A DNA stretch of 64,000 nucleotides from Microbacteriaceae bacterium 3FA27C10. GTDB taxonomy: Bacteria; Actinomycetota; Actinomycetes; Actinomycetales; Microbacteriaceae. The translations under genes were made by a program, and so were the position numbers. The first letter of the stretch is position 1. Each line of letters starts with the position of its first letter. The notes below the pieces were generated by a model, which had not been told where the DNA came from, did no database searches, and was given only the letters and a program-made list of their open reading frames with translations. This document shows, piece after piece, positions 1-64,000 of this stretch. The DNA lies in the NCBI GenBank assembly GCA_005502775.1, contig SCNI01000004.1:1-64000 (forward strand). The letters are read 5' to 3'.

Positions 1-1
1 G

Positions 2-94
2 TGCGTCGTCGCCTCCACGTCAGTTGAGAAGTTGCTCGCGCGCATCGGCCTACTACTCGTCGCTCTCGGAGTCCTCATCTCAGTGCTCGTCTAA
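2..94 (+). CDS. C-terminal end of a small membrane protein (partial)
   Basis: The reading frame is open from the left edge and ends at a TAA. The last twenty or so residues (LLARIGLLLVALGVLISVLV) form one hydrophobic segment that reaches the C-terminus, suggesting a tail anchor or the last helix of a membrane protein. A hairpin with a T-rich flank follows about 40 bases downstream and would end its transcript. Only about 30 codons are visible, so no function can be given. Confidence 0.35.
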   Translation, partial: CVVASTSVEKLLARIGLLLVALGVLISVLV

Positions 95-133
95 AACTGG
101 CAGTAATTACGAATTTCCTGCACCACCACGAAG

Positions 134-171
134 AGCCCCGGCTCGATCCCTCAGGGGGTCGGGTCGGGGCT
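134..171 (+). terminator. hairpin terminator between convergent genes
   Basis: AGCCCCG and CGGGGCT form the outer stem, and CGATCCC pairs with GGGGTCG around a TCAG loop. On the plus strand it is followed by TTTCTT, so it best serves the partial gene to its left. The stop codon of the minus-strand gene lies in the loop, so the hairpin also overlaps the end of that gene. Confidence 0.6.
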
Positions 172-393
172 TTCTTCGCGTTCCACGGTGCCGACGAACA
201 CGTACCCGGCGAGTCGGTGCTCGTCCCAGTCCTCATCGTCGACGAGCTCGAAGACCTCGAGCATGCCCGGAACCACGGTTGGTCGGCGCAGGGTCTGCGG
301 CGGTCGGGTGATGCCGTCGGGTAGTGGGGCGATGATCGCTTCGGTGCGTACCGGGTCGCGGTAGGTGAGGGTGGCGCGGTAGAGGGACTCCAT
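151..393 (-). CDS. hypothetical protein, last gene of a small accessory operon
   Basis: This 80-residue acidic protein (MESLYRATLTYRD at the N-terminus, ending in a Pro/Asp tail) has no recognisable motif, signal peptide or membrane segment. Its ATG lies two bases after the stop of the 43-codon gene upstream, which in turn overlaps the 125-codon gene by ATGA, so the three are very probably translated together. It sits in the accessory region beside an integrase, where short proteins of unknown function are common. I do not recognise the family. Confidence 0.55.
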   Translation of the reverse strand: MESLYRATLTYRDPVRTEAIIAPLPDGITRPPQTLRRPTVVPGMLEVFELVDDEDWDEHRLAGYVFVGTVEREESPDPTP

Positions 394-395
394 GC

Positions 396-527
396 TCAGC
401 GGGCGGTGATCCAGAGGCGCTGCTCGGCACGCTCAGGGAGGGCGGCTTTGGCGGTCTCGTAGTCGGGCCCTTCGGCCTGGTCCTCGACGACGTCGTCGCC
501 TACACGGTAGCCTGCACGCACGATCAT
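396..527 (-). CDS. hypothetical 43-residue protein
   Basis: The frame encodes MIVRAGYRVGDDVVEDQAEG followed by a short Ala/Glu-rich helix-like part ending ERAEQRLWITAR. Its ATG overlaps the TGA of the preceding gene (ATGA), and its own stop is two bases before the next start, so position argues that it is real despite its small size. No domain is recognised. It could be a small accessory or antitoxin-like protein, but nothing in the sequence shows that. Confidence 0.42.
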   Translation of the reverse strand: MIVRAGYRVGDDVVEDQAEGPDYETAKAALPERAEQRLWITAR

Positions 528-901
528 GCTCCGAGGGTACTCCGCGGCCCGTAGGCGTCCGAGCGCGACAGGGCCGGGTTGCCCGCGCCGGCGGTCGCTG
601 CCCGGTGGCAGGCCATCGCTGCGTCGTCGAGTTCACGGAAGTAGCCGGCACCGATCAGCCGCCGCGTTTCGACGTCGACCCTCACGGCCCGGTACCGCCA
701 CACCTGTTCGCCCTCGAGGACCACTTGGAGGTAGCGGATCTCCGCGAACGTCTCCTTCGTTCCCGGGCGGGGGAACAGCCACACCATGGGGCGGAGAGTA
801 TCGACGGGGTGCCAGGCGGCCACGGGGTGCTCCTCGAGAGTGTGATCGGAGTCTGATCGAGTGTGATCAGTGGTCACACGCCGGCCCGTGCGATGATCCA
901 T
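524..901 (-). CDS. hypothetical protein, first gene of a small accessory operon
   Basis: The product is a 125-residue soluble protein. The middle (about residues 40-90: Trp-rich MVWLFPRPG, then FAEIRYLQVVLEGEQVWRYRAVRVD) looks like a small beta-rich fold; the N-terminus is polar and His/Asp-rich. The first ATG lies six bases after a TTTAAT hexamer, which fits a leaderless start; a GTG eight codons further in is an alternative. An operator-like palindrome falls inside the first codons. The two genes downstream overlap or abut it, making a three-gene operon. No known family is recognised. Confidence 0.55.
   Translation of the reverse strand: MDHRTGRRVTTDHTRSDSDHTLEEHPVAAWHPVDTLRPMVWLFPRPGTKETFAEIRYLQVVLEGEQVWRYRAVRVDVETRRLIGAGYFRELDDAAMACHRAATAGAGNPALSRSDAYGPRSTLGA
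861..879. promoter_or_regulatory. operator-like 19-bp palindrome with phased TGATC repeats
   Basis: GTGTGATCA and TGGTCACAC form two 9-bp arms around a single G with one mismatch. TGATC also occurs at 843, 854 and 864, that is at 10-11 bp steps, one turn of the helix. The palindrome lies just inside the first gene of the minus-strand operon, about 22-40 bases after the inferred transcription start, a usual place for a repressor site. Confidence 0.35.
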
Positions 902-907
902 TCTCGG

Positions 908-913
908 ATTAAA
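908..913 (-). promoter_or_regulatory. candidate -10 element of the three-gene accessory operon
   Basis: TTTAAT stands six bases before the ATG at 901 on the minus strand, the spacing seen in leaderless actinobacterial transcripts. No ribosome binding site precedes that ATG. No clear -35 box is visible. Confidence 0.35.
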
Positions 914-1027
914 TTTCCAGCGGCACTATCTACGGTTGTTCGATAGAACGACGGCGGCCCGCCGGATGCGTCAACATCCAGACGGGCCTATGCCGCCTCC
1001 ATCACCGCTAAGTATCTGGAGAACGAC

Positions 1028-1942
1028 ATGCAACACCCTACTGTCCTGCGCGCGCTCACTTCCACGCCCCGCCCCGACGACATCGCCCTCGAAGCGTTCC
1101 TCGACCGCTACAGCGGCGGCACACGCGAGAACTACGCCACGGTGCTCCACATCCTCTTCGAGTGGTGCGAACGGCGCTCTATCGAGCCGCTGGCCGCCAC
1201 ACGGCAGCAGCTCGAGCAGTTCGCCCGCTACATGGAGAACGAGCGCCGTTGCGCACCCTCCACGGTCGCGAGCCACCTCTCCGTGGTGAAGGGCTACTAC
1301 AAGTTCGCGTTCATCGACGAGTGGATCGCACGCTCCCCCGCCGAATACCTTCGCATGCCGATGCACTTCCCCGATCCCGCTCGCCGCACCTGGTTGAACC
1401 GCAACGAGTTCGGCGCCGTCCTTCACGCTGCGCAGGAGTCGCACGTGATGGAGTGGGCCCTGATCTCGATGCTTGGCCTTCTCGGCCTCCGGATCTCGGA
1501 GGCACTGTCTGTGCAGATCGAGGACTTCCAGACCATCGAGCGCGGCCACCGCATCCTCCGCATCGTCGGAAAGGGCAAGAAGGCCGCGAACATCCCGCTG
1601 CCGGTCATGGTGCAGCGAGCCATGGATGCCGCCGCAGGGTCACGAGAGTCCGGCCAGCTGCTGCTCCGCCCGATCAACGGTGAACCGATGAACCGCCGGT
1701 CGGCCGCGATCGCCATCACACGCCTCGTGCGCAGCTGCGGGATCGAAACGAATATCACCCCGCACTCGTTCCGGCGCGCGTACATCACCAACGGTCTCGC
1801 TGCGGGCGTGAACGTCAGGGAGATGCAGAAGGGTGCCCGGCACTCCGACCCGCGCCTCACCATGAGCTACGACCGCCGCGAAGACGACTACGACAGCTCC
1901 GCCAACTTCACAGTCGCGAGCTTCATCGCGGCTGCTGCTTAG
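1028..1942 (+). CDS. tyrosine recombinase / integrase
   Basis: The 304-residue protein has the two-part build of XerC/XerD-type recombinases: a SAM-like DNA-binding domain (about residues 15-105) and a catalytic domain (about 120-290). The catalytic set is complete: Arg155 in GLRISEAL, Lys182 or Lys184 in GKGKK, His246-x-x-Arg249 in HSFRR, His272 in RHSDPR and the nucleophile Tyr281. A GGAG seven bases ahead supports the ATG used. It lacks the longer N-terminal arm-binding domain of large phage integrases, so it could act in integration of the surrounding element or in plasmid or phage dimer resolution. It points toward the tRNA-Lys gene about 1.1 kb away, which suggests, but does not prove, that this tRNA is its target. 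Confidence 0.95.
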   Translation: MQHPTVLRALTSTPRPDDIALEAFLDRYSGGTRENYATVLHILFEWCERRSIEPLAATRQQLEQFARYMENERRCAPSTVASHLSVVKGYYKFAFIDEWIARSPAEYLRMPMHFPDPARRTWLNRNEFGAVLHAAQESHVMEWALISMLGLLGLRISEALSVQIEDFQTIERGHRILRIVGKGKKAANIPLPVMVQRAMDAAAGSRESGQLLLRPINGEPMNRRSAAIAITRLVRSCGIETNITPHSFRRAYITNGLAAGVNVREMQKGARHSDPRLTMSYDRREDDYDSSANFTVASFIAAAA

Positions 1943-1946
1943 CGGT

Positions 1947-2399
1947 TCAGGGATGGAATCTCGGCTCCGTTGAGTACAGCCCATAGGTTGCGTCCGTGAT
2001 TGTCATCGTCGGCACGACGCAGACGTTGCTCGTTCCGACTGCGAATTCGGTGATGAGCGAGTCAGGTGGAAGGCCGGTTCCGCCGTCGATCTTGTTGCGT
2101 GCCGAGGAGAGGATGTCGGCTGCGGCGGCGAACCGTTGCGCGGAGGTCATCGTCTGGAGCCAATCGGCGCAAGTGGTTTCCGCGTAGGACTTCGGCCAAG
2201 TCTGCGTGTACTTGCTGACGTCACTGCTCGAGGATGACGTGGAGGTGTGCGATGAGCCGATCGCGGTGCACGCGACGAAACCCACGATCACGATCGCCAC
2301 GATGACCAGACAACCGATTACTGGCCGACCGGCACCCTTGCCTCCGCCGGACGGAATCCCAGGAGGCTGTCGAATTCCCGGGGGCTCTCGGTTCGTCAT
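1947..2399 (-). CDS. membrane-anchored hypothetical protein
   Basis: The product has 150 residues: a Pro/Gly-rich cytoplasmic start, one transmembrane helix (about residues 28-48, VIGCLVIVAIVIVGFVACTA), a Ser/Thr-rich linker and an outward-facing domain with two cysteines (in TTCADW and NVCVV). The C-terminal part (ADWLQTMTSAQRFAAAADIL) resembles small exported domains found in actinobacterial accessory proteins, but I cannot name the family. Its ATG overlaps the TGA of the 63-residue gene upstream, so the two are co-translated. Its stop is close to the end of the convergent integrase gene. Confidence 0.6.
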   Translation of the reverse strand: MTNREPPGIRQPPGIPSGGGKGAGRPVIGCLVIVAIVIVGFVACTAIGSSHTSTSSSSSDVSKYTQTWPKSYAETTCADWLQTMTSAQRFAAAADILSSARNKIDGGTGLPPDSLITEFAVGTSNVCVVPTMTITDATYGLYSTEPRFHP

Positions 2400-2587
2400 G
2401 CCTTGGGCATCCTGAGCACGAAGTCGACAGGACCGATCGGCGACCCCCGATTGGTACCGACGACCTCCCAGCCGCGGGCAGCAAGCTCGTTCAGTTCCCG
2501 CGTCACGTGATCTTCGGTGCTCTCGCCCCGCAGCCGAACGTTGCCCTTCACGGGCAACTGGACATACCAGTACTCGTACATCTGCAT
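2396..2587 (-). CDS. small DUF4177-like protein
   Basis: This 63-residue protein reads YEYWYVQLPV at the start and LNELAARGWEVVGTNRG in the middle. That layout, a short strand followed by a helix and the phrase LN-L-a-x-GWEVV, is typical of small DUF4177-like proteins, whose role is unknown. GAGGGGG precedes the ATG by a normal distance. The stop overlaps the start of the downstream membrane protein by four bases, which suggests the two are made in equal amounts and may work together. Confidence 0.6.
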   Translation of the reverse strand: MQMYEYWYVQLPVKGNVRLRGESTEDHVTRELNELAARGWEVVGTNRGSPIGPVDFVLRMPKA

Positions 2588-2639
2588 GATTCCCCCTCAG
2601 AAATGCTGAGTCGAGCATAGCGGCGGGCGATGTCGGAGG

Positions 2640-2909
2640 GTGGCCAGACAATCGAGCATGCTCACTGACCACGACCACGCGATCATCCGCTTCGAGCAGG
2701 AGTATGGGCAGTTGCCTCGGTGGGAGAAGGTGTCGGCCATGAGGCGAGAGTTGGGTCTGTCGCAGACGATGTACGCCGCGAGACTAGGCCGGATCATCCA
2801 CGACCCGGGCGCGCTGCCCGTCGCTCCGCAGTTGATCTATCGTCTCCGCCGCATCGAGGCGCAGCGAATGGAAGAGCGCGAGGCGCGGCTTCTCAGGCGC
2901 GATGAATAG
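2640..2909 (+). CDS. DUF3263 family protein
   Basis: The protein (89 residues from the GTG, 83 from the ATG at 2658) matches the DUF3263 pattern: LTDHDHAIIRFEQEYG at the start, a helix-turn-helix-like middle (REL-GLSQTMYAARLGRII) and DPGAL-VAPQLIYRLRRIEAQR. DUF3263 proteins are small, predicted DNA-binding actinobacterial proteins of unknown role. GGAGGG lies too close to the GTG and rather far from the ATG, so the start is uncertain. It stands between the accessory genes and the tRNA, so it may belong to the element or be a leftover of the chromosome. Confidence 0.75.
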   Translation: MARQSSMLTDHDHAIIRFEQEYGQLPRWEKVSAMRRELGLSQTMYAARLGRIIHDPGALPVAPQLIYRLRRIEAQRMEEREARLLRRDE

Positions 2910-2961
2910 CGCCGCAATCCGTCGAGTTTCCGTCGAGCTGAGGAGCTTGCAACAAGAAGCA

Positions 2962-3003
2962 GAACGGCCTCTGAACCGCGTATTCGCAGGTCAGAGGCCG
3001 TTC
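2962..3003. terminator. hairpin downstream of tRNA-Lys and the DUF3263 gene
   Basis: GAACGGCCTCTGA and TCAGAGGCCGTTC form a perfect 13-bp stem with a 16-base loop. It stands between the 3' end of the minus-strand tRNA and the end of the plus-strand DUF3263 gene, so it can terminate both. There is no long T-run on either side. Confidence 0.65.
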
Positions 3004-3006
3004 GAC

Positions 3007-3082
3007 TGGTGCACCCCCTGGGACTTGAACCCAGAACCCACTGATTAAGAGTCAGTTGCTCTGCCGATTGAGCTAGAGGTGC
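3007..3082 (-). tRNA. tRNA-Lys (anticodon CTT)
   Basis: Read on the minus strand, the cloverleaf is complete. The acceptor GCACCTC pairs with GGGGTGC, the D arm has GCTC/GAGC, the anticodon stem is ACTGA/TCAGT around CTCTTAA with anticodon CTT, the T arm is CTGGG/CCCAG with TTCAAGT, the discriminator is A, and CCA is encoded. It is likely the attachment site for the accessory region that follows its 3' end. Confidence 0.97.
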
Positions 3083-3178
3083 GCGGCTCTTGGCGAGCCA
3101 GTCGTCAACATTAGCATGCTCCCAAGGCCTTCGCGAACCGGCCGGATGCGGTGCTCGCGGATGCGAAATACTGGACCC

Positions 3179-3661
3179 ATGACAGATTCCAGCGCGCGCA
3201 TCGACGCCGGTCAGACCGCCCCCGAATTCACGCTCCTCGACGAAGACGGCGTCGCCCGTTCCCTCTCGGACTACCGCGGCAAGCGCGTCATCCTCTACTT
3301 CTACCCCGAAGCCGGAACGCCGGGCTGCACCACCGAGGCGTGCGACTTCCGCGACAACCTCAACTCGCTGAAGAGCGCCGGCTACACCGTGCTCGGGGTC
3401 TCGCGCGACGCCCCCGCGAAGCTCCGCGGCTGGATCGACGAGCAGGGTCTCAACTTCACCCTGCTCTCCGACCCGGATGTCGCCGTGCACCACCTCTACG
3501 GCGCCTGGGGCGAGAAGTCGCTCTACGGCAAGACCGTCACCGGCGTGCTGCGCTCCACCTTCGTCATCGACGAAGAGGGAGTGGTCACTCTCGCGCTCTA
3601 CAACGTCAAGGCCACCGGCCACGTCGCCATGCTGCGCAAGAAGCTCAAGATCGACGCCTGA
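3179..3661 (+). CDS. bcp: thioredoxin-dependent thiol peroxidase (Bcp-type peroxiredoxin)
   Basis: This cytoplasmic enzyme reduces hydrogen peroxide and organic hydroperoxides with electrons from thioredoxin. The 160 residues cover one peroxiredoxin domain. The motif FYPEAGTPGCTTEACDFRD holds the peroxidatic Cys50 and a second cysteine, Cys55, placed as the resolving residue of atypical 2-Cys Bcp proteins. VLGVSRDAPAKLRGW and STFVIDEEG are also family hallmarks. An AATACT hexamer sits six bases before the ATG, so the transcript may be leaderless. It converges on a small membrane-protein gene only ten bases away. Confidence 0.95.
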   Translation: MTDSSARIDAGQTAPEFTLLDEDGVARSLSDYRGKRVILYFYPEAGTPGCTTEACDFRDNLNSLKSAGYTVLGVSRDAPAKLRGWIDEQGLNFTLLSDPDVAVHHLYGAWGEKSLYGKTVTGVLRSTFVIDEEGVVTLALYNVKATGHVAMLRKKLKIDA

Positions 3662-3670
3662 GCGGCGGCG

Positions 3671-4120
3671 TCAGACGTCGCGCTTCGTGGCGGCGACGAC
3701 CGAAGGCGTGAACAGCAGCAGGATTCCGAGCACCGCGGGGATCAGGAGATACCAGCCGATGGTCGGCGTGGCCACCATGCCCTGGAAGCATCCGATGGCG
3801 ATGACCACCTGGAGCAGCTGCCAGGTGAGGGTCGCCGCCCGCGTCCACGGCCGCGCGCGCAGCGTGTGCACGGCGACCACGGCGAGGAACACCGCCGCGA
3901 TGGCGGACAGCACGAGGATGGCGAGCGCGGTCTGATAGGAGCTCGGCTGCACCGTCAGGAGCTCGATCGCGAGCCACACGACGACACCGGCCATGACGAG
4001 CGCTTCGGCGCCCACGATGGCCGCGAGGAGAACGAGCAGAGCCGGTCGGCGCGGCAGCTCGGAGCGGCCCGTCGACGAGGCTTCGCCAGACGTTCGCGCG
4101 TCGTTCATGTCGTCACTCAT
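3671..4120 (-). CDS. small four-helix membrane protein of unknown function
   Basis: The product has 149 residues: a polar N-terminus (MSDDMNDARTSGEASS), then four hydrophobic segments (about residues 28-50, 58-80, 92-112 and 118-140) and a short charged tail ATKRDV. A CGGAG seven bases upstream supports the ATG used; an in-frame ATG four codons later is possible. No catalytic motif is visible and I do not recognise the family. It is convergent with bcp and divergent from whiB1. Confidence 0.7.
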   Translation of the reverse strand: MSDDMNDARTSGEASSTGRSELPRRPALLVLLAAIVGAEALVMAGVVVWLAIELLTVQPSSYQTALAILVLSAIAAVFLAVVAVHTLRARPWTRAATLTWQLLQVVIAIGCFQGMVATPTIGWYLLIPAVLGILLLFTPSVVAATKRDV

Positions 4121-4187
4121 GGCCGTACTCCGTAGAAAACCCTTGATTTGCAAATACCAGTATGCGACCATATTTGAGGTCAATGTT

Positions 4188-4228
4188 GCTCACAGTGACG
4201 TGAGCGGGTGCATCCAAGTCTGGATGCA
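4188..4228. promoter_or_regulatory. two palindromes upstream of whiB1
   Basis: GCTCAC-N6-GTGAGC (4188-4205) is followed after three bases by TGCATCCA-AGTC-TGGATGCA (4209-4228). A third TGCATCCA half-site stands at 4289-4296, right before the whiB1 ribosome binding site. These look like regulator sites for whiB1 or for the divergent membrane-protein gene. The regulator is not known; the first palindrome differs from the usual CRP site TGTGA-N6-TCACA. Confidence 0.35.
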
Positions 4229-4310
4229 GCGTCCACCGTGCCATTGACCTTCACCCGAAAGTCTTCTGGTCTCTCGATCGAAGCACCCTGCATCCAAAGG
4301 AGCTCCCGCT

Positions 4311-4559
4311 ATGGATTGGCGCGACAAAGCCGCCTGCCTGACCGCCGACCCGGAACTTTTCTTCCCCGTGGGAAACACCGGACCGGCCGTCGATCAGATC
4401 GATAAGGCGAAGGCCGTGTGTGCCCGCTGCTCCGTGACCGAGATCTGCCTGCAGTACGCCCTCGAAACCGGCCAGGACTCGGGCGTCTGGGGCGGCCTCA
4501 GCGAAGACGAGCGCCGCGCGCTGAAGCGCCGCGCTGCTCGCGCGCGCCGCGCATCCTGA
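4311..4559 (+). CDS. whiB1: WhiB1-type iron-sulfur transcriptional regulator
   Basis: WhiB proteins bind a [4Fe-4S] cluster, interact with the primary sigma factor and respond to nitric oxide or redox stress; WhiB1 is essential in mycobacteria. This 82-residue protein has the four cluster cysteines at 9, 37, 40 and 46, the GVWGG turn (about 59-63) and a basic DNA-binding tail (RRALKRRAARARRAS). The start MDWRDKAAC and the phrase PELFFPVGNTGPA match WhiB1 rather than WhiB2. AAGGAG precedes the ATG. The next gene on the other strand is a pdtaS homologue, the same neighbour as in M. tuberculosis. Confidence 0.93.
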   Translation: MDWRDKAACLTADPELFFPVGNTGPAVDQIDKAKAVCARCSVTEICLQYALETGQDSGVWGGLSEDERRALKRRAARARRAS

Positions 4560-4566
4560 ACTGAAC

Positions 4567-4601
4567 CGAGAACCCACTGATCACGAGTCAGTGGGTTCTC
4601 G
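4567..4601. terminator. hairpin between whiB1 and pdtaS
   Basis: CGAGAACCCACTGA and TCAGTGGGTTCTCG form a perfect 14-bp stem around TCACGAG. It begins six bases after the whiB1 stop codon and faces the end of the convergent kinase gene, so it can serve both. The arm and loop resemble the anticodon arm of the tRNA-Lys gene 1.5 kb to the left. Confidence 0.8.
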
Positions 4602-4640
4602 CATGTTCGGCGGCGAGCCGGCGCCGCACCGAGCCCCGGA

Positions 4641-6134
4641 TCACGGCTTCTTGAGCCACCGGAACGGGATCTCGATGGTCACGACCGTTCCCGAGCCCAC
4701 CATGGTGTGCCAGTCGATCGTGCCGCCGAGCTCCCCCTGGATGAGCGTGCGAACGATCTGCGTGCCGAGCCCCGAGCCGACTTTTCCCTCGGGCAGGCCG
4801 GTTCCGCTGTCGCGCACCTCGACCGTGAGGGTCTCCTCCGAGCGCGTGGCCACGATCTCGACCTCGCCCTCCTGACCGGCGAGGCCGTGCTCGACCGCGT
4901 TGGTCACGAGCTCGGTCAGCGCGAGGGCGAGGGGCGTGGCGTATTCGCTCGGAAGCACGCCGAAGCTGCCCGAGGACTTCGGATGCACGGTCGTGTTGTG
5001 CGCCGAGGCCACCTCCGCCACCAGCAACAGCACGCGGTCGAACACCGTGTCGAAGTCCACGCGCTGATTGAGGCCCTCCGAGAGGGTGTCGTGCACCACC
5101 GCGATGGCCGCGACGCGACGCATGGCCTGGGTCAGCGCATCCCGCGCCTCGTCGGAGTGGGTGCGCCGGGCCTGGATGCGCAAGAGCGACGCGACCGTCT
5201 GCAGGTTGTTCTTCACCCTGTGGTGGATCTCGCGGATGGTGGCGTCCTTGGTGATGAGCTCGCGCTCCTGGTGGCGCAGTTCGGTCACGTCACGGCTCAG
5301 CACGATGGCCCCGAAGCGGTGACCCCGGTTGCGCAGCGGAATCGCGCGCAGCGACACGGTGACACCCTTGGCCTCGATGTCGGTTCGCCACGGCGCCCGG
5401 CCCGTGACGACGAGGGGCAGCGACTCGTCGACCACGAGCCGGCCGCTGAGGAGGCCCGTGGTGACCTCGGCGAGCGACTGCCCCTCGAGCTCCCCCAAGA
5501 AACCCATGCGGTTGAAGGCGGAGAGCCCGTTCGGGCTCGCGAAGGTGACGATGCCGTCGACATCGAGCCGGATGAGCCCGTCGGATGCGCGCGGGGCGCC
5601 CCGGCGCGGCCCGGTGGGGGCGCCGAGATCGGGGAAGTCGCCCGCGGAGATCATCGAGAAGAGGTCGTTGGCGCACTCGTTGAAGGTGAGCTCCTGGCGA
5701 CTGGGGGTGCGCGCCTCGCTGAGGTTGGTGTGCCGCGTGATCACCGCGATCGGGCGATCGGTGGTGGTCTGGTCGGAGGCCGAGAGGCGGCGGAGCACCG
5801 GCACGGCGCGCACGCGCGTGGGAGTCTCCTCGTACCAGTCGGGGGCGGCGGTGTCGACGATCTGAGCGCTCTCGAACGCATCCGTGACCTGCTTGCGCCA
5901 TTCGGGCTTGATGGTCTGGCCCACGAAGTCCCGGTAGAAGAGCGTCGCCGAACTCGACGGGCGGGAGTGCGCGACGGCCACGAAGGTGCCGTCGACCGTG
6001 GGAACCCAGAGCACGATGTCGGCGAACGCCAGGTCGGCCAGGAGCTGGCAGTCGCTCACCAGCAGGTGCAACCACTCCACGTCGGCTTCGGTCGAGCTTC
6101 CGTGGGCGGCGACGAGATCACTGAGTGTTGACAC
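4641..6134 (-). CDS. pdtaS: PdtaS-type sensor histidine kinase
   Basis: The 497-residue soluble kinase has an N-terminal sensor domain of the H_kinase_N (GAF-like) type (about 5-145), a PAS domain (about 180-290), a HisKA_2 dimerisation domain with REIHHRVKNNLQ (phospho-acceptor His304 or His305) and an HATPase domain with the N box around Asn412, RDSGTGLP (Asp442) and GSGLGTQI. No membrane segment is present. In mycobacteria PdtaS phosphorylates PdtaR, an antiterminator with an ANTAR domain, and acts in copper/NO and cyclic di-GMP signalling. The response regulator is not beside it here. A GTG start (GTGTCAACA) is used. Its upstream region is the structured stretch described separately. Confidence 0.9.
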   Translation of the reverse strand: MSTLSDLVAAHGSSTEADVEWLHLLVSDCQLLADLAFADIVLWVPTVDGTFVAVAHSRPSSSATLFYRDFVGQTIKPEWRKQVTDAFESAQIVDTAAPDWYEETPTRVRAVPVLRRLSASDQTTTDRPIAVITRHTNLSEARTPSRQELTFNECANDLFSMISAGDFPDLGAPTGPRRGAPRASDGLIRLDVDGIVTFASPNGLSAFNRMGFLGELEGQSLAEVTTGLLSGRLVVDESLPLVVTGRAPWRTDIEAKGVTVSLRAIPLRNRGHRFGAIVLSRDVTELRHQERELITKDATIREIHHRVKNNLQTVASLLRIQARRTHSDEARDALTQAMRRVAAIAVVHDTLSEGLNQRVDFDTVFDRVLLLVAEVASAHNTTVHPKSSGSFGVLPSEYATPLALALTELVTNAVEHGLAGQEGEVEIVATRSEETLTVEVRDSGTGLPEGKVGSGLGTQIVRTLIQGELGGTIDWHTMVGSGTVVTIEIPFRWLKKP

Positions 6135-6155
6135 GCGTTCTAGCCTACGATGCAG

Positions 6156-6350
6156 CCCTGGGGAGTTCTGCCAGGGACGAGAGGCTCCCGTGGCCGAATT
6201 TCCCTACGAACCGACCACGGGAGCTGTCGCATTCCGGCCGGGATAGCGGTAGGTCGGGGGAACGGGCATCCCGGCCGGAAACTGGTGCGCTCTGTGCGCA
6301 AGATCATTCGACCATCCCCCGAACGGGTGGCGTTATGAGCAATTGCCACC
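6156..6350 (+). ncRNA. candidate structured RNA or riboregulator
   Basis: The 355-base gap between pdtaS and the next gene has no convincing small gene, but holds a row of perfect stems: CCCTGG/CCAGGG (6156-6176), GCTCCCGTGG/CCACGGGAGC (6184-6224), TTCCGGCCGGGAT/ATCCCGGCCGGAA (6232-6280), TGCGC/GCGCA (6286-6300) and GGTGGC/GCCACC (6326-6350). The loops of the second and third hairpins are complementary (TTCCC at 6200 with GGGAA at 6258; CTAC at 6204 with GTAG at 6249). A TACGAT hexamer ends five bases before the first stem and could be the -10 box of a plus-strand transcript. I cannot tell which strand is the RNA, or match it to a known class. The remaining 6351-6489 shows only the ribosome binding site of the next gene. 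Confidence 0.4.
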
Positions 6351-6489
6351 TAAGCACCACGGGCACTCGTCGAAATCCACAGGGCACAAACGCTTCTGGA
6401 CAAGCCTTCTCGACACTGGTTGAGTAACAGCCTCCGACACGGTGATGAGCATTGCTTACCTACCGGGCGTCCTGAAAGGAGCTCACCTG

Positions 6490-6960
6490 ATGACCTCAGC
6501 CTCGATCGCGCTGCTGCCCCCGCGAGCGGCGTCGCCACGGGCGCGGCGCGGCGTCGCCACGCGCCCTCATTCCGTCGCCGCGGGGCCGCCCGACACCCGC
6601 GATCCGGCTCCGGCGGCCTCCGTGTCCGATCCCCGACCGCTGGTGGAGAGCCTCGCCCGCTGCGTGGTGGAGGTCCTGGCCGGCACCCGCGATCTCGATC
6701 AGATCGCCCGTTGGCTCTCGGCCGACGTGCACGCTCATCTGATGAAGCGCGTGGTGCTGTCGCGGCGCGCTCGCACAGTGCGCCAGGAGTCGCCCGCGCG
6801 CCCGAGCTTCACGATGGGCACGACGGTGCTGTGCGAACCCAGCGACGGCGTGGTCGAGGCGGTCGTGATCGTGCACGGCCGGGCGCGATCACGCGCCGTG
6901 GCCATCCGGCTCGAGAGCCTGGGCGAGCGATGGCGCGCGAGCGCGATCCACGTGCTCTGA
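6490..6960 (+). CDS. DUF6459-like (Rv-family) conserved actinobacterial protein
   Basis: The 156-residue protein has a disordered Ala/Arg/Pro-rich start and a C-terminal domain from about residue 55. The phrase LARCVVEVLAGTRDLDQIARWLSADVHAHLMKR, then LSRRARTVRQ and RSRAVAIRLES-GERWRASAIHVL, is characteristic of a small actinobacterial family, often found beside secA, with no established function. The strands and the GERWR phrase suggest a small NTF2-like fold, which is my inference. AAAGGAG eight bases ahead decides the ATG used; earlier in-frame ATGs have no ribosome binding site. It converges on secA with 13 bases between the stops. Confidence 0.72.
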   Translation: MTSASIALLPPRAASPRARRGVATRPHSVAAGPPDTRDPAPAASVSDPRPLVESLARCVVEVLAGTRDLDQIARWLSADVHAHLMKRVVLSRRARTVRQESPARPSFTMGTTVLCEPSDGVVEAVVIVHGRARSRAVAIRLESLGERWRASAIHVL

Positions 6961-6973
6961 CGGGGGACTGAGA

Positions 6974-9901
<2,928 letters not shown>

Positions 9902-10009
9902 GGAGTCTCTCCCACTGCAGTCGTCGCTGCGGAGTCCCCGCAAGCACAAGCCATACTAGTTGCTCGCGCCTGAGGGCTGGCGGCGCATTCGCTGCGACCG
10001 CAGTGGGAG
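9902..10009 (-). promoter_or_regulatory. secA leader with ribosome-binding-site sequestration
   Basis: On the minus-strand transcript CTCCCACTGC (10009-10000) can pair perfectly with GCAGTGGGAG (9918-9909), which contains the secA Shine-Dalgarno sequence. The pair encloses about 80 bases. A TAGTAT hexamer (9957-9952) between the arms could start a shorter transcript that lacks the upstream arm. Read-through from hpf would then be translated less well than transcripts from the inner promoter. No experimental support is available. Confidence 0.4.
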
Positions 10010-10041
10010 GGCTCCGTGGCCTTCGGAGCGTCGCTCGCGCC

Positions 10042-10761
10042 TTAGCGCGCGGCGACCGCGACGGTGTCCGGAAGGGCCTCCGTGAACGCGGCGGCGTTCT
10101 CGTCGAGACCGATCACCCCGTAGTCCCAGCCCTTGCGCCGGTAGACCACGCTGGGCCGGCCCGACTCGGAGTCGATGAAGAGGTAGAAGTCATGGCCGAC
10201 GAGCTCCATGTGATAGAGCGCGTCGTCGACGGTCATCGGGGTGGCCCCGAAGACCTTCTTGCGGATGATGACGGGGCAGTACACCTCGTCGTCGAGGTCG
10301 TCGTCGGGCGTCTCCGGAGCGGCCTCGACCGGGGCGATGCCGGCTGACCGCGACGACGACCCGATGATCGCCGCCGGCGCCGCGGGCTCCACGTCGACCA
10401 CGCTGAACCCTCCGGTGGCCGCCTCGTGCAGCGACACCGGACGGTGCTGGCCGCGGTGCACCTTCTTGCGGTCCTTCGCCCGGCGCACGCGCTGCACGAG
10501 CTTGGCCAGAGCCAGGTCGAAGGCGGCGTACTTGTCGGAGGCGGCGCTCTCGGCGCGAACCAGCGGCCCGGGGCCGATGAGGGTCAGTTCGACCCGATCG
10601 TCGCCGCTCTGCGTTCCGTTCGCCGAATTGTGGCGGAGCACTTTGATCTCGAGAGCGAGCGCCTTGTCGGCCAGATGCTCGACCTTGCTCGCCTTCTCGC
10701 TCGCGTAATCGCGAAATCGATCCGTGATTCCTAGGTTTCGTCCAGTGATGTTGATTTCCAT
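10042..10761 (-). CDS. hpf: ribosome hibernation promoting factor, long form
   Basis: Long HPF binds the decoding site of the 30S subunit and pairs two 70S ribosomes into inactive 100S dimers. The 239-residue protein has the S30AE domain (about 1-100: MEINITGRNLGITDRFRDY, then the basic VQRVRRAKDRKKVHRG), an Ala/Pro-rich linker and the C-terminal dimerisation domain (about 170-225: IIRKKVFGATPMTVDDALYH, GHDFYLFIDSESG, VVYRRKGWDYGVIGL). TAGGAGG precedes the ATG. It lies between comF and secA on the same strand, as in mycobacteria. A hairpin in its leader may terminate upstream transcription or control its translation. Confidence 0.95.
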   Translation of the reverse strand: MEINITGRNLGITDRFRDYASEKASKVEHLADKALALEIKVLRHNSANGTQSGDDRVELTLIGPGPLVRAESAASDKYAAFDLALAKLVQRVRRAKDRKKVHRGQHRPVSLHEAATGGFSVVDVEPAAPAAIIGSSSRSAGIAPVEAAPETPDDDLDDEVYCPVIIRKKVFGATPMTVDDALYHMELVGHDFYLFIDSESGRPSVVYRRKGWDYGVIGLDENAAAFTEALPDTVAVAAR

Positions 10762-10785
10762 GGAGACCTCCTAGCCATATTGGGT

Positions 10786-10821
10786 GGCGCGATCCCGACC
10801 GAGGACGGGACCGTTCGCGCC
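10786..10821 (-). promoter_or_regulatory. hairpin in the comF-hpf interval
   Basis: GGCGCGA pairs with TCGCGCC and CCCG with CGGG inside it. On the minus strand it lies 15 bases after the comF stop and 15 bases before the hpf ribosome binding site. A TAGCGT hexamer (10838-10833) overlapping the comF stop could be the hpf -10 box, which would place the hairpin in the hpf 5' leader. Confidence 0.4.
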
Positions 10822-10835
10822 TTGTGCAGTTCACG

Positions 10836-11579
10836 CTAGTACCGGCGCCCCGAACTGTCACCGACTAATTGCCTGCCGGTCGCCTTTCGTTTTCCTGTGT
10901 GCGCTAGACACGCGGCGCCGACGACGTCGCCCCCGGCGGCGAGCACGGCCCGGTAGCCCTCGAGCACGGTGGATCCTGTGGTCAGCACGTCGTCGACGAG
11001 CAGCACGCGCCGGCCGTCGAAGGGCTCGGATGCGCGCATCGCGCCCTCGAGATTGCTGCGCCGGTCATCGGCCGTGAGCCCCGCCTGGTCGGCGACCGCC
11101 CGGGCGAACCGGAGCACCGGCGTCCGCGGCACGCGGTGCCCCGCGGCACGCACGAGCGCGTCGACCGGCCGGAAGCCGCGCCGCCGCGTGACGTCCACCG
11201 CCGAGGGCATCGTCACCACGAGCAGCGGCTCGCGTGCCGGCAACGAGAGCACGGCGTGATGGGCCGCGGCCAGGACGGCACGCATGGCCGGTGCCAGCGC
11301 ACGCAGCGCATCCGTTCGCCCCTGTTCCTTCACGGCGCCGAGCACGGCGGCGGGCACGCCGCTGTAGGGCAGCGCCACGTGCACGCGCAACGGGCCCGCC
11401 CGCACCTCGGCGAGCACCGGGTGCAGCGCGACCCGGCACGGCGGGCAGACGGCGGCGTCGGGCCGGCCGCATCCGGCGCACACCACGGGCAGCAGCACCG
11501 CGGCGGCGTCACTCAGCCACGCACGCAGCGCCCCCTCGGCTCGGGGCGGACGGGGCAGGGGATGCACAGGAGCGTTCAC
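10836..11579 (-). CDS. comF: ComF family phosphoribosyltransferase-like protein
   Basis: ComF proteins help take up or process single-stranded DNA in competent bacteria, and in many species the role is unknown. The protein (247 residues from the GTG used) has an N-terminal zinc-ribbon-like region VCAGCGRPDAAVCPPCR and a type I phosphoribosyltransferase domain with the signature VLLVDDVLTTGSTVLEG. Start choice is uncertain: a GTG 14 codons upstream is also open but has no ribosome binding site, and GGAGG stands very close to the chosen GTG. It follows lpqB at a short distance and so is probably part of the mtrA-mtrB-lpqB operon. Confidence 0.85.
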   Translation of the reverse strand: MNAPVHPLPRPPRAEGALRAWLSDAAAVLLPVVCAGCGRPDAAVCPPCRVALHPVLAEVRAGPLRVHVALPYSGVPAAVLGAVKEQGRTDALRALAPAMRAVLAAAHHAVLSLPAREPLLVVTMPSAVDVTRRRGFRPVDALVRAAGHRVPRTPVLRFARAVADQAGLTADDRRSNLEGAMRASEPFDGRRVLLVDDVLTTGSTVLEGYRAVLAAGGDVVGAACLAHTGKRKATGRQLVGDSSGRRY

Positions 11580-11639
11580 CCCTCCAGGGTCGCCGCCGCG
11601 CCCCACGCCCCGAGCGCCCACCGGAACATCTGTGGAGAA

Positions 11640-13334
11640 CTAGTTCTGCACAGCCAGCTTCGTGATGCCGCTCACCGTCGCCTGCCAGGTGCTCCCCCGA
11701 CGCTGCAGCAGGCTGCCGTCGGAGGAGAGCACGCGGAGGCCGTCGATGTCGTTGCCTCCCGCGATCGCGACCGCGTTCTGCGGCGAGCCGAGGCTGGAGC
11801 TGCGGCCGCCGAGCTTCTGCACCACGGCCCGGGTCTCCCCCGAGGGCAGCGCGGTGACCGAGGCGACGCTCTGCTGATCGACCCAGGTGGCGTCGATCGG
11901 GGTTCCGGCTGCGGTGAAGAGCTCGACCGGCTGCCCGAACTTCTGGGGCACTCCGGCGGCGTTGCGGATGACGGCCGCCACGACGAGCTTCGGGATGCCG
12001 CCCACGGAGAGGAAGGCGAGGGCGCGCGTGCCGTCGCGCGAGATCTCGAGCGAGGTGATGGAGGCGGCGCCGTCCCAGTTGGTGGGGATGCTCAGGGCGT
12101 TGCCGTCAGGGCCGTAGGCGTTCACCGAGGTGGGCGCATTCTGCGGAACCGACCAGACGTAGCCGAAGGGATCGACGGCCGGGTCGATGAGCGCGGGTCG
12201 CTGGTCGAGCACCACCGGCTGATCTCCGCCCCGCACCACCTGCACGGTGCCGTTCGCGGCCTTCACCGCCGCCAGCGAGCTGACCGCCGAATAGGCCGCC
12301 GACGCCGGCTGAAGCGCCACCACGGCGGCGCTGACACCGGGGATCTCCGACACCGACGACCCCGCCACGTAGCCGAAGGCGCCGTCGCGGAGCACGAGCG
12401 GCTGCGCGTTGACCCGGGGGGCCGGGTTCGGCGGGGCGGCGCTCGAGGCCGGGATGGTGACGGCGTTCTGGTCGACGGAGATGGTGACGTTGGTGGCCGA
12501 GGCCAGGTCGCTGAGGCTCTGACTCAGCTGGTACTGCATCCGCTGCAGGTCGGCGGCGTCGGCCTGCAGCACGTTCGAGGAGAGTTCCACCTGGGTCTGC
12601 CCTCCGGTGGTCACCACCGCGGTCGCCGTCGTGCCGTCGGGGAACGCCGTCACCACCGCGCCGTCGCCGAGCCACGTCACCGGCCCCCCGAGCAGCGCGT
12701 TCACGACGCGCGTGCCGACCGCGGCCGTGGTGGGGAACCAGCGTAGGTCGGGAACCAGGTAGGTGAAGGTGGGGTCGTAGAAGTAGACGGCGTGCGAGGA
12801 GAACACCTGGTCGAAGAAGGCGTCCTCGATCACGATGCCGTCGGCCAGCTGGCTGATCCGCCACTCGCCGTCGACCTGCGTGAAGCTGAAGGTGAGCGTC
12901 GACGAGGCGCTCGAGGCGCTCTCGGCGTAGACGCCGTTCGCGTCGACCGAGGCGACCGGGGTGATGGTCATCTGCATGGTGGTCGCATCCTGGGCCGCCA
13001 TCGAACGCGTGCCCTGGTCGATCGTGGTGTTCGCGTTGGGCTTCCAGGTGTCGGCGGCCGGCTTCGCGAGATAGCGCCGGGCCACCTCGTAGTTGTTCTG
13101 CGGGCTCTTCGCGGCCTGGATGAACCCGTTCAGGATCTGTTCCTGCGTCGCGCCCTTCGTGGGGTCGGCCGCGAGGAAGATCACGTCGATGTCGCTCGCC
13201 GAGCCGATGGCCTCCCCCGGCTGCACAGGGCCGGACTGCGGGATGCCGCTGCACGCGGCGAGCGCGGCCAGCACGAGGGCCATCAGGAGGCCGCCCGCCG
13301 TCCGTCGGCGAGCAGAAGCGGTGCGCTCAGACAT
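11640..13334 (-). CDS. lpqB: lipoprotein LpqB of the MtrAB system
   Basis: LpqB is an extracytoplasmic lipoprotein that influences MtrA phosphorylation by MtrB in mycobacteria. The 564-residue protein has a signal peptide with lipobox LAAC (Cys28), then SGIPQSGPVQPGE, a GerMN domain (about 180-300) and a C-terminal beta-propeller-like LpqB domain (about 310-560). The ATG overlaps the end of mtrB by eight bases, so translation is probably coupled; longer in-frame starts lie within mtrB and lack a signal-peptide context. The MtrA-MtrB-LpqB trio is a hallmark of Actinobacteria. Confidence 0.95.
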   Translation of the reverse strand: MSERTASARRRTAGGLLMALVLAALAACSGIPQSGPVQPGEAIGSASDIDVIFLAADPTKGATQEQILNGFIQAAKSPQNNYEVARRYLAKPAADTWKPNANTTIDQGTRSMAAQDATTMQMTITPVASVDANGVYAESASSASSTLTFSFTQVDGEWRISQLADGIVIEDAFFDQVFSSHAVYFYDPTFTYLVPDLRWFPTTAAVGTRVVNALLGGPVTWLGDGAVVTAFPDGTTATAVVTTGGQTQVELSSNVLQADAADLQRMQYQLSQSLSDLASATNVTISVDQNAVTIPASSAAPPNPAPRVNAQPLVLRDGAFGYVAGSSVSEIPGVSAAVVALQPASAAYSAVSSLAAVKAANGTVQVVRGGDQPVVLDQRPALIDPAVDPFGYVWSVPQNAPTSVNAYGPDGNALSIPTNWDGAASITSLEISRDGTRALAFLSVGGIPKLVVAAVIRNAAGVPQKFGQPVELFTAAGTPIDATWVDQQSVASVTALPSGETRAVVQKLGGRSSSLGSPQNAVAIAGGNDIDGLRVLSSDGSLLQRRGSTWQATVSGITKLAVQN

Positions 13335-15066
13335 CGGCACTCTCCCCTTGCTCCGCCGCCGGAGCGGCGGCGGTCTCCGGCCGTGGCGCCGGGTGCCCGG
13401 CATGCGGCGGCCTCAGCTCGGCCACCGCCGGCGCCTCACCGAAGGCGTCTTGCGGCTCGAGCGGCAACGGCGACGCCCCCACCATGCGGCCCCGCACCCG
13501 GGGCAGCGTGAGCCGGAAGCAACTGCCAGCCCCCGGGCGCGACCACACCTCGAGCGCACCGCTGTGCAGCGCCGCGTCCTCGAGCGAGATCGCGAGTCCG
13601 AGACCCGTGCCTCCGATGGTGCGCTTGCGGGAGGGATCGGCTCGCCAGAAGCGGTCGAAGACGCGCTCGGCATCCGTCTCGCTCATGCCGATGCCGTAGT
13701 CGCGCACCGAGAGCGCCACCGAGCGTTCGTCGCTGTCGACGCTCACCACGATCGGCTTGCCCTCGCCGTGCTCGATCGCGTTGCCGAGCAGGTTGCGCAC
13801 GATCCGGCGGATGCGCCGCCCGTCGACCTCGGCCTCGAAGTAGCCGCCCGGGGCGACCAGCCGCAGGTCGGAGCCGGACTGCTCGGCGAGCGACTGCATC
13901 TGGTCGATGGCGTCTTCGGCGAGGCGCACGAGGTTCGTGGGCTCGGTGTCGAGCTGGGCGGATCCGGCGTCGAAGCGGCTGATCTCCAGCAGGTCGCCGA
14001 GCAGCAGCTCGAAGCGCTCGGTCTGCGTGTGCAGCAGCTCCGCCGTGCGGCCGGTGGCGGGAGGGAAGGTCTCGCGCTGGTCGTAGAGCACGTCGCCGGC
14101 GAGCCGGATGGTGGTGAGCGGCGTACGCAGCTCGTGAGAGACATCCGAGACGAAGCGCTGTTGCACGAGCGAGAGCTCGGCGAGCTGGGTGATCTGCGAC
14201 TGCATGCTGTCGGCCATGCCGTTGAAGGAACGCGCCAGGGTGGAGATGACGTCTTCGCCGCGCTCCGGGATGCGCACCTCGAGCTGGCCGGCGGCGAGCT
14301 TCTCGCTCGTCTCGGCCGCCATCCGGATGGGCTGCACGACCAGCCGCACGATCACCCAGGAGACCAGGCCGATCAGGAGCACGAGGGCGAGGCCGCCGAG
14401 CCACAGGGTCTGCTGCACGAACACGAGCGTCTGCTGCGCCTCGGAGAGGTTGTAGCCGATGTAGAGCTCGAAGGAGCCCGCGCCGGGAATGGTGAGCGGC
14501 GAGCCCACGATGATGCCGGGAGCGGCGCCGCCCTGGTCGTCGGGCAGCGAGACCGACTGCCAGTACTGCTGCACGCCGTCGGGGTTCGACACGACCTCCG
14601 CCCGCAGCTGGTCGGAGATGACGCCGCCGGAGGGGGCCAGCTCCGGGCTCGCGAAGCCGAGGACGGTGCTGGAGTCGGTGGTGCTGCCCGGGGTGGCGAG
14701 CAACGCGATCAGGCGGCTCGACGAGGAGGCGATGATGGCCGACTTCGCGGAGGACAGCAGCGAGATGGTGGAGGCGCCGTTGGTGGGGTCGGAGGAGTCG
14801 AAGATGGTCTGCGCCGAGGTGGCCGCGTTCTTCGACTCCACGAGCACCTGCTGCAGGCGCGACTGGAACAGGTCGTTGCCGATCGAGATCGACATGTAGG
14901 TGCCGGTGGCCACCACCGCGATCGCCGAGAGCACCACCGTGATCACGATGGTGCGGAACTGCAGCGAGCGCCGCCACGCGCGCGCCACCTCCCGGGGCCA
15001 GGTGCGCCAGTTGCGCGCGATCGTGGGCCCGAGACTGGCTCGGCCTGCGCCCGGCGACGAGGTCAT
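13327..15066 (-). CDS. mtrB: sensor histidine kinase MtrB
   Basis: MtrB senses an envelope or division-linked signal and phosphorylates MtrA. The 579-residue protein has a first transmembrane helix (about 38-60), an extracytoplasmic domain of about 160 residues, a second helix (about 220-243), a HAMP domain, HisKA with FVSDVSHELRTPLTTIR (His311) and an HATPase domain with NLLGNAIEHGEG, DYGIGM and GGTGLGLAI. The last 70 or so residues form an Ala/Pro-rich tail not needed for the kinase fold. It begins 19 bases after mtrA, and its end overlaps lpqB. Confidence 0.97.
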   Translation of the reverse strand: MTSSPGAGRASLGPTIARNWRTWPREVARAWRRSLQFRTIVITVVLSAIAVVATGTYMSISIGNDLFQSRLQQVLVESKNAATSAQTIFDSSDPTNGASTISLLSSAKSAIIASSSSRLIALLATPGSTTDSSTVLGFASPELAPSGGVISDQLRAEVVSNPDGVQQYWQSVSLPDDQGGAAPGIIVGSPLTIPGAGSFELYIGYNLSEAQQTLVFVQQTLWLGGLALVLLIGLVSWVIVRLVVQPIRMAAETSEKLAAGQLEVRIPERGEDVISTLARSFNGMADSMQSQITQLAELSLVQQRFVSDVSHELRTPLTTIRLAGDVLYDQRETFPPATGRTAELLHTQTERFELLLGDLLEISRFDAGSAQLDTEPTNLVRLAEDAIDQMQSLAEQSGSDLRLVAPGGYFEAEVDGRRIRRIVRNLLGNAIEHGEGKPIVVSVDSDERSVALSVRDYGIGMSETDAERVFDRFWRADPSRKRTIGGTGLGLAISLEDAALHSGALEVWSRPGAGSCFRLTLPRVRGRMVGASPLPLEPQDAFGEAPAVAELRPPHAGHPAPRPETAAAPAAEQGESADV

Positions 15067-15085
15067 CGGCGGGACGGCCAGGGCA

Positions 15086-15763
15086 TCAGGATGCGCCGGC
15101 GCGGTAGCCGACGCCGCGCACGGTCATCACGATCTTCGGGTTGTCGGGGTCTTCCTCGACCTTGGCGCGCAGCCGCTGCACGTGCACGTTCACCAGCCGT
15201 GTGTCGGCCTTGTAGTGGTAGCCCCAGACCTGCTCGAGCAGCATCTCGCGGGTGAAGACCTGCTGCGGCTTCGTGGCGAGCGCGAGCAGCAGGTCGAACT
15301 CGAGGGGCGTGAGGTTGATGCGCTCGACGCCGCGCTTCACCTCGTGTCCGGCCACGTCGAGTCGCAGATCGCCGATCTGCAGCACGTCGGGCGTGTTCTC
15401 CGGGGTGGGGCGGAGCCGGGTGCGGATGCGCGCCACGAGCTCTTTCGGATTGAACGGCTTCACGACGTAGTCGTCGGCGCCCGACTCGAGTCCCTTCACG
15501 ACATCGGCGGTGTCGGTGCGCGCGGTGAGCATGATGATGGGCGTTCCGGATTCGGCGCGGATCAGGCCGCACACCTCGATGCCGTCGAGGCCGGGCAGCA
15601 TCACGTCGAGCAGCACGAGGTCGGGCTTCTCGGCGCGGAACGCGGCGAGCGCCTCCGAGCCGTCGGCGCAGAACACCGGGTCGAAGCCGTCGGCGCGCAG
15701 AACGATGCCGATCATCTCCGCAAGAGCGGTGTCGTCGTCGACAACCAGAATGCGAGGGTCCAT
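15086..15763 (-). CDS. mtrA: response regulator MtrA
   Basis: MtrA is an OmpR-family transcription factor that controls genes for cell division, wall turnover and replication onset. The 225-residue protein has a receiver domain with acidic residues in VVDDDTAL, the phosphorylation site Asp53 in VLLDVMLPG and Lys in VVKPFNPKELVAR, followed by a winged helix with REMLLEQVWGYHYKADTRLVNVHVQRLR. The ATG used gives the standard length; a weak GGAAG lies 11 bases ahead. It is the first gene of the run that continues to secA. Confidence 0.97.
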   Translation of the reverse strand: MDPRILVVDDDTALAEMIGIVLRADGFDPVFCADGSEALAAFRAEKPDLVLLDVMLPGLDGIEVCGLIRAESGTPIIMLTARTDTADVVKGLESGADDYVVKPFNPKELVARIRTRLRPTPENTPDVLQIGDLRLDVAGHEVKRGVERINLTPLEFDLLLALATKPQQVFTREMLLEQVWGYHYKADTRLVNVHVQRLRAKVEEDPDNPKIVMTVRGVGYRAGAS

Positions 15764-15789
15764 GTGCTGATTTCTTCCGGTTTCACAGG

Positions 15790-15852
15790 CGGATGCTCGC
15801 GGGCGCCTTTGCACGCGCGCATCCGATTCAGGCTTTCACTGCGACCAGAGTA
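15790..15852 (-). promoter_or_regulatory. mtrA leader: candidate -10 box and hairpin
   Basis: A TACTCT hexamer (15852-15847 on the minus strand) would start transcription about 77 bases before mtrA. The leader then holds a hairpin: CGGATGC-T-CGCG and CGCG-C-GCATCCG with a 12-base loop (15790-15825). A second small inverted repeat (GAGCCG/CGGCTT) lies just upstream of the -10 box. Clear copies of the MtrA binding repeat were not seen. Confidence 0.35.
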
Positions 15853-15968
15853 GTCGAGCCGTTCGAGCGGCTTCTCGACACATGCCGGGAAAACTCTGGG
15901 GGAGTATGGAAGCATGGTGCGGGGAGGACGGGCGCTCGCACACCGACGCTAGGGGTTGAGGATCACCG

Positions 15969-17348
15969 ATGAGCGATGACAAGAGCTGGGCTCCGCCCCA
16001 GGCCGACGACGGCCGGCCGTCGACGGATGAGCAGCCGAGCGCGCTGCCGCCGCTGCCCCCGCCCCCGCCGGTGGCGCCGGCGCCCGCCGCTGCACCGCAG
16101 TACGGGCAGTACGCTCCTCCACCGCAGCCACCGCAGTACGGGCAGTACCCTCCGCCCCAGCCCCAATACGGGCAGTATGCGCCCCCGGCCGCTCCGCAGT
16201 ACGGGCAGTACCCTCCGCCCCAGCCGCAGTACGGGCAACACGCTCCCCCGCCGTCGGCGCCCGCCGGTCAGCAGCTCCCCTACTACGCGCAGCAGGGCGC
16301 CCCGCAGCAGCCCGGAGCCAACGCCTGGGCGCCCCCGCCCAAGCCCGGCCTCATCCCGCTGCGCCCCCTCGGCTTCGGCACCCTGCTCGGCGCCCCGTTC
16401 CAGGTGCTGCGCCGCAACCCGCGCCCCACCTTCGGCAGCGGCCTGATCGTGCAGCTCGTGGTGCTCGTGGTGACCGTGCTCTTCGTGGGGCTGGCCGTGG
16501 CGTTCACCTTCGCGCGGGCCACCTCGCTCGATCCGGATGCCGCGGGGGCCGACGCGATCGGCGCCGGCAACATCGCCCTGCTCATCCTCTCGGGCGTGCT
16601 CTCCGCCGCCGTCAGCCTCTTCGGCTCGGCGCTGCTCCAGGCGGTGCTCGTGATCGAGGTGGCGAGCGCCACCCTGGGCGAGAAGCGCAAGCTCGGCGCC
16701 CTCTGGAAGGCGGCCTTCCGGCGCATCCTGCCGCTGACCGCGTGGTTCGCGCTCGTCGCGGTGGCCGTCGTCGTGGTGATCGCGATCGCGGTGCTGCTCC
16801 TCGTGGCCGTCGGCTCCTCGGGATCCGCCGGAGTGGGGGTCGCCGTCCTGCTCGGCGTGCTCTTCGCCTTCGGCCTCGCCGCGCTCGCCGTGTGGCTCGG
16901 CACCAAGCTCGCACTCGTGCCGTGCGCCATCGTGCTCGAGCATCTCGGCGTGGGCGCCGCGATGAAGCGCTCCTGGCGCCTCACCGCACGGAGCTTCTGG
17001 AAGACCTTCGGTGTGCTGGCTCTCGTGTACGGCATCCTGTCTGTGGCCTCGCAGATCCTGCAGACCCCATTCTCGATCCTCGCGAACGCCGCGGCGGGGC
17101 TCCTGGACCCCAACAACAGCGGGACCGGGGTGGTCGTCCTGATCGTGCTCTCCCTGGTCTTCCTCGCCTTCAGCATCGTGATCGGCGCGGTCTCGGCCGT
17201 GGTCGAGGCGGCCACCGTCGCCGTGGTCTACCTCGACCTCCGGATGCGCAAAGAAGGCCTCGACATCGAGCTCGCCCGCTTCGTGGAGGCCCGTCAGTCC
17301 GGCCTCGAGACGGTGGCCGACCCCTATCTGCCGCGGAACGCCGGATGA
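15969..17348 (+). CDS. proline-rich membrane protein with glycerophosphoryl-diester-phosphodiesterase membrane-like domain
   Basis: The 459-residue protein starts with about 120 disordered residues rich in Pro, Gln and Tyr, including five PQYGQ units. From about residue 130 (GLIPLRPLGFGTLLGAPFQVLRRNPRPTF) it has the layout of actinobacterial membrane proteins related to the membrane domain of glycerophosphodiester phosphodiesterases: about six hydrophobic segments and the conserved phrases AIVLEHLGVGAAMKRSWRLT and VVYLDLRMRKEGLDIEL. GAGG precedes the ATG by eight bases. Its stop overlaps the next start (ATGA). It heads a DUF4129-DUF4350-MoxR-DUF58 operon; the tail could recruit partners in the envelope, which is inference. 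Confidence 0.8.
   Translation: MSDDKSWAPPQADDGRPSTDEQPSALPPLPPPPPVAPAPAAAPQYGQYAPPPQPPQYGQYPPPQPQYGQYAPPAAPQYGQYPPPQPQYGQHAPPPSAPAGQQLPYYAQQGAPQQPGANAWAPPPKPGLIPLRPLGFGTLLGAPFQVLRRNPRPTFGSGLIVQLVVLVVTVLFVGLAVAFTFARATSLDPDAAGADAIGAGNIALLILSGVLSAAVSLFGSALLQAVLVIEVASATLGEKRKLGALWKAAFRRILPLTAWFALVAVAVVVVIAIAVLLLVAVGSSGSAGVGVAVLLGVLFAFGLAALAVWLGTKLALVPCAIVLEHLGVGAAMKRSWRLTARSFWKTFGVLALVYGILSVASQILQTPFSILANAAAGLLDPNNSGTGVVVLIVLSLVFLAFSIVIGAVSAVVEAATVAVVYLDLRMRKEGLDIELARFVEARQSGLETVADPYLPRNAG
16095..16259 (+). repeat. in-frame PQYGQ repeats
   Basis: Five units of the type PQYGQ(Y/H)(A/P)PP, separated by PQP or AA spacers, are encoded by near-identical 18-base blocks (ccg cag tac ggg cag tac). The repetition at DNA level suggests recent slippage, and the unit number may vary between strains. 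Confidence 0.7.
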
Positions 17349-18043
17349 CGAGCCCGCTCCTGTGGGCGCCGGCGGTGTCGGGGGCGGCGCTCCCGGCCGT
17401 CATCCCGGTCGACCCCGATGCGCAGCAGGCGCGCGAGTGGGTGCTGAACGAGCTCGGCAAGCCGGACTACCAGGCTGCCCGACCCACCTGGTTCGACCTC
17501 GTGTCGAAGGCGATCGGTGACTGGTTCGCCTCGCTGCGGCTGCCGACGGGGCCCGGGCTCGACGGCTTCCTCCCGCTCGTCGTCGTGATCGTGGTGGTGG
17601 CGCTCGTCGTCGTGGCGTTCCTCGTGTTCGGGCGGCCACGGCTCAACCGCCGCAGCGGCGTTCCGGCGGGCGCCCTCTTCGGCTCCGACGACCAGCGCTC
17701 CGCCGCCGAGCTGCGCGCCTCGGCCGCGCGCGCCGCCGCGGCCGGCGACTTCACGACCGCGATCGAGGAGGCCTTTCGCGCCCTCGCCCGGCAGCTCGCC
17801 GAGCGCACGGTCGTGCAGACGGCGCCCGGCACCACCGCACGGGATTTCGCGGCGCGCGCGGGAGCGTCCTTCCCCCCGGCTGCGGCCGAGCTCGCGGCGT
17901 GCGCCGTGCTGTTCGACGACGTGCGCTACCTCGAGCGGCCCGGAACGCGCGAGGGCTTCGACCGCGTGGCCGCTCTCGACCGCCGACTGCAGACGGAGCG
18001 GCCGGCGAGCCTCGAACGCCTCGAGAGCACGGTCGTCGGATGA
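17345..18043 (+). CDS. DUF4129 domain protein
   Basis: The 232-residue protein has an N-terminal hydrophobic stretch, a Trp-rich segment (ARPTWFDLVSKAIGDWFASL), one strong transmembrane helix (about 78-98, LPLVVVIVVVALVVVAFLVFG) and a cytoplasmic C-terminal domain with AAAGDFTTAIEEAFRALARQLAER and the phrase GTTARDFAARAG. That C-terminal part is the DUF4129 domain, found beside MoxR/DUF58 genes and sometimes fused to transglutaminases. It overlaps its neighbours by four bases on both sides, so it is made in concert with them. The role is unknown, probably in envelope or protein-complex assembly with the MoxR ATPase. Confidence 0.85.
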   Translation: MTSPLLWAPAVSGAALPAVIPVDPDAQQAREWVLNELGKPDYQAARPTWFDLVSKAIGDWFASLRLPTGPGLDGFLPLVVVIVVVALVVVAFLVFGRPRLNRRSGVPAGALFGSDDQRSAAELRASAARAAAAGDFTTAIEEAFRALARQLAERTVVQTAPGTTARDFAARAGASFPPAAAELAACAVLFDDVRYLERPGTREGFDRVAALDRRLQTERPASLERLESTVVG

Positions 18044-19284
18044 GCTCGGCCCTGCAGACCCCGCCTCCCGCGCCTTCCGCTCCCCGCGACGCCGTGGCGG
18101 TGACTCCGCGCCTGCGCAGCACTGCTCGCCGCTGGGTGTTCTGGGTGGTCGTGGTGGTACTCGCGGTGCTCGGCGCCGGGTTCGCGGTGCTGGCCACCGC
18201 ATCCGCAATCCCCGATGCCGGCCGCTACTCAATCGAGAGCGCCGGACCGGGCGGCAGCAAGGCCGTGGCCGAGGTGCTGCTGCAGCAGGGCGTCGACGTG
18301 GTACGCGCCGACACCCTCGCCGAGGCGCAGGCCGCAGTGGCCGGGCACGACGCGACGCTGCTCTACACCGACCCGTTCGGCTACCTCGACGCCGCCAAGC
18401 TCCGGCAGCTGCACGGGCTCGGTGCCGAGCTGGTGCTCGTCGACCCCTCGTCGGCCGAGCTGAGCATCCTGGCCCCCGGCATCGCCCCGGCCGGCGTGGT
18501 GGAGGACTCGCCGACCGTCGATGCCGGATGCACGCTGCCGGCTGCCGAGAGGGCCGGCATCATCAGCCGCTCGGGCACCACGTTCCGGCCGGTCGGCGGC
18601 GCGGCGGCGGTGAGCTGCTTCCGTTCCTTCGACGACGCCTTCTCGGTCGTGCAGGTGCAGCCCGCGGACGGCGGGCCCGTCACCGTGCTCGGAGCCGGAG
18701 ACGTCATCACGAACGACGCGGTCGCCCAGAACGGCAACGCCGCGCTCGCCCTGGGACTCCTGGGCGCGCATCCGACCCTCGTCTGGTACCTGCCCACCGC
18801 GGCGGATGCGGCCGGCACCACCCCGCCGACGCTCGGCGACCTCACCCCCGGCTGGGTCACCCCGGTGGTGCTGCTCGCGCTGCTCGTGGTGGTGTCCGCC
18901 GGCGTCTGGCGAGGCCGGCGGTTCGGCGCGGTGGTGGTGGAGAACCTGCCCGTCACGGTACGGGCGAGCGAGACGATGGAGGGTCGCGCGCGGCTCTACG
19001 CCCGCCAGGGCGCGTATGCGCGGGCGCTCGACGCGCTGCGGATCGGCACCGTCTCGCGACTCACCGAGACGCTCGCGCTGCCGCGCCACGCTCCGGTGGC
19101 CGAGGTCGCCCTCGCAGCGGCGGCCGTGGCCGGCCTGCCGACGGCCGGGGTGTACGACACGCTCGTGGGGGCGATGCCCGCGTCGGAGCGCGAGCTGCTG
19201 GACTACTCCGACCGCCTGCTCACCCTCGAGCAGGCGGTGCACCGGGCCACCGATCCGCGGCAGGGGCCACGGCAGGGCCCGTAG
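18040..19284 (+). CDS. DUF4350 domain protein
   Basis: The 414-residue protein has a transmembrane helix (about 30-53), an extracytoplasmic DUF4350 domain (about 60-230) with SAGPGGSKAVAEVLLQQGVDVVRA and LLYTDPFGYLD, a second helix (about 272-292) and a cytoplasmic tail. The domain has the look of a glutamine-amidotransferase-like sensor or structural fold and occurs almost only in MoxR/DUF58 operons. It starts inside the stop codon of the DUF4129 gene. The membrane-bound pair probably works with the MoxR ATPase that follows; substrates are not known. Confidence 0.85.
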   Translation: MSSALQTPPPAPSAPRDAVAVTPRLRSTARRWVFWVVVVVLAVLGAGFAVLATASAIPDAGRYSIESAGPGGSKAVAEVLLQQGVDVVRADTLAEAQAAVAGHDATLLYTDPFGYLDAAKLRQLHGLGAELVLVDPSSAELSILAPGIAPAGVVEDSPTVDAGCTLPAAERAGIISRSGTTFRPVGGAAAVSCFRSFDDAFSVVQVQPADGGPVTVLGAGDVITNDAVAQNGNAALALGLLGAHPTLVWYLPTAADAAGTTPPTLGDLTPGWVTPVVLLALLVVVSAGVWRGRRFGAVVVENLPVTVRASETMEGRARLYARQGAYARALDALRIGTVSRLTETLALPRHAPVAEVALAAAAVAGLPTAGVYDTLVGAMPASERELLDYSDRLLTLEQAVHRATDPRQGPRQGP

Positions 19285-19337
19285 CCGCGCCGAGCACCCC
19301 CAGCTCCCCTCCCCGAACGCAGAGTAAGGAACCATCG

Positions 19338-20399
<1,062 letters not shown>

Positions 20400-20430
20400 T
20401 CGCGCGGACGAGCACGTCCGGGAGGCGGGC

Positions 20431-21738
20431 GTGAGCGTGTCGGGGCGGCTGGTGGGGCTGCTCGCGTTCGGGGTGGTGCCGGTGGTGGTGGTCGGCGCGC
20501 TCTACGACCAGGCGTTCGCGACGCTGGGCGTGTGGGTGCTGCTCGTGGTGGTGCTCGTCGTGATCGATCTCGTGGCCGCCGGGTCACCGCGGCGCGTGAC
20601 GCTCGAGCGCGCCCTGCCGTCGCGGGTGCGGCTGGGCGAGACGGCCGCGAGCGTGCTGTCGGTCACGAACACGGGGCGACGGATGCTGCGGGCCGTCGTG
20701 CGCGACGCCTGGCAGCCCTCGGCGGGGCCGGCGTCGAACCGCTCCGCACTCGTCGTGCCGGCCGGCGAGCGCCGGGCGCTCACGATCGCGCTCACGCCGT
20801 TCCGCCGCGGCGAGCGCCGCACCGAGACGGTGACGATCCGCTCCTTCGGGCCGCTGCACCTCGCGGCCCGGCAGGCCACACTGCAGGCGCCCGGCCGCAT
20901 CCGGGTGCTGCCTCCCTTCAACTCCCGCAAGCACCTGCCGTCACGGCTGGCGCGCCTGCGCGAGCTCGACGGGCGCGCGAGCGTGATGATCCGCGGGCAG
21001 GGAACGGAGTTCGACAGCCTGCGCGAATACGTGCGCGGTGACGACGTGCGCTCGATCGACTGGCGCGCCACGGCCCGGCACAGCGACGTGATGGTGCGCA
21101 CCTGGCGGCCCGAGCGCGACCGGCGCGTGGTGATCGTGATCGACACCGGCCGCACCCAGGCCGCCCGCATCGACGACGAGCCCCGGCTCGACACCGCCTT
21201 CGAGAGCAGCCTGCTGCTCGCCGCCCTGGCCACCCGCGCCGGCGACCGCGTCGACCTGGTGGCCTACGACCGGCGGCTGCGAGGGCGGGTGCACGGGGCA
21301 TCCGGGCCCGAGCTGCTCTCGCGCATGGTGGACGCGATGGCGCCGATCGAGCCCGGCCTGATCGAGATGGACTGGACCGCCGTGCCGGGACTCGTGCGCC
21401 AGGTCACCACGCAGCGCTCGCTCGTGGTGCTGCTCACGGCCATCGACGCCCCCGGCATCTCCCGGGAGCTGCTCGCCATCGTGCCGCAGCTCGCGCGCGA
21501 CCACCTCGTGGTGGTGGCCTCGGTGACCGACCCGGACGTGCTCGCGAGCGTGCAGCGCCGCACCGACCGCGACGAGGTCTACCGCGCCGCCGCCGCCGAG
21601 CGCGCGCTGCTCGACGTGGCGCGCGTCACCACCGTGCTGAAGCGCTACGGAGCAGACGTCGTGACGGCGTCTCCCGCCGAGCTGCCGCCGGCCCTCGCCG
21701 ACCGCTACCTCGCCCTCAAGGCCGCCGGCCGCCTCTAG
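20431..21738 (+). CDS. DUF58 domain protein
   Basis: The 435-residue protein has two N-terminal transmembrane helices (about 8-26 and 30-48), a beta-rich middle and the DUF58 signature RGDDVRSIDWRATARHSDVMVRTW (about 200-222), followed by a von Willebrand-A-like fold (VIVIDTGRTQAARIDDEPRLD). DUF58 proteins pair with MoxR ATPases. The GTG start follows GGAGG by five bases. It ends four bases before the stop of the convergent spoIIM gene. The GTG-GTG rich start leaves a second GTG two codons later as an alternative. Confidence 0.9.
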   Translation: MSVSGRLVGLLAFGVVPVVVVGALYDQAFATLGVWVLLVVVLVVIDLVAAGSPRRVTLERALPSRVRLGETAASVLSVTNTGRRMLRAVVRDAWQPSAGPASNRSALVVPAGERRALTIALTPFRRGERRTETVTIRSFGPLHLAARQATLQAPGRIRVLPPFNSRKHLPSRLARLRELDGRASVMIRGQGTEFDSLREYVRGDDVRSIDWRATARHSDVMVRTWRPERDRRVVIVIDTGRTQAARIDDEPRLDTAFESSLLLAALATRAGDRVDLVAYDRRLRGRVHGASGPELLSRMVDAMAPIEPGLIEMDWTAVPGLVRQVTTQRSLVVLLTAIDAPGISRELLAIVPQLARDHLVVVASVTDPDVLASVQRRTDRDEVYRAAAAERALLDVARVTTVLKRYGADVVTASPAELPPALADRYLALKAAGRL

Positions 21739-21742
21739 ACGC

Positions 21743-22738
21743 TCAGCCGGCGACGAGCTGGGTGGCGCCGGCCTCGAACTCCTCGAGGTCGCCCGTGTGA
21801 CCGGCCCGGGCGGCACGGCGGCCGAGCACGAGCATGTAGACCAGGAAGGCGGCCAGGGCCGCGGCGCCGATCGTGATCTTCACCTGCCAGGGCCAGGGCG
21901 CGGGGGTCACGAAACCCTCGATGACGCCCGACACGAAGAGCACGAACACGAGGCCCACCGCCACGGTGAACAGTGAGCGCCCGTTCTCGGCGAGCGAGCG
22001 GCTGCGGGTGAGTGGGCCCGGGGCCACCCAGGCCCAGAAGATGCGCAGCCCCGCGGCGGCGGCCACGAAGATGGCGGTGAGTTCGAGCATCCCGTGCGGG
22101 AGGATGTAGGTCACGAAGACGTCGCCGTTACCGGTCTGGATGAGCACGCCGGCGCTCACCCCGAGGTTCTGGGCGTTCTGCAGCACGATGTAGGGAACGT
22201 AGACGCCGAGGATGCCGAAGGCCAGGCACTGCGCGGCGATCCAGGCGTTGTTCGTCCAGACCTGGCCCGCGAACGAGGCGGCGGGGTTGTTGGAGTAGTA
22301 GTCGATGAAATCGTGCTCGGCGTATTGCTTGAGCGCCGCATCCGAACCGAGGGCCGCGACCACCGCCGGATTCTGCACGATCCACACGGCGTAGAGCGCG
22401 GCGATCACAAGGGTCGCGACCGCGACGCCGAGGGTGATCCAGCGGATGCGGTAGAGCGCGGCCGGAAGGTGCACCGCGAAGTACAGCGGCAGCTGGCGCA
22501 GCACGTTGGCGCCCGCCCCGGTGAAACGCAGGCGTGCCCGCGAGAGCGAGACCGACAGGCGGTCGCCCTGCGCGGTGGAGCCCGCCACGGTCTTGATGGC
22601 CGAGAGCTGCGTCGAGCCCGACTGGTAGCGCTCGATCAGCTCGTCGGCCTCGCGGCCGGTGAAGCGGCGGCGTCGGCCGAGGGCATCGAGACGATCCCAT
22701 TCGTCGCGATGAACTTCTGAGTAGGCGTCGAGATCCAT
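21743..22738 (-). CDS. SpoIIM-like stage II sporulation protein M family membrane protein
   Basis: The 331-residue protein has a soluble N-terminal part (about 1-90) that begins MDLDAYSEVHRDEWDRLDALG and then five to six membrane segments with the phrase ILPHGMLELTAIFVAAAAGLRI, which is diagnostic of the SpoIIM family. In Bacillus SpoIIM is part of the peptidoglycan-degrading engulfment machine; in non-sporulating actinobacteria the homologue lies next to MoxR/DUF58/RDD genes and its role is unknown. The ATG is eight bases from the start region of the divergent RDD gene, so the promoters must overlap. Confidence 0.85.
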   Translation of the reverse strand: MDLDAYSEVHRDEWDRLDALGRRRRFTGREADELIERYQSGSTQLSAIKTVAGSTAQGDRLSVSLSRARLRFTGAGANVLRQLPLYFAVHLPAALYRIRWITLGVAVATLVIAALYAVWIVQNPAVVAALGSDAALKQYAEHDFIDYYSNNPAASFAGQVWTNNAWIAAQCLAFGILGVYVPYIVLQNAQNLGVSAGVLIQTGNGDVFVTYILPHGMLELTAIFVAAAAGLRIFWAWVAPGPLTRSRSLAENGRSLFTVAVGLVFVLFVSGVIEGFVTPAPWPWQVKITIGAAALAAFLVYMLVLGRRAARAGHTGDLEEFEAGATQLVAG

Positions 22739-22755
22739 CTGCTTAGATGATATTC
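22739..22755. promoter_or_regulatory. overlapping leaderless promoters of spoIIM and the RDD gene
   Basis: The two divergent start codons are only 17 bases apart. TTAGAT lies seven bases before the plus-strand ATG, and TATCAT (minus strand) about eight bases before the spoIIM ATG. No ribosome binding site fits on either side, so both transcripts are probably leaderless and initiated from overlapping -10 boxes. Confidence 0.35.
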
Positions 22756-23661
22756 ATGACGCAGCCGTTCGGGGCAGGATCGGCCGGTTCCGGTGTGGCC
22801 GGTGTCGCCGGCGCCGCCGGCGCCGGCGCCGCCGCGGATTCCGTGGTGGCCGACGACGAGCTGCTGACCGGCGAGGCGGTGGCGCTCGACGTGCGGCCCG
22901 CCGGATTCCTGCTGCGCGCGTTGAGCGGGGCGATCGACTTCGCGGTGTATGCGGGCACACTCGTGCTGGCCTTCATCGGCCTGTCGGTGGCCCTCGCCGA
23001 CTCCGGCGTCGACCAGGCCCTGGCCCAGGCGATCTTCACGGCCACCCTCGTGGGATGCCTCGTGGTCGCCCCCATCGTGGTGGAGACGGCGTCGCGTGGC
23101 CGCTCGCTCGGCAGGCTCGCGATCGGCGCGCGTATCGTGCGCGACGACGGCGGAGCCATCTCGCTGCGGCACGCCGTCATCCGTGGGCTCACCGGCTTCG
23201 TCGAGATCTACGCGACCTTCGGCGCACTGGCCCTCGTCACCTCGATGCTCAACGGCCGCTCGAAGCGGCTCGGCGACCTGCTGGCGGGCACCTACAGCCA
23301 GCACGAACGGGTGCCGCATCCGCTGCCCTTCGCCGTGGCCGTGCCCCCGGAGCTGCTGATCTGGGCGCGCACCGCCGACGTGGCGAAGCTGCCCGACCGG
23401 CTCCAGCGGCGCATCGTGCAGTTCCTCACGCAGTCCGACCGGATGCTGCCCGCCACCCGCGAGCGCCTCGCCTTCGAGCTCGCCGGCGAGGCCGCGCCGT
23501 TCGTGTCGCCGCTGCCGAACGTGCATGCGCACGTCTTCCTGCTCGGCGTCGCCGCCATGCGGCGCGACCGCGAGTACCGGGCACTCGTCATCGAACGCGA
23601 GCGGCTGGCCCGGATGGACCCGATCCTGCACGGCCTGCCGAACGGCTTCCCCGACCGCTGA
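22756..23661 (+). CDS. RDD family membrane protein
   Basis: The 301-residue protein has a Gly/Ala-rich start, then an RDD domain (about 45-190): RPAGFLLRALSGAIDFAVYAG, ASRGRSLGRLAIGARIVRDDGG and LNGRSKRLGDLLAGTY give the Arg-Asp-Asp pattern of the family with three to four membrane helices. The cytoplasmic C-terminal 110 residues are Arg-rich and without recognised motif. RDD proteins have been linked to ion or small-molecule transport, but the role here is unknown. An ATG three codons earlier is possible; the one used has a suitable leaderless promoter. Confidence 0.84.
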   Translation: MTQPFGAGSAGSGVAGVAGAAGAGAAADSVVADDELLTGEAVALDVRPAGFLLRALSGAIDFAVYAGTLVLAFIGLSVALADSGVDQALAQAIFTATLVGCLVVAPIVVETASRGRSLGRLAIGARIVRDDGGAISLRHAVIRGLTGFVEIYATFGALALVTSMLNGRSKRLGDLLAGTYSQHERVPHPLPFAVAVPPELLIWARTADVAKLPDRLQRRIVQFLTQSDRMLPATRERLAFELAGEAAPFVSPLPNVHAHVFLLGVAAMRRDREYRALVIERERLARMDPILHGLPNGFPDR

Positions 23662-23693
23662 CGCGGAGCGGCCGGGTTGGCCGTGGCCTGGTT

Positions 23694-25178
<1,485 letters not shown>

Positions 25179-25257
25179 GCCTCCATCATCGCAGAGTCGG
25201 CGGCGAACCGGCCCAGCCGTTACGAGCCCCGCGGCAGGCGGCCGGGCCCGCCCGGGT

Positions 25258-25461
25258 TCAGTGGGCGCCCACGTGGCGCATGATCTGCCAGCCCTGCGGC
25301 GCCGAGAGACGCTCGGCGTGCCGGGCGCACAGGTCGTAGCTGTGGGGCTCGGCCACGGGGCTCAGCGGACCGACGACGACGAGCGAGTCCGCGTAGTCGT
25401 AGGTGAGGGTCGTGATCGCCTCACCGCGGCACGAGGGCCGCGAGCATTCCCTGTTCGTCAT
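25258..25461 (-). CDS. DUF3499 family protein
   Basis: This 67-residue protein matches actinobacterial DUF3499. It has two potential metal-binding cysteine groups (RECSRPSC and LCARH) and the phrases [18 protein letters not shown] and [13 protein letters not shown]. The family has no known function. The ATG follows a TAGGCT hexamer by seven bases with no ribosome binding site, so the mRNA is probably leaderless. It is divergent from the zincin-like gene, the same neighbour as in mycobacteria. Confidence 0.85.
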
Positions 25462-25468
25462 CGTTGTC

Positions 25469-25536
25469 AGCCTAACCTCGGGCGGCCGCCCGGATGCCGC
25501 ACTCGCGCCCCGTGTCGCAGGGCCGGACCGTAGACT
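25469..25536. promoter_or_regulatory. divergent leaderless promoters
   Basis: TAGGCT (25474-25469, minus) is seven bases before the DUF3499 ATG, and TAGACT (25531-25536, plus) is six bases before the zincin-like ATG. Both match the TANNNT-N6-7-ATG pattern of leaderless actinobacterial genes; the plus-strand one also has a GGAGG next to the start. Confidence 0.5.
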
Positions 25537-25542
25537 GGAGGC

Positions 25543-25983
25543 ATGGCCCGCTCACGCAGAACCCCGCGGTCGGCGACGATCCGGGCGCGCACGCGCAACC
25601 GTCATGGGCGTGACCTGCGCTCCTCGGTGGCCGGGCCCCATCTCCCGTTCCTCCGGTCGCGCATCGACCTCTTCGACATGACCGTGGCGTCGACGGCCGA
25701 GTACCTTCGGAGCGTCTGGCCCAATGAGCTCGCCACCGTGAGCTTCGAGGTGGCGACGATGCCGTTCGGCAGCTTCGGCTCGCCCGACCACGTCGACCGC
25801 TGGTCGGTCACGAAGAACCGGGTCATCCTGTTCCGGCTGCCGATCGAGCGCATGTCGCGGCTGCATCGCGACGACGAGGTGCATCGGCGCCTCGCGATCG
25901 AGTCGTGCGTGTTCCGGGCCGTGGCCGAGCTGCTCGGCAAAGACCCGTGGGACCTCGCGCCCGACCGCTACCGGCACCTCTGA
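25543..25983 (+). CDS. metallopeptidase-family (zincin-like) protein
   Basis: The 146-residue protein has a basic N-terminus (MARSRRTPRSATIRARTRNRHGR) and a domain seen in actinobacterial proteins annotated as metallopeptidase-family: LPFLRSRIDLFDMTVASTAEYL, WPNELATVSFEVATMP and RLAIESCVFRAVAELLGKDPWDLAPDRYRHL. The zinc motif HExxH of active zincins is not present, so it is probably an inactive relative or binds metal in another way. The gene is probably leaderless. In mycobacteria the homologue lies beside whiB2 and DUF3499 genes, as here. Confidence 0.74.
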   Translation: MARSRRTPRSATIRARTRNRHGRDLRSSVAGPHLPFLRSRIDLFDMTVASTAEYLRSVWPNELATVSFEVATMPFGSFGSPDHVDRWSVTKNRVILFRLPIERMSRLHRDDEVHRRLAIESCVFRAVAELLGKDPWDLAPDRYRHL

Positions 25984-25987
25984 GCGA

Positions 25988-27424
25988 TCAGGGGTAGACG
26001 ACCACCGGTGCGGCCGCCGGCCCGGGCGGCACCACGGCGAACGATGACGAGAAGCCGTCGCCGAAGTAGGTGACCGCCGCCGAGAGCGAGGCCGAGGAGG
26101 CCACGGTGTAGGAGGTGCCGGCCTCGAGCGGCACGTAGCGCGTGCCGGGCACGATGGTGACCGAGGTCTGCACGCCGGCCGGCGTGGTGAGGGTGATGGG
26201 CACATCCGCCCCCGTGTTGTTCACGAGGTGCAGGCGCGGGTTGGGCCCGGATGCGGTGGCCACGAAGAACGACGGCGCGAGCGGCGAGACGGCCTGGTAC
26301 CAGGCCAGGTCGACCGCACCGTTGGCGATGGTGGAGGTGCGGGCGCCGGCCACGAGCGGCTGGTCGGACTGGATGTCGACGGTGTAGACACCGTCGGGCA
26401 CGTCCTGCAGCGGGAACTCGGTGACGATGCCCGGGGTGAGACCCACCTGGTAGGAGGTCTGGAAGCCGCCCGTCTTCTCCTCGGTGACACGCACGGTGAC
26501 CGAGGCGGGGTCGGGGCCGGGAACGTACATGCGCACGATGCTCTGCAGGTCGGCGGCGTCGGGGGTGCCGAGGCGTTGAGCGATCGAGGAGGTGCCGGAG
26601 ACCTGCACGCCCGGGATGGTCTGCGTGGTGGCGGGAGCCGTGGTGGGGCCCGCCATCTCGACGCCGCCCGGTTCGAGGCCGCGCACCACGCTGTGCTGCA
26701 CGGCCGCGTAGACCGCGCCGACCGTGGTGACGACGTGCACGACGGGCGACGCGAGGTCGGGCGCGAAGCCCGCGAGCGAGAGGATGCGCGTCGAGCGGGC
26801 CGGCACGTCGATGTTCTTCGAGCCGGGTGAGGTGATGGTTCCCTGATCGCCGAAGACGGTCAGGTCGACGACGGCGGGCACGTCGCCGGGGTTCGAGAGC
26901 AGCACGAAGCTCGTGCGGCCGACGGTGGTGGCGCCGGCCACGAGCCAGCTGTCGGTGCCCGCCTCGCCGCAGGCCGTGGAGGCGAAGCCCACGAGATCGC
27001 CCGAGGCGACCGTCTGCGACTGCGCGGCGGCGAACAGGGTGCCGGCGGCCGCCTCCTGCGCCGGGAGTCCGACACGGGCGGGCGCGGTGTCGGAGGAACC
27101 GGCGCGGTCGTCGGGCGAGGAGAGCCCGCTGACGTCGAGCGGGGTCGAGGCCTGGGCGGCCGCCGCTTTCAGCTGCGCGGTTCCGACGCTCGAGATGGCG
27201 GTGGCGTCTTGACCGGTGCTGTCGGAGAGACGCACGAGCGGTCCGGTGCACGCGCGCACCTGCTCGGCGGGAGCCGGGTCGATGGTGAAGGAGGCCGGTT
27301 GCGCGGTGACGCCGGGCAAGGGGAGCACGACGGCGGCGCCGACGGCGACCACGGCCACAGCGGCCACCACGAGGCCCGTGACGACACGGGCGCCGGTGGC
27401 GAGAACTCTGCGGTTACCGGCCAT
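25988..27424 (-). CDS. DUF5719 family secreted or anchored protein
   Basis: The 478-residue protein has an N-terminal transmembrane or signal segment (about 12-36, ATGARVVTGLVVAAVAVVAVGA) and a long beta-rich extracytoplasmic part with Thr/Val/Ser-rich strands. This is the DUF5719 layout of actinobacterial envelope proteins, whose function is unknown. Its start overlaps the end of the upstream giant glycosyltransferase gene by 11 bases, which indicates a shared transcript and probably a shared role in surface-glycan synthesis. It may be a partner or scaffold of that enzyme; that is inference. Confidence 0.8.
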   Translation of the reverse strand: MAGNRRVLATGARVVTGLVVAAVAVVAVGAAVVLPLPGVTAQPASFTIDPAPAEQVRACTGPLVRLSDSTGQDATAISSVGTAQLKAAAAQASTPLDVSGLSSPDDRAGSSDTAPARVGLPAQEAAAGTLFAAAQSQTVASGDLVGFASTACGEAGTDSWLVAGATTVGRTSFVLLSNPGDVPAVVDLTVFGDQGTITSPGSKNIDVPARSTRILSLAGFAPDLASPVVHVVTTVGAVYAAVQHSVVRGLEPGGVEMAGPTTAPATTQTIPGVQVSGTSSIAQRLGTPDAADLQSIVRMYVPGPDPASVTVRVTEEKTGGFQTSYQVGLTPGIVTEFPLQDVPDGVYTVDIQSDQPLVAGARTSTIANGAVDLAWYQAVSPLAPSFFVATASGPNPRLHLVNNTGADVPITLTTPAGVQTSVTIVPGTRYVPLEAGTSYTVASSASLSAAVTYFGDGFSSSFAVVPPGPAAAPVVVYP

Positions 27425-30400
27425 CGCGGGGAGCCTCCGGGTTCTCGTCGTGGTGCGGGCGTTCGGGATGCGCGGTGCCGGGCTGTCCGTCGGTGGGCGG
27501 TTCGTCGGTGGGCGGTTCGTCGGTGGGGTCGCGCTCCTCGCGCTCCAGGGCGTCGCGCACGCTCACCACGGTCTCGTCGTTCGGGTCGTAGTCGTCGAGC
27601 GGCGTCGCGGAGGGGAACGGTGCCGCAGGCATCGGGGCCACGGGCTCCGGCTCCGGCTCCGGCTCTGGCTCCGGCTCCGGCTCAGCCGTGCCCGTCTGGG
27701 CCAGAGCTGCCACGTGCCCAGCGGCCGGGAAGGGCTCAGCCTCCGGCGCAACGCCCGGCTCGGTGGAGGAGAAGGGCTCGGCGGCCGGCTCGGCGGCGGC
27801 CGGCTCGGCGGCGGAGAGCGGCTCGGCGGTCGCCCCGGTGCCCGACAACGGCTCGGCGACCGGCTCGGCCACGAGGACCGGTCCGCTGCCGAAGAGCGGC
27901 TCGGGCTCCTCGCCGTCGACGACGTCGGCCACCACGTACGTGGCCGCAGCGGCACCGGCCGCATCGGCCGCGGAAACCCCGGCGACGGGCGTGGGCGCAT
28001 CCGGGGTGCGCGCACCCTCGACCTCGCCCCTTGCCGCCGATGCCTCGACGGCGGCCGCGGGTGCTCCAGCGACAGGTGCATCCGGCGGCAGATCCTGCTC
28101 CTCCACCACGTCGAGCGCCTCGGGCTGCTCACCCACGGCCACGTCGTCGTCGAACTCGCTCGTCTTCTCCTCGGACAGCTCCTCTTCGACCGAGGCGGCA
28201 GCGGCGACGTGCGCCGTGGCGCTCACGGCCCGATTGCCCTGCACCTGCAGGCGCCCCGCGGGCAGTGCGAGCAGCAGTGCCACACCGAACACGAAGCCCT
28301 GCACGATGAGCACGAGCACCCCGGTGGCCCAGCCGGTGTTGGTGGGCGAGGGCGCCGGCAATGACGCCGCGGTGGTCGTTCCCGCCACCTGCCAGAGCCG
28401 GCCGGTGTCGGTGTTGCCGATGAGGGTGAACTGCGGGTTGCTGTTGAGGGCGTTCGCCGTGCGCGCCGTGATGTCGTCGGCGCCCGGCCCGCTCTGCTCC
28501 GCGGCGGTGGGCTCGAGCACCACGAACTGGATGCCGAGGGCGGTCAGCCGGCTCGCGGCATCCTGCCCGCTGACCGCGGCGGCGTTGCCCACGATCGAGG
28601 CCAGCTCCACCCGCTTGTCGTCGACCAGCGCGTCGGTCGACGCGAGCGTCGACTGCTCGTTGAGCGTCGGCCCCGCGCCGTGCACCACCTGCGCGGCGAG
28701 GGCGCCCGAGGCCTGCGGGGCGAGCAGCAGGGTGCCCACGCGCGGCGTGGTCGACGACTCGGCGGTCACGTAGGCCGGCAGCTGGATGCCCGTGCCGGGC
28801 TTGGCCTCGGCCGTTCCGAACAGCACGCCGAGACCCATCGGCAGCACGATCACGCCGATCGCGACCGAGGCCACGACTGCCGGCAGGCCGGCGATGCGCG
28901 GCACGGCGGCGAGCGCGAAGAGGGCGGCGCCGGAGAGCCCGAGCCAGTAGAGGCTGAGGCCCGAACCCGGCCAGATGGCCACGGCCTGCGACCCCGAGGT
29001 GGCGAGCGCGAGCTGCGTGGCGAGCACGGCGGTGCCGAAACCCAGGATGGCCACGACCGCCGCGAAGACCGCGCGGTAGCTGCCGGGCAGGAAGAGGGAG
29101 GCGAGCGCGAGGAGGCCGAGCGGCACCGCGAGCGCGGCGAGCACGACGGCCACGACGCCGGGAGCGATGCCGACCGAGGCGCCGATCGACTCCCATCCCG
29201 CCAGACCGGACTCCGGCAGGCCCAGCAGGAGGTGCGTGACCGACACCGGCGCGCGCCAGACCGGCAGGCCGGGGTCGGCGAGGACGGCGAGCGGCGTTCC
29301 GCGTTCGAACTGGTTCCACGCAAGCGGCCCGAAGAGCACGAGGGCCGGGATCGGGATGCCGATGAGCCGCGCCACATTGCGCCGCGAGGCGATGGTCGCC
29401 ACGATCCACAGCACGATCAGAGCCGGCCACAGCGACGGCGCCACGGCGAGAACCGCGGCGAAGAGGATGGACGCCATCGCCGATGCCGACCACGACTTGG
29501 GCGCCGAGAGAGCGGCGAGCACGAGCCAGGGCAGCAGGATGTGCCCGAGCACGGCCGCGATCACGCCGGCGTCGAGCGCGCCCAGGAAGGGTGGCGCGAG
29601 CACCCAGAGCACCGCGGCGAGGCTCCGGAGCAGAGGACGCTCGGTGAGATGGGCCGCGAGGAACCACGCGCCGAGCGCGGCCAGGGGCAGCGCCAGGAGG
29701 TAGAGGCACACGATGGCGAAGGAGGGCGACCAGAAGGTGATCGAGCCGAGCAGGGCCAGCACCGTGGCGAAGGGATCGGCGGCGCCGACGAAGCCGAGGC
29801 CGATGTCGCGGAACCCGGTGCCGATCTGCGCCCACATCGCTCCGACGCTCGACTCGAGCGGCAGCGCTCCGCCGCCCGTGATCGCCGCGGCGCCGAACGC
29901 CGGCAGGAACACGACGAAGCCCACGAGGGCGATGACGAGCACGGTCACCACTCCGCCGCTCGAGATGAACTGGATGCGATCGCGCGAGCCGCGCAGGTAG
30001 GTGAGTGCGATCTCGCGCTGCAGGGAGCGGCGCCGGCGGATCTCGTCGCCGGGCATCCGGAGCGGCGCGATGGCCTTCCAGCCCACCCGGCGCGAGGCCT
30101 TCAGGCGTCGGCGCGCCTCGGTGGTCTTCGAGCCGAAGGCCGTCTTGAAGGCGGCCGCGAACTCTCCGCCGATGGCACCCGGCTGCTTGCGCACCAGCTG
30201 GAACAGCGAGCGCACGATGGCGAGGGGCACGAGCGAGAGCCAGTGGAACAGCACCGCGAACGCGGGCGCGTAGACCAGGCGGCGGTGCAGCTGAGCAGCC
30301 CGGCGCGCGGTCTGCCGCTTGCGGCGGGCCGAACCGCGGATGGAGCGGCCGGGTCCCGAGTAGCCGTCACCGTCCGTCGCCACGCGGGCCGCGGGCACGG

Positions 30401-31028
30401 CCAGCACGCGGTGCCCGGCGAGGCGCACGCGGATGGAGAAGTCGAGCGCGTTGTCGGCCGTCGGCAGAGCGGGGTCGAACCCGCCCACCTCGTTCCAGAC
30501 GGTGTGGCGCACGAGCAGGCCGGCGGCACCCATGCCGAGAACGTCGCTCATGCGGTCGTGCTGGGCCTGGTCGAGCTCGGTCTCCACGAGCGGCACGCTG
30601 GCGCCGAGGCGGGTGATGGTCTCGCCGAACTCGCTGATGTAGCCGGAGTCGTTCCACTCCATCTGCTTCGGGCCGGCGGCGGCCACCGAGGGGTTGACCT
30701 CGACGGCGGCGAGCAACGCGGCGAGCGCTCCCGGTTCGGGGGCGGTGTCGTGGGCGAGCAGCCAGATCCACTCGTTCTCGGAGGCCGGCGGGGGCGCCAC
30801 GCCGAGCGCGTGCGCGATCGCGGTGCCGAAACTCAGGCGACCGGATGCCTGGATGAAGCGGGTGGGCTGTGCGGCGGCGAGCAGCGCGGCCGTGTCGTCG
30901 GTGGAGGCGCTGTCGACCACGACGAGCTGTTCGGGAAGCCGAGTCTGCGCCGCGATCGCCTCGAGGGTGCGCGGAAGGTAGGCGGCTCCGTTCGAGGAGA
31001 CGAGGACGGCAGTGACTCGGGCGTGCAT
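27414..31028 (-). CDS. giant membrane family-2 glycosyltransferase
   Basis: The 1204-residue protein begins with a GT-A domain (about 1-250): VTAVLVSSNGAAYLPRTLEAI, VVDSASTDDTAALL and WIWLLAHDTAPEPGAL, the last in the place of the metal-binding acidic motif. It continues with ten or more membrane helices between about 350 and 720, an extracytoplasmic stretch with a Ser/Thr-rich part and a final helix near 900. The last 290 residues are acidic and low in complexity, with a run of PEPE repeats. The homologue is conserved next to whiB2 in Actinobacteria and is thought to act in cell-wall polymer synthesis; the acceptor is unknown. It ends overlapping the DUF5719 gene. Confidence 0.8.
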   Translation of the reverse strand: MHARVTAVLVSSNGAAYLPRTLEAIAAQTRLPEQLVVVDSASTDDTAALLAAAQPTRFIQASGRLSFGTAIAHALGVAPPPASENEWIWLLAHDTAPEPGALAALLAAVEVNPSVAAAGPKQMEWNDSGYISEFGETITRLGASVPLVETELDQAQHDRMSDVLGMGAAGLLVRHTVWNEVGGFDPALPTADNALDFSIRVRLAGHRVLAVPAARVATDGDGYSGPGRSIRGSARRKRQTARRAAQLHRRLVYAPAFAVLFHWLSLVPLAIVRSLFQLVRKQPGAIGGEFAAAFKTAFGSKTTEARRRLKASRRVGWKAIAPLRMPGDEIRRRRSLQREIALTYLRGSRDRIQFISSGGVVTVLVIALVGFVVFLPAFGAAAITGGGALPLESSVGAMWAQIGTGFRDIGLGFVGAADPFATVLALLGSITFWSPSFAIVCLYLLALPLAALGAWFLAAHLTERPLLRSLAAVLWVLAPPFLGALDAGVIAAVLGHILLPWLVLAALSAPKSWSASAMASILFAAVLAVAPSLWPALIVLWIVATIASRRNVARLIGIPIPALVLFGPLAWNQFERGTPLAVLADPGLPVWRAPVSVTHLLLGLPESGLAGWESIGASVGIAPGVVAVVLAALAVPLGLLALASLFLPGSYRAVFAAVVAILGFGTAVLATQLALATSGSQAVAIWPGSGLSLYWLGLSGAALFALAAVPRIAGLPAVVASVAIGVIVLPMGLGVLFGTAEAKPGTGIQLPAYVTAESSTTPRVGTLLLAPQASGALAAQVVHGAGPTLNEQSTLASTDALVDDKRVELASIVGNAAAVSGQDAASRLTALGIQFVVLEPTAAEQSGPGADDITARTANALNSNPQFTLIGNTDTGRLWQVAGTTTAASLPAPSPTNTGWATGVLVLIVQGFVFGVALLLALPAGRLQVQGNRAVSATAHVAAAASVEEELSEEKTSEFDDDVAVGEQPEALDVVEEQDLPPDAPVAGAPAAAVEASAARGEVEGARTPDAPTPVAGVSAADAAGAAAATYVVADVVDGEEPEPLFGSGPVLVAEPVAEPLSGTGATAEPLSAAEPAAAEPAAEPFSSTEPGVAPEAEPFPAAGHVAALAQTGTAEPEPEPEPEPEPEPVAPMPAAPFPSATPLDDYDPNDETVVSVRDALEREERDPTDEPPTDEPPTDGQPGTAHPERPHHDENPEAPRDGR

Positions 31029-31128
31029 CGCAATGACTCTAAGCGGGCGGATGCGCGGAGCGGGGAGCCCTCACCGGCGTGCCGGTTTCTTATGAATCCG
31101 GTGTGAGAGCGGAGCCGGCGCAGCTGGC

Positions 31129-31449
31129 TCAGACTGCGCGTTTGCGCAGCTTGCGGCGCTCGCGCTCGCTGAGGCCGCCCCAGATGCCGAAGCGCTCGTC
31201 GTTCGCGAGAGCGTACTCGAGGCACTGGGCCTTCACCTCGCAGGAGGTGCAGATGCGCTTCGCGTCGCGAGTGGAGCCGCCCTTCTCCGGGAAGAAGGCC
31301 TCGGGGTCGGTCTGCGCACACAGCGAATCGGCCTGCCAGGCGAGCGGATTCTCTTCTGTCTCGGGCTGACGGACGCCGGGAACACCGAGGTTGACGGGAT
31401 CGATGAACCAGTCGTCCGGGACGCCCGAGCGATACTCTGACATTGCCAT
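31129..31449 (-). CDS. whiB2: WhiB2-type iron-sulfur regulator
   Basis: WhiB2 (WhmD in mycobacteria, WhiB in Streptomyces) binds an iron-sulfur cluster and is needed for septum formation. The 106-residue protein has an N-terminal acidic extension, cluster cysteines in DSLCAQTDPEAFFPEKGG, ICTSCEVKAQC, the turn GIWGGLSERERRKL and a basic tail. GGAG six bases ahead favours the ATG used; an ATG two codons later is an alternative. A strong promoter and an imperfect palindrome lie upstream. It stands next to the giant glycosyltransferase, as in other Actinobacteria. Confidence 0.92.
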   Translation of the reverse strand: MAMSEYRSGVPDDWFIDPVNLGVPGVRQPETEENPLAWQADSLCAQTDPEAFFPEKGGSTRDAKRICTSCEVKAQCLEYALANDERFGIWGGLSERERRKLRKRAV

Positions 31450-31504
31450 ATCACGCTCCACCCTCTGAACCAGTCTGCGACCTGCCGAAAAACCCCGTTC
31501 CCTA

Positions 31505-31533
31505 ATTACACCGATGTAGTTCGCTCACGTCAA
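31505..31533 (-). promoter_or_regulatory. strong sigma-70-type promoter of whiB2
   Basis: On the minus strand TTGACG (31533-31528) and TGTAAT (31510-31505) are separated by exactly 17 bases. Transcription would begin about 50 bases before the whiB2 start codon. This is the clearest two-box promoter in the window. Confidence 0.65.
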
Positions 31534-31541
31534 GTCCCAGA

Positions 31542-31575
31542 TCGTAAACCCTCAACCGCCCCTGGAGGGTTACGA
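31542..31575. promoter_or_regulatory. imperfect palindrome upstream of whiB2
   Basis: TCGTAAACCCTC and GAGGGTTACGA pair over 11 positions with one bulged A and an 11-base spacer. It begins 9 bases upstream of the whiB2 -35 box and 62 bases before the divergent regulator gene, so it could be an activator or repressor site shared by both. The binding protein is unknown. Confidence 0.4.
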
Positions 31576-31636
31576 CACGGCGCGCCGCTCAGCTTCCGGA
31601 TGGACTTTTCGGCCTGTTCATCGATAACCTGCCATC

Positions 31637-32593
31637 ATGCTGAAGAAAGTCGTGCTCCTCGCCATCCCCGGGGTGGCCCCCTTCGAGTTCGGCGTCGTCT
31701 GCGAGGCCTTCGGCATCGATCGGAGCGCGCACCTCGGCCCGAAGTTCGACTTCACCATCGCCACTGCCGAGCCCGGCCCGGTGCGCACGAGCCTCGGCTA
31801 CGACATGGTCATCACGACGGGCCTCGAGGTCGCGGCCGATGCCGACCTCATCGCGGTGCCGGCGCACGACGTCGACGCGGCCGTGCATCCGGCCGTCGCC
31901 GAGGTGCTGCGGAACGCGGCGGCGCGCGGGGCGTGGGTGCTCAGCGTCTGCAGCGGGGCCTTCACCCTCGCCAAGGCGGGTCTGCTCTCGGGCCGTTCGG
32001 CCACGACGCACTGGATGCACGCCGAGCGTCTCGCCCGCGACTTCCCCGACGTGACGGTCGACCCCGACGTGCTCTTCGTCGAGGACGGCCGCATCATCAC
32101 GAGCGCCGGAACCGCGGCGGGCATCGACGCGTGCCTGCACCTCATCCGCACCGAGCTCGGCGCCGCGAGCGCGAACGTGGTGGCGCGCCGCATGGTGGTG
32201 CCGCCTCAGCGCTCCGGCGGGCAGTCGCAGTACATCGCCACCCCCATCCCGGTGCACCGCAGCGACTCCTTCGCCGAGGTCACCGAATGGATGCTCGAGA
32301 ACCTCGAGCAGGACCTCACGATCGACGAACTCTCCCGCCGCGCCCTCATGTCGCCGCGCACTTTCGCCCGGCGCTTCAAGGCCGACCTCGGAACGACGCC
32401 CGGCGCCTGGCTGAACCGCCAGCGCCTCCTGCGCGCCCAGCAGCTTCTCGAGGAGAGCTCGCTGGGGCTCGACGCCGTGGCCGCCGAGAGCGGTTTCGGC
32501 ACGGCCTCGGTGATGCGCCACCACTTCGCCAAGTCCCTCAACACCACCCCCGCGGCCTACCGCCGCACCTTCTCGGTGCGAGCCCTGGCCTGA
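31637..32593 (+). CDS. GlxA-type transcriptional regulator (DJ-1/PfpI plus AraC)
   Basis: The 318-residue protein has a DJ-1/PfpI-like domain (about 1-190) with SVCSGAFTLAKAG near residue 103 and TTHWMHAERLARDFPDV, and a C-terminal AraC-type double helix-turn-helix (about 215-312) with MLENLEQDLTIDELSRRALMSPRTFARRFKADLG. Members regulate catabolic genes; the DJ-1 half senses a ligand rather than acting as an enzyme. TAACCT six bases before the ATG suggests a leaderless mRNA. No obvious target operon is beside it, so the ligand is unknown. Confidence 0.9.
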   Translation: MLKKVVLLAIPGVAPFEFGVVCEAFGIDRSAHLGPKFDFTIATAEPGPVRTSLGYDMVITTGLEVAADADLIAVPAHDVDAAVHPAVAEVLRNAAARGAWVLSVCSGAFTLAKAGLLSGRSATTHWMHAERLARDFPDVTVDPDVLFVEDGRIITSAGTAAGIDACLHLIRTELGAASANVVARRMVVPPQRSGGQSQYIATPIPVHRSDSFAEVTEWMLENLEQDLTIDELSRRALMSPRTFARRFKADLGTTPGAWLNRQRLLRAQQLLEESSLGLDAVAAESGFGTASVMRHHFAKSLNTTPAAYRRTFSVRALA

Positions 32594-32623
32594 CGCCCAC
32601 CCACCACACACCCCGTCCCCTAG

Positions 32624-32679
32624 CGAGCCGTCGAAAGTACGTCCAACAGAGGTGATGTGGACGTACTTTCGACGGCTCG
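32624..32679. repeat. 22-bp-arm palindrome, copy 1
   Basis: Two perfect 22-bp arms (beginning CGAGCCGTCGAAAGTAC) flank a 12-base loop between the ends of the convergent regulator and manA genes. A second copy with the same arm length and loop size, differing at two arm positions and their partners, is at 37617. It can act as a terminator for both genes, but has no T-run. It looks like a dispersed palindromic element. Confidence 0.7.
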
Positions 32680-32702
32680 ACGAAGTGGAGGGAAGGGGAA
32701 CG

Positions 32703-34013
32703 CTAGGGCAGCTGGTGGGCGGGGGCGCCGGGGGCCGCCAGGAAGACGGTGCCGGCGCCGGTGAAGGCGAGCTCGCCCTCCTCGGGGGTGACGAAGACCG
32801 ACTCGCCGCGGGCGAGCTCGAACGATCCCGCTGCGCCCGCGACCGTGACACGGCCGCCGATGCACAGCACGATCGCGGCTCCCTGCGGGGCGAACGAGAC
32901 GCGCGAGGCCACGGTGGGGGCGGCCGTCGACGACGGGAGCACCGCATCCTCCCCTACATCGATGCGCGCGAGCTCGAAGTCGGGCACGCCGGCGGGCTTG
33001 TAGACCGCGAGCCCCGGCACCGGCCGTGCGGGCAGGAGGTAGGGCACCGGCATGGTGTCGAAGTCGAGCACCTCGAGCAGCTCGGGCACGTCGACGTGCT
33101 TCGGAGTGAGGCCGCCGCGCAGCACGTTGTCGGAGGCCGACATGAGCTCGACCCCGAGGCCGCGCAGGTAGGCGTGGATGTTTCCGGCCGGCAGGAAGAG
33201 CGCCTGCCCGGCGTCGAGGGTGACCCGGTTCAGCAGCAAGGAGATCACGATACCGGGGTCGCCCGGGTATTCCTTGTTCAGGAGCACCACGGTCTCGAGC
33301 GAGGGGGTGTACGGGTCGGTCATGTGCGCGTGCGCCGGGTGCAGCGCCTTCTCGGTGGTGCGCACCAGGTGCGCGACGAGCGCCGAGACCTCTTCGCCGC
33401 CCTCGAGCAGCCAGGCGACGACGGAGCTCAGCACCCGCGCATCCGTCTCGCCCTCGGTCTCGGAATCCTCGAGCAGGTGCACGATGGGGCCGTAGAGCTC
33501 CCAGCGCGGCGCGGTCTGCGAGGCATCGATGGTGACGAGCAGGTTGACGATCTCGCGCACCTCGGCGAGCGGGCGGAAGCCGCACAGGGCCTCGTAACCG
33601 TCTCGCAGCGCCACGATGATCTCGGGCTTGTGCAGCGCATCCTTGTAGTTGCGGCTCGGCGAGTCGAGCGGCACCCCTGCCGCGTTCTCCCGCGCGAAGC
33701 CCTCGCGGGCGCGCTCGAGCGTGGGGTGCGCCTGCAGCGAGAGCGGATGCGCGGCCGCCAGCACCTTCAGCAGGAACGGCAGCGAGCCCTTCTCGCCCAC
33801 GGAGCCGGCCGGGTCGGCCGCGATCCACGCCGCGAGGTCGGGGACGCCGCCGGTCTGCGCCGGATCGACGATGCGGCTGGGGCTGCCCGGATGCGCGCCG
33901 AGCCAGAGTTCGGCCTGCGGCTCACCGGTCTCCTCGGTGCCGAGCAGCTGCGGGATGGCCGTGGTCGACCCCCAGGCGTAGTCACGGGGCGTGTTGACGA
34001 TCTGAACGAACAT
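32703..34013 (-). CDS. manA: mannose-6-phosphate isomerase, class I
   Basis: The enzyme interconverts fructose 6-phosphate and mannose 6-phosphate, feeding GDP-mannose and glycan synthesis. The 436-residue protein shows NTPRDYAWGSTTAIPQLLG at the start and zinc ligands of the family: Gln94 and His96 in LQAHPTLE and Glu131 in LHKPEI, with a further His in AGNIHAYLRGLGVELMSASDN. The MFVQIVNTPRDYAWG start is the usual one; in-frame upstream sequence runs under the neighbouring genes on the other strand and is a shadow. It lies within the window's sugar-gene block. Confidence 0.95.
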   Translation of the reverse strand: MFVQIVNTPRDYAWGSTTAIPQLLGTEETGEPQAELWLGAHPGSPSRIVDPAQTGGVPDLAAWIAADPAGSVGEKGSLPFLLKVLAAAHPLSLQAHPTLERAREGFARENAAGVPLDSPSRNYKDALHKPEIIVALRDGYEALCGFRPLAEVREIVNLLVTIDASQTAPRWELYGPIVHLLEDSETEGETDARVLSSVVAWLLEGGEEVSALVAHLVRTTEKALHPAHAHMTDPYTPSLETVVLLNKEYPGDPGIVISLLLNRVTLDAGQALFLPAGNIHAYLRGLGVELMSASDNVLRGGLTPKHVDVPELLEVLDFDTMPVPYLLPARPVPGLAVYKPAGVPDFELARIDVGEDAVLPSSTAAPTVASRVSFAPQGAAIVLCIGGRVTVAGAAGSFELARGESVFVTPEEGELAFTGAGTVFLAAPGAPAHQLP

Positions 34014-34150
34014 GGGTCCTGTCTCATGCATCCGGTGACCGACATCATCGTCGGCCGCGATTATCAGCGAGCTACAAATGTGCGGAGCGCACATCTCCGG
34101 CTCGTTAGACCAAACTACCAACCGGCGCGGGTCGCGCCGAGCCACGCGAC

Positions 34151-34156
34151 TAGGCT
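34151..34156 (+). promoter_or_regulatory. candidate -10 box of the acyl-CoA dehydrogenase gene
   Basis: TAGGCT, the same hexamer as in several leaderless promoters of this window, lies 43 bases before the ATG at 34200. Transcription would start near 34163, giving a short leader with the TGGAG ribosome binding site. Confidence 0.4.
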
Positions 34157-34199
34157 CGCCACGCCGAGAACCGAACACCCACGCAATGGAGCAACCACG

Positions 34200-35378
34200 A
34201 TGACCTTCGAGCCCCTCGCCAGCGATTTCTACAGCTACGCGAACCTCCTCAGCGACCAGGAGAAGGAATCGCTCGCGCAGCTGCGCGCCTACCTCGAGAA
34301 CGAGGTGAAGCCGGTCGTCAACGAGCACTGGGAGAAGGCGACGCTGCCCGAGGGCATCATGAAGGGCCTCGCCGCCACCGGCGTCTTCGGCTTCGCCTGG
34401 GACGAGACGCGCCCGTTCGAGAACTCGGCCGTGTTCCGCGGCTTCGTGGCGCTCGAGCTCGCGCGCGTGGATGCCTCGGTCGCGACGCTCGTGGGCGTGC
34501 AGAACGGCCTCGCCATGGGCTCCATCAGCGTGTGCGGCTCGCCCGAGCAGCGCGCGGAATGGCTGCCCAAGATGGCCGCGGGCGAGGTGGTGGGCGCGTT
34601 CGGCCTCACCGAACCCCTCTCCGGCTCCGACTCGGCGCAGGGCCTGCGCACCACCGCCACCCGCGAAGGCGAGGAATGGGTGCTGAACGGCTCCAAGCGC
34701 TGGATCGGCAACGCCACCTTCAGCGACATCACCGTCATCTGGGCGAAGGACACCGCCGACGGCCAGGTCAAGGGCTTCATCGTGCCGACCTCGACCGAGG
34801 GCTACACCGCCACCAAGATCGAGGGCAAGCAGTCGCTGCGCATCGTGCAGAACGCCGACATCACGCTCGAGAACGTGCGCGTGCCCGAGAGCCTGCGGCT
34901 CGCCAACGCGAACTCCTTCCGCGACACCGCGAAGGTACTGCGCCTCACCCGGGCCGAGGTGGCGTGGGCTGCGGTGGGCAACTCCGTCGGCGCCTACGAG
35001 GCCGCACTGCGCTACACCAAGGAGCGCGTGCAGTTCGGCAAGCCCATCGCCTCGCACCAGCTCATCCAGGACCTGCTGGTCAAGTCGATCGGCAACATCA
35101 CCGCGAGCCTCGGCATGGTGGTGCGGGTGTCGCAGATGCTCGACGAGGGCACCCAGAAAGACGACCACTCCGCCCTTGCCAAGGCCTACACGACGGCCCG
35201 CATGCGTGAGACCGTGGCCTGGTGCCGCGAGGCCCTCGGCGGCAACGGCATCGTGCTCGAGTACGACGTGGCCCGGCACTTCGCCGACGCCGAGGCGCTC
35301 TACTCCTACGAGGGCACGCGCGAGATGAACACGCTCATCGTGGGGCGCTCGATCACCGGGTTCGCCGCCTTCGTCTGA
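34200..35378 (+). CDS. acyl-CoA dehydrogenase (glutaryl-CoA dehydrogenase-like)
   Basis: This flavoprotein oxidises an acyl-CoA to the 2-enoyl-CoA and passes electrons to ETF. The 392-residue protein has the three acyl-CoA dehydrogenase domains: helical N-terminal, beta middle (GAFGLTEPLSGSDSAQGLRTTA, KRWIGNATFSD) and helical C-terminal with ERVQFGKPIASHQLIQDLLVK, EALGGNGIVLEYDVARHFAD and the catalytic Glu371 in SYEGTREMN. The short N-terminus and the loop phrases resemble glutaryl-CoA dehydrogenases; the true acyl chain cannot be read from sequence. TGGAG nine bases ahead supports the ATG. No other catabolic genes adjoin it. Confidence 0.93.
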   Translation: MTFEPLASDFYSYANLLSDQEKESLAQLRAYLENEVKPVVNEHWEKATLPEGIMKGLAATGVFGFAWDETRPFENSAVFRGFVALELARVDASVATLVGVQNGLAMGSISVCGSPEQRAEWLPKMAAGEVVGAFGLTEPLSGSDSAQGLRTTATREGEEWVLNGSKRWIGNATFSDITVIWAKDTADGQVKGFIVPTSTEGYTATKIEGKQSLRIVQNADITLENVRVPESLRLANANSFRDTAKVLRLTRAEVAWAAVGNSVGAYEAALRYTKERVQFGKPIASHQLIQDLLVKSIGNITASLGMVVRVSQMLDEGTQKDDHSALAKAYTTARMRETVAWCREALGGNGIVLEYDVARHFADAEALYSYEGTREMNTLIVGRSITGFAAFV

Positions 35379-35465
35379 GACCGCGATGCCTGACGGCCGG
35401 ATGCGCGGGGCCCGGATGCGCGGCCCCGCCACCGCGCCGCACGCCGAGTAAGTAGGCTTCTGGCT

Positions 35466-36695
35466 ATGCGATTCCCGACCGACGCCGCTACGCGATCGCT
35501 CGCCGTGCTCATCCTGTTCACGGCGTTCTCCGGTGACTTCTGGGCGAACCTGCTCGGCCCCGGCGGCCAGTTCGGCGTGCTCGCCGCCCTCGCCATCGCC
35601 ACAGCCGGCCTGATGACGGTGCGCAGGCTCTGGTCGAAGCTCGTGATCTGGCGGCTGCCGCGCACGCTGCTGCTCTTCGGCGTCGTGGGGCTGCTCGCGA
35701 TCGCCTGGTCGGGACAGGCCGCCGCGGCCGCCGTCGTCGGCCTCGGGCTCGCCGCCGCCTCGCTCGGCGCCCTCTTCCTCACCACAGCGCTCGGCTGGCC
35801 CCAGCTGCTCGCGGCGCTCTCGACGGCGCTCTGCTGGGTGCTCGGCCTCTCGGTGGTGTTCGAATTCGTGGCGGCGGTCTTCGTGCGCCAGCCCGTGCAT
35901 CCGTTCTGGGGGCAGGCGGGCGTGTGGTCGAACGCAGACCTCTTCCGGGGCGGCCCGGCGCTCGGCATCACGGGCGACCCCGCGGTGCTGGCCTTCGCGG
36001 CCGTGCTCGCCGCCGCATCCGTCGCCCTGCAGCTCGCGCAGGGACTCCGCCGCCGCAACCCCGCCGTCGCCTGGCTCGTGATCGCCGCACTGGTGCTCGG
36101 GCTGACCCGCTCGGTGACGGCGATCGCCGCGCTCGTGGTGATGGCGGCGTTGCTCGGACTGCTCCTGCTCGCCCGCCGGCTCGGCCCTGGCCGGCGCGTG
36201 GCGCTGCTCGTGGCGATCGCCGCCGCCGCGGTGGCCGGCGGCGTGCTGCTCGCCACCTTCCGCAACGACGTCCTCGCCTTCGTGGCCTCCGTCGGCGCCG
36301 GCACCGCGTCGCCCGCGCCCTTCGACCTCTGGGCCGCCGTCGGCGAGCACCTCGGCATCGTGGGGGTCGTGCTGCTCATCGCGGTGGTGGTGAGCACCTG
36401 GCACCGCAGCTGGTGGTTCGCGGTCGACCAGCCGCTCGACACCCTGGGCCTGCCGATCGCTTCGCCGCCGCTCACCCTCGCGCCTGCCTTGCTCGTCGCC
36501 GCCGTGTTCGTGCAGAGCTTCGCACAGAGCCCGGCGCTCGTCGGCGCCTCGTGGCTGTTGCTGGTTCTGGTGAGCATCTCGACCAAGCTCCAGCAGAACG
36601 AGGTCTCGCTCGATCTCGGCAACGGCGACGCCCCGGCGAACGCGCTGCCCTCGCGCTCGGCGCGGGCGATCCGGGTGGGCGCCTCCGTCTCGTGA
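35466..36695 (+). CDS. O-antigen-ligase-like polytopic membrane protein
   Basis: The 409-residue protein is almost wholly hydrophobic, with about ten membrane helices. The long loop between helices (about 140-170, FVRQPVHPFWGQAGVWSNADLFRGG) and the segment with SVTAIAALVVMAALLGLLLLARRLG match polymerase/ligase-type proteins of the O-antigen ligase group, which join sugar repeat units. TAGGCT seven bases before the ATG suggests a leaderless start. Its stop overlaps the GTG of the family-2 glycosyltransferase that follows, so the two act in one pathway. Polymerase and ligase roles cannot be told apart. Confidence 0.7.
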   Translation: MRFPTDAATRSLAVLILFTAFSGDFWANLLGPGGQFGVLAALAIATAGLMTVRRLWSKLVIWRLPRTLLLFGVVGLLAIAWSGQAAAAAVVGLGLAAASLGALFLTTALGWPQLLAALSTALCWVLGLSVVFEFVAAVFVRQPVHPFWGQAGVWSNADLFRGGPALGITGDPAVLAFAAVLAAASVALQLAQGLRRRNPAVAWLVIAALVLGLTRSVTAIAALVVMAALLGLLLLARRLGPGRRVALLVAIAAAAVAGGVLLATFRNDVLAFVASVGAGTASPAPFDLWAAVGEHLGIVGVVLLIAVVVSTWHRSWWFAVDQPLDTLGLPIASPPLTLAPALLVAAVFVQSFAQSPALVGASWLLLVLVSISTKLQQNEVSLDLGNGDAPANALPSRSARAIRVGASVS

Positions 36696-37576
36696 CGCTC
36701 GACATCATGATGCCGTTCTACGGGCGGCCCGATCACTTCCGCGAAGCCGTCGAGAGCGTCCTCGCGCAGGGCGACCCCGACTGGCGACTCGTCGTGATCG
36801 ACGACGTGTACCCCGACCCCGAGCCCGGGCGCTGGGTGGCCGGGCTGGGCGACCCGCGCATCCTGTACCGCCGGAACGCGGTGAACCTCGGGGTGGGAGG
36901 CAACTTCCGCGAGTGCGTGCGGCTCGTCGAGAACGAGCGGGCCGTGCTCATGGGCTGCGACGACCGGATGCTCCCGGGCTACGTGGAGCGGGTCGGCGAA
37001 CTGGCGCTCGCGCATCCGGAGTCGGCGATCATCCAGCCCGGCGTCGAGGTGATCGACGCCGAGGGCGCCGTGCACCGGCCGCTGGCCGACCGGGTGAAAG
37101 ACCTGCTGCGGCCGCGCGGGCACGGCACGCGGGTGCTCTCGGGCCAGGAGCTCGCGGCGAGCCTGCTGCGCGGCAACTGGGCCTATTTCCCCTCAGTGGC
37201 GTGGCGGGCCGTCGAGCTACGGCGCTTCGGCTTCCGCCCGGGTTTCGAGGTGGTGCAGGACCTCGCGCTGATGATCGACATCGTCGAGGCGGGCGGCTCG
37301 ATGGCGCTCGACGACACGGTCTGCTTCGCGTACCGCCGGCACGCCACGAGCGTGTCGGCCGTCACGGGGCCCGACGGCGCGAAGTTCGCCGAGGAGCGCG
37401 CCCTCTTCGCCGAGGTCGACCAGCGGATGCGCACCCTCGGCTGGCCGCGCGCCGCCCGGGCCGCCCGCCACCACCTCACCTCCCGCCTCAACGCCCTGAG
37501 CGAGCTCCCCGCCGCGCTCCGCGCCGGCGACCCCGCCGGCCGCCGGGCCCTCCTCACCCACGTCTTCGGCCGCTGA
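36692..37576 (+). CDS. family-2 glycosyltransferase
   Basis: The 294-residue protein has a GT-A fold: TLDIMMPFYGRPDHFREAVESVLAQ, LVVIDDVYPD and NLGVGGNFRECVRLVENERAVLMGCDDRMLPG, where CDD takes the place of the DxD motif. FEVVQDLALMIDIVEAGGS is the later acidic region. It has no membrane segment. The GTG overlaps the preceding stop by four bases (GTGA). Donor and acceptor cannot be read; context is a cell-surface glycan cluster. Confidence 0.85.
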   Translation: MTLDIMMPFYGRPDHFREAVESVLAQGDPDWRLVVIDDVYPDPEPGRWVAGLGDPRILYRRNAVNLGVGGNFRECVRLVENERAVLMGCDDRMLPGYVERVGELALAHPESAIIQPGVEVIDAEGAVHRPLADRVKDLLRPRGHGTRVLSGQELAASLLRGNWAYFPSVAWRAVELRRFGFRPGFEVVQDLALMIDIVEAGGSMALDDTVCFAYRRHATSVSAVTGPDGAKFAEERALFAEVDQRMRTLGWPRAARAARHHLTSRLNALSELPAALRAGDPAGRRALLTHVFGR

Positions 37577-37616
37577 CCGCGCGCCCGCACCACCCCGCGC
37601 ATCCTCATCTCCTGAT

Positions 37617-37672
37617 CGAGCCGTCGAAATGACGTCCAAAGCCCGCGGTATGGACGTCATTTCGACGGCTCG
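37617..37672. repeat. 22-bp-arm palindrome, copy 2
   Basis: Arms (beginning CGAGCCGTCGAAATGAC) of 22 bp flank a 12-base loop. Compared with copy 1 at 32624, two bases in each arm have swapped (GT to TG, with AC to CA opposite), which keeps pairing perfect. The right arm supplies the last codons and the stop of the minus-strand glycosyltransferase gene. It lies between convergent genes. Confidence 0.7.
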
Positions 37673-38442
37673 GCGGAGGTGCGAGGGGGGCGTGGGGCGC
37701 GGGAGGCGCGGCGCACGGCCTCGGCGATGAGGCGCAGGAACATCCGGCGGGCGCGGACGATGGTGCCGAGCGAACGGATGCCGAGCGGCGTCTGGTTCGT
37801 GTCGTGCAGGCGGCGCTCCACCACGTCGAGCTCGAGGTGCCGGATGCTGCGCCGCACGTTTCCGGTGATGGCGATCCAGACGTCGTGCGACTCGGAGACG
37901 TACGACGGGATCGGCAGGATGCCGCCCTCGATCGCCTCACGCCGGAACCCCATCGCGCAGCCGAAGTAGGGCCGGTAGCCGATGAGGATCGCGAAGAGGT
38001 TGAGCCGCGGGCGCTGCGACGTCGACGAGCGCAGCGGCGGATACCAGAGACGCGCCCCGTTCCGGCCGAGGATGGAGTGGTTCCCCGCCACCACCAGCGA
38101 GCGCGCGAGCCCCGCGATCATGGCCTCGTGCCGACCCGGCGTCCAGACGTCGTCTTGATCGGAGAGGAACACGAACCGCCCCCGCGAACGCCGGATGGCG
38201 GCCTCGAAGGCCCGAACGTAGCCGACGTTGTGATCGGTGCGCGTGAGGAACACGCGCGACTCCTCCAACCGCGCCACGGTCTCGATGATCACCGCCACGG
38301 TGTCGTCGGGCGAACAGTCGTCGACGATCACCAGCTCGTCGTCGGGGCCCAGCTGCGCCACGATCGACTCGATCTGCTCGGCGACGAACTCGGCGCCACG
38401 GTAGGTGGCCATGCACACGCTGGCCCGGATGCGCTCGCTCAC
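37657..38442 (-). CDS. family-2 glycosyltransferase (rhamnosyltransferase-like)
   Basis: The 261-residue protein shows SERIRASVCMATYRGAEFVAEQIESIVAQLG, LVIVDDCSPDDT, GRFVFLSDQDDVW and the later SESHDVWIAI, the layout of RfbF-type rhamnosyl and related transferases, with the metal site DQDD. It is soluble. Its start overlaps the end of the upstream flippase gene (ATGA). The last five residues, AEPSK, are encoded by the palindromic repeat, so the original C-terminus may have been replaced by it. Confidence 0.88.
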   Translation of the reverse strand: MSERIRASVCMATYRGAEFVAEQIESIVAQLGPDDELVIVDDCSPDDTVAVIIETVARLEESRVFLTRTDHNVGYVRAFEAAIRRSRGRFVFLSDQDDVWTPGRHEAMIAGLARSLVVAGNHSILGRNGARLWYPPLRSSTSQRPRLNLFAILIGYRPYFGCAMGFRREAIEGGILPIPSYVSESHDVWIAITGNVRRSIRHLELDVVERRLHDTNQTPLGIRSLGTIVRARRMFLRLIAEAVRRASRAPRPPRTSAEPSK

Positions 38443-39764
38443 GCCGTCTCCCCCTCCCCCTCGCCGCCCACGGGCGGTACGGAGGGACCGACGGGCACGC
38501 CGCCGGCCGAGGCCCGCCGCAGCGCCCGGAAGTGGATGGCGAGCCCCGCCACGGGCCCGACCAGCAGGGCGAGCACGGCCCGCAGCTCGATGTCGACCGG
38601 CAGCAGCAGGATGAGGACCGCGAGCACCGTCGCCGCGATCCAGCCGCCCGAGTAGGCGTTGTGGCGGTCAAGAGCGAGGCACAGCGCGCCGGTGATGGTG
38701 AGCAGCGCCAGCATCCCGGCCGCGATCACCAGGCCGCCGACCGTCCACGGGCTGATCACGTAGTCGGGCCCGTAGTAGAGCACGAGCAGCCACGGCCCGA
38801 GCAGGGCGCCCAGCACGGCGCCCACGACCGCGATCAGCACGATCAGGCGCGCCACCGGCACGAGGGCACGCAGCCCGGCGCTGCGGTTGTTGAGGAAGTG
38901 GGCGATCGCCACGCCCTGGTAGGCGTTCAGCGGAATGAGCAGGGGCGCCCGGGTGAAGGTGACGGCCACGAGCAGCGGCGCCGCCGCCGTGTAGGCCGCC
39001 TCCGAGGAGGTGAGCGAGAGGATGACGGGGAAGCCGACCACGAGGATCGCGCTCGAGCCCGAGGCGAGGCAGGCGTGCCCGATGCGACGCAGGAACGGCG
39101 CGAGCCCCACATCGGCGCGGGCGACCGCAGCCGAACGCAGCGTGGGCGAGAACAGCAGGCCGACCAGCCACGCCACGCAGGCCACGCTCGCCGCCACGGC
39201 GAAGCCGGCGATCGTCGCCGCCACGATCGCCGCCACGACGATCAGAGCGATGCGCAGCAGCGAGTCCCCGATCACCAGCCGCACGTAGGTGGGCCACTGC
39301 AGACGGCCGCCGAGGATGCCCACGATCGTCGCGTGCCCCGAGTAGAGCGCCACCGAGCAGCTCAGCGCCACCGCGAGCCAGCCGTACCCCTCGGCGTTGT
39401 GCAGCACGAGCGGCGCCCACCAGAAGCTCGACGCCCAGAGCAGCACCCCGAGGGTGACCCCCACACCGAGACCGACGGGCAGCATCCGCGGCGCCCGCAC
39501 CGCCGCATCCGTGCCGCTGTCGCGCGCCCGGGCCTCGCGGGCCCGGTCGCTGTTGTGCACCGCCCGGGTGCTCTCGGCCGAGAGCCCGCCGAGGATGCCG
39601 TACCAGACGAACAAGAACGACCAGAAGGCCAGGAAGATCGTGGCCGCCGCGCTGTCGAGCACCTTCGGAACGATGAGGAGCACCGCGAAGCCGACCCCCG
39701 CCGACACCAGTGACGCTGCGCCCACGCCGATGAACGAGCGCCGGCCGATCGTGGGCGAGGTCAT
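38439..39764 (-). CDS. polysaccharide flippase-like (Wzx/MOP) membrane protein
   Basis: The 441-residue protein has about 12 membrane helices, with start MTSPTIGRRSFIGVGAASLVSAGVGFAVLLIVPKVL, a build typical of lipid-linked saccharide flippases of the MOP superfamily. Such proteins turn undecaprenyl-linked sugar units to the outer face. The ATG used stands about eight bases after a TATGCT hexamer (minus strand); a TTG three codons upstream is an alternative. Its end overlaps the rhamnosyltransferase-like gene by four bases. The 14-base gap to the divergent gene requires overlapping promoters. Confidence 0.8.
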   Translation of the reverse strand: MTSPTIGRRSFIGVGAASLVSAGVGFAVLLIVPKVLDSAAATIFLAFWSFLFVWYGILGGLSAESTRAVHNSDRAREARARDSGTDAAVRAPRMLPVGLGVGVTLGVLLWASSFWWAPLVLHNAEGYGWLAVALSCSVALYSGHATIVGILGGRLQWPTYVRLVIGDSLLRIALIVVAAIVAATIAGFAVAASVACVAWLVGLLFSPTLRSAAVARADVGLAPFLRRIGHACLASGSSAILVVGFPVILSLTSSEAAYTAAAPLLVAVTFTRAPLLIPLNAYQGVAIAHFLNNRSAGLRALVPVARLIVLIAVVGAVLGALLGPWLLVLYYGPDYVISPWTVGGLVIAAGMLALLTITGALCLALDRHNAYSGGWIAATVLAVLILLLPVDIELRAVLALLVGPVAGLAIHFRALRRASAGGVPVGPSVPPVGGEGEGETA

Positions 39765-39817
39765 AGAGTGCAAGCATAGTGTTCGCTCCCGAAGAGGGTC
39801 CGAGGGCGGAGAGGGGC

Positions 39818-40771
39818 GTGCCCGTGGCAGCCGAGATGGCCGGCGCAGCCGAGGTGGTGGCCGTGGTGACGGCGTTCCGGCCGGGCGAGGGGATGCTCGA
39901 CCTCGTGCGGAGCCTCACCCCCCAGGTGGCCCGGGTGATCGTGGTCGACGACGGCAGCGGCGCCGGCGGCAGCCCAGACGACGCCTCGGATGCGGTGCTC
40001 GCCGCCGCGGGCGCGGCCGGCGCCGAGGTGGTGCGGCACCCGACGAACCGCGGCATCGCAGCGGCGCTCAACACGGGCATCCGTGCTGCGGGCTCCACCG
40101 CCTCCGTCATCACCTTCGACCAGGACTCACGGATCGCCCCCGACCTCGTCGCCGCCCTCGTCGCGACCCTGCGCGAGGCGACCGCGGCGGGCCTGCGCGT
40201 CGGCCTCGTCGCCCCCGCCGCGGTCGAGGGCCTCCCCTCCCCCGCCACCGGCCAGAGCCACGGCTTCGCGCTCGCCGAGGCGCCCATCCAGTCCGGCCTG
40301 CTCATCCCGCGCTCGACGATCGACGCGGTGGGCCGCTTCACCGAGCCGCTCTTCATCGACTGCGTCGACACCGATTTCGCGCTCCGCACCCGCGAGGCCG
40401 GCCTCGTGGTGCTGCTCGCTCCGGGAACGCGGCTCGGCCACAGCCTGGGCCGGCGGCACACGCCGACGCTGTTCGGGCATCCGCTGGTCATCGGCGGGGA
40501 GCCGTTCTCGCTCGTGTACAGCGCGAGCTTCCGCTACTACTACCTCGTGCGCAACCGCATCCTGATGAACCGGATGCACGGCCGCGGCCGGCTGCGCTGG
40601 GCCGTTCGCGAGACCGTCGCCGACCTCCGGCACTGCGCCATCGCCCTCGCGCTGGTTCCCGGGCGGGCGGCGCGGGCGCGGGCCGTTCTCGCGGGATTCC
40701 GCGACGGCTGGGCGGGCCGCAGCGGGCGTATCCCGGCCGCCCTCGAGCAGCGCCTCAAGGAGCGCCCCTGA
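39818..40771 (+). CDS. family-2 glycosyltransferase (rhamnosyltransferase-like)
   Basis: The 317-residue protein shows VVAVVTAFRPGEGMLDLVRSL, VIVVDDGSG, SVITFDQDSRIAPDLV with the metal motif DQD, and LFIDCVDTDFALRTREAGL, all found in rhamnosyltransferases of the RfbF type. GGAGAG lies about six bases ahead of the GTG used. A GTG at 39779 is also possible as a leaderless start, since TAGAGT precedes it by nine bases. No membrane segment is visible. It is followed after 85 bases by another family-2 gene on the same strand. Confidence 0.85.
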   Translation: MPVAAEMAGAAEVVAVVTAFRPGEGMLDLVRSLTPQVARVIVVDDGSGAGGSPDDASDAVLAAAGAAGAEVVRHPTNRGIAAALNTGIRAAGSTASVITFDQDSRIAPDLVAALVATLREATAAGLRVGLVAPAAVEGLPSPATGQSHGFALAEAPIQSGLLIPRSTIDAVGRFTEPLFIDCVDTDFALRTREAGLVVLLAPGTRLGHSLGRRHTPTLFGHPLVIGGEPFSLVYSASFRYYYLVRNRILMNRMHGRGRLRWAVRETVADLRHCAIALALVPGRAARARAVLAGFRDGWAGRSGRIPAALEQRLKERP

Positions 40772-40856
40772 CGGGTGCGCCACCGCATCCGCCGACGGGC
40801 CGCACCGCCCGCCGAACTCCCGGGTTCCTGCAGCGCCGATGGTTATGATGGGGGTC

Positions 40857-41603
40857 ATGCCGACCGCCCTCGAACGCACGCTGATCGTCATGCCCGCGTT
40901 CAACGAAGAGGAAGCCGTCGGCGACGTCGTGCGCGAGGTCTACGAGAAGGCCCCGGGCGTCTCGGTGCTCGTGGTCGACGACGGGTCGACGGATGCGACG
41001 GCGCGCGTCGCCGGGGCCGCCGGAGCCCGGGTTCTGCGGCTGCCGATCAACCTCGGTGTCGGCGGCGCCATGCGCGCGGGCTTCAAGTACGCCCTCTCGA
41101 AGGGCTTCGCCAACGTCGTGCAGGTCGACTCCGACGGGCAGCACGACCCCGTGGGCATCGAGCAGCTCGTGAACGAGCTCGACCGCTTCGACCTCGTTCT
41201 CGGCGCCCGTTTCGCGGGCGTGGGCGATTACGCGGTGCGCGGGCCCCGGCAGTGGGCGATGCGCGTGCTCTCCTCCATCCTCAGCGGGCTCACCAAGACG
41301 AAGCTCACCGACACCACCTCGGGCTTCCGCGCCAGCGGGCCGCGGGCGGTCGCGCTGTTCGCCCAGCACTACCCCTCCGAATACCTCGGCGACACCGTGG
41401 AATCGCTCGTCATCGCCTCCCGCGCCAAGCTCACCGTCGCCCAGGTGCCGGTCGCCATGCGCCCGCGCGCCGGCGGAGTGCCCTCGCACAACCCCTACAA
41501 GGCCGCCGTCTACCTCGGCCGCGCCGGCATGGCCCTCTTCGTGGCCCTCATCCGCCCGCCGGTCACCGTCAGCCCTCCCGCGGAAGCCGCCGTCATCGCA
41601 TGA
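40857..41603 (+). CDS. family-2 glycosyltransferase (polyprenyl-phosphate mannosyltransferase-like)
   Basis: The 248-residue protein resembles dolichyl-phosphate mannosyltransferase-type enzymes: LIVMPAFNEEEAVGDVVREV, VLVVDDGSTDAT, QVDSDGQHDPVGI with the metal motif, and DTTSGFRASG. Such enzymes make polyprenyl-phosphate sugars used outside the membrane. TATGAT seven bases before the ATG points to a leaderless mRNA; upstream in-frame ATGs overlap that box. The stop overlaps the DUF2304 gene (ATGA), a typical pair. Confidence 0.88.
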   Translation: MPTALERTLIVMPAFNEEEAVGDVVREVYEKAPGVSVLVVDDGSTDATARVAGAAGARVLRLPINLGVGGAMRAGFKYALSKGFANVVQVDSDGQHDPVGIEQLVNELDRFDLVLGARFAGVGDYAVRGPRQWAMRVLSSILSGLTKTKLTDTTSGFRASGPRAVALFAQHYPSEYLGDTVESLVIASRAKLTVAQVPVAMRPRAGGVPSHNPYKAAVYLGRAGMALFVALIRPPVTVSPPAEAAVIA

Positions 41604-41983
41604 CCCTCGCCAGCTACATCCTCGGCATCGTCGCCGCCCTCATCGTCCTCGCGGTCGTCATCGAGTCGCTGCGCCGCCACCACTTGCGCGAGCGGCACGC
41701 CATCTGGTGGCTGCTGGCCGGCGTCGTCGCGCTCGTCGTGGGCGTCTTCCCCGACCTGCTCGGGGCCGCCGCCTCTCTCGTGGGCGTCACGGTGCCCACC
41801 AACCTCGTCTTCTTCCTCAGCATCGCCGTGCTGTTCCTCGTGTCCATCCAGCACTCGGGCGAACTCACCGAGCTCGAGAGCGAGACCCGCACCCTCGCCG
41901 AATCCGTGGCCCTGCAAGACCTCCGCATCACCGAACTCGAGAAGGCGCTCGCCGAGGCCCTCGAGTCCCGAAGGAATCAATGA
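41600..41983 (+). CDS. DUF2304 family membrane protein
   Basis: The 127-residue protein has three membrane helices (about 5-24, 35-55, 68-88) and a C-terminal coiled coil (ELTELESETRTLAESVALQ). DUF2304 proteins usually sit beside polyprenyl-phosphate glycosyltransferases and may anchor or regulate them. Both ends overlap neighbours by four bases, so the three genes 40857-43608 form one operon. Confidence 0.85.
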   Translation: MTLASYILGIVAALIVLAVVIESLRRHHLRERHAIWWLLAGVVALVVGVFPDLLGAAASLVGVTVPTNLVFFLSIAVLFLVSIQHSGELTELESETRTLAESVALQDLRITELEKALAEALESRRNQ

Positions 41984-43608
41984 CGTTCGAACCATCCGCC
42001 GTGGCGCCTCGCCCCACCGCACCGACGACGCCGCGGCGGTCGGTCGTCGCCCTCTTCCTGCTGCCCTGGCTGCTGCTGTCGATCCTCGGCGCTCTCTGGG
42101 CGCTCGCGACTCCCATCGGCGGGTCGCCGGACGAGCCGGCGCACGTCGTGAAGGCCGCCTCGGTCGTGCGCGGCGAGCTGCTGCCGGCCACGATGATCGC
42201 CGAGGGCGGGGTGCTGCATGCGCCGGCCGTCTTCGCCGACGAGTTCGAGCAGGGGTGCTTCGCCTTCTACCCCGACATCCCGGCATCCTGCGCCCCGGCG
42301 TTCACCGGCGACCCCTCGGAGATCGTCGAGACGCACTCGGCGGCGAGCCTCTACAACCCGGTCTACTACTGGCTCGTGGGCTGGCCCTCGCTCGCTCTGC
42401 CCGACGTGAACGGGATCTTCGCGATGCGCATCGTGAGCGCCGTGCTCACCTCGTTCTTCCTCGCCGCCTGCTTCTGGATGATCGGTTCCTGGCGCACCCG
42501 CCGCGTGCCGAGCCTCGGCGTGCTCGTGGCCATCACCCCGATGGCGCTCTACCTGATGGGCACGGTGAACCCCAACGCCCTCGAGTTCACCGGCGGGCTG
42601 GCGATGTTCGCCGGGATGCTCAGCATCGTGCTCGAACCCAACCCGAAGCTGCTCGGCTCGAGACTCGCGATCGTCGTGGTCGCGGCTGCGCTCGTGTCGA
42701 ACACCCGCGGGATCTCGCCACTCTGGGTTGCCGTGCTGCTCGTGCTGCCGCTCATCCTGCTCACTCTCCGTGAGCTCGGAGCGCTGTTCAAGCGGCCCTC
42801 GGTGATCATCAGTGTGCTGCTCATCGTCATCACGGCGGTGTTCTCCATCTGGTGGACCCTCAAGAGCAATTCCCTCGGCACCGGGCCGAGCACCGCGCCC
42901 GAGACGACCCCCACCTCGCACGGTGTGGGGCTCAGTCCGATCGAGGGCTTCTTCGGCCTGCTCGGCGACTTCTACCTGCAGCTTCGGCAGATGATCGGCA
43001 TCCTGGGCTGGCTCGACACCACCCTGCACCCGGTGGTCTACCTGGCCTGGTACGCCTTCATGCTCGTCCTGGTGGCCGGCGTGGCGATCTTCGTGCGCGG
43101 ACGCAAGCTCGTGTTCCTGATCGCCCTCGCCGCCGCGTTCTTCTTGCTGCCCCCGCTCATCCAGGCCTTCTATGTGACGAAGGGCGGGTTCATCTGGCAG
43201 GGGCGCTACACGCTCATCCTGCTGATGCCGCTGCTGCTCGGCATGGCGGCCTGCATCGCCGCGTCGCCCCGGTTCCTCCGCTGGGTCGCCGGGGTGCGCG
43301 CGCACCGCGCCTCCGTGCTGCTCACCGTGCTCGGCATCGGCATGGGCGCGGCCTGGGCGGTGGGCATCGCCTACGGCTTCATCACCACCATGCACCGCTT
43401 CACCTCCGGCTACGCGAGCGTCTGGGGCGCGATGCTCGAACCCGGCGCCTGGGCGCCCCCGCTCGGCACCGTTCTCACGATCGTGCTCTTCGCCCTCGCG
43501 GCGGCCGCCTTCGCGGCGAACATCGTGATCGCCGGGCGCGACCGCCGGCCGCCGGCGGCGGCGCTCTCTTCGGCGCCCGCGGCCTCGCCCGCCCCTGTGC
43601 AGTACTGA
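41980..43608 (+). CDS. DUF2142 family membrane protein
   Basis: The 542-residue protein has about 11 membrane helices and the phrase GGSPDEPAHVVKAASVVRGELLP near residue 47. This acidic PDEPAH motif after the first helix is typical of DUF2142 proteins, which resemble GT-C glycosyltransferases that use polyprenyl-phosphate sugars. Paired with a polyprenyl-phosphate transferase gene and DUF2304, it probably adds a sugar to an extracellular polymer. AAGGAA precedes the ATG, which overlaps the previous stop. Its last codons lie in a 13-bp tandem duplication. Confidence 0.85.
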   Translation: MTFEPSAVAPRPTAPTTPRRSVVALFLLPWLLLSILGALWALATPIGGSPDEPAHVVKAASVVRGELLPATMIAEGGVLHAPAVFADEFEQGCFAFYPDIPASCAPAFTGDPSEIVETHSAASLYNPVYYWLVGWPSLALPDVNGIFAMRIVSAVLTSFFLAACFWMIGSWRTRRVPSLGVLVAITPMALYLMGTVNPNALEFTGGLAMFAGMLSIVLEPNPKLLGSRLAIVVVAAALVSNTRGISPLWVAVLLVLPLILLTLRELGALFKRPSVIISVLLIVITAVFSIWWTLKSNSLGTGPSTAPETTPTSHGVGLSPIEGFFGLLGDFYLQLRQMIGILGWLDTTLHPVVYLAWYAFMLVLVAGVAIFVRGRKLVFLIALAAAFFLLPPLIQAFYVTKGGFIWQGRYTLILLMPLLLGMAACIAASPRFLRWVAGVRAHRASVLLTVLGIGMGAAWAVGIAYGFITTMHRFTSGYASVWGAMLEPGAWAPPLGTVLTIVLFALAAAAFAANIVIAGRDRRPPAAALSSAPAASPAPVQY

Positions 43609-43625
43609 TCCGCAGTACTGATCCG
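43600..43625 (+). repeat. 13-bp tandem duplication at the end of the DUF2142 gene
   Basis: CAGTACTGATCCG occurs twice, head to tail, and contains the last two codons and the stop of the DUF2142 gene. The second copy is non-coding. It looks like a small recent duplication. Confidence 0.6.
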
Positions 43626-43645
43626 CACCAGCGAAAGGAATCATC

Positions 43646-43963
43646 ATGGCGAACGAAGCGGCCGCACTGGCCTACGAGGATCTCGTGCTCGGGCTCCGCG
43701 AGGAGGACGGCGTCGCCGCGACCCCCGACGGCCTGCTCGTGCACGGCAAGCTCTTCGCCTTCCTCGAGGGCGACGACCTCGTGGTCGAACTGCCCGAGGC
43801 GCGATCAGCCGACCTGCGCACCCGGGGGGTCGCCTCCGCGTTCCGCGCGGCCGGTCATCCCCTGCGCGAATGGGTGCGGGTCTCCGACCTGCAGCTCTGG
43901 CCGGAGCTCGCCCGCGAGTCGCACGAGTTCGTGGGCGAGCCGCCCGTCGGCGGCCAGTCCTAG
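43646..43963 (+). CDS. small hypothetical protein, possibly YjbR/TfoX-like
   Basis: The 105-residue protein reads ALAYEDLVLGLREEDGVAATP, then LLVHGKLFAFLEGDDLVVELPEARSADLRTRGVA and HPLREWVRVSDLQLWPELARESHEFVG. The order of strands and helices, with a hydrophobic LFAFLEGDDLVVELP centre, is like the CyaY-like fold of YjbR/TfoX-type proteins, though I am not sure. AAAGGAA lies seven bases before the ATG. A strong hairpin terminator follows. It has no evident tie to the glycan genes around it. Confidence 0.62.
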   Translation: MANEAAALAYEDLVLGLREEDGVAATPDGLLVHGKLFAFLEGDDLVVELPEARSADLRTRGVASAFRAAGHPLREWVRVSDLQLWPELARESHEFVGEPPVGGQS

Positions 43964-43976
43964 CATCCCTCACCCG

Positions 43977-44004
43977 GGCTGCACCGCCGCTGCGCGGTGC
44001 AGCC
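43977..44004. terminator. hairpin between convergent genes
   Basis: GGCTGCACCGC and GCGGTGCAGCC make a perfect 11-bp stem with a six-base loop, 13 bases after the stop of the small gene and 28 bases before the end of the convergent epimerase gene. It can serve both strands. Confidence 0.75.
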
Positions 44005-44032
44005 AGCCGGTCACCGCGATGCAGCCACCCGG

Positions 44033-45100
44033 TCAGCGCTGGGCGGCGATCCACTCCTGCAGGCCCGCCACGCCGGCGTCGACGCTCCACCGCGGCGCCC
44101 AGTCGAGGGCGGCCAGGGTGTCGTCGATGCGGCACTCGGCGTGGCGCACGTCGCCGTCGCGGTACTTGCCGGTGATGTGAGGCGCCGGGGCCGAGTGGTA
44201 AGCGGCGACCGCTTCCGCCAGCTGCAGGATCGTGGTGCCCACGCCCGAGCCCACGTCGTAGGTGGGCGTGCCGGCCTCGCCCTCGCGCGCGAGGGCGGCC
44301 ACGAACGCGTCGGCCACGTCGTCGATGTAGACGAAGTCGCGGGTGATCGCGCCGTCCTCGTAGATCGGGATGCTCTCGCCACGCTCCGCGAGCTGGGAGA
44401 AGAGCGACACGATGCCGGTGTAGGAGTTGATGAGCGACTGCCCGGGGCCGTAGACATTCTGCAGCCGCAGCACGGTGAGGACGGTGTCGCGCGCGTTCAC
44501 CCAGGCCGAGAGGATGTTCTCCTGGGCGAGCTTCGTCGCTCCGTACACGCTCGTGGGCTTCGGCACCGTCACAGGTGCCGAGCTCGGCAGGGGCCGCGCT
44601 CCGGCGAAGTCCCACTGCCCGGCCTCGAACTGCGCGTGCGAGCGCTGGCCCGGGTAGAACACCGAGCCGTCTTCGCGCTGCCAGGCGCCCTCGCCGTAGA
44701 CCGCGCGGCTGCTGCTCAGCAGGAAACGCTCGGGAACGACGCCGTGCCGGCCGAACGCATCCAGCATCACGGTGGTGCCCACCACGTTGACGTGCGCGTG
44801 ACGCGTCGCCTCGTCGAGCGACTGCGCCGTGCCGGTCTCGGCGGCCAGGTGGATGACGACGGTGGGCGTGGTGTCGGCGAGCACCGCATCCCAGACGGCC
44901 GGGTCGGTCACGTCGCCCTCGACCAGGCGCGCGGCCTCGTGCAGCGCTGCGGGGCGCACCTGCGGGTTGTGCACCTGAGGATGCAGCGAGTCGATGACGA
45001 CCCACTCCGCGGCGGTGGCCGCCATGCGCTGCGAGAGCGCGCAACCGATGAAGCCGGCGCCGCCGGTGACGACGACGCGGTGGCCGGAGAGTTCGGTCAT
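44033..45100 (-). CDS. NAD-dependent epimerase/dehydratase
   Basis: The 355-residue protein has an extended SDR fold: the NAD loop VVVTGGAGFIGCAL, LAAETGTAQS, the catalytic Ser in SSSRAVYGEG, YGATK with the catalytic Tyr and Lys, and LRLQNVYGPGQS. The phrase YGPGQSLINSYTG resembles UDP-glucose 4-epimerase/dTDP-L-rhamnose-type enzymes, but the substrate cannot be read. The ATG overlaps the gtrA stop (ATGA), so the two are co-translated. Confidence 0.93.
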   Translation of the reverse strand: MTELSGHRVVVTGGAGFIGCALSQRMAATAAEWVVIDSLHPQVHNPQVRPAALHEAARLVEGDVTDPAVWDAVLADTTPTVVIHLAAETGTAQSLDEATRHAHVNVVGTTVMLDAFGRHGVVPERFLLSSSRAVYGEGAWQREDGSVFYPGQRSHAQFEAGQWDFAGARPLPSSAPVTVPKPTSVYGATKLAQENILSAWVNARDTVLTVLRLQNVYGPGQSLINSYTGIVSLFSQLAERGESIPIYEDGAITRDFVYIDDVADAFVAALAREGEAGTPTYDVGSGVGTTILQLAEAVAAYHSAPAPHITGKYRDGDVRHAECRIDDTLAALDWAPRWSVDAGVAGLQEWIAAQR

Positions 45101-45630
45101 GACTGGGTGATCCCTTCGCTCGGAGTCTGTTCGACCCCGTCGTTCTGCGCCGCTTCTCTGTTCTTGAGGGCCGTGTAACCATCGGAGCGGGTGGGCGCGA
45201 AAACCCAGTAGCGGTAGAGCAGGAAGCGGAATGCCGTGGCCAGCACGAGACCGATGACGTTTCCGGAGATGTTGTCCGCGACGATGCTCGTCAGGCCGAG
45301 AAGGTAGTGGGACACCCACAGGCACGCGAGCGAGATGCCGAGACCGATGACGGCGATGAGACTGAACTCGGCGAGCTCGAGCAGGAAGTTCTTGCGGCGG
45401 TGCTCGCGGAACGTCCAGTACCGATTGCCGAACCAGGTGGCGAGCGTCGAGATGGTGACGGAGATGAACTTGCCGCCGAGCGGGGTCTCCCACCAGCCGT
45501 CGCCGAGGGCGCCCGACCAGAGCAGGTTCGAGACGCCGAAGTCGATCGCGTAGCCGATCAGACCGACCACGCCGAACTTCAGGGCGTAGCGGACCAGACG
45601 CTCCCAGAGGTAGTCCCAGATCTTCTTCAC
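45097..45630 (-). CDS. GtrA family membrane protein
   Basis: The 177-residue protein has four membrane helices and the family phrases LVRYALKFGVVGLIGYAIDFGVSNLLW, STLATWFGNRYWTFREHRR and ATAFRFLLYRYWVFAP. GtrA proteins move or help flip polyprenyl-phosphate sugars for surface-glycan glycosylation. The GTG used gives the standard start; there is no ATG in frame nearby and no strong ribosome binding site. Divergent to it is a UDP-sugar dehydrogenase gene; downstream, overlapping, is an epimerase. Confidence 0.9.
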   Translation of the reverse strand: MKKIWDYLWERLVRYALKFGVVGLIGYAIDFGVSNLLWSGALGDGWWETPLGGKFISVTISTLATWFGNRYWTFREHRRKNFLLELAEFSLIAVIGLGISLACLWVSHYLLGLTSIVADNISGNVIGLVLATAFRFLLYRYWVFAPTRSDGYTALKNREAAQNDGVEQTPSEGITQS

Positions 45631-45777
45631 GCGGCCGGCCGTTTCTTCATCAACAGATGTCGGCGGAGTGCCGAACCTTAGAAATGATAACCGGCCATGT
45701 ATCCTTGCCTTTGCTCTCACCGGCGCATACACGACGCCAAACTGAATGCAAACCCACACAATCACGAGGTCAGGCGC

Positions 45778-46983
45778 TTGTCCACGAACTTTGACAGAGA
45801 TGTTGTCGTCATCGGCGGAGGAGGGCACGTCGGCCTGCCTCTCGCCATCGCACTCGCCGATCGCGGGTCGAGAGTCGTGGTCTACGACCTGAGCGAACGC
45901 GCCGTGGCGGGGATCAACGCCGGCCGGATGCCGTTCAGCGAGCCGGGCGCGGAGCCGGTGCTCCAGAAGGTGCTCGCGAACGGCATGTTCACCGCGTCTA
46001 CCGACGCGAGCGTCGTGGCGAGCGCCGAGAACGTCATCGTGGTGATCGGAACCCCGGTCGACGAGCACCTGAACCCCGACCCCAACGCCATTCCGGCAGC
46101 GCTCGAGACGTGCATGCCGTTCTTCAGCGACGAGCAGCTGCTGATCCTCCGCAGCACCGTCTACCCCGGTGTCACGGCGCTCGTCGAGCGGCGGCTGCGC
46201 GAAGCGGGCCTCGCCACCGAGGTGGCCTTCTGCCCCGAGCGCATCGCCGAACACAAGGCCATGGAGGAGCTCTTCACGCTGCCCCAGATCGTGTCGAGCC
46301 GCACCGAGACCGGCCGGGCGCGCGCATCCGCTCTGTTCCGCACTCTCACCGAGCAGATCGTCGACCTGGAGCCGGAAGAGGCCGAGCTCGCGAAGCTGTT
46401 CACGAACACCTGGCGCTACATCAAGTTCGCCGCAGCGAACCAGTTCTACATGATGGCCAACAGCCGCGGTCTCGACTTCGAGAAGATCCGCGCGGGCCTC
46501 ACCCACGACTACCCGCGAGCGAAAGACCTGCCCGGCCCCGGGTTCGCCGCCGGCCCGTGCCTGTTCAAAGACGCCATGCAGCTCGCCGCCTTCAGCGACA
46601 ACCAGTTCTCGCTCGGCCACTCGGCGATGCTCGTGAACGAGGGGCTGCCGCTCTACATCGTCACCCAGCTCGAGAAGCGCTTCGACCTCGAGAACCTCAC
46701 CGTGGGCATCCTGGGCATGTCGTTCAAGGCCGGGTCGGACGACATCCGCTCGAGCCTGTCCTACAAGCTGCGTCGTGTGCTGAAGTTCCGCGCGAAGGCC
46801 GTGCTGGGCACCGACCCGTACGTATCCGAGGAGACCGACGACACGCTGCTGCCGCTGGATGCGGTGCTCGAGAAGGCCGACATCCTCATCGTGGCGACGC
46901 CGCACAAGGAGTACCGGGGCCTGCAGACCTCGAAGCCCGTCGCCGACGTGTGGAACATCCTCGGCCAGGGAGTCGTGATTTGA
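45778..46983 (+). CDS. nucleotide-sugar dehydrogenase (UDP-glucose/ManNAc dehydrogenase family)
   Basis: These enzymes oxidise a UDP-sugar twice to the uronic acid with NAD. The 401-residue protein has the Rossmann loop VVIGGGGHVGLPLAIALADRG, VIGTPVDE, the middle helix with AELAKLFTNTWRYIKFAAANQF, the catalytic Cys261 in AAGPCLFKDA and the C-terminal VGILGMSFKAGSDDIRSS. Leu follows the catalytic Cys where Pro is usual in many relatives. A TTG start with GAGGT eight bases ahead is preferred to the longer in-frame start at 45697, which lacks support. It overlaps the next gene by four bases. Confidence 0.9.
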   Translation: MSTNFDRDVVVIGGGGHVGLPLAIALADRGSRVVVYDLSERAVAGINAGRMPFSEPGAEPVLQKVLANGMFTASTDASVVASAENVIVVIGTPVDEHLNPDPNAIPAALETCMPFFSDEQLLILRSTVYPGVTALVERRLREAGLATEVAFCPERIAEHKAMEELFTLPQIVSSRTETGRARASALFRTLTEQIVDLEPEEAELAKLFTNTWRYIKFAAANQFYMMANSRGLDFEKIRAGLTHDYPRAKDLPGPGFAAGPCLFKDAMQLAAFSDNQFSLGHSAMLVNEGLPLYIVTQLEKRFDLENLTVGILGMSFKAGSDDIRSSLSYKLRRVLKFRAKAVLGTDPYVSEETDDTLLPLDAVLEKADILIVATPHKEYRGLQTSKPVADVWNILGQGVVI

Positions 46984-47732
46984 CCGACGGGTTGCGCGCC
47001 TCGATCGTCATCCCCGCCTACAACGAGGGCGAGGACATCGTTCCCGGCCTCGACCGGATCTTCGAGGCGGTCCACCTCGAATCCGAGGTGCTCGTCGTGG
47101 TCGACACACCCACCGACACCACCGTTCCCGTGGTCGAGCGCTACGCCGAGAGCCAGCCGCGGCTCAAGATCCTCATCAACGACTACGGTCGCGGTCCCGC
47201 CTACGCCATCCGTTACGGCATCGACCACGCCACGAGCGAGACGGTCGTGGTGACGATGGCCGACGGATGCGACGATCCGCGCCAGATCGACGACCTCGTG
47301 CGCCTGGTCGAGCGCGGTGTCGTGGTGGCCGCCGCCTCGCGTTACATGCCGGGCGGCCAGCAGGTCGGCGGTCCGCGCTTCAAGAGCTTCCTCTCGCGCA
47401 CGGCCGGCATCACCCTCAACCTCTTCACGAACGCCGGCACCCGCGACGCCACGAACTCGTTCAAGGCCTACAACGCCGAGTTCGTGCGGCAGGTGGGCAT
47501 CAACTCCCAGGATGGCTTCGAGATCGGTCTCGAGCTCACCGCGAAGGCGCGGCGCCTGCGCCAGCCTGTGGCCGAGATCCCCACCATCTGGCTCGACCGC
47601 GCCTTCGGGCAGTCGAACTTCAAGCTCGCGAAGTGGTTGCCGAAGTACTTCCGCTGGTACCGTTTCGCCTTCGGCAAGCAGCTCACCGTCGAGGAGCTCC
47701 GTGCTCTCGCCGACAAGAACCCCACCCCGTAA
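46980..47732 (+). CDS. family-2 glycosyltransferase
   Basis: The 250-residue protein shows RASIVIPAYNEGEDIVPGLDRIF, VLVVVDTPTDTT, the acidic motif VVTMADGCDDPRQID and a conserved SFKAYNAEFV near residue 160. It is a GT-A enzyme close to polyprenyl-phosphate sugar transferases, without membrane helices. It starts at a TTG inside the stop of the dehydrogenase gene (TTGA). Together with the dehydrogenase and the epimerase that follows it forms a compact sugar-nucleotide/glycosyltransferase set. Confidence 0.88.
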   Translation: MTDGLRASIVIPAYNEGEDIVPGLDRIFEAVHLESEVLVVVDTPTDTTVPVVERYAESQPRLKILINDYGRGPAYAIRYGIDHATSETVVVTMADGCDDPRQIDDLVRLVERGVVVAAASRYMPGGQQVGGPRFKSFLSRTAGITLNLFTNAGTRDATNSFKAYNAEFVRQVGINSQDGFEIGLELTAKARRLRQPVAEIPTIWLDRAFGQSNFKLAKWLPKYFRWYRFAFGKQLTVEELRALADKNPTP

Positions 47733-47777
47733 CCCGCCCTCAGCCCCCTACACCGCACTCAGAAGGAAACAGATCGC

Positions 47778-48803
47778 ATGAAGAAGGTCCTCGTCACCGG
47801 CTCGGCCGGATTCATCGGCGGCTACATCGTCGAAGAGCTCCTCGAGAAGGGCTACCAGGTCGTCGGAGTCGACAACTACTCCAAGTACGGCCCCGTCAAG
47901 AAGTCCTACGACGACAACCCGAACTACGAACTCGTGATCGGCGACGTTCAGGACGTCGAGCTGATGACCCGCCTGCTCGAGGACTGCGACCACTTCATCG
48001 CGGGTGCGGCCCTCATCGGCGGCATCTCCTACTTCCACACCTACGCCTACGACCTGCTGGCGCAGAACGAGCGCATCATCGCCTCGAGCGTGGATGCGGC
48101 CATCGCCGCCCACAAGAAGGGCCGCCTCGAGAAGGTGACCTACATGTCGAGCTCGATGGTCTTCGAGTCGACCGACCGCTGGCCTTCCAAGGAAGGCGAC
48201 GAGCGCGAGGTTCCGCCGCCGCTGTCGTCCTACGGCTTCCAGAAGCTCGCGGTGGAATACTTCGCCCGTGCCGCCTGGGACCAGTACAAGCTCCCCTACA
48301 CGATCCTGCGCCCCTTCAACTGCGTGGGCATCGGCGAGAGCCGCGCCCTCGGCGATGTCGAGATCGACTCGGGAAACGTGAAGCTCGCCATGAGCCACGT
48401 GGTTCCTGACCTCGTGCAGAAGGTGCTCAAGGGCCAGGACCCGCTGCACATCCTCGGCTCGGGCGACCAGGTTCGCCACTACACCTATGGCGGCGACCTC
48501 GCCCGCGGCATCGTGCTCTCGCTCGACCACCCGGCGGCGCTGAACAACGACTTCAACGTCTCGACCGCCGAGGGCCACTCGGTGCTCGAGCTCGCCGAGA
48601 CCATCTGGCGCAAGATCAAGGGCCCGGATGTGCCGTTCAACTACACGAGCGACCCCGGTTTCGAGTACGACGTGGCGAAGCGCGTTCCCGACGTCTCGAA
48701 GGCCAAGGAACTGCTCGGCTTCGAGGCCACCACGACGCTCGACGACATGCTCGACGAGGTCATCCCGTGGATCAAGAACGCCGTTGCCGACGGCACCATC
48801 TAA
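47778..48803 (+). CDS. NAD-dependent epimerase/dehydratase
   Basis: The 341-residue protein has VLVTGSAGFIGGYIVEELLEKG, VVGVDNYSKYGP, MSSSMVFE, the catalytic SYGFQKLAVEYF and LRPFNCVGIGE, the build of extended-SDR sugar-nucleotide epimerases. The motif SSSMVFESTDRWPSKEG is unusual and points to a subfamily other than GalE. AGAAGGAA precedes the ATG. A perfect hairpin follows and runs into the start of the next gene. Confidence 0.92.
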   Translation: MKKVLVTGSAGFIGGYIVEELLEKGYQVVGVDNYSKYGPVKKSYDDNPNYELVIGDVQDVELMTRLLEDCDHFIAGAALIGGISYFHTYAYDLLAQNERIIASSVDAAIAAHKKGRLEKVTYMSSSMVFESTDRWPSKEGDEREVPPPLSSYGFQKLAVEYFARAAWDQYKLPYTILRPFNCVGIGESRALGDVEIDSGNVKLAMSHVVPDLVQKVLKGQDPLHILGSGDQVRHYTYGGDLARGIVLSLDHPAALNNDFNVSTAEGHSVLELAETIWRKIKGPDVPFNYTSDPGFEYDVAKRVPDVSKAKELLGFEATTTLDDMLDEVIPWIKNAVADGTI

Positions 48804-48817
48804 CGGACACGTGCTGA

Positions 48818-48855
48818 CCGTCATCGTCCCGGAAGGACGCTCGGGACGATGACGG
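48818..48855 (+). promoter_or_regulatory. hairpin enclosing the start codon of the next gene
   Basis: CCGTCATCGTCCC and GGGACGATGACGG form a perfect 13-bp stem with a 12-base loop. GGAAGGA, the only ribosome binding site for the gene at 48849, is in the loop, and the ATG lies in the right arm. It may terminate the epimerase transcript, control translation of the next gene, or do both. Confidence 0.55.
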
Positions 48856-50225
48856 CTCCAGCTTCGGTTCTGACAAGACCCAGTCGGCGAGAGCGCTTCG
48901 CCGACTGGGCCTTCGGCGCACCCCTCGATTCGGCCAGGCCGTTCTGGGCCGTGGCCGTCGTCGTTCTGATGATGTTCGCCGCCGGGATCGCGGTGACGAT
49001 TCTGCGTCTGCCTGCAGACCAGAGGAATGTGCTCTGGGCGGAGGACGGCAACCAGTTCCTCGCCGATGCGCTGCGCGGCGACTACCTGAGCAACCTCTTC
49101 ACGCCGTATGCCGGATACATGCACCTGATCCCCCGCACGGCGGCTCAGCTCGTCGCGACCTTCGTGCCCATCGACGACTTCGGCATCGCCATGAACCTGC
49201 TCGGGGCCGCGGTCTGGTCGACCGTCGCGCTGGCAGCGTTCGTCTTCACGCGGGACCGCATCCAGCCGCCCCTCCGCTGGCTGCTCTGGGCACTCGTGCT
49301 GCTGCTGCCGATCGGCTCGATGGAGGTCGCGACCAACGTCTCGAACTCGCATTGGTTCCTCATGTTCGGGCTGTTCATCGCGCTGTCGGCGCGGACCGGC
49401 ACGGGCGTCCCACGCGCGATCTTCGCCTGTGCCCTCGTCGTGGCCGCCGTGCTGAGCGACCCGCTGTCGCTCCTGTTCGCTCCGCTCGTCGTCGCCCGAG
49501 TGGTCGCGCTCCCGCGGCTGCGCGAGAATCTCGTGAGCATCGCGTTCGCCGCCGCCGGAATCCTTCAGCTCATCGTGGATGCCGGAACCAGCCGCGACCG
49601 CGGTTCGCCCGAACTCGTGCCGGGCTCGCTCGGCGCCACTTACCTGGTGCGCGTGGTCTGGGGCGATCTCGTGGGCGCCCTCGATGGTAGCCCGGTGTAC
49701 AACGATCTGGGCCGAACCGCGGTGGTCGCCATGGCCGGCGCGTTCGTCGTCGTGCTCGCTGTCTTCATCGTCATCCGTTGGCGCAGGGCTGGGCTCGCGG
49801 TGATCGCTCTCGTCGGCTCGGCCGGCTTCTACGGCGTGGTCGCCGTTCTCACCTGGGAGGCTTTCGGCAAGCAGCTGCCCGGAGTGGAAGTGTATTGGGG
49901 CGGCCGCTACCTCGTCGTACCGACTTTGCTGCTCGTCACGGCGATCGTGGCGACGTTGAGCGCGTGGCTTCCGACTGAAGGGGGCAGTCGCGGCCGGACG
50001 ATCGCGAGATGGGCGCTGCTCATCGTCGTCGCCTCGCTGCTGATCACGCCGGGTGTACGCAACTTCCAGACCCCGGCCTACAAGGTCGGCGCCACGGAGA
50101 TGCCCGATGCGGTCGACGCCGTCACGAACGCCTGCCGTGTCGACCCCACGGGCAAGGTCCAGGTCGCCATCGCTCCACCCGGCTTCAGCTTCACGGTGCC
50201 CTGCGCGCGCGTGCTCGGGGGCTGA
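48849..50225 (+). CDS. polytopic membrane protein, possible GT-C glycosyltransferase
   Basis: The 458-residue protein has about ten membrane helices. After the first helix comes NVLWAEDGNQFLADALRGDYLSNLFTPYAGYMHLIPR, with acidic residues in the place where GT-C enzymes hold their catalytic Asp. The C-terminus is a short outward segment with two cysteines. Related proteins occur in actinobacterial polysaccharide clusters without a proven role. It overlaps the hairpin noted at its start, and is followed after six bases by the GT39-like gene. Confidence 0.75.
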   Translation: MTAPASVLTRPSRRERFADWAFGAPLDSARPFWAVAVVVLMMFAAGIAVTILRLPADQRNVLWAEDGNQFLADALRGDYLSNLFTPYAGYMHLIPRTAAQLVATFVPIDDFGIAMNLLGAAVWSTVALAAFVFTRDRIQPPLRWLLWALVLLLPIGSMEVATNVSNSHWFLMFGLFIALSARTGTGVPRAIFACALVVAAVLSDPLSLLFAPLVVARVVALPRLRENLVSIAFAAAGILQLIVDAGTSRDRGSPELVPGSLGATYLVRVVWGDLVGALDGSPVYNDLGRTAVVAMAGAFVVVLAVFIVIRWRRAGLAVIALVGSAGFYGVVAVLTWEAFGKQLPGVEVYWGGRYLVVPTLLLVTAIVATLSAWLPTEGGSRGRTIARWALLIVVASLLITPGVRNFQTPAYKVGATEMPDAVDAVTNACRVDPTGKVQVAIAPPGFSFTVPCARVLGG

Positions 50226-50231
50226 GACCCG

Positions 50232-51665
50232 GTGCGCACCTCACCGGCCCGCACGCCGAACCGATCCAGCCATCGGATCGAACTGGCTGCCGGCGTCACC
50301 GTGCTCCTGTGGGGGCTCTACCAGTCGTTCTGGAACCTCGGGGCCGCCAATTTCAATGCCGACGAGCCCACCTACCTTCAGGCCGGCTGGGCGTACGTGC
50401 ACGGCGACTTCAGTCTCAATCGTGAGCACCCGCCGACCGCGAAGTACCTGTTCGGTCTCGCTCAGCTCATCGGTGGTGAAGGGGCGCTCCCCGGTCGCGT
50501 CCTCGTGGCCTCCCTCACGGTGCTGGCCGGCGTCATCATCTACTTCTGGGTGCGCCGGGAGGCGGGCTGGATCGGCGCCCTCGCCGCCGCCGGGTTCTGG
50601 CTACTCCTGCCCCACGGGGTGTCCAGCGGCGTCCGCCTGGACCGCTTCGCCGTCCTCGAGCCCGTGATGGTGTTCTTCGCGATCGCTGGAATGGCGGCTG
50701 GATGGCGATGGTTCCGAACGCGGTCGTGGTGGTGGCTCGTCGTCTCGGCCGTGGCCATGGCGCTCTCCGTGACCTCGAAGGTCTCCTCGGTGGTGCTGCT
50801 GCCGGCGATTCTCCTCCTGCCGCTGCTCGAGAAGCGCTGGCGGGCCGCATTGGTGGGCGGAGTCGTCTTCCTCGCCGTGTTCGCCGCGGTCTTCGTGCTC
50901 GTCTATCTGCCGCTCGGCATCCGGTCGGCGATCACCTACATGATCGAGTTCCAGCGCACGCACGACGCGCAGGGGCATCCCGTGGTCGTCGCCGGCGAGG
51001 TGTATGCCCATCCGCCGTGGTGGGCGAACCTGCTGTTCACCGTCGATGGCATGGGGCTGGCCGCTGTGCTCGTGCTGATCGCAGGGACGGTGGCGGCGTT
51101 CTTCGGTGGCCGGAAGCAACTGCCGCTCTATCTCGGAACTGCCGTGGCCCTGCTGTGGATCTTCTACCTCGGCGTCTCCGAGATCGCGCTCACTCACTAC
51201 TACTACGCGTGGGTCTGGCTGTTCTGCATCCTCGCCGGCATCGGCATCGGAGTTCTCGTCGCGCGTCGCGGCGACCGGAGAATCACGGCCGCGAGGCGCA
51301 CACTGGCAGCGGTCCTGCTCATCCTCGCGGCCGTCTGTGCGCTCTACACGTCGATCAGGATCGCCGACGAGCGGCCGACGGGGCTGGCTCTCGTGGTTCC
51401 GGCGCTCGGAGAGCGCGGCGTCGCGCACGGGGACATCCTGGTCGCCGGCATGGCTCCGTGGGAGTACGCCCCCTACCTCGGCGGGCGGGAGACCACCGAT
51501 GCCGCAGCCGGGTCCATCGTCGCGATCGCGACGGAGGACTCACCTCGCTTCCCGATCGATCCGTCGGTGGCGGCACTGCTCGCCACCCGCGCCGGAGAGT
51601 TCGACGTCGTTCAGCTCGACGGCGTGACGCTGTACGTCCTGAAGTCGGCCGAGTCCGCAGACTGA
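50232..51665 (+). CDS. GT39-like (protein mannosyltransferase-type) membrane glycosyltransferase
   Basis: The 477-residue protein has a GT-C layout: NADEPTYLQAGWAYVHGDFSLNREHPPTAKYLFG (about 37-70) holds the acidic DE pair and the HPP phrase of PMT-type and ArnT-like enzymes, followed by about ten helices and an extracytoplasmic C-terminal domain. It probably moves a sugar from a polyprenyl phosphate to a glycan or protein. A GTG seven bases after the previous stop starts it. Its last 55 bases overlap the end of the convergent gene. Confidence 0.8.
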   Translation: MRTSPARTPNRSSHRIELAAGVTVLLWGLYQSFWNLGAANFNADEPTYLQAGWAYVHGDFSLNREHPPTAKYLFGLAQLIGGEGALPGRVLVASLTVLAGVIIYFWVRREAGWIGALAAAGFWLLLPHGVSSGVRLDRFAVLEPVMVFFAIAGMAAGWRWFRTRSWWWLVVSAVAMALSVTSKVSSVVLLPAILLLPLLEKRWRAALVGGVVFLAVFAAVFVLVYLPLGIRSAITYMIEFQRTHDAQGHPVVVAGEVYAHPPWWANLLFTVDGMGLAAVLVLIAGTVAAFFGGRKQLPLYLGTAVALLWIFYLGVSEIALTHYYYAWVWLFCILAGIGIGVLVARRGDRRITAARRTLAAVLLILAAVCALYTSIRIADERPTGLALVVPALGERGVAHGDILVAGMAPWEYAPYLGGRETTDAAAGSIVAIATEDSPRFPIDPSVAALLATRAGEFDVVQLDGVTLYVLKSAESAD

Positions 51666-53353
51666 ACGCGCTCCGCGGCGCGCTCCTGCCGCCACGCCAC
51701 GAGCAACCCGAGCAGCACGAGCATGGCGCCTCCGACGAGAACGGCGAGACCGGCAGGGCGCAGCTCGGAGTGACCGAAGAACGGCAGGTAGTACCACGCC
51801 GTCACGGCCGCCTGCACGACGACAAGAGGGATTCCGATCCAGGCTCGCCACGACGCGACCCACGCGAACGACGCCGCCAGCAGGACCACCAGCCAGACGT
51901 GCGAGCCCTGGTGCACCACCGTCGCCCCCGGGATGAACATCAGCAGGCACCAGAGCAGGATGCACGGCACCATCAGCGCCATGAGCTTCACCAAGCCGGC
52001 GCGCGGCAGCGGCCGGCGCCGCACGAGCAGCACCGCCACGGACACCAGTACGACGGCCACCAGCGCGAGCCCCGTGCTCAGTGCGGCTGCGGTGCTGTAG
52101 TACTCGTTGAACCGATGCACACCGAGAGCCGTGTCAGCGCCGGCGGGGTCGAGTACCACCGAGGGATTCACCAACGACGATCCATGCAGAAACGGATCCA
52201 CCACGACTCCGAGGTTCTGCAGCTTCGAGCTGATGAACTCGGCGGGCGACGTGGAACGGTAAGCCTCGACCACGGCCTGGGCGAACGAGCGGTCGTCCCG
52301 CGGGATCACCCCGGCGAGATGCCACTTCAGCAGGCGATCGCCCGGTGGGTCGTAGAAGCGCTGATATGCCATCCAGGGCAGATACGTCACGGCGGTCACG
52401 ACGGCGGCGACGATGCCCCCGCGAAGCCAGCCACTGCGTCGGATCATGGCCGCCACCGCGAGCACCGCCACGGCAGGCAGGGCGAAGGCGGCAGCCCCGT
52501 GGCTGAGCATGGCCAGGGTGAACGCCAGCGCGGCAGCAGGCAGCCCGACGACGAGCGCGAGTCGCCCCTGGATCACGCCGATCAGCAGAACGAACGCGAC
52601 CAGGACGAGCGCCGCGGCAACGAGCTTCGGCCAGGTGTAGACCGTGTTGATGAGCATGGTCGCGGTCGCCGCGGTGAAGACGAGGGCGAGCGCGCTGATC
52701 CACCGACTCACATGGAGTACTCGCAGAAGCGACCACAGCGCCGGCACCCAGCTGAGCTGCAACGCGACTCCGGCGGCGAAAGGCAGCAGGTATCCGTTGA
52801 TGCCGAGGCCTCCCAGAATCACCTGGAGCGTGATGATGGTGCCCGACTGCAGGGGCGGGCGGTCGCTGCCGTTCCAGTCCATCAGGAAGGCATGCGTGCC
52901 CGCTCCCTCTTGGATCTTGTTCGCGACGAAGAACGGAAGGGCGTTGTCGATCGGGTACGGCGAGGTGCTGAAGCTGTAGCGCAGGGCGGCGAGCGAGAAC
53001 GGGTCGAGATCGCCGGTCACCCACAGGTAGGTGATGCCGAGATAGACCAGCATCACTCCCGCAGCGATGAGGAGGATGGCTGGATGCTCGGCCACCGAGC
53101 GCCAGACCCGAAAGACCACGCCGAGCACGACCGCCGCGAGCACGAGCGCGAAGGCGAAGTATCGGCCGAGGTCGGGGCTGAGCCAGGTGACGACGAACTG
53201 CAGCCAACCGGCGACGCCGATGCCGAGAACAGCGAAGGCAGGGCCCGCTGCCGGAAGTGAGCGCCAGAGCGGACGGCTCACTCGCGCACTCACCAACCCG
53301 ATCAGCGCGAGCACACCGAAGGCCAATAGCCCGCTCACCACGACCGCCCCCAC
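51611..53353 (-). CDS. large polytopic membrane protein of the glycan region
   Basis: The 580-residue protein has about 12-13 membrane helices with an extracytoplasmic loop (about 150-190) containing DWNGSDRPPLQSG and a second loop with SPAEFISSKLQNLG. The DRPP phrase after an acidic residue recalls GT-C type transferases, but no family can be named with confidence. TAGGCT six bases before the GTG marks a leaderless start. The last 18 codons are antisense to the end of the GT39-like gene. It is divergent from nothing; the secreted repeat protein lies upstream on the same strand. Confidence 0.75.
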   Translation of the reverse strand: MGAVVVSGLLAFGVLALIGLVSARVSRPLWRSLPAAGPAFAVLGIGVAGWLQFVVTWLSPDLGRYFAFALVLAAVVLGVVFRVWRSVAEHPAILLIAAGVMLVYLGITYLWVTGDLDPFSLAALRYSFSTSPYPIDNALPFFVANKIQEGAGTHAFLMDWNGSDRPPLQSGTIITLQVILGGLGINGYLLPFAAGVALQLSWVPALWSLLRVLHVSRWISALALVFTAATATMLINTVYTWPKLVAAALVLVAFVLLIGVIQGRLALVVGLPAAALAFTLAMLSHGAAAFALPAVAVLAVAAMIRRSGWLRGGIVAAVVTAVTYLPWMAYQRFYDPPGDRLLKWHLAGVIPRDDRSFAQAVVEAYRSTSPAEFISSKLQNLGVVVDPFLHGSSLVNPSVVLDPAGADTALGVHRFNEYYSTAAALSTGLALVAVVLVSVAVLLVRRRPLPRAGLVKLMALMVPCILLWCLLMFIPGATVVHQGSHVWLVVLLAASFAWVASWRAWIGIPLVVVQAAVTAWYYLPFFGHSELRPAGLAVLVGGAMLVLLGLLVAWRQERAAERVQSADSADFRTYSVTPSS

Positions 53354-53388
53354 GCTGACAGCCTACCGACGACCGAGAGTCGTCGTGA

Positions 53389-56103
53389 TCACGGCACGGT
53401 GACCGTACTGCAGCCCAGGTCGCGATTGTCGAAGGTGGCCTGCAGGCAGACCTGGTGGCTGCCCGAGGAGGCCGGCACCACCGCGTCGATCCCATGGTTC
53501 GGCCCGACACCGGGGAAGTAGGCGTCGATCCAGCCGAGCGGCAGGTTCGCGGCCACCGGGCCCTTGCTCGCGCCGTCGATCCACACCCAGACGTAGGTGC
53601 GGGCGGTGGAGTTGCGGTCGACCGACCAGCCCGTGATGCGCACCCCGCCGGTGACACCGGTGACCGAGTCGATGCTCGTGGCGCCGCTCGAGGGCACGTC
53701 GACGTCGCGGCAGCCGAGGCTGGCGTTGTCGAAGGTGTGGTACATGCAGACGGTGTGCTTGCCGGCAGCCACACCCGACATCGTGACGCTGAAGCCGTGG
53801 TTCGCGCCGACACCGGGGAAGTAGGAGTTGATCCATCCGAGAGGCTGGTTCGCCTTGTAGGGGGTTCCGACGCCGTCCACCGTCACCCAGATGTAGGTGG
53901 TGTTCGTGGAGAGGCGATCGACGGCCCAGCCGGTGAGGGTGATCGAGCGGTCGGCTGTCGTGGCCGTGTCCCAGCTCGCCGCGCCGCTCGAGGGCACCGT
54001 GACCGACTTGCATCCGTAGGAGACGTTCTCCCGTGTGCCCCAGACACAGACGGTGTGATCACCGGCCGTCGCGTTGAACTGCCCGGTGAAGCCGTGATCG
54101 GTGCCGGACTTCGGGTACAGGTTCGCGACCCAGTTGAGGCGCCCGTTGGCCTTGAGGGGCGCGCCGTTGCCGTCGATAGTCACCCAGACGTAGGTGACGT
54201 CGGCATTGCGCTGGTCGAGCGACCAGCCGCTGACGTCGATCTTCCCCATCGAGCCCACAGCAGTGTCGAAACTGCCGACCTCGTTGTTGGGCACGGTCAC
54301 CGTGCTGCAGCCATACGACGTGGACTCGACGGTCCCGTAGATGCAGACGTTGTGCGCGCCGGGGGCGGCGCCGATGCTCTCACTGAATCCGTGCTGGTTG
54401 CCGAGCGCCGGGTAGGCCGCTCCGGCGGCGTCGTTGGCCTTGTTCGCCTTGGCCGCGCGACCCGTGCCATCGACGTCGATCCAGACGTAGCTCGAGGCGG
54501 AGGTGCGCTTGTCGAGGCTCCAACCGCTGACGCTGATGCCGCCGAGCACGCCGGTGACGCTCTGCACGGCGCCGGCCTCGTTCGAGGGGACATAGGAGAC
54601 CTTGCAGCCGAGCAGGGTTCCGGAGTATCCGTAGACGCAGACCTGATGCTGGCCGGGTGACGCCGGCACGACGGTGTCGAAGCCGTGCAGGTTACCGATG
54701 CCCGGGTAGAGGTTGGGCGTCCAGCTGAGGTTCTTGTCGACCTTGTAGGGGCCGCCCGAGCCGTCGACGTTCACCCAGATGTAGGTCTGACCTCCGGCGG
54801 CCTTGTTGAGCGACCAGCCGGAGATGTGCACACCGCCCACCACGCCGTCCGCCACGTCGAGGTAGCCCATCGCGGTGGAATTCGGCACCGTCACCGTCTT
54901 GCAGCCCAGGTCGGTGCCGTTCGACTTCGAGACGCACACCGTATGGGTTCCGGGTGAGGCTCCGGCGATCACGCTGAACCCGTGGTTCGTGCCGATGTTC
55001 GGATAGAGAGCCGGAATCCAGTCGAGCCGGACGTCTGCTGTGCCGGATGTCGCCTGACCGTCGACGGTCACGGTGATGCCCACCGGGTTGCTCGACGCCG
55101 GGTCCACAGCCCAGCCCGTGACCTGCACTCCGGCAGCGACGGCCACGGCGGTGTCGAACGACCCGTTGGGATTGTTCGCCCCGCGCGGGTCGCCGAACCA
55201 GTCGGTGTAGAGACGCCAGAAGTTTCGGTTGCCGTAGGACGAGCAGCCGTCGCTCTGACCGCCGTAGACGTTCGACATCGCGACGGCGTTCGGCTGGTAG
55301 GGCGTGTAGTAGTAGAGGCCCGCGGTGGCCTGGTTCTGAATGAGCACGGGCGAGGATCCGCACGCCGCGTTCGGGTGGTAGCGCACGTTGGAGTACTTGC
55401 CCACCGGGAACCAGTTGAAGAACGCCGAGGTGCCCGGCGGGTTGGAGTACCGCTTGTACTGCCAGGCCGCCTTGTAGACCTGGTTGTAGAACCCGGTGTA
55501 CTCGGCGTCGCAAGGGGCTGTGTCGGGGCAGGCGAAGCCGGTGGCCGAGTTGTACTGGCTCTGGCTCGGCCAGGAGTCGGTGATGAGCGACTGCTCCTTC
55601 TGCAGCAGCACGATCAGCACCGCCTGGCTCACGTTGCAGGCCTGGCCGACCTTGGCGATGATCGTGGCCGCCGACTCGTTGGCGGTGCCCGAGTAGCTGT
55701 TGCACATCGCGTCCGCCGGGCGCGAGTAGGTCGACTGCGTGTAGTCCTTCAGGCAGGTGTAGCCCGAGCGGCAGCTCGAGACCTGGGCGTTGAGGAAGTT
55801 CTGCACGGCACCGGCCGACATGGCGCTGCCGTTGAAGAAGTTGGCGTCGCTGATGATGTTGCCCGGGTCGAAGTCGCCCGCGTTGGCCGCCGGGGCGGAG
55901 GCGAGTGAGGGCGCAGCGGAAGCGATTCCGGCCTCCACGGCGGCCGGGGCGGCGACGGATGCGGCGGCCGCGCCAGCAGGCACGGCCGCGTCGGCCGCGG
56001 TGGTCGTGGCAAAGCTGAGCCCGGAGATCAGCAGAGCCCCACTCAGCACGGCGGCGAGAAGACCTCGTCGGGACTGGCGGTGTGGCATGGTGGATCCCCT
56101 CAT
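53389..56103 (-). CDS. secreted protein with lysozyme-like N-terminal domain and six C-terminal repeats
   Basis: The 904-residue protein has a signal peptide with a twin Arg (RRGLLAAVLSGALLISGLSF), an Ala-rich linker and an N-terminal domain (about 75-330) with NFLNAQVSSC, VLIVLLQKEQSLIT and GYTCLKDY, a Cys-rich pattern like hydrolase domains of actinobacterial extracellular proteins; the Glu in KEQS could be catalytic, which is inference. Six repeats of about 96 residues follow, each with GW-D, YVWV-DG, NHGF and a Cys pair. The ATG used stands seven bases after a TAGGAT hexamer; an ATG five codons further in, after AGGGGA, is an alternative. Substrate or partner is unknown, but the neighbours make surface glycans. 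Confidence 0.8.
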   Translation of the reverse strand: MRGSTMPHRQSRRGLLAAVLSGALLISGLSFATTTAADAAVPAGAAAASVAAPAAVEAGIASAAPSLASAPAANAGDFDPGNIISDANFFNGSAMSAGAVQNFLNAQVSSCRSGYTCLKDYTQSTYSRPADAMCNSYSGTANESAATIIAKVGQACNVSQAVLIVLLQKEQSLITDSWPSQSQYNSATGFACPDTAPCDAEYTGFYNQVYKAAWQYKRYSNPPGTSAFFNWFPVGKYSNVRYHPNAACGSSPVLIQNQATAGLYYYTPYQPNAVAMSNVYGGQSDGCSSYGNRNFWRLYTDWFGDPRGANNPNGSFDTAVAVAAGVQVTGWAVDPASSNPVGITVTVDGQATSGTADVRLDWIPALYPNIGTNHGFSVIAGASPGTHTVCVSKSNGTDLGCKTVTVPNSTAMGYLDVADGVVGGVHISGWSLNKAAGGQTYIWVNVDGSGGPYKVDKNLSWTPNLYPGIGNLHGFDTVVPASPGQHQVCVYGYSGTLLGCKVSYVPSNEAGAVQSVTGVLGGISVSGWSLDKRTSASSYVWIDVDGTGRAAKANKANDAAGAAYPALGNQHGFSESIGAAPGAHNVCIYGTVESTSYGCSTVTVPNNEVGSFDTAVGSMGKIDVSGWSLDQRNADVTYVWVTIDGNGAPLKANGRLNWVANLYPKSGTDHGFTGQFNATAGDHTVCVWGTRENVSYGCKSVTVPSSGAASWDTATTADRSITLTGWAVDRLSTNTTYIWVTVDGVGTPYKANQPLGWINSYFPGVGANHGFSVTMSGVAAGKHTVCMYHTFDNASLGCRDVDVPSSGATSIDSVTGVTGGVRITGWSVDRNSTARTYVWVWIDGASKGPVAANLPLGWIDAYFPGVGPNHGIDAVVPASSGSHQVCLQATFDNRDLGCSTVTVP
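53392..55161 (-). repeat. six tandem ~96-residue repeats in the secreted protein
   Basis: Each unit has the same order: an Asp at the start of a strand, GWSLD or GWAVD, YVWV-DG, a variable region, YP-G or FPGVG, NHGF, then VC and GC with TVTVP. The units are about one half identical by eye, so they are old duplications and not slippage. The two cysteines per unit probably make one disulfide each. Confidence 0.7.
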
Positions 56104-56126
56104 CGCACCCATCCTAAGGAAACCCT

Positions 56127-56156
56127 CGGTGCGAGCCGGGAACGCCCACCGCACCG
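56127..56156 (-). terminator. terminator after the WbsX gene
   Basis: CGGTGCG and CGCACCG form a 7-bp stem with a 16-base loop, six bases after the stop of the WbsX-like gene. On the minus strand it is followed by AGGGTTTCCTT. It separates the gene from the secreted repeat protein. Confidence 0.55.
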
Positions 56157-56161
56157 GCGTG

Positions 56162-58204
56162 TCAGCGGTAGAGCACGTCCCGCACGGCCAGCAGGTAGGT
56201 GCGGCCGTAGCGCTGCGAGGGCTCGAGCACCGCGCCCTCGGCCCACTCGTTCCAGGCGTTGACGAACACCACCCGCTGATCGCGGTCGCGGTCGGCGACG
56301 GCCGAGACCGTGGTGTTCAGCCAGCGACGGAAGGTGTACGGGTTCGATCCGTACCACATGTCGGGCTGCCACTGACGGCGTGCGGTGTTGTCGAAATTCA
56401 CCATCACACCCGGGTAGCGGTGATCGGGCGCCTCGGTGTTGAGACGTTCCTCGGCCTTCTCGGCCATGGCGTTGTAGCTCAGCAGGTTGCCCTGGAAGCG
56501 CTCGTCGAGTCCGCGGTGGTCGCGCGGCAACGAACTCCAGAACATGTTGTGCGGCGCGAACTCGAGGTAGGCGTCGAGGCCGTGCTCGGCGAGCTCGCCC
56601 TCGACCCCCTGCATGGAGGTGCCGACGTCCACGGTCACGAGCGTCAGGCCGGGGAGCCCGGCCTCGAGCGCGACGGCCCGCCAGTGCTCGATCACGGCCA
56701 CGTGATCGGGGATCTGCGTGATGCGGTACACGGCGATCACCGGCTTGCCGTCGATGCGGATGTAGCGCGGGTCGGTGATGAGCGGCAGCACGTCGTCGAT
56801 GAACTGCTTGGCCGAGACACGGTCGTAGTCCTGGGCGATGAGCACGTTCTGCTCGCTGCCGTCCCAGCGCCTGGTCCAGTTCTCGTTCGCCCACATGATG
56901 CAGAACTTCTGGTCGGCGTCGCTCGCGAGCAGGTCTTCGACCGGCATCTCCATGAGCTTCTTGCCCGCGAACCAGTAGTAGTAGTACATGAAGCCCTCGA
57001 TGCCCATCGAGGTCGCGAGCTCGAACTGCGCGTCGCGCACGCCGGGCGTCCGCAGGTCGTAGAAGCCGAGTTCGCTGGGCAGCAGGGGCTGGATGTGGCC
57101 CGGGTAGAGGGGCGTTCCGGCGGCCACGTTCGACCACTCGGTGAAGCCCTTCTCCCACCACTCGTCGTTCTCGGGGAAGGTGTGGAACTGCGGAAGGTAG
57201 AACGGGATGACACGCGCCCGCGGCACGGCCTCGAACTCGGGCGCGAAACGACGGTAGGCCTGCGGGTCGGCGACGTCGGCGGTGAGCGACCCGACCTCGC
57301 GGATGTCGTAGCCGGCCTCGCCGGCCACGATGCCGAGGATGCGCTCGATCGCGTGCGCCGTGGTGGCGTCGACCTGCCCGGCCTCCTCGTCGAAGTCGGC
57401 CGCCATGAGCTCGAGCGAACGCAGCCCCTGCAGCAGGAAGCCGCGCACCCAGTAGATCGAGCCCGCGGCGAAACGCAGGGCGTCCTCGTCGAGCTCCATC
57501 TGGATGCGCCGGAGGAGTGCGCCCACGATGTCGCGGTCGCCGCCCCAGAACTCCGGGCCGAGCACGTTGCCGGTGGAGGTGAGGATGCCCAGCGCCGGGT
57601 CGGACGCGAACTCGTTGAGCACGCGCGTCACGACATCGACCGAGCCGACGAGCTCGCTGAAGAAGCTCTCCCGCCACTGATCGCCCGAGCCGCTCAGCTC
57701 GGTGTGCTCCTCGCGCCACACGCTCTTCTTGGTGTGCACCTTGAAGACGAGCTCGTAGGGGTCGAGGAGACCCGCGTTCACCACGGAGACGAGGGGCAGG
57801 ATGTCGCGCCCGTGGTTCTCGATGTCGAGCACCTGCAGGCGGCCGAGCTGCGGCATCCGGCTCTCGTCGATCTCGAGGGCCTGACCGGAGGCGTTGGTGA
57901 CGATGAGGTCGAACGGCACCGGCATGGCGGCGAGCGCCTCGACGATCTGCGGCAGCAGATCGACGTAGTAGACGTGCACGACGGCGGCGATCCGCGCGGT
58001 GGTGGGCTCGGAGAAGAACTGCTTCTTCCAGGCGCCGGGATACATCGCCTTCAAGCGGGCACTGCGGTTGTACGACCAGCGGGAGAAACTCGCCGGGAAC
58101 TCGTCGCTGCGGTCCGGCGCGGGAGGGGTCGCCAGACGCTCACCGACGCTGCGCAGGGCCCGCCCGGTGCGGCGCTTGACCCCGCCGATCGTGATTCTTC
58201 TCAA
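56162..58204 (-). CDS. WbsX-like protein with RgpF-type N-terminal half
   Basis: The 680-residue protein has two domains. The first (about 55-300) resembles RgpF, a rhamnan synthesis protein: AAVVHVYYVDLLPQIVEALAAMP, FKVHTKKS, SFFSELVGSVDVV and FWGGDRDIVGALL. The second (about 325-675) is a WbsX/GH99-like domain: IPFYLPQFHTFPENDEWWEKGFTEWSNV, IMWANENWTRRWDGSEQ and VVFVNAWNEWAEGAVLEPSQRYG. Such fusions act in assembly of rhamnose-containing polysaccharides; the reaction of the WbsX part is not firmly known. It is in the same run as the separate RgpF-like gene. Confidence 0.88.
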   Translation of the reverse strand: MRRITIGGVKRRTGRALRSVGERLATPPAPDRSDEFPASFSRWSYNRSARLKAMYPGAWKKQFFSEPTTARIAAVVHVYYVDLLPQIVEALAAMPVPFDLIVTNASGQALEIDESRMPQLGRLQVLDIENHGRDILPLVSVVNAGLLDPYELVFKVHTKKSVWREEHTELSGSGDQWRESFFSELVGSVDVVTRVLNEFASDPALGILTSTGNVLGPEFWGGDRDIVGALLRRIQMELDEDALRFAAGSIYWVRGFLLQGLRSLELMAADFDEEAGQVDATTAHAIERILGIVAGEAGYDIREVGSLTADVADPQAYRRFAPEFEAVPRARVIPFYLPQFHTFPENDEWWEKGFTEWSNVAAGTPLYPGHIQPLLPSELGFYDLRTPGVRDAQFELATSMGIEGFMYYYYWFAGKKLMEMPVEDLLASDADQKFCIMWANENWTRRWDGSEQNVLIAQDYDRVSAKQFIDDVLPLITDPRYIRIDGKPVIAVYRITQIPDHVAVIEHWRAVALEAGLPGLTLVTVDVGTSMQGVEGELAEHGLDAYLEFAPHNMFWSSLPRDHRGLDERFQGNLLSYNAMAEKAEERLNTEAPDHRYPGVMVNFDNTARRQWQPDMWYGSNPYTFRRWLNTTVSAVADRDRDQRVVFVNAWNEWAEGAVLEPSQRYGRTYLLAVRDVLYR

Positions 58205-58207
58205 ACC

Positions 58208-59017
58208 TCAGAGCCAATCCGCCGGCCGCACGCCGAACTTCTCTTCGACGACAGCCGGAATGTCGAAACCGTCAGCAACAATAGCGGGGTTGGTGATGAG
58301 CTCCCGCTTGACGAAGGGGAAGCCCAGCTCGAGCAGCCCCCGCCAGCCCGAGATGGTGGGGTTCTGAGTCCAGTGCACGACGAGCTCGTAATCGAACCAG
58401 GCGCCCGTCACGAAGCCCTCGCCCTGCAGCAGCCGGCTGAGCCCGAGCTCGTACTTGTCGATGATGTCGAACTTCTCGCTCTGCGGCGGCAGGTTGCGCC
58501 AGAAGTACTTCACGGCCGGATCGTCGAGCACCCCGTTGCGGAAGCCGAGCAGGAAGCTCTGCAGGTGCGGCATGTACTGAGCGGTGAACGTGCCGCCCCA
58601 GACGTCGTAGAAGCTGCTCTCGAAGTCGGCCACCATGGGCTTCAGACTCGTGAACGGCCCCACCAGCGAGTCGTTCGTGATGATGACGTAGGGCAGCGAG
58701 CGGATCTGCGGGAACAGCTCGAGCGCCGTCGCCCAGGAGCCGAAGTCGTAGCCGATGTTGGGCTTGCGCACCACGATGGCCTGATTGGCCGGACCGCGCG
58801 ACCAGTCGAGGGGCGTGTCGTCGTCGGAGGCGCGCACCACGACCACGCTGTAGCCGGCCTCCTCGAGGCGGGCCACCATCCAGGAGAGCGAGAGCGAGAC
58901 CCGCGGCCCGGTGCCGAAGCTCGCCACGACGGCCACCCGGTCCGTCTTCGGAAGGGTGGTGCGATCGCTCTCGATCGTGGTTCGCGGGAGCACCAGCTCC
59001 AGGACGTTCTGTGCCAC
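58208..59017 (-). CDS. RgpF-type rhamnan synthesis protein
   Basis: The 269-residue protein shows VAVVASFGTGPRVSLSLSWMVARLEEAGYSVVVV, NIGYDFGSWATAL, the conserved YVIITNDSLVGPFTSLKP and FDYELVVHWTQNP, the pattern of RgpF proteins that transfer rhamnosyl units. A GTG five bases after the stop of the coiled-coil gene gives the start used; a GTG 23 codons upstream overlaps that gene and has no ribosome binding site. The neighbour downstream carries a related N-terminal half. Confidence 0.85.
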   Translation of the reverse strand: MAQNVLELVLPRTTIESDRTTLPKTDRVAVVASFGTGPRVSLSLSWMVARLEEAGYSVVVVRASDDDTPLDWSRGPANQAIVVRKPNIGYDFGSWATALELFPQIRSLPYVIITNDSLVGPFTSLKPMVADFESSFYDVWGGTFTAQYMPHLQSFLLGFRNGVLDDPAVKYFWRNLPPQSEKFDIIDKYELGLSRLLQGEGFVTGAWFDYELVVHWTQNPTISGWRGLLELGFPFVKRELITNPAIVADGFDIPAVVEEKFGVRPADWL

Positions 59018-59022
59018 GCCGC

Positions 59023-59328
59023 TCAGGTCCAGCCGTTGTTCAGTGCTTTTCGGCGGCGCATCCGCAGCGGCCGGGTGATCGACCACGAGGTGGAGGAGCG
59101 CAGCGCCCTCAGCTGCGAGGCGTAGCGCTCGGCCTCGTTGCGAGCCGCGACGAGGCGGCGGCGGTGCGATTCGGCCTCGGCCGAGCGACGGGCGAGCTGG
59201 GTGCGCAGCGCGGCCACTTCGAGCCGGAGCTCGCGCAGTTCGTTCTGGAGCTCCGCTGCGGCGGGCGCGTCGAGGGTCGCCGGGGCGAGGGATGCGCCAT
59301 CGCCCGTGGGGGAGATTCGTGAGCTCAT
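59023..59328 (-). CDS. small coiled-coil protein of the glycan cluster
   Basis: The 101-residue protein has a disordered start, a Glu/Arg/Leu-rich coiled coil (about 25-78: AAAELQNELRELRLEVAALR, then RSAEAESHRRRLVAARNEAERYASQL) and a tail LRSSTSWSITRPLRMRRRKALNNG. The SSTSWSITRPLR phrase is a well-known connector in actinobacterial glycosyltransferases and may be an interaction site. It lies just upstream of the RgpF-like gene and may tie the enzymes together. I do not know its function. Confidence 0.65.
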   Translation of the reverse strand: MSSRISPTGDGASLAPATLDAPAAAELQNELRELRLEVAALRTQLARRSAEAESHRRRLVAARNEAERYASQLRALRSSTSWSITRPLRMRRRKALNNGWT

Positions 59329-59408
59329 GCGGCTACCGCACTTTCGTACAGGGGAAACGACACCATGGTATCCAGGTTCGACCTGAGCCGCCTGAGTGCC
59401 CGGTGCGG

Positions 59409-59424
59409 AGCGGGGCGCCCCGCT
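59409..59424. terminator. palindrome between the lipoprotein and coiled-coil genes
   Basis: AGCGGGGC is followed at once by GCCCCGCT, a perfect 16-bp palindrome, about eight bases after the end of the lipoprotein gene on the minus strand. There is no T-run, so it may terminate weakly or not at all. Confidence 0.4.
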
Positions 59425-59431
59425 GGAGGGC

Positions 59432-59953
59432 TCAGCCGGCCTGCACGGTCGTGGTCGCGGTGCCGGAGTGGGTGGCGTCGGCGAAGTCGAGGGTGACGTT
59501 CCAGGAACCGCTGCTGCCGGCCGGGAGCGCGATCGACAGGTTGGAGCAGTAGGTGACCGCCGCATCCGCCATTCCGGGAGCCTGGGCCGTGACGGTCTTG
59601 TCTGCCTGGGTCGCCGTGGCGGTGCAGACGCCGGAGTCGCTCACGAGATCGGTCACCATTCCCGCCACCGCGATCGAGCTCGACGACGGGTCGTAGGCCG
59701 CATTGAGGATCTGCACCGAGACCGTGGCCACCGCGGGTGCGCTGGGGGTGGCCGTGGGCGCCGGGGTGGTGGGCTTCGGCGTGCTCGTGGGGGTCTTCGT
59801 GGGCGTGGCCGAAGGGCTCGGGGTCGAGCCGGCGGTCGCCGATGGAGACGTGGTCGCGCCACCCGATCCGGCCACGCAGCCGGTGACGCCGACGGCCGCG
59901 GCGAGCACGACGAGGGAGCTGACACAGACGCGGAGAAGAGTCGAGGGAACCAT
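59432..59953 (-). CDS. lipoprotein with Thr/Pro-rich linker
   Basis: The 173-residue protein has a lipoprotein signal peptide (VVLAAAVGVTGC) followed by a Thr/Pro/Ser linker (about 35-70) and a small beta-rich domain with two cysteines (in SGVCTATATQ and VTYCSNLS) that could be a FxLYD- or immunoglobulin-like fold. It is thus anchored outside the membrane. TAGGAT seven bases before the ATG, with GGGAG inside the gap, suggests a leaderless start. It is divergent from the two-domain glycosyltransferase. Confidence 0.8.
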   Translation of the reverse strand: MVPSTLLRVCVSSLVVLAAAVGVTGCVAGSGGATTSPSATAGSTPSPSATPTKTPTSTPKPTTPAPTATPSAPAVATVSVQILNAAYDPSSSSIAVAGMVTDLVSDSGVCTATATQADKTVTAQAPGMADAAVTYCSNLSIALPAGSSGSWNVTLDFADATHSGTATTTVQAG

Positions 59954-60016
59954 GCTCCCGATCCTAAGGACCAGGTCTCCGGATGCCCGCTGACGCTCCG
60001 ACGATAGGCTGAACGG

Positions 60017-62581
60017 GTGAAGAATTCAGCGGTCGCAGCGCAGCCCGGGGTCGTCTCGGTGGTCATCGTGAACTTCCGCGGCGCCGACGACACCATCGAG
60101 TGCGTCTCGCAGCTGGGCGCGGTGGACTGGCCGGCCGGCAAGCTCGACGTCGTCGTGGTGGAGAACGGCTCGGGCGACGACAGCCTCGCCCGGCTCACCG
60201 CCGCCTTCGCCGGCGACGAGCGGGTGCGGGTGATCGAGTCCGCCGTGAACCTCGGCTTCGCCGGCGGATCGAACCTCGGCGCCCGCGAGGCGAGGGGCGA
60301 GTTCGTGGCGTTCCTCAACAGCGACGCCAAGCCGCACGCCTCCTGGATCCGGGGGGCGGTCGAGCAGTTCGACACGAGCCCCGCCGTGGCCGCGGTGGGC
60401 AGCAAGGTGCTCGACTGGGACGGGAAGGTCGTCGACTTCGTCGGCGGCAGCCTGACCTGGTTCGGCATGGGCTACAAGGACAACGAGAACCAGCCCGACG
60501 ACGAGCGCTTCGCCCAGCCCCGCGACATCCTCTACGGCACCGGCTCGGCCTTGTTCGTGCGCGCCTCCACCTTCGCCGAGGTGGGCGGCTTCGACGAGCG
60601 CTTCTTCATGTTCTATGAGGACGTCGACCTCGGCTGGCGGCTCAACCTGCTCGGCTACCGGGTGCGCTTCGCGCCCGCCTCGGTCGTGTACCACCGCCAC
60701 CACGCCTCGATGCGCAGCTTCGGGCCGTACCGCGAGAGCTACCTGCTCGAGCGCAACGCCCTCGCCACCCTCTACAAGAACCTCTCGGCCGAGAACCTGG
60801 CTAAGTTCCTCCCCGGCGCCATGGCCCTGCTCGCCCGGCGCGCGGTCGCCAAGAGCGACCTCGATTCGCAGCTGTTCGACATCCGGCGTTTCGACAGCAC
60901 CGCCGAGGGCGAGTTCGACGAGACCACCCCGGTGTCGAAGGAGTCGCTCGCGGGACTGTTCGCGCTCGACCAGTTCGTCGAGGACCTCGAGTCGCTCTCG
61001 GTCACCCGCGACCAGATCCAGGCCGGCCGGCGGCGCACGGACGCCGACCTCTTCCGCCTTTTCGGCAACATGATCCACCCGTTGCTCGGCGGCTCCTCCT
61101 ATCTCTCGGGGTTCCGCTCGGTGGTCGACGCCTTCGAGATCGAGTCCTCCACCGACCGCCGGCACGTGCTCGTGATCACGGGCGACTCGCTCGGCGAGAA
61201 GATGGCCGGGCCGGGTCTGCGCGCCTGGAAGATCAGCGAGGCCCTCTCGGCCGAGCACGAGGTGCGCCTGGTGACCTGGAACGCGGCCGCCCGCAGCTCC
61301 GACGCCTTCGAGGTCGAGCACGTGCAGCTGCAGAACGAGCGCCAGATGAAGGTGCACGAGCAGTGGGCCGACGTGATCTTCTTCCAGGGCTACGCGCTGC
61401 ACCACTTCACGACGCTGCAGAAGTCGGAGAAGATCATCGTCGCCGACATCTACGACCCGATGCACCTCGAGCAGCTCGAGCAGGGCCGCGAGTTCGGCAC
61501 CGAACGATGGACGAACATCGTGCGCTCGGCCACCGAGGTGCTCAACCAGCAGCTGGCCCGGGCCGACTTCTTCCTCTGCGCCTCCGAGCGCCAGCGCCTG
61601 TTCTGGCTCGGCCAGCTCGCGGCCCTCGGCCGCATCAACCCGGCCAACTACGCGGCCGACGACTCGCTCGAGCAACTCATCTCGATCGCCCCCTTCGGAC
61701 TCGACGCCACTCCCCCGAGGCACACGCGCGACGCCATCCGGGGCGTGGTGCCCGGCATCGGCAAGACCGACAAGGTCGTCATCTGGGGTGGGGGCATCTA
61801 CAACTGGTTCGACACGCTCACCCTCGTGCGGGCGATCGGAAGACTCGCCGAGCGCCGCAAGAACGTGCGGCTGTTCTTCATGGGCGTGGCGCATCCGAAC
61901 CCGGACGTGCCCGAGATGGCGATCGTGCAGAAGACCCGGCAGCTGGCCGAGGAGCTCGGGCTGACGGGCAAGAACGTGTTCTTCAACGACACCTGGGTCG
62001 ACCTCGACGACCGCCAGAACTACCTGCTCGAGGCCGACGTGGGAGTGAGCACCCACTTCGACCACATCGAGACCACCTTCTCGTTCCGCACGCGCATCCT
62101 CGACTACCTCTGGGCCGGCCTGCCGATCGTCACCACGCGCGGCGACAGCTTCGGCGACCTCGTCGAGAAAGAGGGCCTCGGCGTCTCGGTTCCCGAGCGC
62201 GACGTCGACGCGCTCGCGGATGCGCTCGAGTCGATGCTCTACGACGCCCCGGCCCGCAAGGCGGCCGAGCAGGCGGTCTCGCGCGTGCGCGAGCGCTTCA
62301 CCTGGGACGAGACGCTCCGCCCCTTGGTGGAGTTCGTGCGCGACCCGCGCCCGGCCGCCGACCGCGTGCTCGGTTCCCTGTCGGCGCCGCTCGACGTGGC
62401 CCGCGCGGGCCGCACCCGTCCGGTGACGGCCGAGGAGAAGTTCCAGGCCATCTCCACGAGGCGGCACGGCATCCGGCGCGATCTGGCGCTCGCCCGGCAC
62501 TATCTGGCGAACGGCGGGCTCTCCTCGCTCGGGGCGAAGGTGCGCTCGCGCGTGCAGCACAGCCGCGCCGCGAAGGGCTGA
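60017..62581 (+). CDS. two-domain glycosyltransferase (GT2 plus GT-B)
   Basis: The 854-residue protein joins a GT-A family-2 domain (about 13-280: VVSVVIVNFRGADDTIECV, VVVENGSGDD, NLGFAGGSNLGAREARGEFVAFLNSDAKPH and FYEDVDLGWRLNLLGY) to a GT-B domain (about 380-780: VLVITGDSLGEKMAGPGLRAWKISEAL, VIWGGGIYNWFDTLTLVRAI and FFNDTWVDLDDRQNYLLEADVGVSTHFDH). Between them is a helical linker. Such fusions let one protein add two sugars in order. TAGGCT six bases before the GTG suggests a leaderless mRNA. It is next to the Wzm/Wzt exporter genes. Confidence 0.9.
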   Translation: MKNSAVAAQPGVVSVVIVNFRGADDTIECVSQLGAVDWPAGKLDVVVVENGSGDDSLARLTAAFAGDERVRVIESAVNLGFAGGSNLGAREARGEFVAFLNSDAKPHASWIRGAVEQFDTSPAVAAVGSKVLDWDGKVVDFVGGSLTWFGMGYKDNENQPDDERFAQPRDILYGTGSALFVRASTFAEVGGFDERFFMFYEDVDLGWRLNLLGYRVRFAPASVVYHRHHASMRSFGPYRESYLLERNALATLYKNLSAENLAKFLPGAMALLARRAVAKSDLDSQLFDIRRFDSTAEGEFDETTPVSKESLAGLFALDQFVEDLESLSVTRDQIQAGRRRTDADLFRLFGNMIHPLLGGSSYLSGFRSVVDAFEIESSTDRRHVLVITGDSLGEKMAGPGLRAWKISEALSAEHEVRLVTWNAAARSSDAFEVEHVQLQNERQMKVHEQWADVIFFQGYALHHFTTLQKSEKIIVADIYDPMHLEQLEQGREFGTERWTNIVRSATEVLNQQLARADFFLCASERQRLFWLGQLAALGRINPANYAADDSLEQLISIAPFGLDATPPRHTRDAIRGVVPGIGKTDKVVIWGGGIYNWFDTLTLVRAIGRLAERRKNVRLFFMGVAHPNPDVPEMAIVQKTRQLAEELGLTGKNVFFNDTWVDLDDRQNYLLEADVGVSTHFDHIETTFSFRTRILDYLWAGLPIVTTRGDSFGDLVEKEGLGVSVPERDVDALADALESMLYDAPARKAAEQAVSRVRERFTWDETLRPLVEFVRDPRPAADRVLGSLSAPLDVARAGRTRPVTAEEKFQAISTRRHGIRRDLALARHYLANGGLSSLGAKVRSRVQHSRAAKG

Positions 62582-62692
62582 ATCCCGCGGCGCGCGCCCC
62601 ACCGAATCTGGGAGGAGCGTGCGGAACGGTCATGTATTCTCTATCCCGGCAGATTCCCGCTGCCCGACAACGTGGCTTGGAGGCCGTGAAAA

Positions 62693-63604
62693 ATGGCTAT
62701 CACGCTGGAGTCCCCCGAAGCCCGAGCGAACAGACTCGCAGGCGAGACGTGGCAGTACGACGGGGCATCCGGGGGTGGTGTCTCGGGCACGGTCGCGTCG
62801 ATCAAGGAGATCTGGGGCCAGCGCCGCCTGCTCCGCCTGCTCACCGGGCGCGAGCTGAAGTCGCGCTACAAGGACAGCGCCGGCGGGTTCCTCTGGAGCC
62901 TCGCCAAGCCGCTGACGCAGCTGTTCATCTACTACATCGTGATCGGCCAGTTCCTCGGCGCCGCCCGCGGCATCGAGAACTTCGCCGTCTACATCTTCGC
63001 CGGGCTCACCATCTACACGCTGTTCAGCGAGATCGTGGGCACAGGCACCGGGTCGATCATCGCCAACGCCGGACTGGTGAAGAAGGTCTACCTGCCGCGG
63101 GAGATCTTCCCGCTCGCCGCGGTGGGCTCCGCCCTGTTCAATTTCGCCGTGCAGTTCGTCATCCTGATCCTCGCGGCCCTGTTCATCGGCACACTGAGCT
63201 TCGGCCCGCAGCTGCTGTTCGGGCTCGGCGCCCTGGTGCTGATCCTGGTCTGGGGCACGGCGATCGCGCTGCTGCTCGGCGCCCTCAATGTGTACCTGCG
63301 CGACATCCAGTACCTCGTCGAGGTCGTGCTGCTGCTGCTGATGTGGGCCTCGCCCATCCTCTACTCCTGGCAGCAGGCCGCCGCGGTGCTGCCGCAGTGG
63401 CTGCTCGAGATCTACGTCGACAGCCCCATCACTCTCGCGGTGCTCGGCTTCCAGGAGGCCTTCTGGTCGGAGGCCTCGCACGGCCAGCCGCTGGAACACC
63501 TGGCGCTCCGGATGCTCATCGCCGGCGTCATCGGCCTCATCGCGCTCTTCGGCGCACAACGAGTCTTCAGCCGCCTGCAGGGCGACTTCGCACAGGAGCT
63601 GTGA
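62693..63604 (+). CDS. wzm: ABC-2 type polysaccharide exporter permease (Wzm-like)
   Basis: The 303-residue membrane protein carries the ABC-2 permease layout with six helices: IKEIWGQRRLLRLLTGRELKSRYKDSAGGFLWSLAKPLTQL before the first helix, then NFAVYIFAGLTIYTLFSEIVGTGTGSIIANAGLVKKVYLPRE, a phrase typical of teichoic-acid and O-antigen exporters. It forms the membrane channel with the Wzt ATPase. GGAGG lies nine bases before the ATG. It is followed after three bases by the ATPase gene. Confidence 0.93.
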   Translation: MAITLESPEARANRLAGETWQYDGASGGGVSGTVASIKEIWGQRRLLRLLTGRELKSRYKDSAGGFLWSLAKPLTQLFIYYIVIGQFLGAARGIENFAVYIFAGLTIYTLFSEIVGTGTGSIIANAGLVKKVYLPREIFPLAAVGSALFNFAVQFVILILAALFIGTLSFGPQLLFGLGALVLILVWGTAIALLLGALNVYLRDIQYLVEVVLLLLMWASPILYSWQQAAAVLPQWLLEIYVDSPITLAVLGFQEAFWSEASHGQPLEHLALRMLIAGVIGLIALFGAQRVFSRLQGDFAQEL

Positions 63605-63607
63605 CCA

Positions 63608-64000
63608 GTGAGCGGTAATGTCCCCGTCGTCGAGATCAACGACGTCTCCAAGCGCTTCATCATCCGCAAGGAGAAGAGCCTCAAGGAACGCCTCGTCAAC
63701 GCCGGGCGCTCGAAGCAGTTCAAAGAGGACTTCTGGGCGCTCAAGAACGTGAACCTCGAGATCGACTCCGGCCAGACCATCGGCCTGATCGGGCCGAACG
63801 GCTCGGGCAAGTCGACGCTGCTCAAGACCATCGGTGGAATCATCCAGCCCACCTCGGGCACGGTGCGCCGGCGCGGCCGCCTCGCCGCCCTGCTCGAGCT
63901 CGGCGCCGGATTCCACCAAGACCTCACCGGGCGTGAGAACGTCTACCTCAACGCCTCGATCCTCGGCCTCTCGCGCAAGCAGACCGACCTCTACTTCGAC
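63608..64000 (+). CDS. wzt: ABC exporter ATP-binding protein (Wzt-like), 5' part
   Basis: The first 131 residues are present. They show VVEINDVSKRFIIRKEKSLKERLVNAG, a long N-terminal strand typical of polysaccharide exporters, Walker A GPNGSGKST (residues 62-70), the following SGTVRRRGRLAALLELGAGFHQDLTGRENVYLNASILGL and SRKQTDLYFD. The ELGAGFHQDLTGREN phrase is the mark of the teichoic-acid/O-antigen export group. Signature and Walker B motifs, and any C-terminal glycan-binding domain, are beyond the window edge. AGGAG precedes the GTG. Confidence 0.95.
   Translation, partial: MSGNVPVVEINDVSKRFIIRKEKSLKERLVNAGRSKQFKEDFWALKNVNLEIDSGQTIGLIGPNGSGKSTLLKTIGGIIQPTSGTVRRRGRLAALLELGAGFHQDLTGRENVYLNASILGLSRKQTDLYFD

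Follow-up and report, generated by a model that had tools for sequence, protein, structure and literature searches.

What does the intergenic interval between pdtaS and its divergent neighbour encode, and on which strand is it read? The window, that is the whole stretch of 64,000 nucleotides from Microbacteriaceae bacterium 3FA27C10 (genus Herbiconiux) that was analyzed, contains in this interval, with pdtaS on the minus strand on one side and a DUF6459 gene on the plus strand on the other, a row of five perfect stems of 6, 10, 13, 5 and 6 bp, from which a functional structured RNA had been proposed in the initial annotation. All five were recovered by a stem scan (6156-6176, 6184-6224, 6232-6280, 6286-6300 and 6326-6350), as well as two extra overlapping 5-bp stems (6161-6189 and 6173-6205). 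Perfect stems with 10 or more pairs and a loop of 3 to 30 number 17 in the window, seven of them with 13 pairs or more; two of the 17, namely the 10- and 13-bp stems, adjoin each other at the element. Elsewhere in the window, a perfect 13-bp hairpin (2962-3003) adjoins a tRNA and a perfect 14-bp hairpin (4567-4601) directly follows a whiB gene, both of them perhaps terminators, and two inverted repeats of 56 bp, each with a perfect stem of 22 bp, lie 5 kb apart (32624-32679 and 37617-37672), the ends CGAGCCGTCGAAA...TTTCGACGGCTCG being common to both. The features of the locus needed for the hairpins are the following:

4641..6134, minus strand: pdtaS, by domain matches (GAF_PdtaS, HisKA_2)
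6181..6299, minus strand: predicted sRNA gene of ~120 nt, with the 5' end placed from the -10 position and the strand from wobble pairs
6183..6225, minus strand: hp1, hairpin of up to 15 bp with loop UUCGUAGGGAAA, candidate terminator (stem scan, covariation)
6200..6207, minus strand: GUAGGGAA in the hp1 loop, partner of both hp2 loop segments
6231..6281, minus strand: hp2, 13-bp hairpin with the conserved C-rich loop GCCCGUUCCCCCGACCURCCG (stem scan, covariation)
6249..6252, minus strand: CUAC in the hp2 loop (CURC in most relatives), complement of GUAG in the hp1 loop
6259..6262, minus strand: UUCC in the hp2 loop, complement of GGAA in the hp1 loop
6490..6960, plus strand: DUF6459 (PF20060) gene, divergent neighbour, by domain match

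Covariation and strand of the two long hairpins

Among the five stems, conservation was found only in the 10-bp (hp1) and 13-bp (hp2) stems; the 5-bp stem at 6286-6300 lies inside a variable leader and the first 6-bp stem in an unconserved spacer past hp1. Covariation was tested with 16 sequences for 12 pairs of hp2 and 15 pairs of hp1 (428 cells), and 96.5% of the cells were paired as compared to at most 52.3% in slid controls. Two-sided changes were seen at 10 pairs, and 31 cells were changed on both sides as compared to 9.7 ± 3.2 in shuffles, none of the 500 shuffles reaching 31, while a measure of further pair types was not above shuffles (276/500). The hp2 stem was altered on both sides in G007 and in G063, a genome of another genus; in the latter it is formed by CCTGCTGAGA with TCTCAGCAGG, and the C-rich loop core is kept despite the changed stem. 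The 12-nt hp1 loop did not vary among the 15 Herbiconiux sequences and is replaced in G063. The two long stems covary in relatives, and structure conservation and covariation lend good support to the proposal of a functional structured RNA.

Read on the minus strand, the stem cells that were not Watson-Crick pairs comprised 32 G-U, 5 A-C and 10 others, besides 4 gaps, and the RNA is assigned to the minus strand because of this excess of G-U over A-C. The fold energies of 6174-6300 agree with this assignment: the z-score was -5.57 on the minus strand, where none of 200 dinucleotide shuffles was as stable, and -3.26 on the plus strand, where one of 200 was. Transcription on the minus strand runs toward pdtaS and away from the gene at 6490, so the RNA is no leader of the latter. 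A leader or riboswitch for the DUF6459 gene on the plus strand, one of the options named in the initial annotation, would account for the folding of the plus strand next to a divergent gene, but is scarcely credible given the 32 to 5 ratio of the wobble pairs. Moreover, on the plus strand the possible promoter of this gene comes only after the hairpins, and a similar arrangement is legible, by eye, in genera without hp1 and hp2 (L036, L037 and L046). Both features on that side are outside the sRNA:

6376..6402, plus strand: conserved TCCACAGGGC...TCTGGACA block upstream of the possible DUF6459 promoter
6397..6425, plus strand: possible DUF6459 promoter TGGACA-N17-TTGAGT

They belong to a conserved block before the DUF6459 gene (6376-6465) with TCCACAGGGC, which is DnaA-box-like, the TGGACA-N17-TTGAGT arrangement and TGAGCAWTGCTTAC, parts of which are legible in genera without the RNA.

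The initial annotation had furthermore pointed to complementary loops in the two longest hairpins. The complementarity of GUAG with CUAC and of GGAA with UUCC is real and kept: the corresponding pairs (GUAG/CURC and GGAA/UUCC) were formed in 93.7% of 126 cells as compared to at most 67.6% in slid controls, and the common CUGC variant still pairs with GUAG on the minus strand via G-U. The exceptions are L013, L014 and L015 with one non-pair each (in L013 and L014 plus a gap) and L010 with one A-C, and in G063, where the hp1 loop is replaced, four of the eight pairs remain. Support from covariation was not seen for these pairs, the columns of which hardly vary, and a kissing contact in Herbiconiux is plausible, if unproven. 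Of the alternative pairings of GGGTGG that had been suggested as a switch, the GGTGGC/GCCACC half is not conserved: it was paired in 57.3% of cells, which equals one of its slid controls, and this stem was dropped.

Distribution of the element

A search with the intergenic DNA against 60 relatives returned matches in 15, all within Herbiconiux. R1, a covariance model built on hp1 and hp2, matched 15 of the 16 Herbiconiux genomes; the remaining one, G009, also has no pdtaS match, and the absence may perhaps be due to an assembly gap (the genome is 92% complete). In the family, R1 matched 8 of 299 genomes (seven Herbiconiux and G063, the sole genome of another genus) and the longer covariance model R2 matched 19 of 398 at E up to 0.1, both searches having been run with stricter filters at which weak matches are lost. 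Strong R2 matches in the family numbered 12 (11 Herbiconiux and G063, E 1.3e-26 or better), and the remaining seven had E-values of 0.0066 to 0.078. At the level of the order, R2 matched 7 of 396 genomes, strongly only in that of the window, the others being at E 0.0085 or weaker. Five weak R2 matches were inspected and two of these were informative, namely a hairpin array in G378 and a second D site in G010, both treated below. The element is flanked by both pdtaS and the DUF6459 gene in all 15 Herbiconiux loci and in G063, and it had no match in the plasmids and phages searched. Two viral matches (L069 and L070) and an Ardenticatenales match (L065) were dropped as they lacked a match to the covariance model. 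The family is thus narrow, covering two of the 85 sampled genera of Microbacteriaceae, which counts against the reading preferred below, that of a free sRNA pairing through its C-rich loop.

Predicted promoter, RNA ends and the D motif

Upstream of hp2 on the minus strand, two elements, D and E, are both conserved and held at a constant distance with variable filler between them, and a third promoter-like box precedes pdtaS:

6142..6147, minus strand: pdtaS -10 box TAGGCT, 7 nt before the GTG here, apparently giving a leaderless mRNA
6304..6314, minus strand: E element, extended -10-like TGR-TGRAMTST (hexamer TCGAAT at 6306-6311 here)
6332..6353, minus strand: D element, operator or upstream promoter motif TGAGTGGNAATTGCTCATAAC (consensus elsewhere TGAGTAGNAAYTGCTCATAACGC), conserved, recurrent and with fixed spacing

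With E taken as the -10, the 5' end of the RNA is predicted near 6299, reading left on the minus strand, in place of the start near 6157 that had been anticipated. Conservation stops at the 3' arm of hp1, which suggests a 3' end at or just past hp1. hp1 has no U-tract, and a sigma-70 scan of 6100-6600 found neither a consensus promoter nor a U-tract terminator. The box TAGGCT was found 6-7 nt upstream of the pdtaS GTG in 15 of 16 loci (L014 had no match), and therefore pdtaS appears to own a leaderless promoter. The TACGAT hexamer that had been remarked upon before the first stem is present at 6146-6151 but overlaps this box of the opposite strand.

These observations bear on the possibility that the transcript from the D-E promoter runs through hp1 into pdtaS, hp1 and hp2 then being an attenuator or riboregulator on a second, longer pdtaS mRNA. 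The element is on the same strand as pdtaS and adjoins it in 15 Herbiconiux genomes and G063, and the missing U-tract of hp1 would allow read-through. A leader acting in cis would, however, be expected at a constant place within the 5' UTR of a single gene, whereas the spacer between hp1 and the pdtaS box, measured at 15 of the 16 loci, is anywhere between 14 and 260 nt long, and pdtaS has a -10 box of its own. Moreover, the hp1-loop motif was absent, at up to two mismatches, from 26 pdtaS loci of other genera, so that pdtaS in those genera does without the RNA, and the D motif was present in only one of the 26 (L054) at the same threshold. The pdtaS leader option of the initial annotation is thereby weakened, and we regard it as improbable. 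The free sRNA, another of the options listed there, is now the best reading: judged from the sequence, the element has a predicted promoter of its own and a conserved structure and stands apart from the neighbouring mRNA, as is characteristic of trans-acting sRNAs, and it very probably constitutes an independent, conserved sRNA gene on the minus strand.

The second D site in G010, found through a weak R2 match, led to a wider set of D sites. Allowing up to three mismatches, the D pattern was found at 82 places in 16 genomes as compared to 25 for the reversed pattern, and the sRNA locus accounts for 15 of the 82. A sample of 20 hand-chosen regions from seven genomes provided 28 further sites, some of which are likely orthologues of each other. 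In 26 of these 28 gene sites a hexamer NANNNT lies at exactly offset 20 after CATAAC, while any other offset from 8 to 35 was seen in at most six of 28 and the maximum over 2000 letter shuffles was seven. At the sRNA loci, T....T is present at offset 20 after CATAAC in 16 of 16, with TG before the hexamer. Unlike in the gene sites, position 2 of the hexamer is G or C and never A in all 16, which argues against identical promoter use at the sRNA locus. D is a near-palindrome of the TGAGTAG-N-A-N-CTACTCA type with its centre near -44, a place that would suit a class II activator.

Open reading frames of at least 100 aa were found mechanically downstream of 27 of the 28 D sites, and a few may be in the wrong reading. 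They comprise 14 CWB2 (CW_binding_2) proteins, six ASH/HYDIN-like Ig proteins, two glucose-6-phosphate dehydrogenases, one Septum_form protein and four without a family; signal peptides were assessed only visually. The 28th site (L180) leads, by eye, into CWB2-like sequence without a clear start, and in G063 a D site lies 60 nt upstream of an open reading frame with HYDIN-like Ig domains. The D-motif sites include G000:C33, C5 and L173-L192. Taken together, the D motif may mark a candidate envelope-protein regulon of CWB2 and ASH/HYDIN-type genes at distinct places beyond the sRNA locus.

The C-rich loop, known RNA classes and proposed action

The C-run of the hp2 loop has five C, or six in L009 and L011. 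The 16-nt loop GUUCCCCCGACCUGCC of hp2 in G002, which is one base off that of the window, is identical in the array of G378, a genome of another genus:

L225 (G378:C4, reverse strand), L100:1470-1640: G378 array, four long hairpins in succession

All four loops of this array contain a run of C5-C6, and one equals the hp2 loop of G002 over 16 nt. Unlike the element, the array has four hairpins with other stems and is situated upstream of purD, with an SCP_3 gene on its other side; the D element was not found within the stretch searched. Among the 299 family genomes, which do not include G378, exact copies of the 16-mer are confined to G063 and four Herbiconiux genomes, and matches with one mismatch over the 299 genomes are scattered; those in G022 and G189 look coding and were dropped. 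As the same 16-nt loop is carried in G002 and G378 by unlike hairpins, the loop sequence is suggested to be the functional part, G378 being a single case.

The full complement of the hp1 loop was found at only one site outside the locus (in G002) in the 16 genomes searched, and hp1 is therefore likelier to be a lid, a terminator or a protein site than a seed. By comparison, the complement of the hp2 loop, GTCGGGGGAAC, was found at 53 places in the 16 genomes, the RNA locus included. Mutual comparison of 30 of these loci gave three clusters, one being the RNA locus, and in 19 loci inspected, both other clusters among them, the genes or positions differ and no common target site was seen. For the 5' regions of the 28 D sites (90 nt starting 32 nt after CATAAC), duplex tests gave no pairing signal, with mean z-scores of -0.21 for the hp2 loop and -0.49 for the hp1 loop and values under -2 at 2/28 and 3/28 sites, respectively. 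Similarly, 13 CWB2 genes, which were tested against the hp2 loop because VGGT codons can spell its complement, showed no pairing signal (mean z +0.77).

Scanning the whole window with 4227 Rfam families at gathering score detected only the tRNA at 3010-3082. With E up to 10, the interval 6080-6520 gave one match, a snoRNA with E 6.5 at 6439-6470, which is outside the element and is due to chance; the raiA motif, put forward in the initial annotation as worth testing, was found at neither threshold, and no other family matched the element. Membership in 6C RNA (RF01066) was dropped on the same grounds, and furthermore 6C RNAs are made of two stem-loops with typically six C each (PMC4046766, in excerpt), while the hp1 loop has no C-run. 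The genome of the window has a separate 6C RNA candidate at G000:C20:59240-59311 (L125) with the loops AUUCCCCCCAAU and CUUCCCCCCAUU and a score of 41 bits, short of the 47 that Rfam sets as its cut-off. At E up to 1, RF01066 matched 15 of the 16 Herbiconiux genomes (none in G011), all of them below the cut-off, and annotation at the cut-off would therefore miss them. The element nevertheless resembles 6C RNA and B11 in being a short actinobacterial two-hairpin RNA with a loop C-run after UU (UUCCCCC) and, likely, in pairing with G-rich mRNA sites; it differs from them in that only one loop is C-rich, the second contains GGGAA and the stems are longer. In Staphylococcus aureus, sRNAs of the RsaE kind use a C-rich unpaired loop (UCCCC) as seed against G-rich ribosome-binding sites, and their loop is like that of hp2, although these RNAs belong to another phylum and the comparison covers the C-rich seed alone. 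For B11 of M. abscessus, the C-loop is described as pairing with G-rich sites in 5' UTRs, and loop and UTR mutations that restored pairing also restored repression (PMC10470900, in excerpt).

The position next to pdtaS and the invariant 12-nt hp1 loop might also indicate an RNA that binds protein, titrating the ANTAR regulator PdtaR or another RNA-binding protein. Sequestration of PdtaR by an sRNA is known from the PPE1-5' RNA of M. tuberculosis (PMC8131098, in excerpt), and the identity of the loop in Herbiconiux together with an almost complete lack of trans complements would fit a protein site. In the PPE1-5' and other ANTAR-titrating sRNAs, however, the link to PdtaS/PdtaR is functional, whereas that of the element is positional only (PMC8131098 and PMC8164766, in excerpt). 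Moreover, ANTAR targets are described as a pair of hexaloops, each with A1 and G4, joined by a linker of 2-25 nt (PMC8164766, in excerpt), and such a dual hexaloop was dropped since at most one loop of this kind is present in the transcribed part of each of the 16 sequences. A single AXXGXX hexaloop with at least three pairs is possible in 10 of the 16 sequences, there at the expense of the inner hp1 pairs. As the hp1 loop is additionally replaced in G063, we consider protein binding unlikely.

An RNA similar to Ms1 or 6S that binds RNA polymerase appears even less likely, to the point of being very improbable. Ms1 is ~300 nt long in M. smegmatis, and Ms1 and 6S RNA form a long bulged hairpin. 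The conserved structure here consists of two simple, separate hairpins rather than such a rod, an Rfam 6S match is absent, and the neighbours are pdtaS and the DUF6459 gene. Finding a structured intergenic RNA in an actinobacterium, a group said to have no 6S RNA, speaks for this reading, but in most species Ms1 is associated with a HAD hydrolase gene and not with pdtaS (PMC9130861, in excerpt).

We propose, as a reading that is somewhat better than an even bet as a whole, that the element is a free minus-strand sRNA of ~120 nt with the D-E promoter and a C-rich loop, UUCCCCCGACC, which would probably pair with G-rich sites in mRNAs, hp1 perhaps serving as its lid. The gene would be transcribed from ~6299 to 6181, with D as a near-palindromic operator, which would cover the -35 region or lie directly upstream of it, and E as the extended -10-like element, and a factor bound to D would switch the sRNA on along with CWB2 and ASH/HYDIN-type Ig proteins. 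In the folded RNA, hp2 would display the C-rich loop and hp1 would probably end the transcript. By analogy to the loops of 6C RNA and B11, the hp2 loop would most likely base-pair with G-rich mRNA stretches near ribosome-binding sites; action through this loop is our best guess, with the balance standing about level. The complementary hp1 loop may, hypothetically, mask the C-rich loop until a target displaces it. The RNA would then represent a new narrow family that works like C-loop sRNAs while falling outside 6C RNA. It is conceivable, though doubtful, that it is the first known representative of a narrow group of self-masking C-loop sRNAs, with a portable loop on unrelated scaffolds, a lid in the second hairpin and envelope-regulon wiring.

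Titles and abstract beginnings from a non-exhaustive literature search held nothing on the RNA of the element or a D regulon. Few sRNAs are, to our knowledge, known outside Mycobacterium, Corynebacterium and Streptomyces. The predicted sRNA comes with a strand, a promoter and candidate co-regulated genes, which makes a role in relation to cell-surface proteins directly testable, and the D element reveals a candidate regulon that comprises CWB2 and Ig-like proteins. Moreover, the findings suggest that C-rich loops recur beyond 6C RNA as a device against G-tracts in GC-rich actinobacteria. If the self-masking reading is true, the sRNA would adjust the output of a cell-surface programme with CWB2 arrays.
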